44,448 bases of DNA from a virus. The stretch's first letter is position 1, and each line of letters begins with the position of its first letter. Below, piece after piece: positions 1 through 44,448 of this stretch. The stretch is from the IMG/VR virus record IMGVR_UViG_3300036591_000156, positions 1-44,448 of that record. One strand, given 5' to 3'. The translations under genes were made by a program, and so were the position numbers. Below the pieces are notes generated by a model. The model had not been told where the DNA came from, did not search any database, and saw only the letters and a program-made list of their open reading frames with translations.

Positions 1-423
1 TTACAACCGATCAAGCCGAGCGCCTTCACCTGCCCACATCTGCTTTTCATACGTTTCGCTTTTCGCCCGCAAATTCAGGTATGTGTGCCAGCGCATCCAC
101 TTGGGCTTTTTGGGAAACTGCGCAATCGTTCCACCCTTCGTCTGCCCAAGCCTTCTGCGTAGGCGGATCGCTTTGCTAATTTGCCGGTGTGCGGGGATGA
201 GAAGCTCAACCTCATAGCGACCATCGCCGCAAATACGACAGACCTGCGGATAGAGGATGGCACAACGACGATCACAGCGGGGACACTGAAACCAATACCG
301 GACACCCCCGAAGTGACATGGTGTGGTGGTGATCCGCACCCACTGAGACATGATCCACATTCCGCGTGGCAGATCTCGGCCTAGACGACGCACATCAATC
401 TGCGTTTGGCGCTCACAAATCAT
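1..423 (-). CDS. Zinc-ribbon hypothetical protein of the integrative element
   Basis: The product has 140 residues. The middle carries a zinc-ribbon-like set of cysteines (CPRC near residues 47-50, then a CRICG segment about 15 residues on). A W-F-x-C-P core and a C-terminal KPKWMRWHTY stretch follow. I recall these marks from a family of small uncharacterised proteobacterial proteins that share the TPCHFGG-RYWF-CP core and a 'KPKGMHWRT'-like tail; this is recognition from memory, not a search. A zinc-bound nucleic-acid or protein-binding role is plausible but not shown. The ATG lies inside the end of the preceding gene (11-bp overlap), so the two are probably co-translated. The stop codon is the first three bases of the window, so the gene is complete. 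Confidence 0.7.
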   Translation of the reverse strand: MICERQTQIDVRRLGRDLPRGMWIMSQWVRITTTPCHFGGVRYWFQCPRCDRRCAILYPQVCRICGDGRYEVELLIPAHRQISKAIRLRRRLGQTKGGTIAQFPKKPKWMRWHTYLNLRAKSETYEKQMWAGEGARLDRL

Positions 424-721
424 TAGGCAAACCTTTTTGCTCGGCCTGGGTCAGTTCCTCGATGCGGGCGGCAATTGGCGGCCATGTGACAAGGTCATTT
501 GCGGCGCGGTCTAGATCGTATTTTCCCGATTTTAGGCGATATTTGGCGACAAACGCTGCAGGCAGCTCCTTAACATGGCTGATGACCCGCAGATCAAAGC
601 CAACGTGGTCAAGGTAGGACAAAAGATCGCCGTCATCATCGCTTTCGGCAAAATCTGCGAAGATGCCGAGAATGATGTTTTTCTGCTCTTTGGGTGAGAG
701 TTTCTTCGGTGTGTTACACAT
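413..721 (-). CDS. Hypothetical protein of the integrative element
   Basis: This 102-residue, soluble, fairly acidic and Lys-rich protein belongs to no family I recognise. The start is supported by an AGGACC ribosome site about 8 bases before the ATG. It lies 80 bases downstream of the large replication gene and overlaps the next gene by 11 bp, so it is probably the middle gene of a leftward transcript. No cysteine cluster, signal peptide or membrane segment is visible. Function unknown. Confidence 0.65.
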   Translation of the reverse strand: MCNTPKKLSPKEQKNIILGIFADFAESDDDGDLLSYLDHVGFDLRVISHVKELPAAFVAKYRLKSGKYDLDRAANDLVTWPPIAARIEELTQAEQKGLPNDL

Positions 722-801
722 CTGAAAGGTCCTTTTTTGTTCAACGTGGCCGATAACCTCAAGGAAAATGGCTGCCGGGGGTCAGGAACTACCGTAGCTA
801 C

Positions 802-3800
802 TCAATGGACCGCGAGACGGTGACTTCCCTGGCTCATTTGCCGATCTAGTGCATGCAGTGCCGTCCATTTCTTGATCAGCAGCAGCTCTGTGCTGTTCCC
901 TGGTTGCATACTGGGGGGATCCCGGCCGTTATTTGCTGTTAGAAACCGAGCAGCGGGCGGATCATCCATCCCGGTGTCGATGACGAGCGCGCGGCGAGGT
1001 TCCCTGCTTTCAAATATGACGACAGAAATAAATCGGCGGGGGAAAGCGGAGATGTTCCCCCAGACCAATGGGGGCGTCCGCTTGCGTTCACGCAATACGG
1101 GCGGGCGGGCTGTATCGCCGCTTTCAGCGGTAGCGGGTCGTCCGGCGGTCATATCTATCTGCACGGGGCTTTGGGCCAGCCTCTCGGCGGCTATCCCATA
1201 CCTGCCTAATAAGGCCACGGCTTCTGACCAACTGTCGGCCCGAACCTTCACCGCAGGCGCGTATCTGGCACCATTCGCCCTTGCCTTTGCAGTTATCGAC
1301 CTCTCACGCGGTCGTATCCTTATTATATCTACTATAGGGATATGACCGCGTGAGCGTTGTTCGCCGGTTTTTTTGCGGTTCCAGGCGATCCGGGCGGCGT
1401 TCGAGGTGGTGAAGATGTCTGCCAAGACGGCGGCGATTACGTCAAAGGCACCCTTGGCGCTGGTGTCGATCACTTCCACACCCCGCGCCTGCATCATGTC
1501 GGCAAGAGTTGGCTCAAAGCTGCTGAAAGCCCCGGCGTCATCTATTGGCAGGGGCAAGGGAACGCTGGTCAGAATGTCGATTTGTAGCGGCTTATCTGAG
1601 GTGCGGTTGACGCCTCGGCCCCGCCCTACGGTTTGCAGCAATTCGCCTTCACAGATTGTCCAGCGGATAGCCTCGGCCATAGGGTGCGGGTGCTGGTCTG
1701 CGCCGTGATCGTGGGCCTGACCTTTACCCCGCAATACCAACACTTCTGGCCCGGCGGTACTGTCTGCCAAAGGCAGGGCAGCGGGGTTTTTTTCATACCA
1801 TCCCGGCAAGCGGTCGATTCCGTCGCCAAGGATCAATTCGGCTCGTGCCTCTACATCACTAGGTGCGGGCTGTGTCCGTCCAATCTGAATAATCAGACGG
1901 GCGTCTTTGTATCTGTCCACCCCTGACAGGGCGTTGAAGTGCAGGGTTTCCACCCCCTTCATCGGGCCAAGGGCTTCAATCACGGCCATTTGCGCCACGA
2001 CCAGGACAAGCCCGCCAAACTGTCGCGCCCGATGCTCGATGTAGTGCCGCAAGCGGCGGCGTAAGTTCTGGTTATAGACCACATCCCCGATGATAGAGGA
2101 TTGCCCGAAAGCCATATTCGTCACCTGCCGAATTGTGGTGTGGGGCATCACGGCTTGCGCTTCGGCTACCGGCCCCATGTGGGGCCAGACGGTGCGCAGC
2201 AATTCCGACCTAATCGTCGCGCTGGTGCAGATCGTCGGCACCTTCCAGCCCGCGCCAAGTTCGTTTTTCCATCGCATCCGAATTGCGGTGAACGTGTCGC
2301 CTTCTGGGGTCTGCGCCGTGTAAACCTGTAACCCCGGCACGATCTTGGCTCCGGTATCCTTTGCCGTCCTGACCATATCCAGCAACCGGACCAGGCGCAG
2401 GACGCGGGTGTTGATTTGTGACACGCGGGCCAGTTCTTCGGCCAGCTGCTTAGGTGGGGTCAACGGGTTGCAATTGGGGGTCAGCATGGCGGCAAATGCT
2501 GCTTTCCGCGCCCTTGTCAGTTCATCTGCGGTTGCTGCAACATCTTCGGTTGCGATCCGGCCCGCGTCGTCAGTCGTGGCCCTTGCAGCTTTTGCAATGG
2601 CGTCGGCAACGGTCACAAAGTCGGCGTTCTGATACAGGGACAGGCCCCGCATAGGGCTGGTCAGATCGTCGAGGGATAGCTTGTAGGGCAAGGCATCAAA
2701 GCCCCCGAAAAGCCCCTGTGATGGATCTTCATCAACGATCAAAGCGGCGGGGGGTCCGATGCAGGCAGGTGGGTCACGCCACAAGACGGCATGGGGGACA
2801 ATCCAGATTGCGGCCCGCGTCTTCCGCTGGCGTTGGGTGCCGCATGTCGACTTAAACGGGCAGTCGATCCCGCCTTGTGTGCAGAGGGTATCTTCTACTT
2901 TGCAGCCGGACCTTTCGACCTCGCGGGCTTCATCATGTCGCCAGCACATCCGATAGCCGGGGGTCAGCGGGTCGTCTTGATCCCGTCCTTTGTAAACCTC
3001 GGCATGAACGCCAACTAATTGCATGTCTGCCTTAAAGCCGTCTGCCAGATCGTGACGCGGCACGGCCATAACGATCGGTCCAGTCGCGCCTGTCAGGGGC
3101 AAGGTTTCAGATAGGTCCTGAATTGCCACAAGACCGGCGGTGCTTTTGCCTACGCCAGTCGTGACCAGTGCGGCACCGGCATAAGGAACGGGTGGCCGAT
3201 CGTCGGTGCCGTTCTGGGGGTCCAGCGTAGCCCATGCCAAAACTGCGGCCTTCCAAACCTCAAATGCACCGGCAACGGCGGTGTGGGCGGCTTCAAGGGT
3301 GCCGCGTGGCAGGGCATAGCGGGGCTGCACCTTGGGTGCGGCGGGCGCAGCTGATGGGGGTGCTGGGCGCGGCCTGACCTCTTGCGCATAGGCCCGGACT
3401 GCGGCGCTCTTGTCGCCCCCATGCTCGAAGTAGGCAAACAGGTCGAAGGCATCGCCCCGATAGTTTCCGTTCTTGGTCGGCTGTCCAACGCCGTGATTTG
3501 CGGCCCATGCCGAAACCGCAACCCAATGGTCGCCAAAGTCACGGGTGCTGAATGACCCGGATTCCGAAAGCGGGCTTTTCCAGTCCTTACCGCGCCGGTC
3601 ACTCTCGAAACCGTAGCGCGCCAGCATGTCGGCAATCGTGTGGTGCTGGTTAAAGTGGTCGATAGGATCGAAGTTGTCGCCTGTCGCCTGTGTATAGGCC
3701 AGCCGCGCGGTGCGATGCGCCTCGGCCCGCTGTGCTCCCTCTTGCCGTTCGCGTTCGATTTCGGCCCGCATTACTTCCCGTCGCACCGCGATCGGGTGGC

Positions 3801-4572
3801 TTAGTGTTAGCGTCAGACCTTGGCCTGGGGTGTGATGGCTGTGGTAGAATTGTGGCAGACCATCGCCGCCACGCTTGGCCGGCGGTACGTTTGGCAAGAA
3901 GACAGGCTGACCAGCGCGGGCAAGGGCGGGATCGCAGACAATGCCGCAATCCTCAAGAGCTGCAAAAAGGCTCTTTTGGGTGTCGGGATAGTCAGCGCCG
4001 AGGATAACCTCGGCCAGTGGTATCAACACTCGCCATCTGCGCAGATCAGGCGTTGCAGATGATGACGAATAGATCAGGGACGCAACCGGCCCCAGAACGG
4101 CTCCCAAAGCCCGCGATACCTCGGCAAAGGTCGGGTTGCCCTTGTCAACATCGACGGCCAACATCCCGAATTGCCCACGTTCCCTCTGGGCCTCATGGCT
4201 GCGCCCGTCACACGCGGCATAGGTCGAAGGGATGACAAACTGCGCCTGCGCCTTTTCGGCGGCGGCGGGGGCTTTCGCCAACTGGACGATTTCGCGCCAA
4301 GTGATCCTACAATAGGGCGTCCCGGCGCGGCGGCTGCGGTTCGGTTCGCCTGTCGCCAGCTTAATCGCGTGGCTGTCGCGCTGTCCAAAGGCGGTCAGGA
4401 ACCCAAGCGCGTCGGGTCGCGGGTCCACGTTCTTTTCTTGATCGGAAAAATTTCCCCAATAGTCGCAATTGGCTTTGGATGAGATTGCAGACTCGGTGAC
4501 ATCGCATTCCGGCAAATGCCCCGAGAACTTATGCGCCTCGTTGCTGACGACTTGGCCGACAACTGTGTTCAT
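802..4572 (-). CDS. Large primase-like/helicase replication protein of the satellite element
   Basis: The product has 1256 residues and probably initiates and unwinds DNA for replication of the element. Residues about 115-235 contain an acidic D-V-D motif (141-143) in a context resembling archaeo-eukaryotic primase/primpol domains. Residues 300-400 have the YRGDAFDLFAYFEHGG segment common in mobile-element primases. The helicase part has Walker A GVGKST (473-478), Walker B LIVDEDP (611-617), TSATI (783-787, motif III) and Q-TVGRGRGVNR (980-990, motif VI). Five cysteines (543, 557, 564, 571, 577) sit between Walker A and B, where XPD/DinG-type helicases hold an iron-sulfur cluster; this is inference. 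The ATG overlaps the stop of the AlpA-like gene by 4 bp (ATGA). A palindrome with rare codons lies at residues 1073-1089. Primase activity is less certain than helicase. Confidence 0.8.
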   Translation of the reverse strand: MNTVVGQVVSNEAHKFSGHLPECDVTESAISSKANCDYWGNFSDQEKNVDPRPDALGFLTAFGQRDSHAIKLATGEPNRSRRAGTPYCRITWREIVQLAKAPAAAEKAQAQFVIPSTYAACDGRSHEAQRERGQFGMLAVDVDKGNPTFAEVSRALGAVLGPVASLIYSSSSATPDLRRWRVLIPLAEVILGADYPDTQKSLFAALEDCGIVCDPALARAGQPVFLPNVPPAKRGGDGLPQFYHSHHTPGQGLTLTLSHPIAVRREVMRAEIERERQEGAQRAEAHRTARLAYTQATGDNFDPIDHFNQHHTIADMLARYGFESDRRGKDWKSPLSESGSFSTRDFGDHWVAVSAWAANHGVGQPTKNGNYRGDAFDLFAYFEHGGDKSAAVRAYAQEVRPRPAPPSAAPAAPKVQPRYALPRGTLEAAHTAVAGAFEVWKAAVLAWATLDPQNGTDDRPPVPYAGAALVTTGVGKSTAGLVAIQDLSETLPLTGATGPIVMAVPRHDLADGFKADMQLVGVHAEVYKGRDQDDPLTPGYRMCWRHDEAREVERSGCKVEDTLCTQGGIDCPFKSTCGTQRQRKTRAAIWIVPHAVLWRDPPACIGPPAALIVDEDPSQGLFGGFDALPYKLSLDDLTSPMRGLSLYQNADFVTVADAIAKAARATTDDAGRIATEDVAATADELTRARKAAFAAMLTPNCNPLTPPKQLAEELARVSQINTRVLRLVRLLDMVRTAKDTGAKIVPGLQVYTAQTPEGDTFTAIRMRWKNELGAGWKVPTICTSATIRSELLRTVWPHMGPVAEAQAVMPHTTIRQVTNMAFGQSSIIGDVVYNQNLRRRLRHYIEHRARQFGGLVLVVAQMAVIEALGPMKGVETLHFNALSGVDRYKDARLIIQIGRTQPAPSDVEARAELILGDGIDRLPGWYEKNPAALPLADSTAGPEVLVLRGKGQAHDHGADQHPHPMAEAIRWTICEGELLQTVGRGRGVNRTSDKPLQIDILTSVPLPLPIDDAGAFSSFEPTLADMMQARGVEVIDTSAKGAFDVIAAVLADIFTTSNAARIAWNRKKTGEQRSRGHIPIVDIIRIRPRERSITAKARANGARYAPAVKVRADSWSEAVALLGRYGIAAERLAQSPVQIDMTAGRPATAESGDTARPPVLRERKRTPPLVWGNISAFPRRFISVVIFESREPRRALVIDTGMDDPPAARFLTANNGRDPPSMQPGNSTELLLIKKWTALHALDRQMSQGSHRLAVH
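1303..1354. repeat. 52-bp interrupted palindrome inside the replication gene
   Basis: The arms at 1303-1319 and 1338-1354 are 17 bases each and complementary except at one position. They enclose an AT-rich 18-base centre. The segment is read as coding (residues about 1073-1089), but the centre uses several ATA codons plus AGG, while the flanking gene prefers ATC and CG-rich codons. It could be a replication origin, a protein-binding site or an inserted element. Confidence 0.75.
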
Positions 4573-4778
4573 AATCCCGCTTTACCGGGTTCGATCTTGT
4601 GGGCTTCCACCCAAGCGTTTAAATCAGAACCGCGATAGATGATCTTGCGGCCGAGCTTGTAATACGCCGGTCCAAAACACTTGTGCCGCCATTGCGCCAG
4701 CTTGTCCCTGTCCGCAATGAGGTTCAAATCGTCGTCACCTAGGACGTAATTTCGGTTCTGGTCGAATAGGGTGGTCAT
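4569..4778 (-). CDS. AlpA-like DNA-binding regulator/excisionase
   Basis: The product has 69 residues with the layout of the AlpA/MerR-like single-domain family: RDKLAQWRHKCFGPAYYKLGRKIIYRGSDLNAWVEAH, where the helix-turn-helix is followed by a beta-hairpin ending in a 'Y..SDL..W' motif. In P4-type and other integrative elements such proteins activate or regulate integrase and excision. A longer reading from GTG at 4811 exists, but AAGGGA stands 6 bases before the ATG at 4778, so I chose the shorter start. The stop overlaps the replication gene start by 4 bp, which implies translational coupling of regulator and replicase. Confidence 0.8.
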   Translation of the reverse strand: MTTLFDQNRNYVLGDDDLNLIADRDKLAQWRHKCFGPAYYKLGRKIIYRGSDLNAWVEAHKIEPGKAGL

Positions 4779-4861
4779 CTTGCATCCCTTTAGGATTGCT
4801 ACTGATGACACCGCATTATGGTTAGGAAACTCTAAAGTGGAACATGGACTTACTAGACAGG

Positions 4862-4917
4862 AGCCTTTTCACGGATCTCACAAAACCAAGAGGATTCTGT
4901 AAAATCCGCTAAAGGCT
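4862..4917. repeat. Nested inverted repeats between AlpA-like gene and 317-aa gene
   Basis: AGCCTTT (4862-4868) pairs with AAAGGCT (4911-4917). Inside lies a second dyad, GGATT (4892-4896) with AATCC (4903-4907). The stretch is noncoding and upstream of the AlpA-like gene's neighbour. No U-run follows, so it is more likely a protein-binding or regulatory site than a terminator. Confidence 0.35.
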
Positions 4918-4922
4918 ACAGC

Positions 4923-5876
4923 CTATTTCTGCGCCTGAATGCGCTCCAATGCCTTGATTATATCAAGCCTCCTATCCTCGATGACGCTCCTTAAAAACCA
5001 CTCGACGCTGTATGGTTTGCCAGATCGTACAAAGCTATCAGGCCGCGCTTCTAGGGCTACTTTGCGCAACTCATGCGCCTGAATTTCAGGTGGGGCAAAC
5101 ATGATCATTGGGCCAACGCTCACAGCTAAATCCACAAACAAACCAACACAAAAGTCCCGCAGCTCCTCGGCTTTTTTCTGAGTTGCGGAAGCTCCCAGTT
5201 GCCGCCGTTGCTGGCTCTCAGTTAAGGATCTGTAGTATGTTGAAAGCTCACCTTCGTAAGCTTTTTTGACGCAAAGCTCTTTGTAAAGTTCGCCGATCAG
5301 AAAGGCATTTTCCGGTGGAACCGGATATTCGCGGAAAAACTCAAACAATATTCGCGCTAGATACCAATCAGGCGACAGCATTCTTCCTTCATCACAAATA
5401 TCTTTAACGATTAACCATAGGGCGGTGGCCAATCTGTCTTGCTCAGCATCTTCAGCGTCTGAAAGGGTAGCTTCTGTATAAATAGGTAAGCCATCGAAGC
5501 CGACTATTTGAAAATCCTCCCACGCTTCGAGATATGCGCCCTCCCGTTGCCCTTCTGCTACCGCACCAAATGACTCGCCTGCCTTAACATCTTTAGGGAA
5601 ATACTTGGTTCCGGCAAGCGCCCTAGCGCAAACATTTATGGTGGTATTAAGATCTTTCTCAAGAGTATCGGATAGGATATAGTCAGGAATATCACAGAGG
5701 GTTTCAGCATCTTGCTCGTCGTGAAATGCCATCCAAGACGTCAGACTGCTTACACCGGCTTGAGTATGGAACTGCGCGATATGCTTCAAACCGAGAAAAT
5801 TGATTCCAGTGTCACTATTAATTAAATTTGAGTTCTTCTTTTCAAAATCACTAGCCAAAAGGGACAACCTCGCCAT
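4923..5876 (-). CDS. Hypothetical 317-aa cargo protein, AT-richer than neighbours
   Basis: I do not recognise a family. The product has 317 residues and looks soluble and mostly helical, with acidic and aromatic residues throughout; no signal peptide, cysteine motif, Walker motif or nuclease motif stands out. Its base composition and codon choice (TTT, AAA, ATA, TTA codons) are clearly more AT-rich than the integrase and replication genes on either side, which suggests separate acquisition. Its start lies 26 bp inside the end of the integrase gene, so it is likely on the integrase transcript. The slot next to an integrase is where P4-like and PICI-like elements often carry anti-phage or toxin-antitoxin cargo, so defence is a guess from position only. 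Confidence 0.75.
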   Translation of the reverse strand: MARLSLLASDFEKKNSNLINSDTGINFLGLKHIAQFHTQAGVSSLTSWMAFHDEQDAETLCDIPDYILSDTLEKDLNTTINVCARALAGTKYFPKDVKAGESFGAVAEGQREGAYLEAWEDFQIVGFDGLPIYTEATLSDAEDAEQDRLATALWLIVKDICDEGRMLSPDWYLARILFEFFREYPVPPENAFLIGELYKELCVKKAYEGELSTYYRSLTESQQRRQLGASATQKKAEELRDFCVGLFVDLAVSVGPMIMFAPPEIQAHELRKVALEARPDSFVRSGKPYSVEWFLRSVIEDRRLDIIKALERIQAQK

Positions 5877-7059
5877 TATGTGCTGATACGAACATAGACC
5901 AAAGCTCCATCAACGCCCGTCGCTTGTCCAATAAATCAGACCGAGCATAGGCCCGCTCAACATTGGACCCAATCCGGTGCGATAAGCTCATTTCCGCGAT
6001 CTCGCGCGGAACGCTGGCGACTTCGGCCGCCCAATCGCGAAACGTCGACCGAAACCCATGTACCGTGACACCCTCGGCGTCCATCCGCCGCAACAGCATG
6101 AGCATCGACATGTTGGAAAGCGGCTTATGCCGTTTCTGCCCCTCAAAAACATATTCTGATTGCAGCGCCTTCAGTGGCTCCAAGATGGCGAGCATCTCAT
6201 CCGTCAAGGGGACGCGGTGCTCCTCACCTGTTTTCATCCGTTCTTCCGGGCATGACCAAAGCCTCTGGTCAAAGTCGATTTCTGCCCAGCGCATTCCCAG
6301 AACTTCATTGGTCCGCGAGCCCGTCAGGCAGGTGAACCGCAGAGCATTAGCCGACATGGCGTCGCGCGACTTCAAGTTTGCATAGAACGCTGGAAGATCC
6401 TGCCAGCGCATCGCCTTGTGGTGCTTCGGCTTGGCTTTCACCTTTGGCAAAACCTGCGCATCCTTGATTGCCGTCACGGGGTTTTCGCCCTCACGGAAAC
6501 CTTTGGACCGCGCAACGTCCAAGACGGTTTTGATTCGCTGCGCAACACGTTTCGCCGTTTCATGCTTTTCGGTCCAGATCGGAGAGAGGCACATTAATAC
6601 TTCGGGCTGGTTGATACTATCGATCGGCATCCGGCCAATCTTGGGGAATGCATAGTCGCGCAAGGTGTTGATCCATTGCTGACCATGCTTGGCGTTTTTC
6701 CACGTAGGCATGCGTGACAGATAAACTTGCTGCGCCACTTCCTCGAACGTCGGTATCTCGCGTTTTGCATCAAAGCGGGGGTTCAGACCTTGCTGCGCCA
6801 TCCGGCGATATTCCAGTGCCCGGTCGCGTGCCTGATTGAGCGTGACGACATCCGCACCTCCCAAACCGAAGTCGGTTCGTAGCGGCGCACCCATTTTGTT
6901 CTTCTGCCCTTTCACCGTGACGCGCACGATCCAACGGCGCGCACCAGAAGGATCGACGACCAAGTGAAGGCCGTTGCCGTCCCCGTGCCGCCCAGCACCA
7001 AGGTTTTCAACTAATTTTCTCGTCAGTTTGCCGGACAGCGACATCATTCGTACCACCAT
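5851..7059 (-). CDS. int: Tyrosine recombinase/integrase (P4-type) of the tRNA-Ser element
   Basis: The 402-residue site-specific recombinase probably inserts the element at the adjacent tRNA-Ser. The N-terminal 90 residues have the DUF4102-like arm-binding pattern (GDGNGLHLVV, then RRWIVRV). A SAM-like core-binding domain spans about 100-200. The catalytic domain has R249 (TGSRTNEVLGMRW), H334-x-x-R337 (HGFRSTFRDW), H361 (LSHRIG) and the nucleophile Y371 (VERAYARSD). Length is typical for P4-type integrases. The start is uncertain within the first six residues (Met1, Met5 and Met6 are all possible). The N-terminus faces the 3' end of the tRNA about 135 bases away, the usual int-att arrangement. 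Confidence 0.93.
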   Translation of the reverse strand: MVVRMMSLSGKLTRKLVENLGAGRHGDGNGLHLVVDPSGARRWIVRVTVKGQKNKMGAPLRTDFGLGGADVVTLNQARDRALEYRRMAQQGLNPRFDAKREIPTFEEVAQQVYLSRMPTWKNAKHGQQWINTLRDYAFPKIGRMPIDSINQPEVLMCLSPIWTEKHETAKRVAQRIKTVLDVARSKGFREGENPVTAIKDAQVLPKVKAKPKHHKAMRWQDLPAFYANLKSRDAMSANALRFTCLTGSRTNEVLGMRWAEIDFDQRLWSCPEERMKTGEEHRVPLTDEMLAILEPLKALQSEYVFEGQKRHKPLSNMSMLMLLRRMDAEGVTVHGFRSTFRDWAAEVASVPREIAEMSLSHRIGSNVERAYARSDLLDKRRALMELWSMFVSAHNGEVVPFG

Positions 7060-7145
7060 TCATACCACGCAAGGAACAGATACCGACGCAATCGAAGAAA
7101 ATCCAGCGCAATCAGAGAATGCCTTTCAAGTCAGCAAAACAAAGC

Positions 7146-7168
7146 AAAAGGGCCGCCAAAGGCGACCC
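7146..7168 (-). terminator. Rho-independent terminator after tRNA-Ser
   Basis: Reading leftward, an 8-bp GC-rich stem with one G-U pair (arms 7161-7168 and 7150-7157), a 3-base loop and a run of four U follow the tRNA by about 25 bases. It lies on the element side of the integration point, so the element supplies or restores the tRNA terminator. It also separates tRNA transcription from integrase. Confidence 0.65.
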
Positions 7169-7193
7169 GGTACAAACGATCATAATGGTGGTC

Positions 7194-7219
7194 TGGCGGA
7201 GACGAAGGGATTCGAACCC
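7194..7219 (-). other. Predicted attachment site in the tRNA 3' end
   Basis: The tRNA is intact, including encoded CCA, and the P4-type integrase begins just beyond its 3' end. This is the standard arrangement when an element recombines at the T-arm/acceptor portion of a tRNA. The second copy of the core, expected left of the window, cannot be seen, so exact limits are unknown. Confidence 0.45.
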
Positions 7220-7283
7220 TCGATACCGTTTCCGGTATGCGCCCTTAGCAGGGGCGTGTATTCGACCACTCTACCACGTCTCC
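7194..7283 (-). tRNA. tRNA-Ser (anticodon GCU)
   Basis: The leftward strand folds as a class II tRNA: a 7-bp acceptor stem (7277-7283 with 7198-7204), D-arm, an anticodon stem with loop CUGCUAA giving anticodon GCU, a long variable arm with an ACCGGAAACGGT-type hairpin, a T-arm containing GGTTCGAATCC, discriminator G and encoded CCA. It decodes AGC/AGU serine codons. It is the only clear host gene in the window and marks the junction of the left element. Confidence 0.96.
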
Positions 7284-7290
7284 AAGGGCG

Positions 7291-7320
7291 TCTATAGACG
7301 CAGGCCGCCCATGCAAACAA
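7291..7320 (-). promoter_or_regulatory. Possible tRNA-Ser promoter
   Basis: Reading leftward, TTGTTT (7315-7320) and a TATAGA/CTATAG hexamer (7291-7297) are 16-18 bases apart and end about 8 bases before the tRNA 5' end. This fits a sigma-70 promoter for a tRNA gene, though the -35 box is imperfect. Confidence 0.4.
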
Positions 7321-7496
7321 GGGAAAAGTGCACAAAGATTGCGTTTTTTTTGTGCGGATTTGCGGGGCCGTTGTTTTAACCGCGATTGACCGCAATCAAC
7401 CGCTTTGCGCGAAAGATCCGTGCAAAATCCGTGCACGAAATCACCGGGCAGATCGGGGGCACCGCACGCGACAGCGCGCCGTGCTCCCTTTAGTGT

Positions 7497-8021
7497 TCAC
7501 GTTTGGCCGGTGAAATTTGCCAAGATTTCGGCCTCAAGGCGGAGCAACGTGCCGTTGTTATCCAGCACCCAATCCGCATCATCTGCCGTTAATTCCATAG
7601 AGGCCGCAGGCTCAGGCGGCACGCGGTCCGCCGCATCCACCCAGACCACCAAATCAAAGCAAGAGCGGGACAATTCAAACTCGGCCCGGCTGCGCATCCC
7701 CGTATAGATATCGTGATCCAACAAAATTTGCTCAGCCAACATCAGGCCGGGGCGCAGGTTATAGGCGCGGATTGCGTGAAACCACATTGCCCGGTGATTG
7801 CGCCGGTCCGCATAGCAGGCGCGCCAATCCGGGTAGAGGTCAGACACCAGCGGAAAGACCGCACACCGCGCCGCAAACGCGGAACTTGAGGTGACACGAA
7901 ACCCGAAATGATCGCGCATCAATTCCCCAGCCGCATCCTTGCCGTGGCCGCCGTGGCCGATGATCAGAACCTTGGGCCGCGCCGCGTCCACAAAAGGCTT
8001 TAGATTAAAATGGGATTTCAT
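7497..8021 (-). CDS. Phage deoxynucleoside monophosphate kinase-like P-loop protein
   Basis: The product has 174 residues with a P-loop GHGGHGKD (22-29) after a hydrophobic strand VLIIG, and a later Asp-containing strand [13 protein letters not shown]. This is the pattern of phage dNMP kinases/adenylate-kinase-like enzymes that phosphorylate nucleotides for phage DNA synthesis; the nucleotide substrate cannot be told. I chose the ATG at 8021, which lies inside the last codons of ssb (17-bp overlap) with AAAGGAT before it. A longer in-frame extension to 8141 reads as the Gly/Ala shadow of ssb. It is the last gene of the leftward phage operon; the 213 bases between it and tRNA-Ser hold the tRNA promoter and presumably the prophage end. 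Confidence 0.72.
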
Positions 8022-8520
8022 CGTCCATATCCTTTCGGCCTGCGCCATTTGAGGTTTGCCCGGATCCGCCATTTTCGCGGCCGCCGCCGTTGGTGTCGCC
8101 GCCGCCATAATTGCCGCCGCCTTGGCCGCCATATCCGCCACCGGATCCGCCGCCGTCGCCGCCGGTCTTGGCCCCGTCCAGCATCGTTAAGACACAATTG
8201 AAACCTTGCAAAACCACCTCCGTGGAATAGCGATCCGCGCCGGACTGGTCCTGCCATTTGCGCGTGGCCAATTTGCCCTCAAGATAGATCTTTGCGCCTT
8301 TTTTCAAAAACCGCTCAGCGATCCCAACTAGGCCCTCTTGGAAAATGGCCACCGTGTGCCATTCGGTTTTTTCTTTGCGTTCCCCGGTGGTGCGATCTTT
8401 CCAGCTTTCAGACGTGGCAAGGCGCAGATTGCAGACCTTGCCGCCGTTGCTAAATGTCCGCACCTCGGGATCCGCGCCCAAGTGCCCGATCAGAATTATT
8501 TTGTTGACAGTGCCCGCCAT
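8005..8520 (-). CDS. ssb: Single-stranded DNA-binding protein
   Basis: The 171-residue protein has an OB-fold (1-112: [47 protein letters not shown]), a Gly-rich linker (about 118-150) and the acidic protein-interaction tip DDEIPF at the end. It coats single-stranded DNA and recruits repair and replication proteins. The ATG follows the stop of the upstream gene directly (TGA-ATG), and the last codons overlap the kinase start, so this is part of the phage operon rather than the chromosomal ssb. The intact tip implies it can compete for host partners. Confidence 0.95.
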
Positions 8521-8799
8521 TCAGCGACCCCCTAGAAAATTAAAGAAGCGGCGCAGCACATAGCTGCGCACAAGAGAAACCACCGTAAAGGCGGCCGCGA
8601 TTTGCGCCGATTGCGACAGGGACACCGGCACGCCCAAGGCGGGCAAAATCAGCAGATTGGCCGCAAAGGCCACCGCCAGCCCGGCCGCCATATTGGCCGA
8701 GGCTTCCACGGCCGAGGCGATGCGGCTTTGCCCCGTCGCGGGGCGCGCTGCACGCTTAGCAGCCCCGGCACCGTGCAAATCTGCGCGGCGGCCGATCAC
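8521..8799 (-). CDS. DUF7220-like small membrane protein
   Basis: The product has 92 residues and two hydrophobic segments (MAAGLAVAFAANLLILPALG and IAAAFTVVSLV) followed by R-SYVLRRFFN. The pattern 'SRIASAVEASANMAAG...AAAFTVVSLVRSYVLRRFF' matches small phage inner-membrane proteins grouped as DUF7220; function unknown. I chose the GTG at 8799, which overlaps the stop of the metallophosphoesterase gene as GTGA. A longer reading to 8880 would run antisense-like through that gene's end. The gene sits between lysis/DNA genes and ssb. Confidence 0.7.
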   Translation of the reverse strand: MIGRRADLHGAGAAKRAARPATGQSRIASAVEASANMAAGLAVAFAANLLILPALGVPVSLSQSAQIAAAFTVVSLVRSYVLRRFFNFLGGR

Positions 8800-10463
8800 G
8801 CGCACCACCGCCCATTGTCCGCTTGCGTGATGATTGATCGCTTGCCGTTGGCGTAGGCCACAACATGCGCGCGCCGCCAACTTGTCGGGCTTGTGTTGTA
8901 TCCTTGATCAAGCGCGCCGGTCATGCCAGCGACATAGACACCATCGACAATTTCGGGCGAGTGCTTGTCGCCAATCGTGATCCGCGTAGCCATGCGCGCC
9001 AAGCCCGAGGCGGTGCCGCGCGATCCGTTGGGGCCTTGGTGCCCGTGCATCCCGCATTCAATGCCGCCGCTATCTTGGCAGATCACGAAAGATCCGCCCA
9101 TTGGGACAAATTCGATCCCGTCCAGATCTTGCGGATCCGCGCGTTTAAGCGCCCAACGCAGCAGATTAAACTTGTCTATTTTGTCCCGCTCAGCATCCAA
9201 TTGCGTCATATTGCAAAGGTGCCAATATGACGCGTTGGCGATATCCCGGCGGTCCGCATCGCGGCGCGTCCACTGTTTCAACCGATCATCGTGGTTGGAT
9301 TCCACCATGACCGTTTGGCAGAAATCGCGGGCCGTGCTGCGCATAAAGGCCGCACCGTGCGCAATATGCGCCTCAATCCCATGCAAGCCCCGGTGCACCA
9401 TATAGGCCCAATGCAGCGGATCTTGATCGACGTGGCGGGACGACATTTCAAAGGACAGCAGGTCATGGAAAAATTGCGTTTGCGGCCGCAGCCGTTCCAT
9501 CAGGCTATCCGCGCGCGCGCCCCATAGGCTCTCAAAGACAACATCCGCGACACTCGGCAAATGGATATCGCCAAAGGTCACGGCCTTGACCCGGTGCCCG
9601 GCGGACACGCGGCCCGCGCTTACTTTGAAATCAAGATCTTGAAACGCGCCGTCCGGGGTGGCGCTAATCTGGCGGCACCACGCGTTGTCATCCGCATCCA
9701 CTTCCACAATCGTGGCCCCAAGGATGTGGTGGAATTCGGCCTTGAGGCCCGCCTTTTTGTTCACATAATTCGGCACCGTCACCGCGCCGGTGGTCATAAG
9801 GCTCGGGACGTGCTGGCCCGGCATTTGCGGGACCGTGATATAGGCAATTTTGGCGTGCGGAAAAACCGCGTCCCGGCCTTGGCTATAACTATCCAAACCG
9901 GAAAGCGGCTTTACCGCGGTTGGCAAGGTATTCATTTCAGCGCAAAACAGCACCGGGCCGCACTCCATCCGGTCAAAGCGCAAATAGGGCCGCACCTCGG
10001 CCCGGTATGTGCCGGTTAGCGTCATGCGGTCAGAGTGCCGGATTGTTTGATATGTGAAACCGGCCACGACCAACTCGGCGTCCATCGCCTGCGCATAGGC
10101 TTGCAGGTTGGCAAAAAAGCGCGGGTGCACGTCCGTATCATCCTGCGCCGCCGTCAGGATCCAGCGCCGCACTTGGCCGCGCCGGATCTTGCCGGGGGCC
10201 ACACCGGCACGCGCATACAGCGACCAATCCGGGGCGTAGTGTTCCGTGCCCGAGGCTTGCCGCTTTTCTTGCGTGCGCAGGAACCCGGCCAAACTGCGCC
10301 CGGTTTCATCATGGCCCGCAACCGTCATGCGGCGGGCCGCTTCGGTTAGGGCGGATCCCTTGCCGCCGCGCTGGCCACGCGGGTTGAACCCGTCGCGTAA
10401 CGCCGCTTCAATCGCGGCCTTGATCCGCCGTTGCCGCTCAACCGGCATGGCTTGGAACGTCAT
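8796..10463 (-). CDS. Phage metallophosphoesterase-like protein
   Basis: The product has 555 residues. Motifs of the calcineurin-like phosphoesterase fold are visible: GDIH (298-301), SNHDD (389-393, the GNHD position) and GMHGHQG (471-477, the GHxH position). Such enzymes hydrolyse phosphodiesters or phosphomonoesters with two metal ions. Phage members include nucleases that attack host DNA, but the substrate here is unknown. The first 290 residues have no assignment. The start ATG overlaps the Rz1-like stop by 4 bp (ATGA), and a longer in-frame start is therefore unlikely. It lies after the lysis genes, an unusual place for a DNA-metabolism enzyme. Confidence 0.68.
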   Translation of the reverse strand: MTFQAMPVERQRRIKAAIEAALRDGFNPRGQRGGKGSALTEAARRMTVAGHDETGRSLAGFLRTQEKRQASGTEHYAPDWSLYARAGVAPGKIRRGQVRRWILTAAQDDTDVHPRFFANLQAYAQAMDAELVVAGFTYQTIRHSDRMTLTGTYRAEVRPYLRFDRMECGPVLFCAEMNTLPTAVKPLSGLDSYSQGRDAVFPHAKIAYITVPQMPGQHVPSLMTTGAVTVPNYVNKKAGLKAEFHHILGATIVEVDADDNAWCRQISATPDGAFQDLDFKVSAGRVSAGHRVKAVTFGDIHLPSVADVVFESLWGARADSLMERLRPQTQFFHDLLSFEMSSRHVDQDPLHWAYMVHRGLHGIEAHIAHGAAFMRSTARDFCQTVMVESNHDDRLKQWTRRDADRRDIANASYWHLCNMTQLDAERDKIDKFNLLRWALKRADPQDLDGIEFVPMGGSFVICQDSGGIECGMHGHQGPNGSRGTASGLARMATRITIGDKHSPEIVDGVYVAGMTGALDQGYNTSPTSWRRAHVVAYANGKRSIITQADNGRWCA

Positions 10464-10750
10464 GGCGCAGCCCCCATCAAATCCGATTGCAGGCCGGTGG
10501 CCCATGCGACCACCGCCGCCTTTTCAGCGCCGCAGCGCATCAATTCATCGCCCATCCGCCCCACCGCCACCTCAAGTTGCGCGCGGGCCAAGGCATCGCG
10601 GCCGATGTAGTCCACCGGGCCAAGGCAGGGCCGCACCGCCGCCACCGGCAGGCGATCAATCGGGACTGCCACCCCACCGGGTGCCGAGCCGTTGCACCCC
10701 ATCAAAACCAAGGCCAAGGCCATCGGCCCCATCATCTGCAAACGCTTCAT
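10460..10750 (-). CDS. Rz1-like outer-membrane spanin lipoprotein
   Basis: The product has 96 residues and begins with a lipoprotein signal peptide, MKRLQMMGPMALALVLMGC, where LMGC is the lipobox. The mature protein is short and Pro/Gly-rich near its start, as in o-spanins. The gene starts inside the Rz-like gene in another frame, a 95-bp overlap, which is the classic Rz/Rz1 arrangement. With the i-spanin it fuses inner and outer membranes at the last step of lysis of a Gram-negative host. It is somewhat longer than lambda Rz1. Confidence 0.75.
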   Translation of the reverse strand: MKRLQMMGPMALALVLMGCNGSAPGGVAVPIDRLPVAAVRPCLGPVDYIGRDALARAQLEVAVGRMGDELMRCGAEKAAVVAWATGLQSDLMGAAP

Positions 10751-10982
10751 TTTCCAAACCCTTCACACGCGGCCCGCGCTGCACTTGCGCCGCCGCCAAA
10801 TTTTCAAGAGCGGCGCGCAAGGCCGCATCGCGCACCGCGACCAGATCGGCCAAGGCGGCGCGGGCGGCTAAGCCCTGCGCCTCGGCCTCGGCCGCGCCGC
10901 GTGCGTAGCCATTGCGATCAAGCGCAGCCCCAGCCCCCGCCACAGCCGCCACAAGCGCCAAGGCCGCACCCAACCGCCACAT
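10656..10982 (-). CDS. Rz-like inner-membrane spanin
   Basis: The product has 108 residues with one N-terminal membrane anchor (LGAALALVAAVAGAGAAL) followed by an Ala/Leu/Glu/Arg-rich helix likely to form a coiled coil in the periplasm. Position directly after the endolysin (TGATG junction at 10982) and the nested Rz1-like gene identify it as the i-spanin. The final 30 residues, encoded over the Rz1 start, are Gly/Asp-rich and probably constrained by the overlapping gene. Confidence 0.75.
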   Translation of the reverse strand: MWRLGAALALVAAVAGAGAALDRNGYARGAAEAEAQGLAARAALADLVAVRDAALRAALENLAAAQVQRGPRVKGLENEAFADDGADGLGLGFDGVQRLGTRWGGSPD

Positions 10983-11767
10983 CACAGCGCCGGGGCCTGA
11001 ACGTGCATCCAGTCATAATTTTTTGCGCGGCCCAGACTTGTCCAGCCCTCGGCCGTCCAGATCCGCCAAAAGCGATCCGCATCCGGCATGGCCAGCCGGG
11101 CGCGATCACGGCCCCAATGCAGGCGGTTGTGCGCGGGATCGAAATCCAGCGCCAAGCCCCACGCGTGGATCGACTTTTGAGAGCCGCCGCGCATCAACCT
11201 GTCATTGTAGCAGCCGCCGTAAAGGTGCAGCCCCAAGGCCTCGATTTGCGCGGGCGTGTGCGTGTCCGCGATGTGTTCAAAGATCAGGCCCAAGGATCCC
11301 GCAACCTCGGCGTGACAACTAATCGTGGAAACCGATTGGCTTTCATCCCAAGCCAAAACCATCGCCCAAGGCGGCCGCACCTTGCCTTGCGTGCAAATCG
11401 CGGATCCCGGCGCGCCATACCGGCGGACAAGATCACCGGCGCGGCCCCAAGAGGTTTCGCCGGTGCGATCCAGCGACGGCACGCCCGCCAGATCCGCCGC
11501 CCATAATTCATAGGCGGCATCGGTGGACGGCCCCCAATAGCCATCAGCGCCGCCAGCCGCGTGGCCCGCCTGCGCCAAGGCGATTTGCGCCGCCGCGATC
11601 ACTATCCGCGCGGCCGTGATCGGGCGGCCGCTGTCCAGTGCCCGCGTGCCCTCGACACGCTCAGCCGCCGCCAAAGACAGCGGCCCCACGTCACCATCAA
11701 TTGCGCCATCATACACGGCCACCATGCGCAAAACTGTTTGCGCCTTTTCAATCCCACTCCACGCCAT
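10982..11767 (-). CDS. Endolysin: peptidoglycan-binding plus M15-type peptidase
   Basis: The product has 261 residues. The N-terminal half (1-95) contains two DGDVGP/DGYWGP-type segments, typical of peptidoglycan-binding-1 repeats. The C-terminal half is an M15/VanY-like zinc peptidase with SIHAWGLALDFD (H201, D208) and DWMHVQ (H255) as metal ligands. It would cut peptide bonds in peptidoglycan at the end of infection. I chose the ATG at 11767 because GAGGTGATCGCT precedes it; the 27 residues upstream fall in the terminator region. No signal peptide, so it needs a holin. A strong terminator stands directly upstream. Confidence 0.88.
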   Translation of the reverse strand: MAWSGIEKAQTVLRMVAVYDGAIDGDVGPLSLAAAERVEGTRALDSGRPITAARIVIAAAQIALAQAGHAAGGADGYWGPSTDAAYELWAADLAGVPSLDRTGETSWGRAGDLVRRYGAPGSAICTQGKVRPPWAMVLAWDESQSVSTISCHAEVAGSLGLIFEHIADTHTPAQIEALGLHLYGGCYNDRLMRGGSQKSIHAWGLALDFDPAHNRLHWGRDRARLAMPDADRFWRIWTAEGWTSLGRAKNYDWMHVQAPAL

Positions 11768-11785
11768 AGCGATCACCTCAAATTC

Positions 11786-11822
11786 AAAACAAAAAGGCCC
11801 GGCGCAGGATACCGCGCCGGGC
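11786..11822 (-). terminator. Strong intrinsic terminator just before the endolysin gene
   Basis: Leftward, a perfect 9-bp stem (GCCCGGCGC with GCGCCGGGC, 11797-11805 and 11814-11822), an 8-base loop and then CTTTTTGTTTT give a textbook Rho-independent terminator. It lies 7 bases after the stop of the membrane-protein gene and 19 bases before the endolysin start codon, so lysis expression needs readthrough, antitermination or a separate start. Confidence 0.85.
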
Positions 11823-11828
11823 AAAACA

Positions 11829-12269
11829 TCACCGCAATTTTCCGCCAAAGATCCGCGCGATCAAGCGCAGCCGGTTAGGATAAAACGGCGAAAATATAAC
11901 CCAATACCGCGCGCGATCCGGGCTTGGGATTTGCAAATGGATCGCGCTTAAAATCAGATAAAAAGAAATCGCCCACCCGACATTGCAAGCCGCATTATAC
12001 CAAGACGCAAACAGATCGGCGCGCGCAGACATTTGCCAATCGGCCGACAGGAAATGTTGCAGCACATCCCAAAACCAAATCCGCGCCGCCGCGAAAAAGG
12101 CAAATATGCAAATGCCCTGCGCCATCCTTTTGGCCGGGCCGGTTAGGCTAAAATAAAAGCGCGGGCCAAAGGCGTAACACACCAGCATTGCCAGCACCCA
12201 AGCGGGCCAAGCCGTGACCGTATTCGGATCCAATTGGGAAAGCCAATTTGCCATCACCTCAATTTTCAT
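11829..12269 (-). CDS. Multi-span membrane protein of the lysis region
   Basis: The product has 146 residues with about four hydrophobic spans (AWVLAMLVCYAFG, GICIFAFFAAARIWFW, a middle WYNAACNVGWAISFYLILSAI and a weaker end). Its place between a holin-like gene and the endolysin makes a holin or antiholin role plausible, but I recognise no family. Its start overlaps the 55-residue gene upstream by 11 bp. A basic tail RLRLIARIFGGKLR ends the protein. Confidence 0.68.
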   Translation of the reverse strand: MKIEVMANWLSQLDPNTVTAWPAWVLAMLVCYAFGPRFYFSLTGPAKRMAQGICIFAFFAAARIWFWDVLQHFLSADWQMSARADLFASWYNAACNVGWAISFYLILSAIHLQIPSPDRARYWVIFSPFYPNRLRLIARIFGGKLR

Positions 12270-12426
12270 TGTGCAAACCCCTTAAAAGCAAAGTATCCAG
12301 CAGGCCATTAACAGCCTGTTCCATTTCATCGGTTTTCACCCGTTCCGCTTTCAGCGCATCGCGCCGGGCCACATCGGCCAGCCGCACCGCCTCAAGATTA
12401 ATCCGCCGCTTGAAAATCCAATTCAT
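12259..12426 (-). CDS. Small 55-aa hypothetical protein of the lysis region
   Basis: This short gene encodes MNWIFKRRINLEAVRLADVA followed by a charged helix rich in Arg, Asp, Glu and Leu. It starts with ATG overlapping the stop of the holin-like gene (ATGA at 12423-12426) and ends 11 bp inside the next gene, so it fills the gap exactly and is probably translated by coupling. The protein looks like one amphipathic or coiled-coil helix. Function unknown; a regulator of the holin is possible from position only. Confidence 0.65.
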   Translation of the reverse strand: MNWIFKRRINLEAVRLADVARRDALKAERVKTDEMEQAVNGLLDTLLLRGLHNEN

Positions 12427-12647
12427 TGGACGGCCCCCGAAATCGCGGCCGCGATCCTTTCCAGCGTGTTGCGCGTGGTGATTTCGCGTTCCACCGACGC
12501 GCGCAGATCATCATCTTTTCGGCCCATCAACAGATCGGTTAGGGCGTCATTGCGCCGCATTAGCCGCACCGCGAACCAAGACAGGCCAACGATAATCAAG
12601 GCACCGGGGCCACCGCCCAACGCGTCAAAGATTTCCTTTGCACTCAC
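12423..12647 (-). CDS. Holin-like protein with one membrane segment
   Basis: The product has 74 residues from a GTG start (VSAKEIFDALGGG) preceded by GAAGGGGG. One hydrophobic span (PGALIIVGLSWFAVRLM) is followed by a charged helical tail (RRNDALTDLLMGRKDDD...). Small size, a single span with charged tail and placement before the endolysin suit a class III-type holin or a holin partner. An ATG-like start further upstream (12671) is possible but lacks a clear ribosome site. Confidence 0.6.
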   Translation of the reverse strand: MSAKEIFDALGGGPGALIIVGLSWFAVRLMRRNDALTDLLMGRKDDDLRASVEREITTRNTLERIAAAISGAVQ

Positions 12648-12684
12648 TTTTTGACCCCCTTCAGATCGCACCGCCCAAATTTAA

Positions 12685-12714
12685 GGGCACCGCACACGTT
12701 AGTGTGCGGCACCC
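12685..12714. repeat. Stem-loop between tail-fibre and holin-like genes
   Basis: A perfect 8-bp stem (12690-12697 with 12702-12709) around loop GTTA extends to 13 bp with two mismatches. A run of A follows on the plus strand, so U residues precede the hairpin in the leftward transcript. It is therefore not a normal terminator in either direction. It may stabilise mRNA or mark a processing site. Confidence 0.6.
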
Positions 12715-12735
12715 CCAAAAAAAAGCCCGCCAGAT

Positions 12736-13773
12736 TCAAGCGACAGTAACGGCGCTCTCAAGATCAAAAACCCGGACGCGCAAAGCCGCCAGCCCGGCCG
12801 CCTGCGCGTCTATCAAATCAAGCGCGTCTTGCAGCGCCGCCGTTAGGATCGGGGTGGCGCGGCCGTAATCCATCCCTTGAAAATCGGGCACCGTCCGCTT
12901 TGCCATGACAGCAGGGCGGGCCGCATCCACCAAGACGCCATCGGGATCAATATCGCCAACCTCAAGCGCGGGCGCGGCCTCGTATTCCTCTTGCCGCATC
13001 GCGTCCTTTTCACCGGACACCGCGCCCGGCAGGAACTCTTGAAATTCATGCGCAATAAAGCCGTCCATCCATTCGCCATCCGCTTTAAATATATACGTCA
13101 CCGGGCGCAGGGCGCGGATAATATCAATTGCGTTGGCCAAGGGCTTGACGTCTTTTTTTAAGCGGTGATCCGAGGTTGTAATATAGCTTGTGCTATTGTC
13201 ATTAACGTAAACGGATCCGACAGTGACGCCCGCCCTGTTCCATTGGGCAACCGCGCCATTTGCGCCTTCCCGGTTTGCATAGATCGCTGCGCCGCCCCCG
13301 CGCGAAAACAAACCCGCGCCATCAACTTGCAATTGCACAAACCGGCCATCAGCAGGCGCGATCAAACCGATGCCAGCGCCGTCTATCGCGCCGCCGGTCA
13401 CTTCAATATCGTCAAACGCCCCAATTTGTGCCGCCGTCACCGCGTGCGGGTTATCAACCCGGCCACCGTGCCCCGCGTAGCCTTCAAAATTGTCTTGGAT
13501 ATCAGATTGGCGCGCGATCAGATCCAGCAAACGCGAGGCCACGCCGGTAGGTTGGATCGCGTAGCCCATGCCCGACACCGCCGCGCCGGAATAGTTGCGC
13601 GCAAGGCGCAAGGATGTGCCCGAAATCACCGCCGACACCTCAAACACGCGGCCATCGGCCAGCACCAAGCTATCCGCCGCCGCGATTGCCGAGGCGGACC
13701 ACGCCACCCCGGATCCGGTTGCAATATCGCTACCATCGGAAAGGGCAACCGTGCCCAAAGAATACCAAGCCAT
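12736..13773 (-). CDS. Tail fibre with S74 self-cleaving chaperone domain
   Basis: The product has 345 residues. The N-terminal 90 residues (MAWYSLGTVALSDGSDIATG...) look like a virion-attachment domain, and 110-190 carry fibre-like sequence. The C-terminus has the intramolecular chaperone mark TTSDHRLKKDVKPL (S201, D202) and GFIAHE (238-243), typical of peptidase S74 domains. These trimerise the fibre and then cut themselves off at the Ser. The cleaved chaperone would be about 145 residues. It is the last structural gene before the lysis genes and probably binds a host surface structure. Confidence 0.85.
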   Translation of the reverse strand: MAWYSLGTVALSDGSDIATGSGVAWSASAIAAADSLVLADGRVFEVSAVISGTSLRLARNYSGAAVSGMGYAIQPTGVASRLLDLIARQSDIQDNFEGYAGHGGRVDNPHAVTAAQIGAFDDIEVTGGAIDGAGIGLIAPADGRFVQLQVDGAGLFSRGGGAAIYANREGANGAVAQWNRAGVTVGSVYVNDNSTSYITTSDHRLKKDVKPLANAIDIIRALRPVTYIFKADGEWMDGFIAHEFQEFLPGAVSGEKDAMRQEEYEAAPALEVGDIDPDGVLVDAARPAVMAKRTVPDFQGMDYGRATPILTAALQDALDLIDAQAAGLAALRVRVFDLESAVTVA

Positions 13774-13795
13774 TTTTAAGCCCCTTTATTTTGAA

Positions 13796-13978
13796 TTAAC
13801 ACAAGCCAGATCCGCCGCCCACTTTTGGGCACCACATCGGCATATCGGGCGGGCCGAAAATATCCTCGAAAGAAACCCGTTCCGCGCCCGCCGGGGGCAG
13901 ATTGAAACTTGGATAAGGCGACGTTTCAACGCAGCCCGCGACAGAAACGGCCGCCAATAGCGCAGCGCATTTAATCAT
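13796..13978 (-). CDS. Small phage lipoprotein
   Basis: The product has 60 residues with a lipoprotein signal MIKCAALLAAVSVAGC (lipobox VAGC) and a short Pro-rich mature part ending in PMWCPKVGGGSGLC. The start overlaps the previous gene's end by 8 bp. Lipoproteins encoded by prophages in this position sometimes block superinfection at the envelope or act with spanins; here the role is unknown. Confidence 0.65.
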   Translation of the reverse strand: MIKCAALLAAVSVAGCVETSPYPSFNLPPAGAERVSFEDIFGPPDMPMWCPKVGGGSGLC

Positions 13979-14681
13979 ATCTTAAAACTCCAAATCCAAT
14001 TGAAACATCAACCGCCGGGCGATATTGAGCAAAGCCCGCCGCGCCCGATGTGCTATGCGGAAAGACAACGCCGATTTCTTCAACGTAAATCCGGCCCGCG
14101 TCACGGCGCATTGCGCCTATAATGATTTGCGCCACAACTTGATAAGTTGAAAACCGGATCTGAAAACCAGATTGCGCGCCCGAGGCGATGCACCACACCG
14201 GCGCAATTGGTGGATCATAGGTGCGCGCGCCAAAATTAGGCTCAGATAGCGTGAGGGTTTTACCGGCGGCCATCCAAACCAAAGTTTGATCCGAGTGAAA
14301 AATTGTGCGGCTATTGCCATCCTTTAACAAGATCCCGTAGCCGCCCGTTGCGGGCGCGTTAGATCCATAACGCAATTTCCGATAGGGCACCGATCCCGCG
14401 TTTGAAATCATCCTATAATTAACGTTTTTAAACCCGTTATCATCAAAGACTTCGCCCGCATCAATGCTAGGAAATTCTATCGTTTCAGCGACCCACCGGC
14501 CATCGGTCATTTTCCAAGCGATAAACTCGCCAGCGACCACCGGCACATCATGCACAAAGGCGCTAGATCCGAGGTAGGGGGATCCGGTGGACGTGCCCCC
14601 GCCAACGTCCACCAACAGATCCAGACTGCTATCCAAGACCACCTCTTGCGCCCCGTTTTTGACGATAATTCCGTGCGGCAT
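13971..14681 (-). CDS. Phage tail-tip associated hypothetical protein
   Basis: The product has 236 residues and no family I recognise with certainty. It is rich in Gly, Ser, Thr and Tyr with alternating hydrophobic residues, suggesting beta structure as in tail-tip or fibre proteins, and begins MPHGIIVKNGAQEVVLDSSLD. It is a tight member of the tail operon: its start overlaps the stop of the upstream gene by one base. It resembles the 97-residue protein encoded next to it in style (IDIGASVM/LLVDVGGG), and both probably decorate the tail tip. Confidence 0.65.
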   Translation of the reverse strand: MPHGIIVKNGAQEVVLDSSLDLLVDVGGGTSTGSPYLGSSAFVHDVPVVAGEFIAWKMTDGRWVAETIEFPSIDAGEVFDDNGFKNVNYRMISNAGSVPYRKLRYGSNAPATGGYGILLKDGNSRTIFHSDQTLVWMAAGKTLTLSEPNFGARTYDPPIAPVWCIASGAQSGFQIRFSTYQVVAQIIIGAMRRDAGRIYVEEIGVVFPHSTSGAAGFAQYRPAVDVSIGFGVLRYD

Positions 14682-14974
14682 TAGCTTGTCCTAAATAAGT
14701 AGACCGAAAATTGCGGCGTGGTTTTGTGATCCATAAACCCCGCCGTATCCCAAGAAAAAGTTTTGGTGGAATTATTCCACTTGTAAGGCGGCAAAACTGA
14801 ATTGTTATCTAGCCGCACATGGAAAAACCCCTTGTTACTATCAAAACTGCCAAAGGTGCGGGATCCAGATTTTCCCGACAGGCTATGACTGTTAATCAGC
14901 CGGGCCGAGCGCATCACCGATGCGCCAATATCAATCAACCCGGCCGTAGTGCGCAATGCGATCCCAAACGCCAT
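14681..14974 (-). CDS. Small tail-tip hypothetical protein
   Basis: The product has 97 residues and beta-rich composition, starting MAFGIALRTTAGLIDIGASVM. It lies immediately after the large tail-tip gene (one-base stop/start overlap at 14974) and before the 236-residue tail gene. Base composition is lower in GC than the large gene upstream. No family recognised; a minor tail or fibre-attachment component is likely from context. Confidence 0.6.
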   Translation of the reverse strand: MAFGIALRTTAGLIDIGASVMRSARLINSHSLSGKSGSRTFGSFDSNKGFFHVRLDNNSVLPPYKWNNSTKTFSWDTAGFMDHKTTPQFSVYLFRTS

Positions 14975-17661
14975 CAGACCAACCCCGCCAAATCGCCAAT
15001 CGCCACGACAAGCGCGCCGCTATTGTCATAGACCCGGATATTAGGCCCGCTAATCACCGTGCGCGCACCGCCTGCGGTGCCCGTCTGGAAACTGCCAAAC
15101 GTGGCCGCCACGGCCGACAGATCGCCGTTGATTTGGAAACTATCGGCATCAACCGCAATTTTAGAATACGTTGCGCCGTTTGCATCGGCCCGCACCGCGC
15201 CCGAGAGTGACACCACACCCGCGCCAGCCGTGCCCCGTAACACAAAGCCGCCGGTGATGGAATCCGCCTGCGCCTCGGCATAGGTCAAAGTTGACGCCAT
15301 CGCGGACAAACTGGCATAGCTTGCGCTCACCTCTTGCGTGACCGCCGCAACCGCGCCAGTTGCATCCACCTTGACCGTTTGCAAATTTAAGATATCGGCT
15401 TGGATAACCGACGCGTCAAATTCCCCAAGCGCATCAAACTCGGCCCGCAAGGCTTGCGTCACCGTCGCCTGCGCGCCGTCCGCATCCGCGCGGGCCGTGG
15501 CCTCAATTATGACGGCAGCCGCCGCAGCGGCCGAGGCCGCCGCGATCCGCACCACATCAGCCCGCGCATCCGAGCGCGCACCGGCCTCGGATTGCTGCGC
15601 GCGCACCGCAGCCAAAGCCGCATCCAGATCATCAAGCGCATTTTGGTGGATTTCCCCCACCACATCATCAACCCGGCCCAAGGTTTCGCGCACGCCCGCG
15701 TCAAAATCGCTTTCCGTCAGATAGATTGCAGGCGCGATTGCATCCGCCCAAGCCGTCCAACCGGTGTCGCGGTTGGACACCAGCCGGGCGCGCGCCTCAT
15801 AGTGCAGCCCCGGCAAGATCGCATCAAAGAGGAAGGCATCACCGGCCGCAATGTTTGCGATCACAAACGACGTGACCAGATCGGTGGTGCCGTAAAGCCG
15901 CACTTGAACCCGGATCCCGGTGCAATCCCCCAAGGCCGTCCCGTCCCATTGCAGGCGCAGACCGGCCCGGCGGGCGGTGCCCGTATCATCGGCCAAGAAA
16001 GCCGCCTCTATGCGCCAGAGCGGCAAGACACGCACCGGCAGGACAGCAATGCCGGTGCCGGGGTGGATCACCGTGATTTCATCGGTGGCCGCCGTCCAAT
16101 TCGCATCATCCGCATCGCGTTCCCGCACCGATACCGTTTGCATCACGGTTGTGAAATCATCCACGATTTCGCCAATTTCAAACACCTTGGCGGTGTATTC
16201 ATTGCGCGCGCTTGTCCAAGCGATAGCGTCCAGCGGATCCAGCGCGGCGGCATCGGGCGGCAAGGTCAGATCATGGCGGCGCATGCGCCGATCATCTTTA
16301 AGCCAAAGCGACATCAGGCGCTGCACCTGTTCGTCACGCGCGACGGCAGGCAGATCCAAGGTTGCATCCAGCCGCCGCCCATCATCGGCCTCGGCCTCGG
16401 CATCAAACAGCGCCGGGGCGTCGTGCTGCGCCCACATCGCATCGCGCGAGGGGTGCGTCACATAAAGCGCATTGTGCACATCATCTAGGCCGCCGTGCGG
16501 GGTTAATAGGCGCAGATCATCCACAGACAGATCCGCATCCGTAAAGAAATAAACCGGCATCGAAACCGGCCCGGCGCGCATCGTATAAACGCCGCCCACT
16601 TCCACGATTTCACCCGCGCAGGCGTTTTTCAAAACGTCAATCACATCGGCCGGTTGCGAATCTAGGGATACCTCAAACCCGGCCACATACTGCGCCACGG
16701 TTGCGCCATCGCTGCGCGTCACCTGCACATCGCACTCATTCATCGCCGCAAACCAATTGGCCAACGGCAGATCCGCAGCCGCCGCGCGGCCGCCATAGAT
16801 CGCCCCATCTGGCAAGGTGATCCCGCGCAGAATGTTATAGATCATCACCGCCGGGTTTTGCGTGAAAGCCCAAGTTGCGGGATTGGCCCAACGCTGCGCG
16901 CCGGATCCGCCCACCGAACCATCGCGGCGCGGATCGTATAACTTGACCCCCTCAACCTCAAAAAGAAAGGTTGGCAAGCCGTTGAATGTTTTCCGGTTAT
17001 ATTTGAAAGTTAGGACCGCATAGGCCACGCCCGCCCCGACCATATCGGACTGCCAAGGCCGTTCCGCATTGGTGCCGTGACTTGCGACCATGTAGGGATC
17101 GGCCGCCGTTTGCGTGCCATCGTAAAATGTGAACTGGAAAAGGGGCGCTTCAACGCCCGTTAATAAATCCTGCAAATCATCGCTGTTGCCAGTGCCAAAC
17201 AGGCCCGCCAGCGCGTGCGACCCGGTATAGGCCTGCAAATCGTCCACCCAATCGCCATTGACCGCCACGCGCTTGAGAGCGTTCACCGGGATATCAGAAA
17301 TATCAGCGACGAAAGACAAAAATTCATTTGGCACATCGGCGCGGTTTGGCCCGCTATAAGGCGGGGCCACGCGGTTGCCCGCAGTTGCATAGAGGCCAAG
17401 AATAAAGGTTTGCGCGTTGGTGCCGCCGCTTGTTGTCACTTCGGTTGTGATACCCGACTGGGCGGCCGTGGCCGTCTTGCCGGTCAAAGCCGTCATAAGG
17501 GCAGACCCGGCCGCGTAGACCAAGACCCGCGCAATCAAGGCCGTGGTGGCGCTTGTGGCGGCCCATGCGGAAAAGGCCGTGATGGCCGCGCTTACAGGAT
17601 CCGCCGCCGCCGCTTGCGGCAAGATCAGGGCCAAGATCAAAACAGTGAAAAAATTCAGCAT
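14974..17661 (-). CDS. Tail-tip host-specificity protein (lambda J / GTA gp15-like)
   Basis: The product has 895 residues, the largest tail-tip protein of the phage. Residues 90-600 contain the hub-like region with beta domains and a fibronectin-like part. Residues about 640-760 form an Ala-rich helical stretch (DDLDAALAAVRAQQSEAGARS). The C-terminus (ADANGATYSKIAVDADSFQI, then ISGPNIRVYDNSGALVVAIG) resembles the central-fibre end of J-like proteins. It would form the tail tip and contact the host. The N-terminus begins with a signal-like hydrophobic segment (MLNFFTVLILALILPQAAAAD), which is unusual for a tail protein. It follows the peptidase gene with a 7-bp overlap, the same order as in Rhodobacter GTA. 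Confidence 0.82.
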   Translation of the reverse strand: MLNFFTVLILALILPQAAAADPVSAAITAFSAWAATSATTALIARVLVYAAGSALMTALTGKTATAAQSGITTEVTTSGGTNAQTFILGLYATAGNRVAPPYSGPNRADVPNEFLSFVADISDIPVNALKRVAVNGDWVDDLQAYTGSHALAGLFGTGNSDDLQDLLTGVEAPLFQFTFYDGTQTAADPYMVASHGTNAERPWQSDMVGAGVAYAVLTFKYNRKTFNGLPTFLFEVEGVKLYDPRRDGSVGGSGAQRWANPATWAFTQNPAVMIYNILRGITLPDGAIYGGRAAAADLPLANWFAAMNECDVQVTRSDGATVAQYVAGFEVSLDSQPADVIDVLKNACAGEIVEVGGVYTMRAGPVSMPVYFFTDADLSVDDLRLLTPHGGLDDVHNALYVTHPSRDAMWAQHDAPALFDAEAEADDGRRLDATLDLPAVARDEQVQRLMSLWLKDDRRMRRHDLTLPPDAAALDPLDAIAWTSARNEYTAKVFEIGEIVDDFTTVMQTVSVRERDADDANWTAATDEITVIHPGTGIAVLPVRVLPLWRIEAAFLADDTGTARRAGLRLQWDGTALGDCTGIRVQVRLYGTTDLVTSFVIANIAAGDAFLFDAILPGLHYEARARLVSNRDTGWTAWADAIAPAIYLTESDFDAGVRETLGRVDDVVGEIHQNALDDLDAALAAVRAQQSEAGARSDARADVVRIAAASAAAAAAVIIEATARADADGAQATVTQALRAEFDALGEFDASVIQADILNLQTVKVDATGAVAAVTQEVSASYASLSAMASTLTYAEAQADSITGGFVLRGTAGAGVVSLSGAVRADANGATYSKIAVDADSFQINGDLSAVAATFGSFQTGTAGGARTVISGPNIRVYDNSGALVVAIGDLAGLV

Positions 17662-18083
17662 ATCGAAAACGCCCCCTTAATTTCTAGGCGTGACACAACG
17701 GCCATCCCGCCCGGTTGGCGGCAATAAACGCCGCCGCCCTGCACAACCCCCAGGGCGGTTGATCCGGCATCGCCGGGCAGGACTGCAATGTCACCGATTT
17801 GTGCCAAAGCGGGCGCAATATCAGGATACAGATTGGCAAAAACCGCCGCATGATCGGCGTAGCCATCGGCCTGCACCAGCGCGAAACCGGCGGCCAAGGT
17901 GCGATATTTTCCGCGCCACCGGGCCGCCGGATCAAAACCCGTCATGGCCTCGACAGCACCGGCCGCGAACAACCCGCAATCACAAGTGCCGGGCCGAAAC
18001 TTTGCGGCCGCTTGGCGGCCGAGATAGTCCACAAGGCGCGCACGCCAATCGGGCCGCCGGGGCGGGATCACATTTAATTCCAT
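17655..18083 (-). CDS. Tail-tip cysteine peptidase-like protein (DUF6950 / NlpC-P60-like)
   Basis: The product has 142 residues with the motif GTCDCGLFAAGAVEAMTG, a Cys-containing helix like the catalytic Cys of NlpC/P60-type peptidases. It has ARWRGKY and a later beta-rich half with GDIAVLPG. The pattern fits DUF6950, found between baseplate and tip genes of siphophages. In the GTA and lambda-like tails the equivalent gene carries a peptidoglycan peptidase used during DNA entry. It lies between the DUF2163-like gene and the tip protein, matching GTA gp13-gp14-gp15 order. Confidence 0.75.
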   Translation of the reverse strand: MELNVIPPRRPDWRARLVDYLGRQAAAKFRPGTCDCGLFAAGAVEAMTGFDPAARWRGKYRTLAAGFALVQADGYADHAAVFANLYPDIAPALAQIGDIAVLPGDAGSTALGVVQGGGVYCRQPGGMAVVSRLEIKGAFSIC

Positions 18084-18095
18084 CTTTTCGCCCCT

Positions 18096-18701
18096 TTAGG
18101 TTTCGCGCTTTTCGCCCCAATAGACGGGCACCGATCCAGACACGTCCGCAAAGCGGCGGAATTGATCGCCGCCGCGCAACGCCTGCGCGGCTTGTGACTT
18201 CACGCCAGACAACAGGCGCGTTAGCGCGCGGGTTTCACTCACAAGCGCAATTGTGCAGCTTGGCGATCCGCCGGGCATTCCCTCGGGAAAGGTGATTTGA
18301 TCAACTTGGCCCAAGAACATGCGGCGCGGCGGGGCCACGAGCAAGCGCGTGTCCGCGTGATAAAAGGCGCGGTGCACTTCCACCGGCGCGCCGCTTGTTT
18401 TGTAGCCTTTTACAAGATCCTCAATTTCCGGCGCGACGGCCGAAAGGCCGAGTTGATAACTGCGCACCGATAGGCCCGGCCCGGATATGATCGGCGCAGC
18501 ATCCAGCACCGCGCCCGCGCCGGTATAGGTCCGCACATCGCCGCCGATATCAAAGGCTTGATCACGCAGACCAGACCAAAGCCCCAAGGCCTCGATTTGG
18601 CCGGTGGCGCGGCTTTCCGCTTTAATCCAAATTAGACGGCGCGCGACAATGCCCGCGCGCGATGCAAGATAGGCGGCCGTGGCCGCGTCAAATTCTTTCA
18701 T
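18096..18701 (-). CDS. Baseplate/tail-tip protein (DUF2163/GTA gp13-like)
   Basis: The product has 201 residues, beta-rich, with Trp-containing strands (RRLIWIKAES) and conserved features of tail hub components such as 'YTGAGAVLDAAPI', 'LSVRSYQLGLSAVAPEIEDL' and 'FLGQVDQITFPEG'. The position, before a peptidase-like gene and the tip protein, mirrors GTA gp13, which carries an iron-sulfur hub domain; I see no cysteine cluster here. The assignment is mostly by gene order. Confidence 0.65.
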   Translation of the reverse strand: MKEFDAATAAYLASRAGIVARRLIWIKAESRATGQIEALGLWSGLRDQAFDIGGDVRTYTGAGAVLDAAPIISGPGLSVRSYQLGLSAVAPEIEDLVKGYKTSGAPVEVHRAFYHADTRLLVAPPRRMFLGQVDQITFPEGMPGGSPSCTIALVSETRALTRLLSGVKSQAAQALRGGDQFRRFADVSGSVPVYWGEKRET

Positions 18702-18716
18702 CAGATCACCCCCAAA

Positions 18717-19373
18717 TTAGCGGAAAGTTTGGCGAAACGAAAACGACGCGCCGCTTGTGATATTGCCGGTTGTCACGCCCGGGTCGACAGAGCCGGGCAC
18801 GATCACCGCTTTGCACGCGGGCCGCACCAGTGACACCGCAGCGCCCACTAGCGCGCCCGGCTCAATGTGGGGCGACACAGACAGCCAACCCGACACGCCG
18901 CCCGCACTGGCCACGCCGCCAGATTGAAGGCGGTGCAGGGCGCGCGCCACAGGCCCGGCGCTATAGTCGAAGGCCAAGAAATCGCCCAAGGTCAAAACAA
19001 GACCGGCGGGCAAGCCAGACAGGCGCAGGCGCGACCCCGCCACATCAATGGAACTAATCACGACGGACCGGCCAGATAGGGCGATCCCGCGCGGATCCGA
19101 GGCCGGGCCAATTTGGTTTTTCTTGTAGGCGTAAAACGATCCGCCCACGCCTTGCAGCGCCTCAATCAAAACCTCGAAAGAGGCGGCCACGCGCGGCCGC
19201 ATCGGGGGCATCGTATAGGCCCCTTGCCACATTTGCGGCGCGACCTCGGCCCGGATCAGATCACCGCCCGCCAAGCCGGTGGCAGCAGTTTGCGGCGGGC
19301 AATGAAATTGCACCGATTGGCACGGCAGCAGATCCAGAAAATCCGCCGCCGGTAGTGGAAAAATCAAAGCCAT
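18717..19373 (-). CDS. Distal tail protein-like (GTA gp12 position)
   Basis: The product has 218 residues, starting MALIFPLPAADFLDLLPCQSV. It is beta-rich and follows the tape measure gene by a one-base stop/start overlap. In siphophages and the GTA the gene after the tape measure encodes the distal tail protein that joins the tube to the tip. Sequence similarity to DUF2460 is not evident to me, so the call rests on order and size. Confidence 0.6.
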   Translation of the reverse strand: MALIFPLPAADFLDLLPCQSVQFHCPPQTAATGLAGGDLIRAEVAPQMWQGAYTMPPMRPRVAASFEVLIEALQGVGGSFYAYKKNQIGPASDPRGIALSGRSVVISSIDVAGSRLRLSGLPAGLVLTLGDFLAFDYSAGPVARALHRLQSGGVASAGGVSGWLSVSPHIEPGALVGAAVSLVRPACKAVIVPGSVDPGVTTGNITSGASFSFRQTFR

Positions 19374-21652
19374 CAGCTCACCTTTCTAGGATCGCGGTTA
19401 ATCGCGCCCACGCGTTGCGGCAGAATGTTGCGATCAAAAGAGGCAATGCCGCTTTCAACGCCTTGCTGCACCATCGCATTGATTTCCGCATTGCCGCGCG
19501 CACCGGACACCGAGACGGACACGTTCAAAACGCCATTGCCGCTTGATCCCGAGCCGCCCGAACTATCGCGCAAAGCCGCCTGCGCTTGCGGCACATTCAG
19601 CACCGCGCCCGAGGTGGACGGCACAAAGATTTCCGAATTGGGCGTGCCCTCATTGACCAGATAGGGCACACCGGCACCGGCCGGGCCGCCCTTGGCGCGC
19701 GCGCCGCCCAGCATAGACCCCACGAACCCGGCCGCGCTTGTGCCCGACACCGCGCCCAAAATCGCTTGCTGCGCCGCAACCTTTGCCATTTCCAAAAGCA
19801 AGCCCCCGATTGCCTGCACCGCCGATTTTGACCCGTCCGCAATGCTCATAAACATATCGGTTAGGGCATCGCCGCCGCGCGCCGCGTCCGCCTCGATTTT
19901 TTGCAGGCTTTCCGCAGCCTCATCCGCCGATTGCCCGGCCGTGACATAGGCCAGCGACAGCGCGTCAATTTCAGCGCGCATGGCGGGCGTTAATTCCTTG
20001 CCCGCTTGTTGCGCCTCATAAAGCAATTCCGCACGCGTGCGGGCATACTCAACCGCCGCGCCATATTCCATCCCGGCCCCGGCCACGGCCAGCAAGGCCG
20101 CCGCCTCCATTTCCAGCGCCGTGATTTCGTCCGCCGTGGCCGCCATTGCATCGCCAAACGGATCCGCCACCGTCTTGGCCGCGCCACCGGATCCGCCGCC
20201 GGTTTTGGCCGAGGCCTTGGGCAGCGGCGGCATTCCAAAGTCAGGATCCAGCGGCCGCGCGGCGGGCCGTGGAATATTTTGCGGCACGCCCGATTCATCA
20301 AGCGAGGCTTGCCGCATCCCGGCCAGTTGATCGGGCGTAATGCTTGGCCCCATCGTCACTTGCGGGTTAAACGATTCCACCGCGTTGCGCGCCGCCATCG
20401 CCAGCCCCGCGACCAAAACGCGCAAAGCGACGACCCGCGCGCCCACCGCATCCAGATCCACCCCATCAATCGCATCAAGCGAGGCCACAGCCCCATCCGC
20501 ATCCACGATTAGATCCGACAATTCCGCGCCGAAATCCTCGGCCGAAATGGTTTGCGCGTCCCATTGTTTTGTCAGCGCGTCCAATTCCTGCGCAATGGCC
20601 GAAATCAGATAAGCGTCCTCCTCGGCCCCCTCGGCCAAAAGTTGCCGGGGCATCGTTTCCAATTCAATCGACAGGCTGCGCGCAGCTTGAAACACCGCGT
20701 CATAGCCATCACGGATCGCCGCGACGGCCGCAAGATCCTCACCCGTTGGGGCCATCCGCACATCATCAGGGATCGGATTTTCTGGAAAATAGCGGGATTC
20801 TTCGCGCAGGCTTATGATATCCTCAAGGGCGGTTTTCTGCGCCACAAGGTTATCCAAAACCGACGCACCACCGACCACAAGCGATTGAAACGACGCCGAA
20901 ACCCGTGATTGGATTTCGCCAAACTTGCGGCTTAATTCGTCCGCACGCTCAACTAATTCAGCATCCAGCACCGCGCCAACCTCATGCGCCGTTGCAATGG
21001 TATCGCGTAGCCCGGCTTCACCTTGGCCCAGCAATTCCACAAACCGCTCACCGGCGGATCCGCCAAACAATTCATCCGACACCCGGATTTGCGCCGCCGT
21101 GTCCAAATCGCCCATCCGGCCGATCAATTCCAACATCAATTCGGACGGATCCTTGAGGCGATCCTTTAGATCATCGGCCCCCATGCCAAGGCGGTTGAAC
21201 GCCTCGGCCGCCGGGCCGGATCCTGTCACCACAAATTCATCGGCGCGCAGGTTCAATTCCTTGAGGCCGTCCACCATTTGATCAATGCCGATGCGGTTTT
21301 GCTCAGCCACAAATTTCCATTCTTGGAAGGCCGCCAGATTGACACCCGAGCGGCGGGCTTCATCGCCCATTGACGCAATGTCAGTGACCGTCCGGGCAAC
21401 CGCGCCCGATACCTTGGCCAGACCGGCCACGATAGCCGCCGCGCCAAGGCCTGCCAGCGCGCCCCGGCCAAAACTGGAAAAAGACGCCTTCATGCGCGTC
21501 ATATTGGTTTCAACCGCTTGCGTGGCCTTGCCGGTGTCCGCCTTGGCTTCGCGCGAAAACTTTGAAATCAGGCGCGTGTTTTTTAGGATCACGCTTTGCA
21601 ATTCCTTGTCGCGCGCCTTGAGCAAAATTGTAATTTCTTCGGTGTTAGCCAT
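19373..21652 (-). CDS. Tail tape measure protein
   Basis: The product has 759 residues, helical, with typical TMP features: an N-terminal coiled coil (ILLKARDKELQSVILKNTRLISKFSREAK in pieces), hydrophobic Gly/Ala helices (GRGALAGLGAAAIVAGLAKV) and a long Ala/Glu-rich middle. It ends with a Gly/Ser-rich region and a hydrophobic segment near 620-680. At roughly 0.15 nm per residue this predicts a tail of about 110 nm. It follows the G/GT genes, whose GT product ends 8 bases inside this start. It sets tail length and enters the host with DNA. Confidence 0.9.
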   Translation of the reverse strand: MANTEEITILLKARDKELQSVILKNTRLISKFSREAKADTGKATQAVETNMTRMKASFSSFGRGALAGLGAAAIVAGLAKVSGAVARTVTDIASMGDEARRSGVNLAAFQEWKFVAEQNRIGIDQMVDGLKELNLRADEFVVTGSGPAAEAFNRLGMGADDLKDRLKDPSELMLELIGRMGDLDTAAQIRVSDELFGGSAGERFVELLGQGEAGLRDTIATAHEVGAVLDAELVERADELSRKFGEIQSRVSASFQSLVVGGASVLDNLVAQKTALEDIISLREESRYFPENPIPDDVRMAPTGEDLAAVAAIRDGYDAVFQAARSLSIELETMPRQLLAEGAEEDAYLISAIAQELDALTKQWDAQTISAEDFGAELSDLIVDADGAVASLDAIDGVDLDAVGARVVALRVLVAGLAMAARNAVESFNPQVTMGPSITPDQLAGMRQASLDESGVPQNIPRPAARPLDPDFGMPPLPKASAKTGGGSGGAAKTVADPFGDAMAATADEITALEMEAAALLAVAGAGMEYGAAVEYARTRAELLYEAQQAGKELTPAMRAEIDALSLAYVTAGQSADEAAESLQKIEADAARGGDALTDMFMSIADGSKSAVQAIGGLLLEMAKVAAQQAILGAVSGTSAAGFVGSMLGGARAKGGPAGAGVPYLVNEGTPNSEIFVPSTSGAVLNVPQAQAALRDSSGGSGSSGNGVLNVSVSVSGARGNAEINAMVQQGVESGIASFDRNILPQRVGAINRDPRKVS

Positions 21653-22213
21653 AACGCCCCACTAATTCATCAAATTCATCAGACGTTGGGGCCGCGACCA
21701 CATCGCCAGCGTTTGCCGCGTTCCACGCTTCCACCAATTCAAAGGTTTCGCATGGCGTTAGCGCGCGCACCTCGGCAGGCAATCGGCCCATGACACCGCA
21801 GATATTGACCACGCGGCCGCGCACGTCATAGGCCCCGCTTAGCCGCTTGCGCGGCCCGGCTATCCAGCCTCGTTTTTTTTTTCGCTATTCAGAACAGCAG
21901 GCAAAAACGTGGTGCCCAGAAGCATCCGCGCGGTTTCGCGCAAGGCCATATTTTCAGAAGGGGGCAGCGCGCCCACCAGATCATCGGCCGCCCGGTCCGT
22001 CATGCCTGCGCCCACCAGCCCCAAGGCCACCAGATCGCGCACATGGCGGGCTTGTGGTTCTGCGCCGCGTTCAAACAGGCGATCCCAAAGGTCATAGATC
22101 CCGAAAGGCGCGTGTTGCACCTCGAAACGCTCAATTTCCGCATTGTGAAGGGTTAGCGGGCGGCTAATGCCGCCCACGTCCCCCTCATAGCGCGCCGTTG
22201 ACGCGATCCCCAT
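21645..22213 (-). CDS. Tail assembly chaperone GT, made by -1 frameshift
   Basis: The G reading frame ends at 21860, but a -1 shift in the A10 run at 21873-21882 opens a frame of 75 more codons that stays open to a TAA at 21645-21647, overlapping the tape measure ATG. The extension reads RGWIAGPRKRLSGAYDVRGR, continuing with LTPCETFELVEAWNAAN; it resembles the T domain of tail chaperones. That frame has a TAG just upstream of the A-run and no good start of its own, so frameshifting is the simplest way to express it. Product about 189 residues. In lambda and many tailed phages G and GT bind the tape measure during tube assembly. Confidence 0.75.
21860..22213 (-). CDS. Tail assembly chaperone G (GTA gp10-like)
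   Basis: The product has 117 residues, helical, with TLHNAEIERFEVQHAPFGIYDLWDRLFERGAEPQ in parts and ending LLGTTFLPAVLNSEKKNEAG. Position between the major tail protein and tape measure identifies it as chaperone G. The end of the gene carries a run of ten A in the coding strand just before the stop, which feeds the -1 frameshift to GT. The start lies directly after the major tail protein stop (TAA-ATG, no spacer). Confidence 0.8.
   Translation of the reverse strand: MGIASTARYEGDVGGISRPLTLHNAEIERFEVQHAPFGIYDLWDRLFERGAEPQARHVRDLVALGLVGAGMTDRAADDLVGALPPSENMALRETARMLLGTTFLPAVLNSEKKNEAG
21873..21882 (-). promoter_or_regulatory. A10 slippery site for programmed frameshifting
   Basis: Ten consecutive A in the leftward strand, read in frame as GAA-AAA-AAA-AAC, contain the heptamer A-AAA-AAC, an efficient -1 slippage sequence. 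RNA polymerase slippage on the same run is an alternative way to reach the same frame. Confidence 0.75.
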
Positions 22214-22636
22214 TTAGATGACCTCGGCCACAAAGGTGATTGCGCCGGTGGAATTGAGCGACAGCCCAAAGGTCACGCCGTCCTCTTGTTCGCCGCCAAG
22301 ATCGGTTGTGGCGACGTGGAAAAAGCCGGAAAATGTGCCGATATTGGGCACGACAATTTCAAACTCGGCCGAGGCATCGCCAGAAAGCGCGATCCCCACC
22401 AAGGTGGCCTCGGCCGCCTGTTTCTTGGCGTAGCCCGACCCGGAAACCGCCAGATTGGTGGCACCGGTTAGCACCTCGGTCCACAATGGCCCCTCGGGGG
22501 CGTCATAGTCGGGCGTGGTCACATCAACCGCGTTGTTATTGATCGAAATAGATTTCGATTTCAGCGCGGCCAACGTCACCGCCGTTGCGTCCGTTTTCAG
22601 CTTGATCAGCATCAAGCGGCCCAATTTCTTAGTCAT
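22214..22636 (-). CDS. Major tail (tube) protein
   Basis: The product has 140 residues from the ATG at 22636, which is placed 6 bases after GGAG; the ORF has a further Met three codons upstream of that. The sequence is beta-rich with 'MLIKLKTDATAVTLAALKSK', 'DAPEGPLWTEVLTGATNLAV' and a Thr-rich end, the look of TP901-1/lambda V-type tube subunits. Order (after DUF3168 and before G/GT) confirms the role. It is small for the family, without a C-terminal Ig-like domain. A terminator sits between it and the upstream gene. Confidence 0.82.
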   Translation of the reverse strand: MTKKLGRLMLIKLKTDATAVTLAALKSKSISINNNAVDVTTPDYDAPEGPLWTEVLTGATNLAVSGSGYAKKQAAEATLVGIALSGDASAEFEIVVPNIGTFSGFFHVATTDLGGEQEDGVTFGLSLNSTGAITFVAEVI

Positions 22637-22656
22637 TTTTATCTCCAATTTTCCAC

Positions 22657-22677
22657 AAAAAAAGGGGCCGCAGCCCC
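22657..22677 (-). terminator. Intrinsic terminator upstream of the major tail gene
   Basis: Leftward GGGGC-TGCG-GCCCC followed by seven U, a compact Rho-independent terminator. It lies 21 bases before the major tail protein start, inside the late operon, so transcription must pass it to express the tail, lysis and SSB genes. Confidence 0.85.
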
Positions 22678-22710
22678 AAGGTTGCCTCGGCCGGTGCTGC
22701 CAAGGATTGA

Positions 22711-23136
22711 TCAGCCGCCCGAGAGCGACACTTGAAAAGCGAGGGTGGCAACATAGCTTGCGCCATCGCTTTGCCGGGCCACGGCCTGCGCCTCAAATTG
22801 GCACCATTCCAGCGGATAACCCGGCACCACCAAAGGCACCGCCGCCGCCTCGGCCCCCTCAAGAGCCGCCACAATCGCGCCCGCAATCCGGGTAGCTTCC
22901 ACCCGGCCCGCCACCGGCCGCGAGTGCACCTCAACCGTCAACATGATATCCCAATCCGTCGCGCCATCTGTGCGAAACGCGGCAAGATCCAGACGGCCGA
23001 GGCGGATATAAGGAAATTCTGCCCCGGATCCCGGTTCGTCATAGATCCGGGCCGCGACCAGATCGGACACAGCGGGCAGGCTCAAAAGATGCGACACAAC
23101 GGCCGCCTGTAACGCCAGCGCGGGACCATCAGCCAC
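22711..23136 (-). CDS. Tail terminator/completion protein (DUF3168)
   Basis: The product has 141 residues. The start MADGPALALQAAVVSHLLSL and the AARIYDEPGSGAEFPYIRLG segment are typical of DUF3168, as in GTA gp8. These proteins cap or complete the tail at the head end. It overlaps the preceding HK97-gp10-like gene by 8 bp. Confidence 0.85.
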   Translation of the reverse strand: MADGPALALQAAVVSHLLSLPAVSDLVAARIYDEPGSGAEFPYIRLGRLDLAAFRTDGATDWDIMLTVEVHSRPVAGRVEATRIAGAIVAALEGAEAAAVPLVVPGYPLEWCQFEAQAVARQSDGASYVATLAFQVSLSGG

Positions 23137-23473
23137 TAAACGCGACCTTGAGAGCTTTTTTTAACGCGCGATTGACCCGCGCGCGGTGCCGCTTGCGTTC
23201 AACCTTTAGGGTTGGGTTGACGTAGGGGTGCGGGCCTTTGCCGCCCTCAATCACCTTGGCTTTTTGGCCAAAGTTGACCAGCACCGACCCGTCCCGGAAT
23301 TGCGTCATTTCGATTTCGTCTTGCGTGTCGCCGCTATCCACCGGGATCAACGCCTTGGCGATTCGCACCATTGACCGGCCCGTCACGGCGCTGGCCTGCC
23401 CCACCGCGTGCGGCCCCGACTTGGCCAGATTGCGCAGCCGCCGGTTCACCCGGCCGTCACCTGTCACGCTCAT
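23129..23473 (-). CDS. HK97 gp10-family tail component
   Basis: The product has 114 residues, basic, with 'KALIPVDSGDTQDEIEM', 'KAKVIEGGKGPHPYVNPTLK' and a Lys/Arg-rich end. This is the characteristic HK97-gp10 pattern (VxTGxLxxSI..., then ...PF..PAL). It takes part in head-to-tail joining. Overlaps its neighbours by 4 and 8 bp. Confidence 0.85.
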   Translation of the reverse strand: MSVTGDGRVNRRLRNLAKSGPHAVGQASAVTGRSMVRIAKALIPVDSGDTQDEIEMTQFRDGSVLVNFGQKAKVIEGGKGPHPYVNPTLKVERKRHRARVNRALKKALKVAFSG

Positions 23474-23808
23474 AATGCGCCCCCCCGTTCACACAAAAAT
23501 TCCAGCGTTTCGCCCTTGCGCCCCACGCGGGCCAAACCAAGGATTGACCACAGCCCGCCGCGCATAAACACGCGATCCGCCGCCGTAATGCCCGAGGCCG
23601 CCACCGATCCACGCACCCGCAAGGTGGCGGTGGCGCTGCCTTCCAATCGCCCGGCGGCCACGCGCTCCTTGCCGAGCGTTTCCAGAATATCGCCGTAGGT
23701 TTTCAAAAAGCCCTCTTGCCAGCCCTCGGCCTCATTGCCGTAAGCATCGCGGCCGGTTTTCTTGCGATCAAATCGCACGCGATCCCGCATCACCCCGGCG
23801 CGGCTCAC
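23470..23808 (-). CDS. Head closure / head-tail adaptor protein
   Basis: The product has 112 residues: MRDRVRFDRKKTGRDAYGNE, then GWQEGF...YGDILETLGKERVAAGR and FMRGGLWSILGL. This matches the phage head-tail joining family (SPP1 gp16-like, head-tail adaptor), which seals the connector after packaging. ATGA overlaps on both sides place it firmly in the head operon. Confidence 0.85.
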   Translation of the reverse strand: MSRAGVMRDRVRFDRKKTGRDAYGNEAEGWQEGFLKTYGDILETLGKERVAAGRLEGSATATLRVRGSVAASGITAADRVFMRGGLWSILGLARVGRKGETLEFLCERGGAL

Positions 23809-24413
23809 CCTGCCACCCGGCCGCGCCGGTGGCGATTAAGCGCGCGCTGAACGCCCAAGGGCACCTCAACCGCAGCCCCGCCGCCGACCACAACCGCCTC
23901 GCGGTTTTCCCAATAGTGCCCGGCCAGCATGGCCACGGCCGTGACAAGCCCTTGATCCACCAAGGCGGCATCATCGGCCCCCAAGGTGTAAAGGATTTCG
24001 ACAACATCGGGGCCGTGCAGCACCGCAGGCCAGCCCAGACCGATCGGCACCAACCGGGCCGGATCCGAGCCGAGCGCGACCCGGTAGCGGGCCGCGTCCA
24101 GATCTTGCCAGACCCCGGCCGGATCCAGATAGCGAACCGACACCACGGCCGCGACAGGCGCGCCGGGCAAGCCGACCACCGGGGCAAAGCCATCCAGCGA
24201 CAGCGCCCACGTTTGCCGCATCATCGCCACGCCGATCCCGTCAGGCCCGTCCACCTCGGCCACGGCCGCCGCGCACATATCCTCCAGCAATGCCTCATCG
24301 GCCGCATCGTCCGTATCATCCCCCGTCACCATCACACGCAACCGGATCCGCAGCCCCGCCGCCGTTAGGGGCAGCGCGGCGGGCGGCACACTCACTTTCA
24401 CGCGGCCCCACAT
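23805..24413 (-). CDS. Head-tail connector protein (gp6-like)
   Basis: The product has 202 residues from the ATG at 24413, which follows the stop of the preceding gene by one base; 24 more residues upstream are an Arg/Pro-rich shadow. It contains 'ALLEDMCAAAVAEVDGPDG', 'MMRQTWALSLDGFAPVVGLP', 'VVSVRYLDPAG', and ends 'LVTAVAMLAGHYWENREAVV', the pattern of HK97 gp6-type connector and GTA gp6-like proteins. It forms the ring that docks on the portal. Confidence 0.85.
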   Translation of the reverse strand: MWGRVKVSVPPAALPLTAAGLRIRLRVMVTGDDTDDAADEALLEDMCAAAVAEVDGPDGIGVAMMRQTWALSLDGFAPVVGLPGAPVAAVVSVRYLDPAGVWQDLDAARYRVALGSDPARLVPIGLGWPAVLHGPDVVEILYTLGADDAALVDQGLVTAVAMLAGHYWENREAVVVGGGAAVEVPLGVQRALNRHRRGRVAG

Positions 24414-24414
24414 A

Positions 24415-24699
24415 TTAGATTGCCCCTTTCGGATCCTTGGCCGCCTTGGCCTTTTTGGCCGCCTTGGGGGCCGCCGTTGTCTCAAGATCGCCCGGATCCG
24501 CCTGCGCGGTTTCGATCACCGGCACATAGGCGCGGATTTCGGCCAGATCACCCGGATCATCCACCCGGATTTGCCCGACGGCCTCAAGGCGCTGCGCCTC
24601 GGCAATCCCGAAATTGCCCGTATCACCGCGCGCCCCGCCCGCCGCACCGGCGCGCGAGGCCAGAAGCACCGCAGAAAACATCAATTTGGCTGCACCCAT
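24415..24699 (-). CDS. Small hypothetical protein after capsid gene
   Basis: The product has 94 residues. It begins MGAAKLMFSAVLLASRAGAA and ends in a Lys/Ala-rich tail (APKAAKKAKAAKDPKGA). A good ribosome site (GAGGGGGG) precedes its ATG. Between capsid and connector, a head decoration or connector accessory protein is possible; no family recognised. Confidence 0.65.
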   Translation of the reverse strand: MGAAKLMFSAVLLASRAGAAGGARGDTGNFGIAEAQRLEAVGQIRVDDPGDLAEIRAYVPVIETAQADPGDLETTAAPKAAKKAKAAKDPKGAI

Positions 24700-24733
24700 T
24701 GCGCACCCCCCTCAAAATAAAATGTCAGATCAG

Positions 24734-24802
24734 GCGGCGCGGCCATGCCCGCCGCGCCGCATCCGCCGCCACACCCCGCAACGCGGCCCGCTCAGGGGCC
24801 GC
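24734..24802. repeat. Two GC-rich hairpins downstream of the capsid gene
   Basis: A 9-bp perfect stem (24734-24742 with 24752-24760) and a 7-bp stem (24783-24789 with 24796-24102+700, i.e. 24796-24802) occupy the 134-base gap after the capsid gene. No U-run follows, so they probably stabilise the capsid mRNA 3' end or pause RNA polymerase instead of terminating it. Confidence 0.55.
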
Positions 24803-24833
24803 GCAGGGGCAAGGGCGGCCCTATGGCCTCAAA

Positions 24834-26099
24834 TTAGGCCGCAGGGTGCACAAGCGCCTTGATTGCGCGCGTGTCCGCCACGACGCCATCAAGGCGGGTA
24901 AACCCGGCCATGCCCATGCCCGGCCAGAACTGCGCGCTTTTATCGGTGCCGATCACAACGGAACCGATTTTGCGCACAAAGTATTTGCCCATATCACCGA
25001 CGACGATAGAGCGGGCCGAGGCCGCCATATTCGGCATCGCTTGGTTGACGGTGTATTTTGCCGTCACCGCGCCGATTTGCAGTGTGCCCGCTTGGGTTGG
25101 ATCTTTGCCCAGCAGATAGTTGCCTTGGCCGTCTTTCAGCTTGTGCAGCGCCAGCAAGGTGGCGTCGCTAAACATCATGCCAAACTTGGGCGATGCGCGA
25201 TAAGCCGGATCAATCTTGTGAACCAACTCCATCAGATCATCCGATGTGATCGACGCGACACCCGCCGGTGTGAAACCAACGCCCGCGCCGGTGACAATGC
25301 CTTGCGGCTCAGACACACCGGATCCGATTGTCAGCACATCGTTTGCGGTGCGGCCGAGCTGTTCGCCCAGCATCCCGCCAAACAGGCTTTCCATGTTGCC
25401 CATTCCGCCGGTCAACAGTTGCAGCGACAGGCGCAGCCAATCGGTTGGATAGAGATAATCCTCCAATGTCTTTTTGGTGAACACGCGATCTTGCGCGCCG
25501 GTGTCCAGCAGCTTGGCCCCCTCGACGGCCTGTTTTGCCGCGCGGAAAGCGGTGTTATCCACGCCCGGAATTGGCAGCGAACCACCGCCAGCGGTTTGGA
25601 TATCGGTGCCGAACCCGGCCGAATACATCGGCCCCCATGCCGCCATCGCAATGACGATTTGCGCCATCATTTCAGCGGGCACAATGTGGCCGCCCTCGGC
25701 ATCGGTGCCAGCGGTTTGCGCGCGGGTTTCCTTGTTGCCCTCGGCCAGAGCGGCCCGGACCTCATTGGATACCGCGTGCACATCGCCGCCCGCTTTCATC
25801 AACTCGAAAAAGGCCGAGCGATACGCGACGGCCTCGGGCACGATCACGCCGCGCTGTTCGCCTTCATCGCCGCGCGGGGCGCGCGTGTCGCCAATTGTCA
25901 GGCTGTTTTCGGCGCTTTCCAGACGTTCCAGCGACACGGCGCGGGCTTCAAGGCCGTCCGCTTCGGTGATGATCGCATCAAATTCGGTTGCGATTTCAGC
26001 TTGGCGGGCGTCCGTGGTGTCGCCCTTGATTTCGTCATGCTTGGCGCGGGCTTGCGTGATCAGGCGGGCGCGCTTTTCGCGCAATTCTTTAACAGTCAT
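24834..26099 (-). CDS. HK97-type major capsid protein
   Basis: The product has 421 residues. The first 100 or so form the helical delta/scaffold domain (VKELREKRARLITQARAKHD...ITEADGLEARAVSLERLESA), which the prohead protease would remove. The rest is the HK97 fold: SAGFGTDIQTAGGGSLPIP, YLYPTDWLRLSLQLLTGG, GMLGEQLGRTANDVLTIGSG, IGAVTAKYTVNQAMP. The ATG is preceded by AAAGG about 8 bases away. It is the main shell protein; the protease gene lies directly upstream. Confidence 0.95.
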   Translation of the reverse strand: MTVKELREKRARLITQARAKHDEIKGDTTDARQAEIATEFDAIITEADGLEARAVSLERLESAENSLTIGDTRAPRGDEGEQRGVIVPEAVAYRSAFFELMKAGGDVHAVSNEVRAALAEGNKETRAQTAGTDAEGGHIVPAEMMAQIVIAMAAWGPMYSAGFGTDIQTAGGGSLPIPGVDNTAFRAAKQAVEGAKLLDTGAQDRVFTKKTLEDYLYPTDWLRLSLQLLTGGMGNMESLFGGMLGEQLGRTANDVLTIGSGVSEPQGIVTGAGVGFTPAGVASITSDDLMELVHKIDPAYRASPKFGMMFSDATLLALHKLKDGQGNYLLGKDPTQAGTLQIGAVTAKYTVNQAMPNMAASARSIVVGDMGKYFVRKIGSVVIGTDKSAQFWPGMGMAGFTRLDGVVADTRAIKALVHPAA

Positions 26100-26166
26100 G
26101 TAATAAACCTTTCGGGTTTTTTGGGGAAAATAGGGTGCGACTTGCGCAGCCCCGTTGCGCAGGGCC

Positions 26167-26748
26167 TTAGCCCTCTTGCAGCCGCAGCCGCATCCGCAGG
26201 CGGCGCGCGGTGCCGCCTGTCAAATCTTGGGGGTTTTCAGCGCGCGCGCCGGTTAGACTGCGCAGGCCGATTTCCGTGGTGTCGTAAGCGCCCTCGGTCA
26301 CGATTGACACATCGTGCAGGGACTTGATCCGCTTGATCGTCCGCTTGGGGATCGGGCCACTATCGTCCCATTCATCAACATCAGAACGAAACGCAAACGA
26401 CATTTCGTTAAGATCGCCGCGCTTCATTTTGCCGACGATCCGCGCCACGTCAGGATCCGACGCGTCCAGATCCGCCGCGACCTTGAGGCCGCGCGCATCC
26501 ACCGACAGATCCAGCGTGCCGGATCCGACGCGGGCCAAGGGCAGGCCATCGTGATTGATCAAAAACCGCACATCATCCTTGAGGCGGCCATCAAAGGCCC
26601 CCGGCGCAATGCTTTCCATAAACATGCCGCCGATATCGGCCCAATCGCCAAACACCGCCGCGTAGCCCTCGACACGCACCACCGCCGGATCACCGGCGGC
26701 GCGCACCTCGAAAGGCACCGCCGCGCGGATTTCGTTATTCTTGTCCAT
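26167..26748 (-). CDS. HK97 prohead protease
   Basis: The product has 193 residues from the ATG at 26748, which overlaps the end of the portal gene by 14 bp; an earlier in-frame start would lie deep in the portal gene. The U35/S78 motifs are VEGYAAVFGDW, INHD with catalytic H66, and NEMSFAF with nucleophile S117. It matures the capsid by cutting the delta domain. Its Arg-rich C-terminus (RRLRMRLRLQEG) may be self-cleaved. Confidence 0.93.
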   Translation of the reverse strand: MDKNNEIRAAVPFEVRAAGDPAVVRVEGYAAVFGDWADIGGMFMESIAPGAFDGRLKDDVRFLINHDGLPLARVGSGTLDLSVDARGLKVAADLDASDPDVARIVGKMKRGDLNEMSFAFRSDVDEWDDSGPIPKRTIKRIKSLHDVSIVTEGAYDTTEIGLRSLTGARAENPQDLTGGTARRLRMRLRLQEG

Positions 26749-28006
26749 CGACTTTCCCCACTGTTTCCAATCCATCGGCGCGCACCATCGCGCCCTGCAC
26801 CAAGAGGCCTTCACCGCCCGGCAGGTTGGCGCGGTTATTTAAGGCCCGCGCCTCATTGGGCGTTAATTGCCCGGTGTTGATCATGTTGCTTAGGGCGGTG
26901 GACCGGCTCACCAGATCGCCGCGCATCAGGCCGTCCAAGATATTTTCAAGATACCGGCTGCGATCCCGCCGCCCGTAAAGTTTAAAATTTACCTCGGCCT
27001 CAAAATACGCGACCCAAGGCGCGATCACATGCTTGACCAATTGCAAGTCTTGCTGTTCGACATTGGAAAAGGTGCCGTGCGTGAGATCCTGCAAAAACGC
27101 GGGCGGCATATTATAAATGCGCGCGATCTGTTCGATCAAAAACCGCTGCGCATCCACCATTTGCATTTTTTCGGGATCCAGCCCCAAGGCCGTGATCGTG
27201 TGCCCCTCGGGCAAGGTGATCCCGTTGCGCCCCTCGGCCGCCATGTTTTTGACGGCCTCTTGCAATTCCTTGGCCGCGCGGGTGGCCCCGCCCGCCGTCG
27301 CGAAAGGCCCGGTGACAACAAAGGACGGCACGCCGCCATTTTTGAAAAACCGCGCGCCGTAGCGCGTGATTGATAGGGCAAGGTTGATCGTGTCCGCGTG
27401 ACTGTAAACCGGCGATCTAGCCGACAGGCGCGAGGCCCCCGGCATAAAGCACAAATCCAAAACCTCAGACGCGGCATAAGTCACCGTGCGGGATCCGTCG
27501 CGGTAGCTGTAAAACGTGCGGCCCGCCTTGCGCACGACGGTTACATTTTCAGTATCAAGCGGCCAAAGGTTGATCGGGCGGCCCCCTTGATCCAATTCGA
27601 TAAACGACACGGACCGGCCCGAGGTGAACACGTCTTGCCAAAGGCCCCGGCGAAACGCGAAAGCCGTGGTTTCGTCATTGGCCGCGTGGTTCAAAAGCGA
27701 TCCGACCGGATCCCCGTCGATGGTTTCGCGGCCGCCTTCGCCCTTTTGATAAAGTTTGATCGGGATTGCGGCCAAAGTGCGGGACAAAAAATTGACCGCA
27801 GACCAAACGGCAGGCACGCCAAGGGCCGCCTCGATTGTCACCGGTTCATCGGCCCCGGCCGCCATATCAAAAAACCGCGCAAAGCCCGGATCGCCTTGGC
27901 TAATGTTTTGGGGCGTTTTGCTGCGCGCCTCGGCCGCCTCTTGCGGGTTGGCCACGGCCGATTGCGCCGGGGCAGCGCCCCCGCGTTTGAATAAGCGAAA
28001 GGCCAT
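26735..28006 (-). CDS. HK97-type portal protein
   Basis: The product has 423 residues with the family's landmarks: 'ALGVPAVWSAVNFLSRTLAAIP', 'LLNHAANDETTAFAFRRGLWQ', 'EVLDLCFMP', 'PPAFLQDLTHGTFSNVEQQDLQLV' and the 'GQLTPNEARALNN' end. It forms the dodecameric DNA gate at one capsid vertex. The ATG at 28006 follows GGGGGG. The gene lies 13 bases after the terminase large subunit. Confidence 0.95.
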   Translation of the reverse strand: MAFRLFKRGGAAPAQSAVANPQEAAEARSKTPQNISQGDPGFARFFDMAAGADEPVTIEAALGVPAVWSAVNFLSRTLAAIPIKLYQKGEGGRETIDGDPVGSLLNHAANDETTAFAFRRGLWQDVFTSGRSVSFIELDQGGRPINLWPLDTENVTVVRKAGRTFYSYRDGSRTVTYAASEVLDLCFMPGASRLSARSPVYSHADTINLALSITRYGARFFKNGGVPSFVVTGPFATAGGATRAAKELQEAVKNMAAEGRNGITLPEGHTITALGLDPEKMQMVDAQRFLIEQIARIYNMPPAFLQDLTHGTFSNVEQQDLQLVKHVIAPWVAYFEAEVNFKLYGRRDRSRYLENILDGLMRGDLVSRSTALSNMINTGQLTPNEARALNNRANLPGGEGLLVQGAMVRADGLETVGKVDGQE

Positions 28007-28019
28007 CAAGCCCCCCTTT

Positions 28020-29735
28020 CTATGTCATGGAAAAGTTGGGATCGTCCCAAGGCGATGCGGATCCGCCGGGCGCATCGGGGTTGCGCGCCATCAAGTGAAA
28101 CGCGTTAAAGATACCGATCAGCGGATCAATCTTAGCCTTGCCCGAGGCCGCCTTGGTGATCAGCACCGCGTTGCCGCGCTGCTCACTTTTGGCGTTACCA
28201 ACGCACCAATTCATCATCGGTTGATCCGCGTGGATCATCGTGCCGTCCGACAATTTGCGCTCAGCACCCCAAACGCTTGGGGAAAGGCGCGTGCCCTGCC
28301 CCACGGCCGTCAGAACTTCGCCCGCAATATGCACCTCCGACAAGGCGTCAATCAAAGACACCACGCCATAAGGATCCAAGCCGATCCCGTGTTTTTCGGG
28401 CAGCAAACCAAGATCCGAAATGCGCTTGCACAGCGCCGCGATTTCATCAACGTCCGCCGTTGGGTTGTCACAGATCACCAAATCACCATCGGCCACAAAG
28501 TCTTGCAGCCGCGTGTTGATATCCTTGCGCCGGTCCAGCGCCACCGGGTGCACCCACGCGCGGCCCCACGCTTGATAGGCCCGCGTTTCGCGGTGCCGTC
28601 CGATCACCCCAACCCCAAAAAGATCATCTAGGCCGCCCCCGTCGACCCCGATTGTCACCACGTCCGAGGTTTCCAAGATTTCATCCAGCGACAGCGGCCG
28701 GGCCGATTGCATCCAATAATCCGCGCCAATCCAGCCCTCGGCATGTTTGCCCATGCCCACTTGGATATTGAGGTGTTGCGAGGCCCAAATGATTTCATCA
28801 TCCGGGCTTGTATCCACGGCCTTTTGATAAAGCCGCGCAAGGCGGGGCAAGGTGATCGATCGGCCGAGATTGGGCAGCACCATCCGCCACACTTTTGGAT
28901 CCAAGTATGGCTTGGCCTTGTCCAGTTGCATGGCCTCGGGAAATTCATAGAGGCATGGCAACATGTTGCCGCCCTTGATTTCGCCATCCCGCACCCGGCG
29001 GGCATAGATCAACTCGGCCCGAAACACCCCGGCGGGCGGTTCATCCGATTGCGTTGTGATAAACAGCAACAGGCAATCGGGCCGCGTGATCATGCCGCCC
29101 CGGATCTGCGCCAGCACCTTGGCCGCGTTGGGGTTGGTGCCCAGAACGTGCAATTCCTCAATGATCGTTAGGATTGGGATCGCGCCGGTGATCACGTTTT
29201 TGCTGAATGTTTTCACCGCCAATTCCGCGCCGGTGATCCGGTCCGTGATCGTCAAATCATTGTCGACAACATGAAACCGGTCGACCAGATATTGCCGCCC
29301 GGTTTCGGGATCCACCGGATCCGCGTTGATCATCCCAACCGCTTGATTAAAGCAATTTTCCGCAATGTCTTTTGTCGGGCCGATGATCAACATTTGCGCG
29401 TTTGGCGTTTTGTTTTCCAGTAAGGCCGTCAGGCCGAGGCCCGCCGCGTTGGTGGTCTTGCTGTTTTTCTTGGGCACTAGACAAAAGATTTCACCCACTG
29501 CGCGCTCAGCCGTCACCGGATCCGCAGACCCAAAGGCCGCAGATACCAGATCACGAAACCAATCGCCGCAGGCGTCCGCCATCAGCGGAAAGCCCGCCAC
29601 ATCGGGCAGGCGCAAATTGTTAAAGATCCCCACGGCCCGATCCGCCGCGATCCGGTCCAACGGCAGATCTGCCATTGGCGGCGCGCCACGTTCCAGCCGC
29701 GCGACCCAATCGGGGCACGCAAAATCATAGGCCAT
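28020..29735 (-). CDS. terL: Terminase large subunit (HK97-like)
   Basis: The product has 571 residues from the ATG at 29735 (TAATG junction with the small subunit). The ATPase has Walker A VPKKNSKTT (87-95) and Walker B LTIIEELH (189-196) and a coupling motif TTQSDEPP (about 227-234). The nuclease domain has D365 in TIGVDGGG and D in VICDNPTAD. It packages DNA into proheads and cuts it. With the HNH gene and small subunit upstream this is the HK97-type cos-packaging cassette. Confidence 0.95.
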   Translation of the reverse strand: MAYDFACPDWVARLERGAPPMADLPLDRIAADRAVGIFNNLRLPDVAGFPLMADACGDWFRDLVSAAFGSADPVTAERAVGEIFCLVPKKNSKTTNAAGLGLTALLENKTPNAQMLIIGPTKDIAENCFNQAVGMINADPVDPETGRQYLVDRFHVVDNDLTITDRITGAELAVKTFSKNVITGAIPILTIIEELHVLGTNPNAAKVLAQIRGGMITRPDCLLLFITTQSDEPPAGVFRAELIYARRVRDGEIKGGNMLPCLYEFPEAMQLDKAKPYLDPKVWRMVLPNLGRSITLPRLARLYQKAVDTSPDDEIIWASQHLNIQVGMGKHAEGWIGADYWMQSARPLSLDEILETSDVVTIGVDGGGLDDLFGVGVIGRHRETRAYQAWGRAWVHPVALDRRKDINTRLQDFVADGDLVICDNPTADVDEIAALCKRISDLGLLPEKHGIGLDPYGVVSLIDALSEVHIAGEVLTAVGQGTRLSPSVWGAERKLSDGTMIHADQPMMNWCVGNAKSEQRGNAVLITKAASGKAKIDPLIGIFNAFHLMARNPDAPGGSASPWDDPNFSMT

Positions 29736-30235
29736 TAGTTTAAAATCCTGCCCCAAGCCGATCCCGGATTGCTGGCCGCCTCTTGCGTGGCCGCCTTTTT
29801 GCCCAAAGGCTTGGCCGCGCTTAGCGCCTCGGCCTCGGCAATATCGGCCGCCATCTGTTCCGATAGCGACAGCTTAGCGGCCGGGCGGTGCGGCACCGCC
29901 GCGTGCCCCTTGGCCACTAACAAAAGCATTCTGTTTGCGGCCGACACGTTGCCCTCGGCCATCCGCCCCGCAATCGTGGTCAGCGCCGCCGCCTCGATCA
30001 TATCGGTGGCCCGGTCCAATTCGCGGGAAAAATGTTTGCGCAACGTCTTGGGATCGCACCCAATATGGCGCGCGATGCGGTTTTGCACCCACCCGGCCGC
30101 GCTTAAAACCGTCACAAGGTCTTGATTTGCCTTAGTAATTTCAAATTGTGGCGCGCCGATGTGGGCAAAGGCCGCATCAACCGGATCGCCCAAAAGGTCT
30201 AAGTGCACGGCCTCGGCCTGAATTTCATCAGTCAT
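29735..30235 (-). CDS. terS: Terminase small subunit
   Basis: The product has 166 residues, with a helix-turn-helix near residues 35-75 (ITKANQDLVTVLSAAGWVQN, then IARHIGCDPKTLRKHF), followed by an oligomerisation helix and an Ala-rich C-terminus. It recognises the packaging site and hands DNA to TerL. A GGAGG site precedes the ATG by about 12 bases. The gene overlaps terL by one base. Confidence 0.88.
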   Translation of the reverse strand: MTDEIQAEAVHLDLLGDPVDAAFAHIGAPQFEITKANQDLVTVLSAAGWVQNRIARHIGCDPKTLRKHFSRELDRATDMIEAAALTTIAGRMAEGNVSAANRMLLLVAKGHAAVPHRPAAKLSLSEQMAADIAEAEALSAAKPLGKKAATQEAASNPGSAWGRILN

Positions 30236-30318
30236 GGGAATAAAAAACCTCCGCGTTAGAGTAGAGGCGGGTAGGACGGCGCGGCGGTTTGAGGGATCCG
30301 ACCCACCCCCCGCCGCCG

Positions 30319-30696
30319 TCAGATCCGGGCGCGCGTGGCGGCCTCAATCCGTTGTTTTTCGGTGTCGTGGTATTCTTTCGACACCGATTGAAGGTTGGCC
30401 GGATCCCAAAACAGGGCCAGCGATCCGCGATGCGGCACGATGTGGTCAACTACCGCGCTATGCGGGGCCGGGGCCTTGCCGGTTAGAAGCACGCCAGTTT
30501 GCAGGCACGTCCACAAATCCCGATCAAGAATCACAAGGCGCAAGGCGCGCCACCGTTTTTGCGAGTAGAGGGCGCGCAGGCTATTCGCCTGCCACCGGGC
30601 CTTGTCGCGGGCACGCTCAGCGGCGGCCGGGGTGGAGTAACCCACCGCACGCGGCGCGGCATTGATCAGGGTTGGCAAGCGCGAAAGCCGGGCCAT
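30319..30696 (-). CDS. HNH endonuclease of the packaging cassette
   Basis: The product has 125 residues. The core is AVVDHIVPHRGSLALFWDPA followed by NLQSVSKEYHDTEKQ: the DHIVPH pair of His, the central Asn in NLQ and the last His (YHD). One of the usual Cys pairs is absent (a single C in LWTCLQTG). Phage HNH proteins encoded beside terminases are needed with TerS/TerL for specific cos cleavage. Here the gene is just before terS, as expected. Confidence 0.9.
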   Translation of the reverse strand: MARLSRLPTLINAAPRAVGYSTPAAAERARDKARWQANSLRALYSQKRWRALRLVILDRDLWTCLQTGVLLTGKAPAPHSAVVDHIVPHRGSLALFWDPANLQSVSKEYHDTEKQRIEAATRARI

Positions 30697-30804
30697 TGCG
30701 TCACCGCCAGATCAAGGAAAGGGATTGGCGGGCAAGATCTGCACCGGTGGCCGGGGGGGGAGGTTGCCCCGCCGGGCGCAGATCTGCACCGCTGAAAAGG
30801 ACTG
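30697..30804. other. Candidate cos/packaging region upstream of the HNH gene
   Basis: This 108-base gap holds two direct copies of AGATCTGCACCGSTG (about 30736-30750 and 30780-30794, one mismatch) around a G8 run and a GC-rich segment. Its place next to HNH-terS-terL, where HK97-like phages carry cos, makes a TerS-binding or cutting site plausible. No cut position can be deduced. Confidence 0.35.
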
Positions 30805-31557
30805 CTAAACGACCGACCGAACATTGCAAGGCCCGCGTGGCGCATCCGAGCGGCCAAAGCCCAAGGCCTCGGCAATATCGTCCAAGATCTGCCACGCCGC
30901 AGCGATCAAGACGCGGCTATGTTTTGAGTGCACATTCCATCCGTGCGCGGTTAAGATCTGCGCCATATCGCGGCCCTCAACGCACAACAGGATCAACATG
31001 CGAAACGCCTTAATATTAAGGCGGCCGGGCCGCTTGCGCTGCACTGTTAGGGCCACCCGCTCAGGCCCCCGGTTGACGCGGCCGTGCACCGGATCCACGG
31101 CCCACCCGTTAGCCAAGGCCTCAATCAATCGGATCCGCTCAACATGCTTAATTCGGGTGGTCACGCCGCCATCACTCAACCCGCCGCTAGTGTCGCCACC
31201 ACCACCACCACCACCGCCAGCCGCCCCTATTTGCTCATAAGACCCCGCGACAAGATCGGCAGCGATGCGGCGCGGATCATCAGACGCCAGCACCGCCAAG
31301 GCGCGCGCGCTGTTCCTAATCGCTGTTTGCGTGCCCGGTGCCGTCTTGGGCAGGGTGGCCCCGCTATCGGTCCGCTCAGTCAGGCGGTGCAGCGCCACGG
31401 GGCGCGCCGCCATGCCCAAGGGGGCACGCTCACCAGACCCGGCCCCAATGCCTTGGCGCTTGGCCCCCATGCGCGTGATGATCGCCGCATTGCGGGTTGC
31501 GAGGTAAAGGCCAGCCCGGCCCCGGTCCACAGAAGTTTGCACGTTATGCTCAGCCAT
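30805..31557 (-). CDS. Probable phage regulator/DNA-associated protein, family unknown
   Basis: The product has 250 residues from the ATG at 31557 (AGGG 8 bases before). Residues 1-110 are Ala/Arg-rich. A run of eight Gly (encoded by a GGT-repeat tract) links to a basic helical C-terminal domain (IKHVERIRLIEALANGWAV, RPGRLNIKAFRMLILLCVEG, HGWNVHSKHSRVLIAAAWQI). The basic C-terminal helices suggest DNA or RNA binding. It is the first gene after the repeat-rich noncoding segment and precedes the packaging genes, so it may control late transcription; this is inference from position. Confidence 0.7.
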   Translation of the reverse strand: MAEHNVQTSVDRGRAGLYLATRNAAIITRMGAKRQGIGAGSGERAPLGMAARPVALHRLTERTDSGATLPKTAPGTQTAIRNSARALAVLASDDPRRIAADLVAGSYEQIGAAGGGGGGGGDTSGGLSDGGVTTRIKHVERIRLIEALANGWAVDPVHGRVNRGPERVALTVQRKRPGRLNIKAFRMLILLCVEGRDMAQILTAHGWNVHSKHSRVLIAAAWQILDDIAEALGFGRSDAPRGPCNVRSVV

Positions 31558-31567
31558 TGCCAAATCC

Positions 31568-31610
31568 CTATATGTTGATGATCAAACACTATCAGCCACT
31601 ATATGTTGAT
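31568..31610. promoter_or_regulatory. Two direct repeats CTATATGTTGAT 31 bp apart
   Basis: Identical 12-mers start at 31568 and 31599, three helical turns apart, immediately upstream of the 250-residue gene's start. Equal-face spacing suggests cooperative protein binding, such as an activator or autorepressor site. Confidence 0.55.
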
Positions 31611-31617
31611 AACCTTT

Positions 31618-31880
31618 AGGGATTAATAATTAACTAGGGATTAATAAGGGATTAATAAGGGATTAGAAATAAAGAGCTAACTTATTGAAAGTAAACGCAA
31701 GATCACAGTAATGGGATCAACGGGACTAATATTCACGCCTTACATATAACAAATCACAACGCCGCCCCCCGCACCCCTTTGCGTAATACAGAAGAACCCC
31801 AACCCTAGTCCCTTTAATCCCTAAGCCCGATTTTCAGCCCGTAACCCCCTGCAATCTATGCGAAATCACTTAGGGATTAA
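31618..31880. repeat. Iteron-like AGGGATTAA repeat cluster
   Basis: AGGGATTAATAA occurs at 31618-31629, 31636-31647 and 31647-31658, with a partial fourth copy from 31658; the last three have 11-base periodicity. A further inverted copy lies at 31814-31822 and a direct copy at 31872-31880. The array is AT-rich and follows the replication genes, as iteron origins often do. Confidence 0.7.
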
Positions 31881-32010
31881 CACTATCCGTTGACCGCTTA
31901 GCGGGACTAGTGGAACTTTTCATAGGGGGGGGTGCGGGGTGGAAGGGTGCGCAAAAGCCAGAGAGGCGCGCAGAAAGACAGGGCCGCGTGCGCGGATAAG
32001 GGAAAGGGCA

Positions 32011-32173
32011 TAGAGCCGCCCTAGTCGGGCGGCAAGAGCGGCCCAATGGGGCCGCCTCGGCAGCGCCGCGCACCATATTGGCCGGGCCGCGTGGATCTAA
32101 GGGGGGATTTGTAGAGCCGCCCTAGTCGGGCGGCAAGGCGGCCCGCCGGGGCCGCCTCGGCAAGCGCCGCGCG
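32011..32173. repeat. Two tandem copies of a double-hairpin element
   Basis: Two related segments of about 62 bases (32011-32072 and 32112-32173) each fold into two GC-rich stem-loops. One stem (GCCGCCC with GGGCGGC, 5-base loop) is identical in both. In the other the stem is kept while the loop changes (AATG versus GCCG). In the right copy the two hairpins are separated by one nucleotide. No U-run follows in either direction. Structure conservation implies function in RNA. Confidence 0.7.
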
Positions 32174-32211
32174 CCCTCTTGATCGGGGGCGCGCAGATTA
32201 AGCCAGGACGA

Positions 32212-32490
32212 TTAAATCAGGGACTTTTGCGCCGCACTTTTGCGCGGGGTGCGGGGCCGAGGCGCGGCCGGATCCGCAGCGGGCCGAGGCGGCGGCATGG
32301 CGGGTTTAAGCGCCGCCAATTTGGCATCGCCTTGCGCCTTGCACGCGGGATCCGCGCAGGCGCGCCAAGGGCGTTGCCCCGGCTTCAGCGCGCGCGCCCC
32401 GCCGGGCGGTTGGAAGCCAAACGGCGCGGGCCGCGCACCGCAGGCGTCACAAGGCCCGAGCGGGCGCGGTGCGGCCTTGGGCGCGGCCAT
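32212..32490 (-). CDS. Small zinc-ribbon protein next to the helicase gene
   Basis: The product has 92 residues with C-x2-C (PCDACG, near residues 14-17) and C-x4-C (ACADPAC, near 45-50), a plausible zinc-binding ribbon, then a Pro/Arg-rich basic tail. Its ATG overlaps the helicase stop by one base (TGATG). It may bind nucleic acid or a replication partner. No family recognised. Confidence 0.65.
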   Translation of the reverse strand: MAAPKAAPRPLGPCDACGARPAPFGFQPPGGARALKPGQRPWRACADPACKAQGDAKLAALKPAMPPPRPAADPAAPRPRTPRKSAAQKSLI

Positions 32491-34325
32491 CAGCCCTTGC
32501 GCCCGGCAGCGGCGCGCAAGGCATCGCCATACTCGGCCACGCGATCAAAGGCCGCTTGTGAAATCGTGATCCCGCGATAGCCGGTGTCGGACACCTTGGC
32601 GGGCGTGTAGACGTGGCCGCTTGGCCCCTTCATTGCCCCGGACCGCGCCTTGAGGCCGTTTGCAACCGTCCGCTTGCCCCAAGCCGCCTCACCACTCGAC
32701 AACAGATAGGCGTTGAAGGCATCGCCCAAATCGCGGCCCGTCACAAAATTGTTAGGGTTGCCGTCAATATCGCATTCCTCAGTCAAAAACACGCGCAGGG
32801 GATCGCTATCCTTGCGATATTCCTCAGTTGCGGCGCGCACCGCATCGGGTTGGCGCAGGCCGCCCGCGAGATAATCAAGGCACCCCTGCACCATCCACGC
32901 AAAAATCCCATCGCGTTCCGCCCATAGCTTTTCGGTTAGCCCTTCATCCACGTCCGCCTCAGCAATTTGCACATCAAAGGGCACCAGCATCACGCGCCGC
33001 CATATCCCATCATCAGCGCCCCGGATTTCGGGCTTGTGGTTTCCCGAAATTGTCAATTTGAACTCGGGCACGATTTCCACGAACTCTTGTTGCATCCGGC
33101 GGATCATAATGGCTTCACCGCCGGTCAGGGCCTTGATTAGCGCCTCTTTCATGCGCTGGCCTTGTTCCGGCTCAGAGGCGCGCGCCATGCGGGCACCGGG
33201 CAGGCGGACAAGATCGGGCGTTGCGTCCGATCCTTTGCGCTGTTCCGTGCCGGTCAGCGTTTCGATTGGGATCGTGGTGCCATAATCGGCCATGATCCGG
33301 GCAATCGTATCCACAAGGGTGGACTTGCCGTTGCGGCCGCCACCAAAGAAAAACGCCAACTTTTGTTCCGTCTTAATCCCGGTGATTGTCAGGCCGAACC
33401 ACCGTTGCAGATATCCGCGCACCTCGGGATCCGGCTGGATTGTTTCTAGAAATGCCTCAAAATTGGGGCAAGTTGCGGCCGGGTTGTAATCGGCAAGCAT
33501 CATCTTGCTAATCAGGTGCCGCCGGTCATGTGGCAGTTGATCGACGCGCCACACCGGGGCCGCATCGCCCCACGCCGCATCATGCGGATCTAGGGCCTTG
33601 GTGAATTGCAGAACACCGGTTTGGCAGCAGACCATCATCGGATCCGCGTTCAGCGCGTCCACCGTTGTGGCGGCAGTCACTTTGACCTCTTGCAGCATGT
33701 TGCTAATTTTGGACGTGTTGCCGGTGGCCTTGGCGTGGCCCCGGTGCGCGGCCTTGGCTTTTTGAAGCCGCTCAGACACGCCTTGTCCGTTGCGGCGGAT
33801 TTCACGCAAAGCCGCAAGGCGCTCGCGTTGTTCGTCCGTTGGATCTTTGACCTTTTCTAAATCGGCCAATTCGGGCCGCGTGGCCACAAATAGATCAAGC
33901 GCATCGGTTTCCCATTCCTCTATGGCGATGTGATCCACCTCTAGCAAGATTTTGGCCGCGATTTGCTGCGCATCGCGCCGCACGTCCAATTCATCCTCAT
34001 CAGAACGCCAGATCTTGCCGCCCCACCGATACCAGCCGAGGCGGGGCACCAAGAGAATGTTTTCGCCATAATGCGCCATCAGGCGTTGCCCGTTGCCGTA
34101 GTCATTCAGCGGAAAGGCGGCGCAGCGATCTAGCAGATCATCAGGCGCGGCCGGATCCAGCCCGGCGCGCCACGCGTCAGGATCTTGATCTAGGCCCGCA
34201 TCAAAATCGGCATCATCGCCCCGATCATCGCCCCGATCATCGCCCGGATCTTGCGGGGTGGCGGCATCATCGTCCGTCACGGTTTCGGCGCTATCAAACG
34301 CCCGGCGGATTGCAGATGCACTCAT
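32490..34325 (-). CDS. P4/D5-type phage replicative helicase
   Basis: The product has 611 residues. An acidic N-terminal region (about 15-50, many Asp) is followed by a D5_N-like domain. The SF3-type helicase has Walker A FFFGGGRNGKST (about 326-336), Walker B-like region VEIVPEFKLTISGNHKP with the sensor Asn, and IRGADDGIWRRVMLVPFDV typical of the P4 family C-terminus. It unwinds phage DNA at the origin. ATGA overlap with the primase gene shows they are translated together. Confidence 0.92.
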   Translation of the reverse strand: MSASAIRRAFDSAETVTDDDAATPQDPGDDRGDDRGDDADFDAGLDQDPDAWRAGLDPAAPDDLLDRCAAFPLNDYGNGQRLMAHYGENILLVPRLGWYRWGGKIWRSDEDELDVRRDAQQIAAKILLEVDHIAIEEWETDALDLFVATRPELADLEKVKDPTDEQRERLAALREIRRNGQGVSERLQKAKAAHRGHAKATGNTSKISNMLQEVKVTAATTVDALNADPMMVCCQTGVLQFTKALDPHDAAWGDAAPVWRVDQLPHDRRHLISKMMLADYNPAATCPNFEAFLETIQPDPEVRGYLQRWFGLTITGIKTEQKLAFFFGGGRNGKSTLVDTIARIMADYGTTIPIETLTGTEQRKGSDATPDLVRLPGARMARASEPEQGQRMKEALIKALTGGEAIMIRRMQQEFVEIVPEFKLTISGNHKPEIRGADDGIWRRVMLVPFDVQIAEADVDEGLTEKLWAERDGIFAWMVQGCLDYLAGGLRQPDAVRAATEEYRKDSDPLRVFLTEECDIDGNPNNFVTGRDLGDAFNAYLLSSGEAAWGKRTVANGLKARSGAMKGPSGHVYTPAKVSDTGYRGITISQAAFDRVAEYGDALRAAAGRKG

Positions 34326-35446
34326 TGCGCGGCCCCTTTATTTTCGATTTCAATTTTTCGGGCCAGATCATTCAGATCCACGCCCGCGCCGGGGTGGACG
34401 ATCTGCCCCACCAATCCGGGCCGCACCGATTGCGCGCGCCGGATCCCGGCCATCAGCTTGGCGCGGGTTGGCCCGGCCGCACTGTCACCGTCTTGGATAA
34501 ACACCAGCCGCGACACATCGGCGGGCGGGATCCACGCCCGATCATCGGCCAGATCTGGCAATCCGCTATCGCGGGTGCCGGGCACCTTGATTTGACGGCC
34601 CGACATATTGCCAAGATCCACAAGCGCCCAATAGGCGGCACCGGGCACCACATCGAAGGTCACGGCCGTGGCGGTTGTCTCAAGGCCTTCACCCGCGACC
34701 ATCACGCCCGTTTTGCCCATTGGCGTTAGGCGGATTGCGCCGCCCTTTTTGGATCCGCGCACCATCTTGGCAGGCATCGCCGCGCCGTCCCAAAAGATTT
34801 CGGCCTTTTCGCCCGGCAGATCCGGGTTGATCCATGTTTGGTGCACGGCCGTAATGTGGCCGTGCGCGTCTTGGATCGCCGCGATCATGGCCGGGCCAGT
34901 GTGCATCACCCGCTGCGCGCCGTCCGCGTGTTTGCGGTAGGGGTGCGCCGCGATGTAGCGCAGCGTTGGGGGGAAATATCCAAAGCGGATCCCGCGCCCG
35001 GCCAAATAGGCATCAACAGGTGATCCGGCGGCCTCTTGCGCCGCGTGCCAAATGCCGCGCCCCTCGGCCACGGACCGGGCGCGCAGGGTGGCGGCCGTAT
35101 CGGCGCGCCGTTGCTCAGAGGCGCGGGCCTTTTCAATGCGGCGGGCCATTTCGGCCGGATCCACTTGCACATCCGCGTCACCGGCCAGATAGGCCAGCGC
35201 GGCGCGAAAATCGCACGCTAGGACGTGCTGCACCAAGGCCAGACCGTCACCGCCTGCGCCGGTGCACAATCGGCACACAAAGACGCCCAATTGCGGGTTG
35301 ATCCCAAAGCGATCCTTGCCGCCGCACACCGGGCAAGGCCCGACGCGTTCACCCCCGGCGGGTTTGAGGCCTTCAATGCCGAGCCGGTCCGCAACCTCAA
35401 GGATTGGGATCGCCTTGGCCAAAGCGAGGCGGCCATCATCACGCAT
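34322..35446 (-). CDS. CHC2/Toprim phage primase
   Basis: The product has 374 residues. A CHC2-like zinc finger is formed by C38, C41, C58 and C61 (CPVCGGKDRF and CRLC). The Toprim catalytic signature is GEGLETT (252-258) and IQDGDSA (D319-D321). It synthesises primers for phage replication and works with the following helicase. The P4 alpha protein has both activities in one chain, whereas here they are split into two overlapping genes. It overlaps the winged-helix gene by 8 bp. Confidence 0.92.
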   Translation of the reverse strand: MRDDGRLALAKAIPILEVADRLGIEGLKPAGGERVGPCPVCGGKDRFGINPQLGVFVCRLCTGAGGDGLALVQHVLACDFRAALAYLAGDADVQVDPAEMARRIEKARASEQRRADTAATLRARSVAEGRGIWHAAQEAAGSPVDAYLAGRGIRFGYFPPTLRYIAAHPYRKHADGAQRVMHTGPAMIAAIQDAHGHITAVHQTWINPDLPGEKAEIFWDGAAMPAKMVRGSKKGGAIRLTPMGKTGVMVAGEGLETTATAVTFDVVPGAAYWALVDLGNMSGRQIKVPGTRDSGLPDLADDRAWIPPADVSRLVFIQDGDSAAGPTRAKLMAGIRRAQSVRPGLVGQIVHPGAGVDLNDLARKIEIENKGAAQ

Positions 35447-35849
35447 GGGGGATCCCCTCGAATGTGAACGCGGCCGGGGCCGTCAGGCGGTAGCCAACGC
35501 CAGACCACAATTCAACCGTGACCGGATAGGCCGAGGCCGCGAAGGCCCGGCGGATTGCAGACACGCGTTGATAAACCGTTTCGATTGACCCCCATTGATC
35601 CGACGCCCGGTCAAACAGGGCCGCCGATTGCAGGGCATCCGGCGACACCCACCGGCCGCGCCGCCGGTCCAAGGCCTGCAAGGTCCGCACGTCACGCACC
35701 GACAGATCAAGGCCGAGGTTAGAGCAACCTTGGAAAAACGCGGGCACCGGATCCAGATAGAACCCCATCAGATCCAGCGCATATGACAGCCGGTCCGCCT
35801 CGGGCTGCGCCATGACTTCACCGCGCAGCATATCCATCCCGGCACTCAT
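35439..35849 (-). CDS. OmpR/PhoB-type winged-helix protein without receiver domain
   Basis: The product has 136 residues. The last 85 match the transcriptional regulatory C-terminal winged helix: LSVRDVRTLQALDRRRGRWV, then IETVYQRVSAIRRAFAA and VELWSGVGYRLTAP; the GYRL wing strand is diagnostic. No phosphoreceiver domain precedes it, only 45 residues. Between the Cro-like gene and primase it may activate early transcription or act as an origin-binding factor. The ATG overlaps the previous stop as ATGA. Confidence 0.72.
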   Translation of the reverse strand: MSAGMDMLRGEVMAQPEADRLSYALDLMGFYLDPVPAFFQGCSNLGLDLSVRDVRTLQALDRRRGRWVSPDALQSAALFDRASDQWGSIETVYQRVSAIRRAFAASAYPVTVELWSGVGYRLTAPAAFTFEGIPHA

Positions 35850-36145
35850 TGGGCGCGCCCCGCACGCGCCGCAGCGTTCACGCGCAGGGATCGCATGGGA
35901 TCGCTTGGCAGGGCCGCAGGCACATCCCGCAAGAGGCGCAGATAAGCCGCGACAATTTCGGGCACCAAGGCATCAACCGGCACCGCCGCATCACTGGCCA
36001 TTTTTTGGATCAAGAGGCGATCACCGCGCGGCAAGGCATCCATAAGATCAGAGGCGGCCCCGGCGGCCGAGGCGGGCGCGGCAAGCGGTGCGGCCAAGGT
36101 TACGGCGCGCGGCTTGATTGGGCAGGCGTCAAACAATTCGGCCAT
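35846..36145 (-). CDS. Early phage hypothetical protein
   Basis: The product has 99 residues with an Ala-rich start and a helical middle (LIQKMASDAAVPVDALVPEI, then VAAYLRLLRDVPAALPSDPM) that may include a small DNA-binding or oligomerisation helix pair. It is the second gene of the leftward early operon and shares a one-base overlap with the Cro-like gene and a 4-base overlap with the next. No family recognised. Confidence 0.65.
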   Translation of the reverse strand: MAELFDACPIKPRAVTLAAPLAAPASAAGAASDLMDALPRGDRLLIQKMASDAAVPVDALVPEIVAAYLRLLRDVPAALPSDPMRSLRVNAAARAGRAQ

Positions 36146-36423
36146 TATACTCGCCCCCCGAAAACCGGCAGATCGACACCGGCGGCACCGGCGCGCCGCG
36201 TTAGCAGATCATGCACGCGGGCGGCATTGCCGAGGCAAATATCCCGGCGCGGCTTGGCCAGAAAATCGCCTAGCGTGTTTTTGCCAAGGCCCAGATCCCG
36301 GCCCACCGCAGCGGCCGAGAGGCCGACAAGGGGCAGCGCATCCGCAAGCCAAAACCGAAAATCAGCCGCGCCCGGAAAGACCGGGGCCGCGTTTTTTGCA
36401 TTTTTCTTGATTTTATTTTGCAT
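36145..36423 (-). CDS. Cro-like HTH regulator at the start of the leftward operon
   Basis: The product has 92 residues from the ATG at 36423, with GAGG before it. After a basic start (MQNKIKKNAKN) there is a lambda-type HTH: LPLVGLSAAAVGRDLGLGKN, then TLGDFLAKPRRD. It is the first gene of the 29-kb leftward block and is divergent from the repressor across a 228-base operator region, the usual Cro position. It would turn down repressor synthesis or early transcription. Confidence 0.75.
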   Translation of the reverse strand: MQNKIKKNAKNAAPVFPGAADFRFWLADALPLVGLSAAAVGRDLGLGKNTLGDFLAKPRRDICLGNAARVHDLLTRRAGAAGVDLPVFGGRV

Positions 36424-36485
36424 GGCTTGCCTCAATTTGTGATCCGGGCCGCGTTTTAGCCGCCCTATTTAGTGTGATTGCAGGC

Positions 36486-36511
36486 ATTGCACGCTATAAT
36501 GTGCGTTGCAA
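36486..36511. promoter_or_regulatory. Operator-like site before the leftward early operon
   Basis: A 26-base site matches the one at 37240-37265 in 22 positions when both are read in the direction of the operon they precede. It starts TTGCAA and contains a GCAC...GTGC dyad. A perfect TATAAT (36495-36500, plus strand) lies inside it. It is 63 bases before the Cro-like ATG and in the repressor/Cro intergenic region, so it is a likely repressor operator. Confidence 0.7.
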
Positions 36512-36651
36512 CCGAAAATATAGCTATGGCCGAGAAAAACAGCCATAGGGGCAGATTGGCATTGATTTTTCTTTTTTTGTGCGCACTTCCCGTTTAAGTG
36601 TGCCGACACGATCAAGCGCGCACGCATCGCCCCGAGGGAAATTAGGAGACC

Positions 36652-37056
36652 ATGACCATGACCACAGACCAGCACACCGACAGCGACAGCCCCGCGCCGC
36701 AAGGCGCAGCCAAGGACCACCACGCAATGAATATTGTGCGCGTCAATCTGCGCATGGCCACCGCCTTGCGCGGCATGACTTATGCCGAGGTGTCGCGCAA
36801 CGCCGATCTATCCCGCAATGTTTTATCGCAATTCATCGCGGGCCATAAATCTATCACCTATTCAAACCTGTTAAAGATTTGCGATGCGTTAGATGTGCCA
36901 ATTGGCATCCTGCACTACCCCGACACCATCACGGCCGCGCGGATCCGGTTGCACAAAATCCTTTTGCGCACGCCCGATCACCTTGCCGCCAAGGCCTTGG
37001 CCGAGGCGCAGACATGGGCCGAGACACAGGCGCGCCCGGATCCGCCGCAATCATAG
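36652..37056 (+). CDS. XRE-family prophage repressor
   Basis: The product has 134 residues (132 if the second ATG at 36658 is used; AGGAG lies 3 bases before the first and 9 before the second). A Cro/CI-type HTH occupies about 28-80: VRVNLRMATALRGMTYAEVS, then LSRNVLSQFIAGHKSITYSN and LLKICDALDVP. The C-terminal 45 residues are helical. There is no LexA/CI-type peptidase domain, so induction cannot occur by RecA-driven self-cleavage of this protein. It is transcribed divergently from the early operon. Confidence 0.85.
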   Translation: MTMTTDQHTDSDSPAPQGAAKDHHAMNIVRVNLRMATALRGMTYAEVSRNADLSRNVLSQFIAGHKSITYSNLLKICDALDVPIGILHYPDTITAARIRLHKILLRTPDHLAAKALAEAQTWAETQARPDPPQS

Positions 37057-37239
37057 CCTCTATGCGATCACAGAGCCGATCTAGCGCCGCATCATCCGCC
37101 GCCGATACCTTAGAGGCGATTCGCGCCGTATCATTTCTCAACATATGCCATCAAAACCTTAGATTTGGAACATTTAAGCGGGACCGCGCTTAGCTAGGGC
37201 CTAAGCCGCACGCCACAACAAAGCAACCTCAGTAAAAGT

Positions 37240-37265
37240 TTGCAAAGCACATTTTAATGTGCAAT
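37240..37265. promoter_or_regulatory. Operator-like site before the integrase operon
   Basis: A 26-base site with a perfect GCACATT-TT-AATGTGC dyad (37247-37262), flanked by TTGCAA and AAT. It matches the site before the leftward operon at 22 of 26 positions. It lies 31 bases upstream of the 47-residue gene that opens the xis-int operon. This suggests that one regulator controls both operons. Confidence 0.7.
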
Positions 37266-37296
37266 CCGTCGCCCTAGAAATTGAGGGATATGCACC

Positions 37297-37440
37297 ATGA
37301 CAACCCAAGCGATCATCAAATGCAGCATTTTCGAGGCCGCCCTCGGGTGGATCTGCAAAGGATTTGAGGCAAGCGCCGCCGTTTTCGTCACCGCCGCGAT
37401 CATCGGACAAGCGGGCAAGGCCGCCGGGTGGTGGCAATGA
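37297..37440 (+). CDS. Small 47-aa protein opening the excisionase/integrase operon
   Basis: The gene encodes MTTQAIIKCSIFEAALGWIC and a second half AVFVTAAIIGQAGKAAGWWQ, mildly hydrophobic, perhaps one membrane-associated helix. GAGGGA stands about 8 bases before the ATG. Its stop overlaps the next start as ATGA (37437-37440), which supports real translation. Function unknown; it may mainly couple translation of the excisionase. Confidence 0.6.
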   Translation: MTTQAIIKCSIFEAALGWICKGFEASAAVFVTAAIIGQAGKAAGWWQ

Positions 37441-37790
37441 CGGCCGGGGCGGACACCGGGGCCGCAATGCTATCCACGGCCGAGGCCGTCGCCTATCTGG
37501 CGCGGTTTGGCATCAGAACATCACGGCGCACGGTTGACGCCCAAAGGCGGACCGGCGCGCTAAAATCAACCCGCGCGGTTGGCCGCATCCGATTTCTGTT
37601 TTATCGGGCGGACCTAATCGACGCCTTTACGCAGGAACAAAACGCGCCATGCTTAAACTTGTCAGACGCAAAAAGGGCGGCCCCTACTACCTGCGCGGCA
37701 CCGTCGCGGGATCGGCAGTTTATGAAAGCACTCAGTGCAGCGGGCGGGCCGAGGCCGACGCGATCAGGATCCGCCGCGAAGGCGAAATGA
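37437..37790 (+). CDS. Excisionase-like HTH protein
   Basis: The product has 117 residues. The first 60 form a MerR/Xis-like winged helix (MLSTAEAVAYLARFGIRTSR, then RTVDAQRRTGALKSTRAVGR, ending in a FYRADLIDAF strand-helix). Such proteins bend DNA for prophage excision. The reading frame continues 142 bp into the integrase gene; the part over the integrase start is low-complexity Ala/Pro/Arg and may be mere read-on. I chose the ATG at 37437 over the earlier one at 37428 because of the ATGA overlap. Confidence 0.72.
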   Translation: MTAGADTGAAMLSTAEAVAYLARFGIRTSRRTVDAQRRTGALKSTRAVGRIRFLFYRADLIDAFTQEQNAPCLNLSDAKRAAPTTCAAPSRDRQFMKALSAAGGPRPTRSGSAAKAK

Positions 37791-38707
37791 CAGCCCGCCA
37801 CGCCTACGGCAAAGCGGCCACGCTCACCTTTGCCGAGGCCGCCCTTACCTACATGGAAAGCGGCGGCCAAGGCCGCTATCTGGCCAAGATCTTGCAGCAT
37901 TTTGGCCCCGATACGCTTTTGGATGATGTGGACAATGCGGCCGTGAACGCGGCCGCCTCGGCCTTGTATCCGGTGGCGGCCGCCGCGACGATAAACCGGC
38001 AATTGGTCACGCCGATTTCGGCCGTGGTCAACATGGCGGCCGAAAACGATTTGACCCGATACCGCAAATTTAAGCGCCGCAAGACACCGCCGGGCCGCAC
38101 GCGGTGGTTGACGCCAGAGGAAGCCGAGCGGCTTTTGACCTGCGCCGCGCCGCACTTGGTGCCCATCCTGTTCGCCTTGATCGGCACCGGCGCGCGCGTG
38201 TCCGAAATCTTGGGCACAGAGGCGCAGCATTATTATCCCGCCACCGGTGAAATATGGCTGCCAGACACCAAGAACGGCCACCCGCGCATGATCACCTTGC
38301 CCGGCCGCGCCGCCGCCGCCTTGGCCGCCAGCGCGCCGCCCGAGGCGGGCCGGATCTTTTTGACGCCCAAGCGATTGCCTTACATTTTGAACGACACGCG
38401 CGGCGGCCAGATTAAAGGCGCCTTTGATAAAGCGCGCGATGCGGCGGGCCTCGGCCCCGATGTGGTGCCGCACAGCCTGCGCCATACTTGGGCAACGTGG
38501 TTTTACAGCGCCACAAAGGATTTTGGCGGGCTATTGGACAAGGGCGGGTGGCAAAAATCAGACATGGCCAACCGCTACCGCAAGATTGCCCCGGCGGATC
38601 TGGCGGGCCGCTTGCGCGATCACGGTTGGGACTTTGACCCCGCACCGCAATCGACACCCGCGCAGCCCTCGGCCGCGTTCCAAGTTGTGCAAGGCGGCCG
38701 CAGCTAA
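37649..38707 (+). CDS. int: Prophage tyrosine integrase
   Basis: The product has 352 residues. The core-binding domain is about 55-140. The catalytic domain has R183 (GTGARVSEILG), K208 (DTKNG), H275-x-x-R278 (PHSLRHTWATW), W301 (GGWQKSDMANRY, replacing the second His) and nucleophile Y310. It lacks the DUF4102-type N-terminus of the left element's integrase, so the two recombinases are of different families and targets. The attachment site cannot be seen; phage-type genes lie on both sides of it. Confidence 0.93.
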   Translation: MLKLVRRKKGGPYYLRGTVAGSAVYESTQCSGRAEADAIRIRREGEMTARHAYGKAATLTFAEAALTYMESGGQGRYLAKILQHFGPDTLLDDVDNAAVNAAASALYPVAAAATINRQLVTPISAVVNMAAENDLTRYRKFKRRKTPPGRTRWLTPEEAERLLTCAAPHLVPILFALIGTGARVSEILGTEAQHYYPATGEIWLPDTKNGHPRMITLPGRAAAALAASAPPEAGRIFLTPKRLPYILNDTRGGQIKGAFDKARDAAGLGPDVVPHSLRHTWATWFYSATKDFGGLLDKGGWQKSDMANRYRKIAPADLAGRLRDHGWDFDPAPQSTPAQPSAAFQVVQGGRS

Positions 38708-38718
38708 GCGGCCGCCTT
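38691..38718. terminator. 11-bp palindromic hairpin between convergent genes
   Basis: AAGGCGGCCGC (38691-38701) pairs perfectly with 38708-38718 around a six-base loop that contains the integrase stop codon. The next gene on the minus strand ends six bases further on, so the hairpin sits exactly between convergent genes. U-runs are absent; a bidirectional pause or processing hairpin is the safest reading. Confidence 0.5.
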
Positions 38719-38723
38719 GGCGG

Positions 38724-39134
38724 TTAGATCGGATCCACCGGCACAAGGGCAAGGCCCATTGCGGCCAGCGCCGCCGGACCATCGGGGCCGGGCATGGAGG
38801 TGATCAGATCGGGGGTTGCGGCGGGATCCACCGCAACCCCGTCCAGATCAAAGCCCACGACACGCAAGCGCCCCTGCGCGCGGGCGGCGCTTGTCATGTT
38901 TACCGCGAAATCATCCGCGCCCGCATCCCAAGCCGGGCGCGCAAGGGCCTCTTGCGCCGCCGCCATCCATTCCGGCCGGGCCTCAAATGAGGCCACAGCA
39001 TACAGATTGCCCGCCGGATCCTGCCAATCCGCCGGACCATAGGTCCGCGCATCGGCCGGGCCAAAGGCTAGGGCCATCGCCAAATCATTAGCATCTGCAA
39101 TAAGCGCCGCCGGGCAGGCGATTGTCAGTCTCAT
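38724..39134 (-). CDS. Hypothetical phage protein paired with the fibre gene
   Basis: The product has 136 residues: MRLTIACPAALIADANDLAM, then RTYGPADWQDPAGNLYAVAS and WMAAAQEAL. I have a recollection of similar small proteins beside tail-fibre or spike genes in Rhodobacterales prophages, but no function is known. The ATG overlaps the stop of the large fibre gene as ATGA, which implies co-translation and perhaps a chaperone or decoration role for the fibre. Confidence 0.7.
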   Translation of the reverse strand: MRLTIACPAALIADANDLAMALAFGPADARTYGPADWQDPAGNLYAVASFEARPEWMAAAQEALARPAWDAGADDFAVNMTSAARAQGRLRVVGFDLDGVAVDPAATPDLITSMPGPDGPAALAAMGLALVPVDPI

Positions 39135-40912
39135 AATGTCACCCCTGTTTTTGTCGCCATCACGGCCTCAACCGCCTGCACCACCGCATCATCCGTAAGC
39201 GCGCCGCGCACCGTCAGGCCGTAGAGGTGGCCGTTGAAGTAGAGCGACGTGCCAGCCCGTGCGCCGATGTAGAGGGGGTAATTGCCGAAGTTACCTGCAC
39301 CCTGATCTGCAACGGAACTAGCTGTGACTGAGCCATCATTGCGTAGTGTCGCGGCGTCGCCGGAAATGTCAGAAATCACTGAAAGAACGTCTGAGCTTGG
39401 GACGTTTGACGTGTTTGATGCTTCTTGCGCCGCAGCTGAAATTGTGCCTCGACTAATTGTGCCATAGCGTCCTGTCGTCTGCACATATTGTGAAAAAACA
39501 CCAGAGTTAGCATTTACGTCAGCACTCAATTCAACAACAATACCCACAGCCGCATCACTCAGCTTCCTCACCCCAGCAAACACCGTCATTTCATCGGTTG
39601 CCGTGAAGTCGATCGACGGTGTGGCCAGTGCGTCGTCCACACCGTCGAAGGACAGGCAATGCACACTTGGCACCCCGGATTCCGTGACCTCGTATTGCGT
39701 GGTTACTTTCTGGTAGGCGGTGGCTGTTGCGCCTAGTTCTAGTTGTGCGCCCCAGACAAATAATTGAGTTCCATCTATTGCAGCGCCCCAAGAATTTGCT
39801 GTCGCTGTAGGGTGAAGGCTAACACCTATGTTTGACGAACCTGTGCTTGCTGATGCAGAGGAAATCCTATACCAGCCATTACCTACATTTTCGGCAAAAA
39901 CCGTTTCTCCCGCGCCTGTCAGCGTCCATGTCTCTGTATCAAAATCAAAAATAGAGTAATTAAAAACCCGAATACCGACATAGCGCCAATTTGATTTTTT
40001 AACGTAGATAGAAAAACACGATGCATCAGAAAGCGTTCTTGACTGTCTGATCGCTTGTTCCCCGCCACTTGTGCCAGAGATAGTTTGCATCGTGTCCGCA
40101 GTTAATGTTCCATCAGGTGCGGTTGTTGTGTTGGCAGTGGCCGTAACCCGTAGTTTACCCCAAACCGCATCCGCGAAATTCTCAGTCTGCGTCAGCAGGT
40201 TCCGCCGCCCGCCAAACGGGTGAATGCCGTATGTAGGACGCTTAGCCGCCGTGGCCTGCGTGGCGTGGTTGCCGGGGATTTCGCGGACTGATACGTTGTC
40301 TATGGTGGTGCCAGCATTTAAACTTACAGATCGAAAGTTGATGGAGTTGCCTGCGGCACTGGTAACTTCTAAAGCTACAAAGTGCCGCCCGTCGTTATAG
40401 AAAATCTTTGCGTTTGACGATGCATTGTTAGGGTTTCGGACTGCCACGCCGCCGCTAGTAATTCCTTCAAGAGTAAATTCCAGAAGGTATTGCCCAACAG
40501 CGAGGGTTTTGTTTTGGGTGAAAAATGCATCCGTGCCGCCAGCCCATCGGGCCTTACCGTCACTGATTGTCCACCCCACACCTTTCGTCCAATCAGTGTC
40601 TGTATCAAACCCACCATTGACCACCAACTCCGGCCCCAAGATCGGTGCCAGCTTGTCCGCAGTTGTAGCACCAGCCGCGTTCAGACTCACCCCGCCCCAT
40701 TTGCTCTTATCCAGCATCGCCCCCACCGGATCGCCGGGCAGGCTTGGCGTGGTCATGGCGGTCGTCTGATACAACGTGCCAGCCGTGGACGGGTCCAGCA
40801 GGACGCCCGGCGCGCCACCAGAAAACAATGACGCAAGCCAATCGGGAAACGCCCCGACGCCGTTGCGGTAAACCGCCGTGACCGGGCTTGTGCCCAAGTA
40901 TAATCTCAGCAT
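39131..40912 (-). CDS. Large receptor-binding tail spike/fibre with carbohydrate-binding-like modules
   Basis: The product has 593 residues from the ATG at 40912 (GAGG 8 bases before). After a virion-binding start (MLRLYLGTSPVTAVYRNGVG) comes a beta-sandwich-like module (GPELVVNGGFDTDTDWTKGV). Two further Thr/Ser/Gly-rich beta modules follow, then a C-terminal concanavalin/LamG-like domain (HCLSFDGVDDALATPSIDF...YFNGHLYGLTVRGAL). The pattern 'ELVVNGGFD..W' and 'LSFDGVDD' is frequent in phage proteins that bind glycans. Its composition is more AT-rich than neighbouring genes, as in exchanged host-range modules. No catalytic motif seen. Confidence 0.78.
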   Translation of the reverse strand: MLRLYLGTSPVTAVYRNGVGAFPDWLASLFSGGAPGVLLDPSTAGTLYQTTAMTTPSLPGDPVGAMLDKSKWGGVSLNAAGATTADKLAPILGPELVVNGGFDTDTDWTKGVGWTISDGKARWAGGTDAFFTQNKTLAVGQYLLEFTLEGITSGGVAVRNPNNASSNAKIFYNDGRHFVALEVTSAAGNSINFRSVSLNAGTTIDNVSVREIPGNHATQATAAKRPTYGIHPFGGRRNLLTQTENFADAVWGKLRVTATANTTTAPDGTLTADTMQTISGTSGGEQAIRQSRTLSDASCFSIYVKKSNWRYVGIRVFNYSIFDFDTETWTLTGAGETVFAENVGNGWYRISSASASTGSSNIGVSLHPTATANSWGAAIDGTQLFVWGAQLELGATATAYQKVTTQYEVTESGVPSVHCLSFDGVDDALATPSIDFTATDEMTVFAGVRKLSDAAVGIVVELSADVNANSGVFSQYVQTTGRYGTISRGTISAAAQEASNTSNVPSSDVLSVISDISGDAATLRNDGSVTASSVADQGAGNFGNYPLYIGARAGTSLYFNGHLYGLTVRGALTDDAVVQAVEAVMATKTGVTL

Positions 40913-40923
40913 ATTTTTTTTCC

Positions 40924-41361
40924 TCAATTCACTATAAAATAAAGAGTAGCTGGATCCTTTAGATCCAACGCCTCATATTGCGCCGCCGTCAGCACCACAG
41001 CCGCGAGGCCGCCGACAAGGATCGCCGTGGCATAGGTCACGCCAAGGGGGGCGATAGACGCGCCGCATTTCAGCGTCCCAAAGGCGAGGCGCACCGGGTC
41101 CGACGGATCCGACAGATCCCAGATATTGTGCTGATAAAGCTGGCCCTCAATCAGCGTAGCGACAGCCGCCGGTGTAATCGTGAACGCGCCCCCGGCGCTG
41201 CGCAATTCCACCAATGGATCGCCGCCCGCTGTTTTGGAAATACTGAGCGCCAGATCCGGCGCTGCGGTAGAAATCGCCAAAATCAATTTTTCATCGCGGG
41301 TTAGCGATAAGTTAAACTCTTGCACCGCATCAAAGGGCGTAAAAATCAGCGTGCGGGCCAT
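40924..41361 (-). CDS. Fibre/spike attachment protein with beta-sandwich-like fold
   Basis: The product has 145 residues. The first half (FNLSLTRDEKLILAISTAAP, DLALSISKTAGGDPLVELRS, FTITPAAVATLIEGQLYQHN, IWDLSD) has the pattern of baseplate upper protein N-terminal or similar adaptor domains that hold receptor-binding proteins. The second half is more hydrophobic. It is encoded between the spike base and the large fibre and overlaps the spike base stop by one base. It may be the second spike component. Family assignment is tentative. Confidence 0.62.
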   Translation of the reverse strand: MARTLIFTPFDAVQEFNLSLTRDEKLILAISTAAPDLALSISKTAGGDPLVELRSAGGAFTITPAAVATLIEGQLYQHNIWDLSDPSDPVRLAFGTLKCGASIAPLGVTYATAILVGGLAAVVLTAAQYEALDLKDPATLYFIVN

Positions 41362-41621
41362 CAGGTCCAGCCGATCAGACTTGCGGTTGTGCCGAGGGCC
41401 AAGATCCGCACGCCGCGAAAGATAAAGGTTTGGCCCTGCACCAAGTTATAGGACAGATCGACACCGGCCGCGTCGCGGATCATGGCCGCGCCCTGCGCGT
41501 TGCAATAGATCACGCGCGGCAGGGTTGGCAGATCGGCCGCATCATCGGGCACAATGGCAAAGTGACGCGTGGCGGGACCGGTTAGGCCGCCTTGATAGTC
41601 TTTAAAATTATCGGTTTGCAT
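41361..41621 (-). CDS. Spike base protein of the Rhodobacter GTA GhsA (Rcc01079) type
   Basis: The product has 86 residues and fits the RCAP_Rcc01079 spike-base pattern as I remember it: GLTGPATRHFAIVPDDAADL, then LPRVIYC..AGVDLSYNL, and GQTFIFRGVRILALGTTASL. In Rhodobacter capsulatus GTA this protein anchors head spikes that bind the recipient capsule and is encoded outside the main GTA cluster. Here, too, it lies away from the structural operon, together with fibre genes. Whether it sits on the head or the tail of this phage is unknown. Confidence 0.78.
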   Translation of the reverse strand: MQTDNFKDYQGGLTGPATRHFAIVPDDAADLPTLPRVIYCNAQGAAMIRDAAGVDLSYNLVQGQTFIFRGVRILALGTTASLIGWT

Positions 41622-41647
41622 GTTTTCTCCAATGCAGGGTTAAGAAA

Positions 41648-42073
41648 TTAAAGGCGCGCGATGATCGCGGCGCGGCATTCATCCAGCGAACGGCCGGTAT
41701 CGTATCCGGTGGCCAGCGCGCGGGCGTAAAGGTCCAGCAATTCCGGGGCGATGCGCGCCCCGGCGGCATAGGCGCGGGCCTCGGCCGCAAAGCGAAAGGC
41801 CGGGATCAACATGCAAAGCCCCATCACACCGGGGGCGACTCCGACCACGGCCAGCGGCACCGCAGGCACCCCGACGGCCAGCGCGGCCAGCGCGGCCCCG
41901 GCGGCCAGCGTGATTGCCCACCATTGCGCGACGTGGTGCGATTCATGCGCCATGATTGCGGCCGAGGGGGCATAGGGCACCGCGATAAACGGGCCGCGCT
42001 GTTTCGCCCACCGCCGATCACCGGGGGCGCGGATATAAACAATCGCGGGCGGCCATGCCTGCGCGCGGATCAC
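41648..42073 (-). CDS. Small membrane protein with HExxH metallopeptidase-like motif
   Basis: The product has 141 residues from a GTG at 42073, which overlaps the stop of the 34-residue gene as GTGA. Near residues 44-50 is AHESHHVAQWW, an HExxH zinc motif. Two hydrophobic spans follow (ITLAAGAALAALAVGVPAVP and VVGVAPGVMGLCMLIPAFRF). Then FAAEARAYAAGA gives a Glu in a helix where gluzincin peptidases hold the third ligand. This layout resembles a minimal membrane-bound peptidase of the M48/M56 type, but it is much shorter than those families. Role unknown. Confidence 0.65.
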   Translation of the reverse strand: MIRAQAWPPAIVYIRAPGDRRWAKQRGPFIAVPYAPSAAIMAHESHHVAQWWAITLAAGAALAALAVGVPAVPLAVVGVAPGVMGLCMLIPAFRFAAEARAYAAGARIAPELLDLYARALATGYDTGRSLDECRAAIIARL

Positions 42074-42174
42074 AGCGCCACCGCCAGCGTGCAAAGCCCG
42101 GCCCCGGCAAGGCCGAGGCCCAAGGGCAGGGCAAGATGCGCCATGCGGCCCGCGTTGCGAGGGGTGCGGCTCAT
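42070..42174 (-). CDS. 34-aa single-span membrane protein
   Basis: This very short gene encodes MSRTPRNAGRMAHLALPLGL followed by GLAGAGLCTLAVAL: basic N-terminus and one hydrophobic span. It starts at an ATG overlapping the stop of the 213-residue gene (ATGA) and ends overlapping the GTG of the peptidase-like gene (GTGA). Translation of all three is thus coupled, which supports it as a real gene. Confidence 0.6.
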   Translation of the reverse strand: MSRTPRNAGRMAHLALPLGLGLAGAGLCTLAVAL

Positions 42175-42812
42175 AGCATCACCCCCACGCCCACGCCAAA
42201 GACAATGCAGGCGGCCGCCGCCGCAAGGGCCACCACGCCGCCAAAATCGGGATCCGGGATTGGGTGGCACACCTCGGGCACGGCCTCGGCCGCGCGGGCC
42301 GCCGCGTCCGCCTTGATCGTGGCGCGGATTGCCTTGCAGGTTGCGATGCGCTGCGCCGCCGTCACGTTGTTTGCCTTCCACGCCTCACCCTCGGCCGCCG
42401 TCATAACCTTGCGGGGCAAGCTAAAGGCGCGGGCCACATTGGCATTCATCCGGGCCAGCGCATCCGCGACGATTATTTGCGCGGCGTGGTCAAGCGGATA
42501 AAACCCGCCGTTGGCCTCGGCCTCGGCCTCTTTTATCGCCTGCGCGGTGTGCCAATCGCATTCCTCTTGCGCGGCGGCCGTGGCGGGGCCGGTGAAGGCG
42601 CGCCCGGCGCGATCCGCCGCAGCCTTGGCCAGATCCGCGACAGCCTCGGCCGCATCGGGGGCCGTGATCGTGGCGGCCATCCAGCGGGTGCCATCGCCTA
42701 ACGTTTGGCACTTGAGGGTCAGGCCGTGGCCCGCCGCATCGCCAAGCGGATAGGCGGTGGTTTCAAAATCGCCCGCGCCTTGGGTGTCAAATGCAAAGTT
42801 GTGAACAGCCAT
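42171..42812 (-). CDS. Hypothetical protein with C-terminal membrane anchor
   Basis: The product has 213 residues from the ATG at 42812 (CAGGGGGCC before it); the 44 residues upstream in frame lie in the divergent promoter region and are not credible. The start (MAVHNFAFDTQGAGDFETTA) has a beta character; the middle is a long Ala/Glu-rich helix, and the last 25 residues (GGVVALAAAAACIVFGVGVG) form a tail anchor. It heads the membrane-protein trio divergent from the small-gene operon. Function unknown. Confidence 0.7.
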   Translation of the reverse strand: MAVHNFAFDTQGAGDFETTAYPLGDAAGHGLTLKCQTLGDGTRWMAATITAPDAAEAVADLAKAAADRAGRAFTGPATAAAQEECDWHTAQAIKEAEAEANGGFYPLDHAAQIIVADALARMNANVARAFSLPRKVMTAAEGEAWKANNVTAAQRIATCKAIRATIKADAAARAAEAVPEVCHPIPDPDFGGVVALAAAAACIVFGVGVGVML

Positions 42813-42909
42813 TGCGGCCCCCTGTTTTTTCAATTGCGTTGGGGGCAGGCATAGGGGCCGGGCCGGGGTGCAAACCTGCGCGCGGGCCGGAAAACTTAAC
42901 GCGCCCGCC

Positions 42910-42963
42910 AAAGTTAAACTTTCTTTCAGTTTTCGCTTGCCCATAAGTTAAAGATACTTTAAC
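42910..42963. promoter_or_regulatory. Divergent promoter region with two dyad sites
   Basis: AAAGTT-A-AACTTT (42910-42922) and GTTAAAG-ATA-CTTTAAC (42947-42963) are perfect inverted repeats sharing the AGTTAAA half-site. They lie 53 bases before the 83-residue gene and 98 bases before the 213-residue gene's start on the other strand. Two related dyads in a divergent promoter suggest an autoregulator, for which the small HTH protein at 43718 is the obvious candidate. Confidence 0.65.
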
Positions 42964-43015
42964 ACTTAGGACAAGGAAACGGCGCAGCCCGCGCCAAGCC
43001 AAAGGATCGCAAGCC

Positions 43016-43267
43016 ATGACATTCGCAAACTGGATTGACACTTTCTTGAACGAAAAAGGCATCGACACCGACGACACGATCACGGCCCAAGGCGCAAGCG
43101 GCGCAAACATCATTCCGGTTTTGGCCTTAGTCGCCATGATGAAATCCACCACCGCAGCCGAGCGGGCCGCAATCAAAAAAATGTTGATCAAGATTGATTT
43201 TGTCGCGCCGGGCCGCAAGCCGGTTTTGGACTACTTCGCCCACCTCGGCCAAGCCGTCGCCATCTAA
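43016..43267 (+). CDS. Small 83-aa protein, first gene of the small-gene operon
   Basis: The product has 83 residues: MTFANWIDTFLNEKGIDTDD, then GANIIPVLALVAMMKSTTAA and IKKMLIKIDFVAPGRKPVLD. It looks like a small soluble helical protein with a conserved-looking Trp near the N-terminus. AAAGGA lies about 12 bases before the ATG. First gene behind the dyad-bearing promoter. No family recognised. Confidence 0.7.
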   Translation: MTFANWIDTFLNEKGIDTDDTITAQGASGANIIPVLALVAMMKSTTAAERAAIKKMLIKIDFVAPGRKPVLDYFAHLGQAVAI

Positions 43268-43273
43268 TCGGCC

Positions 43274-43316
43274 CCGCCGGGCGCAAGCCCGGCACCACCC
43301 CACCAAAAAAAAAGGA
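43274..43316 (+). repeat. GNRA-hairpin leader, copy 1
   Basis: A 7-bp stem GCCGGGC-GCAA-GCCCGGC with a GNRA-type tetraloop is followed by ACCACCCCACC, nine A and GGA, directly before the 63-residue gene's start. An almost identical copy lies at 43522-43563. It looks like a 5' leader with a ribosome site, because A precedes the start codon and no U-run is present. Confidence 0.7.
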
Positions 43317-43324
43317 AACGCCCC

Positions 43325-43516
43325 ATGACCATGATCGACAAATCAAATTGGACCGCCGTGACCAACCCCGCGCTAATCGCGCTATTTGCGACCACAACCG
43401 AACTTGGCCGCAGTTATGGCGTGACCTATCTTGAACACCCCCAGCGGGGCGACGATGCGCCAATTTACGCCAAGACGGACGGCGCGATTTATAACACCCA
43501 CGCGTTTGACATTTAG
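43325..43516 (+). CDS. Small 63-aa hypothetical protein
   Basis: The product has 63 residues: MTMIDKSNWTAVTNPALIAL, FATTTELGRSYGVTYLEHPQ and a Tyr/Asp-rich end (APIYAKTDGAIYNTHAFDI). Composition (Asp, Tyr, Thr, no Cys) resembles small phage-encoded inhibitors and DNA mimics, but no motif is recognised. AAGGA precedes the ATG by about 9 bases, within the hairpin leader. Confidence 0.65.
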   Translation: MTMIDKSNWTAVTNPALIALFATTTELGRSYGVTYLEHPQRGDDAPIYAKTDGAIYNTHAFDI

Positions 43517-43521
43517 GCCCA

Positions 43522-43563
43522 CCGCCGGGCGCAAGCCCGGCACCACCCCACCAAAAAAAAGGA
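43522..43563 (+). repeat. GNRA-hairpin leader, copy 2
   Basis: This is the second copy of the hairpin-plus-ACCACCCCACC-A8-GGA leader, in front of the 49-residue gene. It differs from copy 1 mainly by one A. Duplication of the leader with different genes behind each copy suggests cassette-like duplication or exchange. Confidence 0.7.
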
Positions 43564-43571
43564 TCGACACC

Positions 43572-43721
43572 ATGAAAGTTAAAATCAGAGACTATCGGGC
43601 AAAAGAAGGCATGGCCGCTTTTAATCTTGGCTACACCGGGCCGAACCCCTACGCCGCCGGATCCGAAAGCGCGCAGATTTGGGCCAAGGGCTATGCGGAA
43701 AACAAGGCGGCCAGCGCGTGA
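43572..43721 (+). CDS. Small 49-aa hypothetical protein
   Basis: The product has 49 residues: MKVKIRDYRAKEGMAAFNLG, YTGPNPYAAGSESAQIWAKG, then YAENKAASA. The 'P-N-P-Y...S..A..W..GY' pattern recalls small phage proteins with a YxxGxxxA-type C-terminal helix, without known function. GGA lies 9 bases before the ATG in the leader. The stop overlaps the HTH gene's GTG as GTGA. Confidence 0.65.
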   Translation: MKVKIRDYRAKEGMAAFNLGYTGPNPYAAGSESAQIWAKGYAENKAASA

Positions 43722-43909
43722 CCGGCGCGCAATTCACCGCGTGGATCGCGGCGATGAAAGCGGCCGGGCGGATCCGGACGCAGGCGGATCTGGCGGGATT
43801 GATCGGGCTTAGCGTGCAATCTATCATCGCAATGAAACGGGCCGGGTGCGACCAGCGCACCGCCTTGGCCTGCGCGGCCCTCTTGCACGGCCTAGCGCCG
43901 CACGCGTGA
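43718..43909 (+). CDS. Small HTH protein, possible operon autoregulator (Aca-like)
   Basis: The product has 63 residues from the GTG at 43718. Residues 18-50 form an HTH: GRIRTQADLAGLIGLSVQSI, then IAMKRAGCDQRTALACAALL. A single-domain HTH protein at the end of an operon of very small genes, with dyad sites in the promoter, is the arrangement in which aca genes repress anti-CRISPR operons. Similarity to a particular Aca family cannot be judged here. Confidence 0.68.
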   Translation: MTGAQFTAWIAAMKAAGRIRTQADLAGLIGLSVQSIIAMKRAGCDQRTALACAALLHGLAPHA

Positions 43910-44065
43910 TGCGACCGGGGCCTTGTCGCTTGGGGCGGCCATCTTGGCCTCAAGGGCCGCGATCAAGCGGCGCTGCACCGCCGCCATCGGATCCCCCACC
44001 GCGTCATATTTCACCAAAACCCGGCGATATATCACGATCAATGCGGCGGGCGTTGGTTTTGCCAT
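43892..44065 (-). CDS. Small 57-aa hypothetical protein
   Basis: The gene encodes MAKPTPAALIVIYRRVLVKY, then DAVGDPMAAVQRRLIAALEA and a basic tail; helical and basic. Its ATG overlaps the stop of the 127-residue gene by one base (TGATG), and its end overlaps the convergent HTH gene by 18 bp. Coupling supports its reality; function unknown. Confidence 0.55.
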   Translation of the reverse strand: MAKPTPAALIVIYRRVLVKYDAVGDPMAAVQRRLIAALEAKMAAPSDKAPVASRVRR

Positions 44066-44448
44066 CAGGCCGCCGCCAAAGCATATTTAAAATATCGGCC
44101 GGGCTTTGCGCGGGCGATTTTGCCCGTTGCAAGCGCCTGCGCCAGCGCCTCGGCCACGCCTTCATTAGACATGGAACAACTAATGCGCAGGGCCATTTGG
44201 GTAAGGCTACCCCCGGCGCGCAAGGCCGCCATCACGCGGGCCACCCGGTCCGCGCGGACCTCGGCTTGGCGGGCGGCTTGGCGGGCGGCCCGGTCCTGTT
44301 TTGTGTTGCCGATGCTTTCCAAGCGCGGCACGCCGCCGGGGCGGTAGTGTTCGCCATACTCTTGCGCCGCGCGCTTCAATTCCGCCGCCGCCATTTGTTT
44401 CATGGTTTTGCCGTGCTGGCGCGCGGGTGCGATTTCGATTTGTCTCAT
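44065..44448 (-). CDS. Hypothetical protein with winged-helix-like C-terminus
   Basis: The product has 127 residues as read from an ATG at the very edge (44446-44448); a still earlier start outside the window cannot be excluded. The N-terminus is basic with a Met/Ala/Arg-rich helix. The last 60 residues (RVARVMAALRAGGSLTQMAL, then NEGVAEALAQALATGKIARA and GRYFKYAL) look like a winged-helix domain of the kind that senses or binds DNA. It reads leftward with the 57-residue gene. Confidence 0.6.
   Translation of the reverse strand: MRQIEIAPARQHGKTMKQMAAAELKRAAQEYGEHYRPGGVPRLESIGNTKQDRAARQAARQAEVRADRVARVMAALRAGGSLTQMALRISCSMSNEGVAEALAQALATGKIARAKPGRYFKYALAAA

Follow-up and report, generated by a model that had tools for sequence, protein, structure and literature searches.

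GC-rich palindromes of the REP/BIME type stand in tandem at operon ends and can protect mRNA. Rut sites lie in untranslated RNA that is rich in C and poor in G, and 3' ends made by Rho are trimmed by 3'-to-5' exonucleases (PMC7815308). The closest functional precedent for the element described here is terGTA of the Caulobacter crescentus GTA, a terminator proven in a reporter, which consists of three direct repeats, each GC-rich and 150 bp long, that contain imperfect inverted repeats (PMC11150451). Paired hairpins are also known from the put RNA of HK022, in which two stem-loops (stems of ~32 and 36 nt, ~70 nt in all) are joined by a short linker and contain internal loops, a triplex and a G35-A9 pair (PMC9378689).

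The tandem double hairpin reported here was found in a virus record of 44,448 bases, analysed over its full length (the window), whose genes run nearly all leftward. It occupies a gene-free gap of 648 bp (31564-32211) between the replication operon on the early side and the packaging and late genes (HNH endonuclease, terminase large subunit, portal, major head protein). The features are collected in Table 1. On the leftward strand each of the two copies (32015-32056 and 32116-32157, ~41 nt each and ~100 nt apart) starts with hairpin 1, whose loop varies, and continues over a 1-4 nt linker into hairpin 2 with the loop GACTA. The copies are also visible as two pairs of direct repeats, both spaced 100-101, namely 32011-32036/32112-32137 (26 nt, 100% identity) and 32038-32062/32138-32162 (25 nt, 88% identity). 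An earlier note on this DNA had described paired-hairpin repeats at these positions, with one hairpin identical in both copies and a single nucleotide between the hairpins of the right copy; all of this was borne out, the linker being 1 nt (32135) in the right copy and 4 nt in the left one. Its placing of the site at the head of the late operon has to be corrected, as the site is more accurately the tail of the early operon.

Table 1. Positions of the hairpins and neighbouring features in the window
Feature	Position	Strand	Remarks
Primase	34322-35446	leftward	early side
D5-type primase/helicase	32490..34325	-	early operon
Last early gene in the window	32212..32490	-	92 aa, CxxC zinc-finger-like
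Third GC-rich hairpin, just 5' of copy 1	32167..32196	-	also in L003; degenerate ahead of copy 2
Hairpin 1, copy 1 (upstream copy in transcript order)	32136..32157	-	9 bp perfect; loop CGGC (GCCG on + strand)
Hairpin 2, copy 1	32116..32134	-	7 bp perfect; invariant pentaloop GACTA (TAGTC on + strand)
Hairpin 1, copy 2	32037..32056	-	7 bp (32038-32055) plus G-T pair; loop CATT (AATG on + strand)
Hairpin 2, copy 2	32015..32033	-	7 bp perfect; identical to hairpin 2 of copy 1; loop GACTA
C-rich, G-poor block directly 3' of the hairpins	31925..32002	-	top C-minus-G 78-nt window of the whole - strand; putatively rut-like
Conserved iteron block	31564..31920	-	TTAATCCCT/TAGTCCCG iterons, four at 31619-31666, three of these 11 bp apart; probable late promoter near 31570-31620
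First gene past the region	30805..31563	-	252 aa; kept in all relatives examined; C-terminal three-helix (helix-turn-helix-like) segment
Intrinsic terminator within the late operon	22664..22677	-	conserved in L003 and L009

When the whole window was scanned for two perfect hairpins of at least 7 bp lying no more than 6 nt apart, these two sites alone were found. The 60 first-order Markov sequences used as a control held a mean of 0.1 such hairpin pairs, and two close pairs occurred in 0 of the 60. Folding of the leftward strand, a check that the earlier note had proposed, gave a stability of z = -3.4 against dinucleotide shuffles, and the homologous region of a relative (L005, see below) gave z = -3.1. 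The element had no Rfam match at the gathering score, the sole match of the window being a tRNA.

Outside the window, the exact hairpin 2 was found in one other viral contig, IMGVR_UViG_3300022833_000028 (L003), which shares ~97% DNA identity over the region. A more distant relative of ~75% identity, IMGVR_UViG_3300037296_000240 (L005), carries the same tandem pair in the same place with a spacing of 99 nt. In transcript order its first copy reads GGGCGCGC-TGGG-GCGCGCCT / GTGCCCC-GACTA-GGGGCAC and its second GGGCGCGC-TGGC-GCGCGCCC / GTGGCCC-GACTA-GGGCCAC. Among the five distinct copies of these three phages, placed in a hand register by stem centres that was our choice (MAFFT opens a gap in the first hairpin of L005), both partners have changed in 6 of 15 stem pairs, one has changed on one side (G-C to G-T), eight are unchanged and none is broken. 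The GACTA loop and the closing CCC/GGG are the most constant part of the five copies, and the loop of hairpin 1 varies. Since the changes are compensatory without broken pairs, and the GACTA loop is constant while the hairpin 1 loop changes, a single-stranded structure is very probably under selection. The covariation among homologues that the earlier note had asked about is thus present, and its view that RNA structure is selected while the loop of the other hairpin changes holds up; such changes are compatible with single-stranded DNA as well as with RNA.

The element is real, structured and rare. Its carriers, which belong to the Rhodobacter group, amount to three related phages in two lineages only. 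A covariance model of the element, run over 69 loci (786 kb), gave E < 0.09 only in the window, L003/L004/L088 and L005, the next match having an E of 0.1. Searches of viral contigs with exact hairpin and tandem-loop patterns returned only the two relatives, besides unrelated chance matches and other repeats, and the same tandem pattern occurred in none of 395 family genomes. Another contig, L091 (IMGVR_UViG_3300013383_000367), holds seven dispersed repeats of ~65 nt with two hairpins (GGCCC..GGGCC and AGCGC..GCGCT), which are unrelated to the element.

The last gene before the hairpins differs by phage, being the 92-aa zinc-finger-like ORF in the window, a methyltransferase in L003 and a 79-aa ORF in L005, and the hairpins stay. 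In L003 a phage N6-adenine methyltransferase gene, whose similarity to TIGR01712 is below the cut-off, sits between the 92-aa-type gene and the hairpins; the window, else near-identical to L003, lacks at 32200-32215 the N6-adenine methyltransferase gene that is present there in L003 and L005. On the other side of the gap, the 252-aa protein had no match in Pfam, NCBIfam, PHROG and PDB searches. Its predicted model is of low confidence (pLDDT 67), and the sole structural match in BFVD was a weak one (E 0.009) to a 172-aa protein of RcRhea. Elsewhere in the window (5851-7283) an integrase gene adjoins tRNA-Ser(gct), and the L006 contig ends within the same tRNA, which suggests an attachment site there.

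In 12 of 15 relatives the counterpart of the C-rich stretch that follows the hairpins ranks highest in C-minus-G at the locus, as it does in the part of RcCronus that was analysed; L104, Pthi1 and RcapNL have a weak one. Most relatives carry such a stretch, and in some an ordinary intrinsic terminator lies next to it. The stretch opens a conserved block, shared by 13 phages and prophages including the window, which ends at the start of a gene of ~250 aa common to all of them; the hairpins fall outside this block. The sequence shared just 5' of the start codon of the ~250-aa gene is conserved and resembles a promoter, which would lie ~380-450 nt past the hairpins, so that late transcription probably starts ~400 nt after them. 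The iteron module itself (window 31564-31920; L005, L006, L096-L109, Pthi1 (L111) and RcapNL (L112/L113)) has a fixed layout: three iterons spaced by 11-12 bp stand close to the promoter, and there are inverted-repeat arms 10-21 nt long, in many cases at about -275/-175. Its sequence is phage-specific (TTAATCCCT, TCAATCCCT, CTACTCCCG, TCGATCCCG, CTGATCCCA, CTGCACTT, TGCGTCCCT), a pattern that suggests a rapidly diversifying DNA-binding specificity. In the window, CCCCGCACCCC (31925-31950, in the C-rich block) and GGGGTGCGGGG (~31770, in the iteron block) form an inverted pair that flanks the first half of the iteron block and is accompanied by G-quadruplex-like runs.

We propose, at what we regard as an even chance, that the tandem double hairpins are a structured RNA forming the 3'-end module of the early (replication) operon, with Rho-type termination in the C-rich stretch and a hairpin-capped RNA end. 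It draws on the C-rich stretch and on several relatives without the element that carry ordinary terminators or GC hairpins at the same boundary (among them L098, L102 and, as the clearest case, L006 with 12 bp followed by eight T). After clearing the last early gene, the leftward RNA polymerase would transcribe the hairpins and reach the C-rich, G-poor stretch, where Rho would most likely load and halt transcription before the polymerase gets to the iteron block and late promoter. Shortened in this way, the early message would carry the stable hairpins as a cap against 3'-to-5' exonucleases; the hairpins may additionally cause the polymerase to pause. In favour of such a role, the structure covaries in three phages and keeps its place with a different last gene ahead of it in each. 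The invariant GACTA loop is not explained by a plain terminator or cap, and its constancy suggests an additional binding partner for the GACUA of the RNA. Moreover, the composition of the C-rich block may serve another purpose, since CCCCGCACCCC pairs with GGGGTGCGGGG in the iteron block. Classical intrinsic termination was also considered and rejected; GC hairpins are present, but a U-tract is absent 3' of every copy, and the terminator listing is empty at the site.

Among described systems, Rho-dependent terminators with exonuclease-trimmed ends share with this locus the C-rich, G-poor untranslated stretch, here 31925-32002, and an RNA end expected at a stable hairpin, whereas such terminators do not normally include tandem double hairpins with a constant loop. 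Like the element, terGTA is non-coding, consists of tandem GC-rich direct repeats holding inverted repeats and belongs to an alphaproteobacterial phage-like cluster. It differs in having three 150-bp repeats, which GafZ bypasses and which lie 3' of the first late gene, whereas the element has two ~100-bp repeats that would end the early operon; it is a precedent for function, likened by description, and not a demonstrated homologue. REP/BIME-type hairpins are likewise tandem GC-rich palindromes, but the element is not dispersed and has only two copies in the window.

The earlier note had read the hairpins as a put-like antitermination RNA, in which the nascent hairpins would bind RNA polymerase and make it ignore the terminators of the late operon. 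HK022 put RNA suppresses termination by way of the zinc-binding domain in the beta-prime subunit of the polymerase. The two adjacent hairpins with their 1-4 nt linker and the selection on their structure fit such a role, and the intrinsic-terminator-like sites that the note had pointed to in the downstream operon do exist (22677-22664 and 11822-11797), the first of them conserved in two relatives. The resemblance to HK022 put goes little beyond that, however, as the put RNAs have long stems with internal loops and a triplex, whereas the hairpins of the element are 18-22 nt long and perfectly paired, with ~41 nt in total. When putL and putR were located in HK022 from the published numbering and a covariance model was built from both, the model recovered its own puts at E<1e-22 and gave no match to the element, and the local alignment of putL with the element scored 20 against a shuffled mean of 20.9. 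Furthermore, puts sit downstream of early promoters, whereas the element follows the last early gene and precedes the probable late promoter, from which the iteron block separates it, so late transcripts starting at that promoter would lack it, and near relatives with the same late-operon layout do without it. We therefore consider a put-like function very unlikely; the conserved terminator at 22664 leaves room for some antitermination, but nothing links antitermination to the hairpins. Somewhat less improbable, though still unlikely, is a regulatory or protein-binding RNA whose GACUA loops are recognised by an RNA-binding protein, from either phage or host, or base-pair with the CUAGUC of the iteron block, and which controls read-through or gives rise to a small RNA. 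It would explain why GACTA and its closing CCC/GGG are most constant next to a variable loop, and CTAGTC, complementary to GACTAG, is kept in the iteron block ~110 nt downstream of the hairpins in all three phages. But CTAGTC can also be read as a variant of the iteron, it is no rarity for five loop bases to stay constant by chance at ~67-75% identity, so that the constant loop alone is weak evidence at such divergence, and the RNA has no Rfam match and occurs in two lineages only. A similarly low probability is given to a new class of cis-acting phage RNA, in which tandem double hairpins with a constant GACUA pentaloop would be bound by a factor of the phage or the host and would determine whether polymerase leaving the early operon goes on across the iteron region to the late operon.

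The hairpins might instead act in DNA, extruding in single strands beside an iteron origin as loading sites for primase or helicase, like the ssi sites beside plasmid iterons. Their position next to the conserved iteron block, with the D5 helicase/primase and primase genes just upstream, would suit this role, as would the compensatory changes, which single-stranded DNA explains equally well. Yet the GC skew is unchanged at the site, nearly all relatives keep the iterons without the hairpins, and the iterons are a putative origin only, so this explanation too is rather improbable. GC-rich palindromes can self-correct, and the element could accordingly be a set of functionless palindromes, their arms kept perfect by template switching during replication and their copies made by duplication; its absence from many relatives would agree with this. 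Against it, both copies and their hairpins persist with fixed order, spacing and loop between lineages ~25% diverged, in which flanks and last genes turn over, and we regard the absence of selection as quite unlikely. That the hairpin region is the packaging (cos) site is the least probable explanation, with hardly any weight left to it. The region is intergenic, repeated and near the terminase genes, and the RcapNL record, which has the same 26 nt at both ends, annotates cohesive ends in the iteron region, with the primase on one side and the 252-aa gene homologue on the other. A later paper lists RcapNL as circularly permuted, and the ends determined for RcCronus, with a 13-base 5' overhang, lie directly before its small terminase gene (PMC8601537). 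The ends of several independent contigs likewise coincide with a GGAGA-T7 motif immediately ahead of the small terminase gene. Judged from these relatives, a cos site at the hairpins was rejected. The cos of the window is probably located near 30240-30275, just 5' of its small terminase gene, given these contig ends and those of RcCronus.

The element provides a clean, testable boundary between early and late genes in a little-studied group of alphaproteobacterial temperate phages, with a striking iteron module next to it. Should the role of the hairpins be limited to ending the early message, they would represent an unusual structured 3' end of the Rho type; if the constant loop has a partner, they would constitute a new phage RNA control element.
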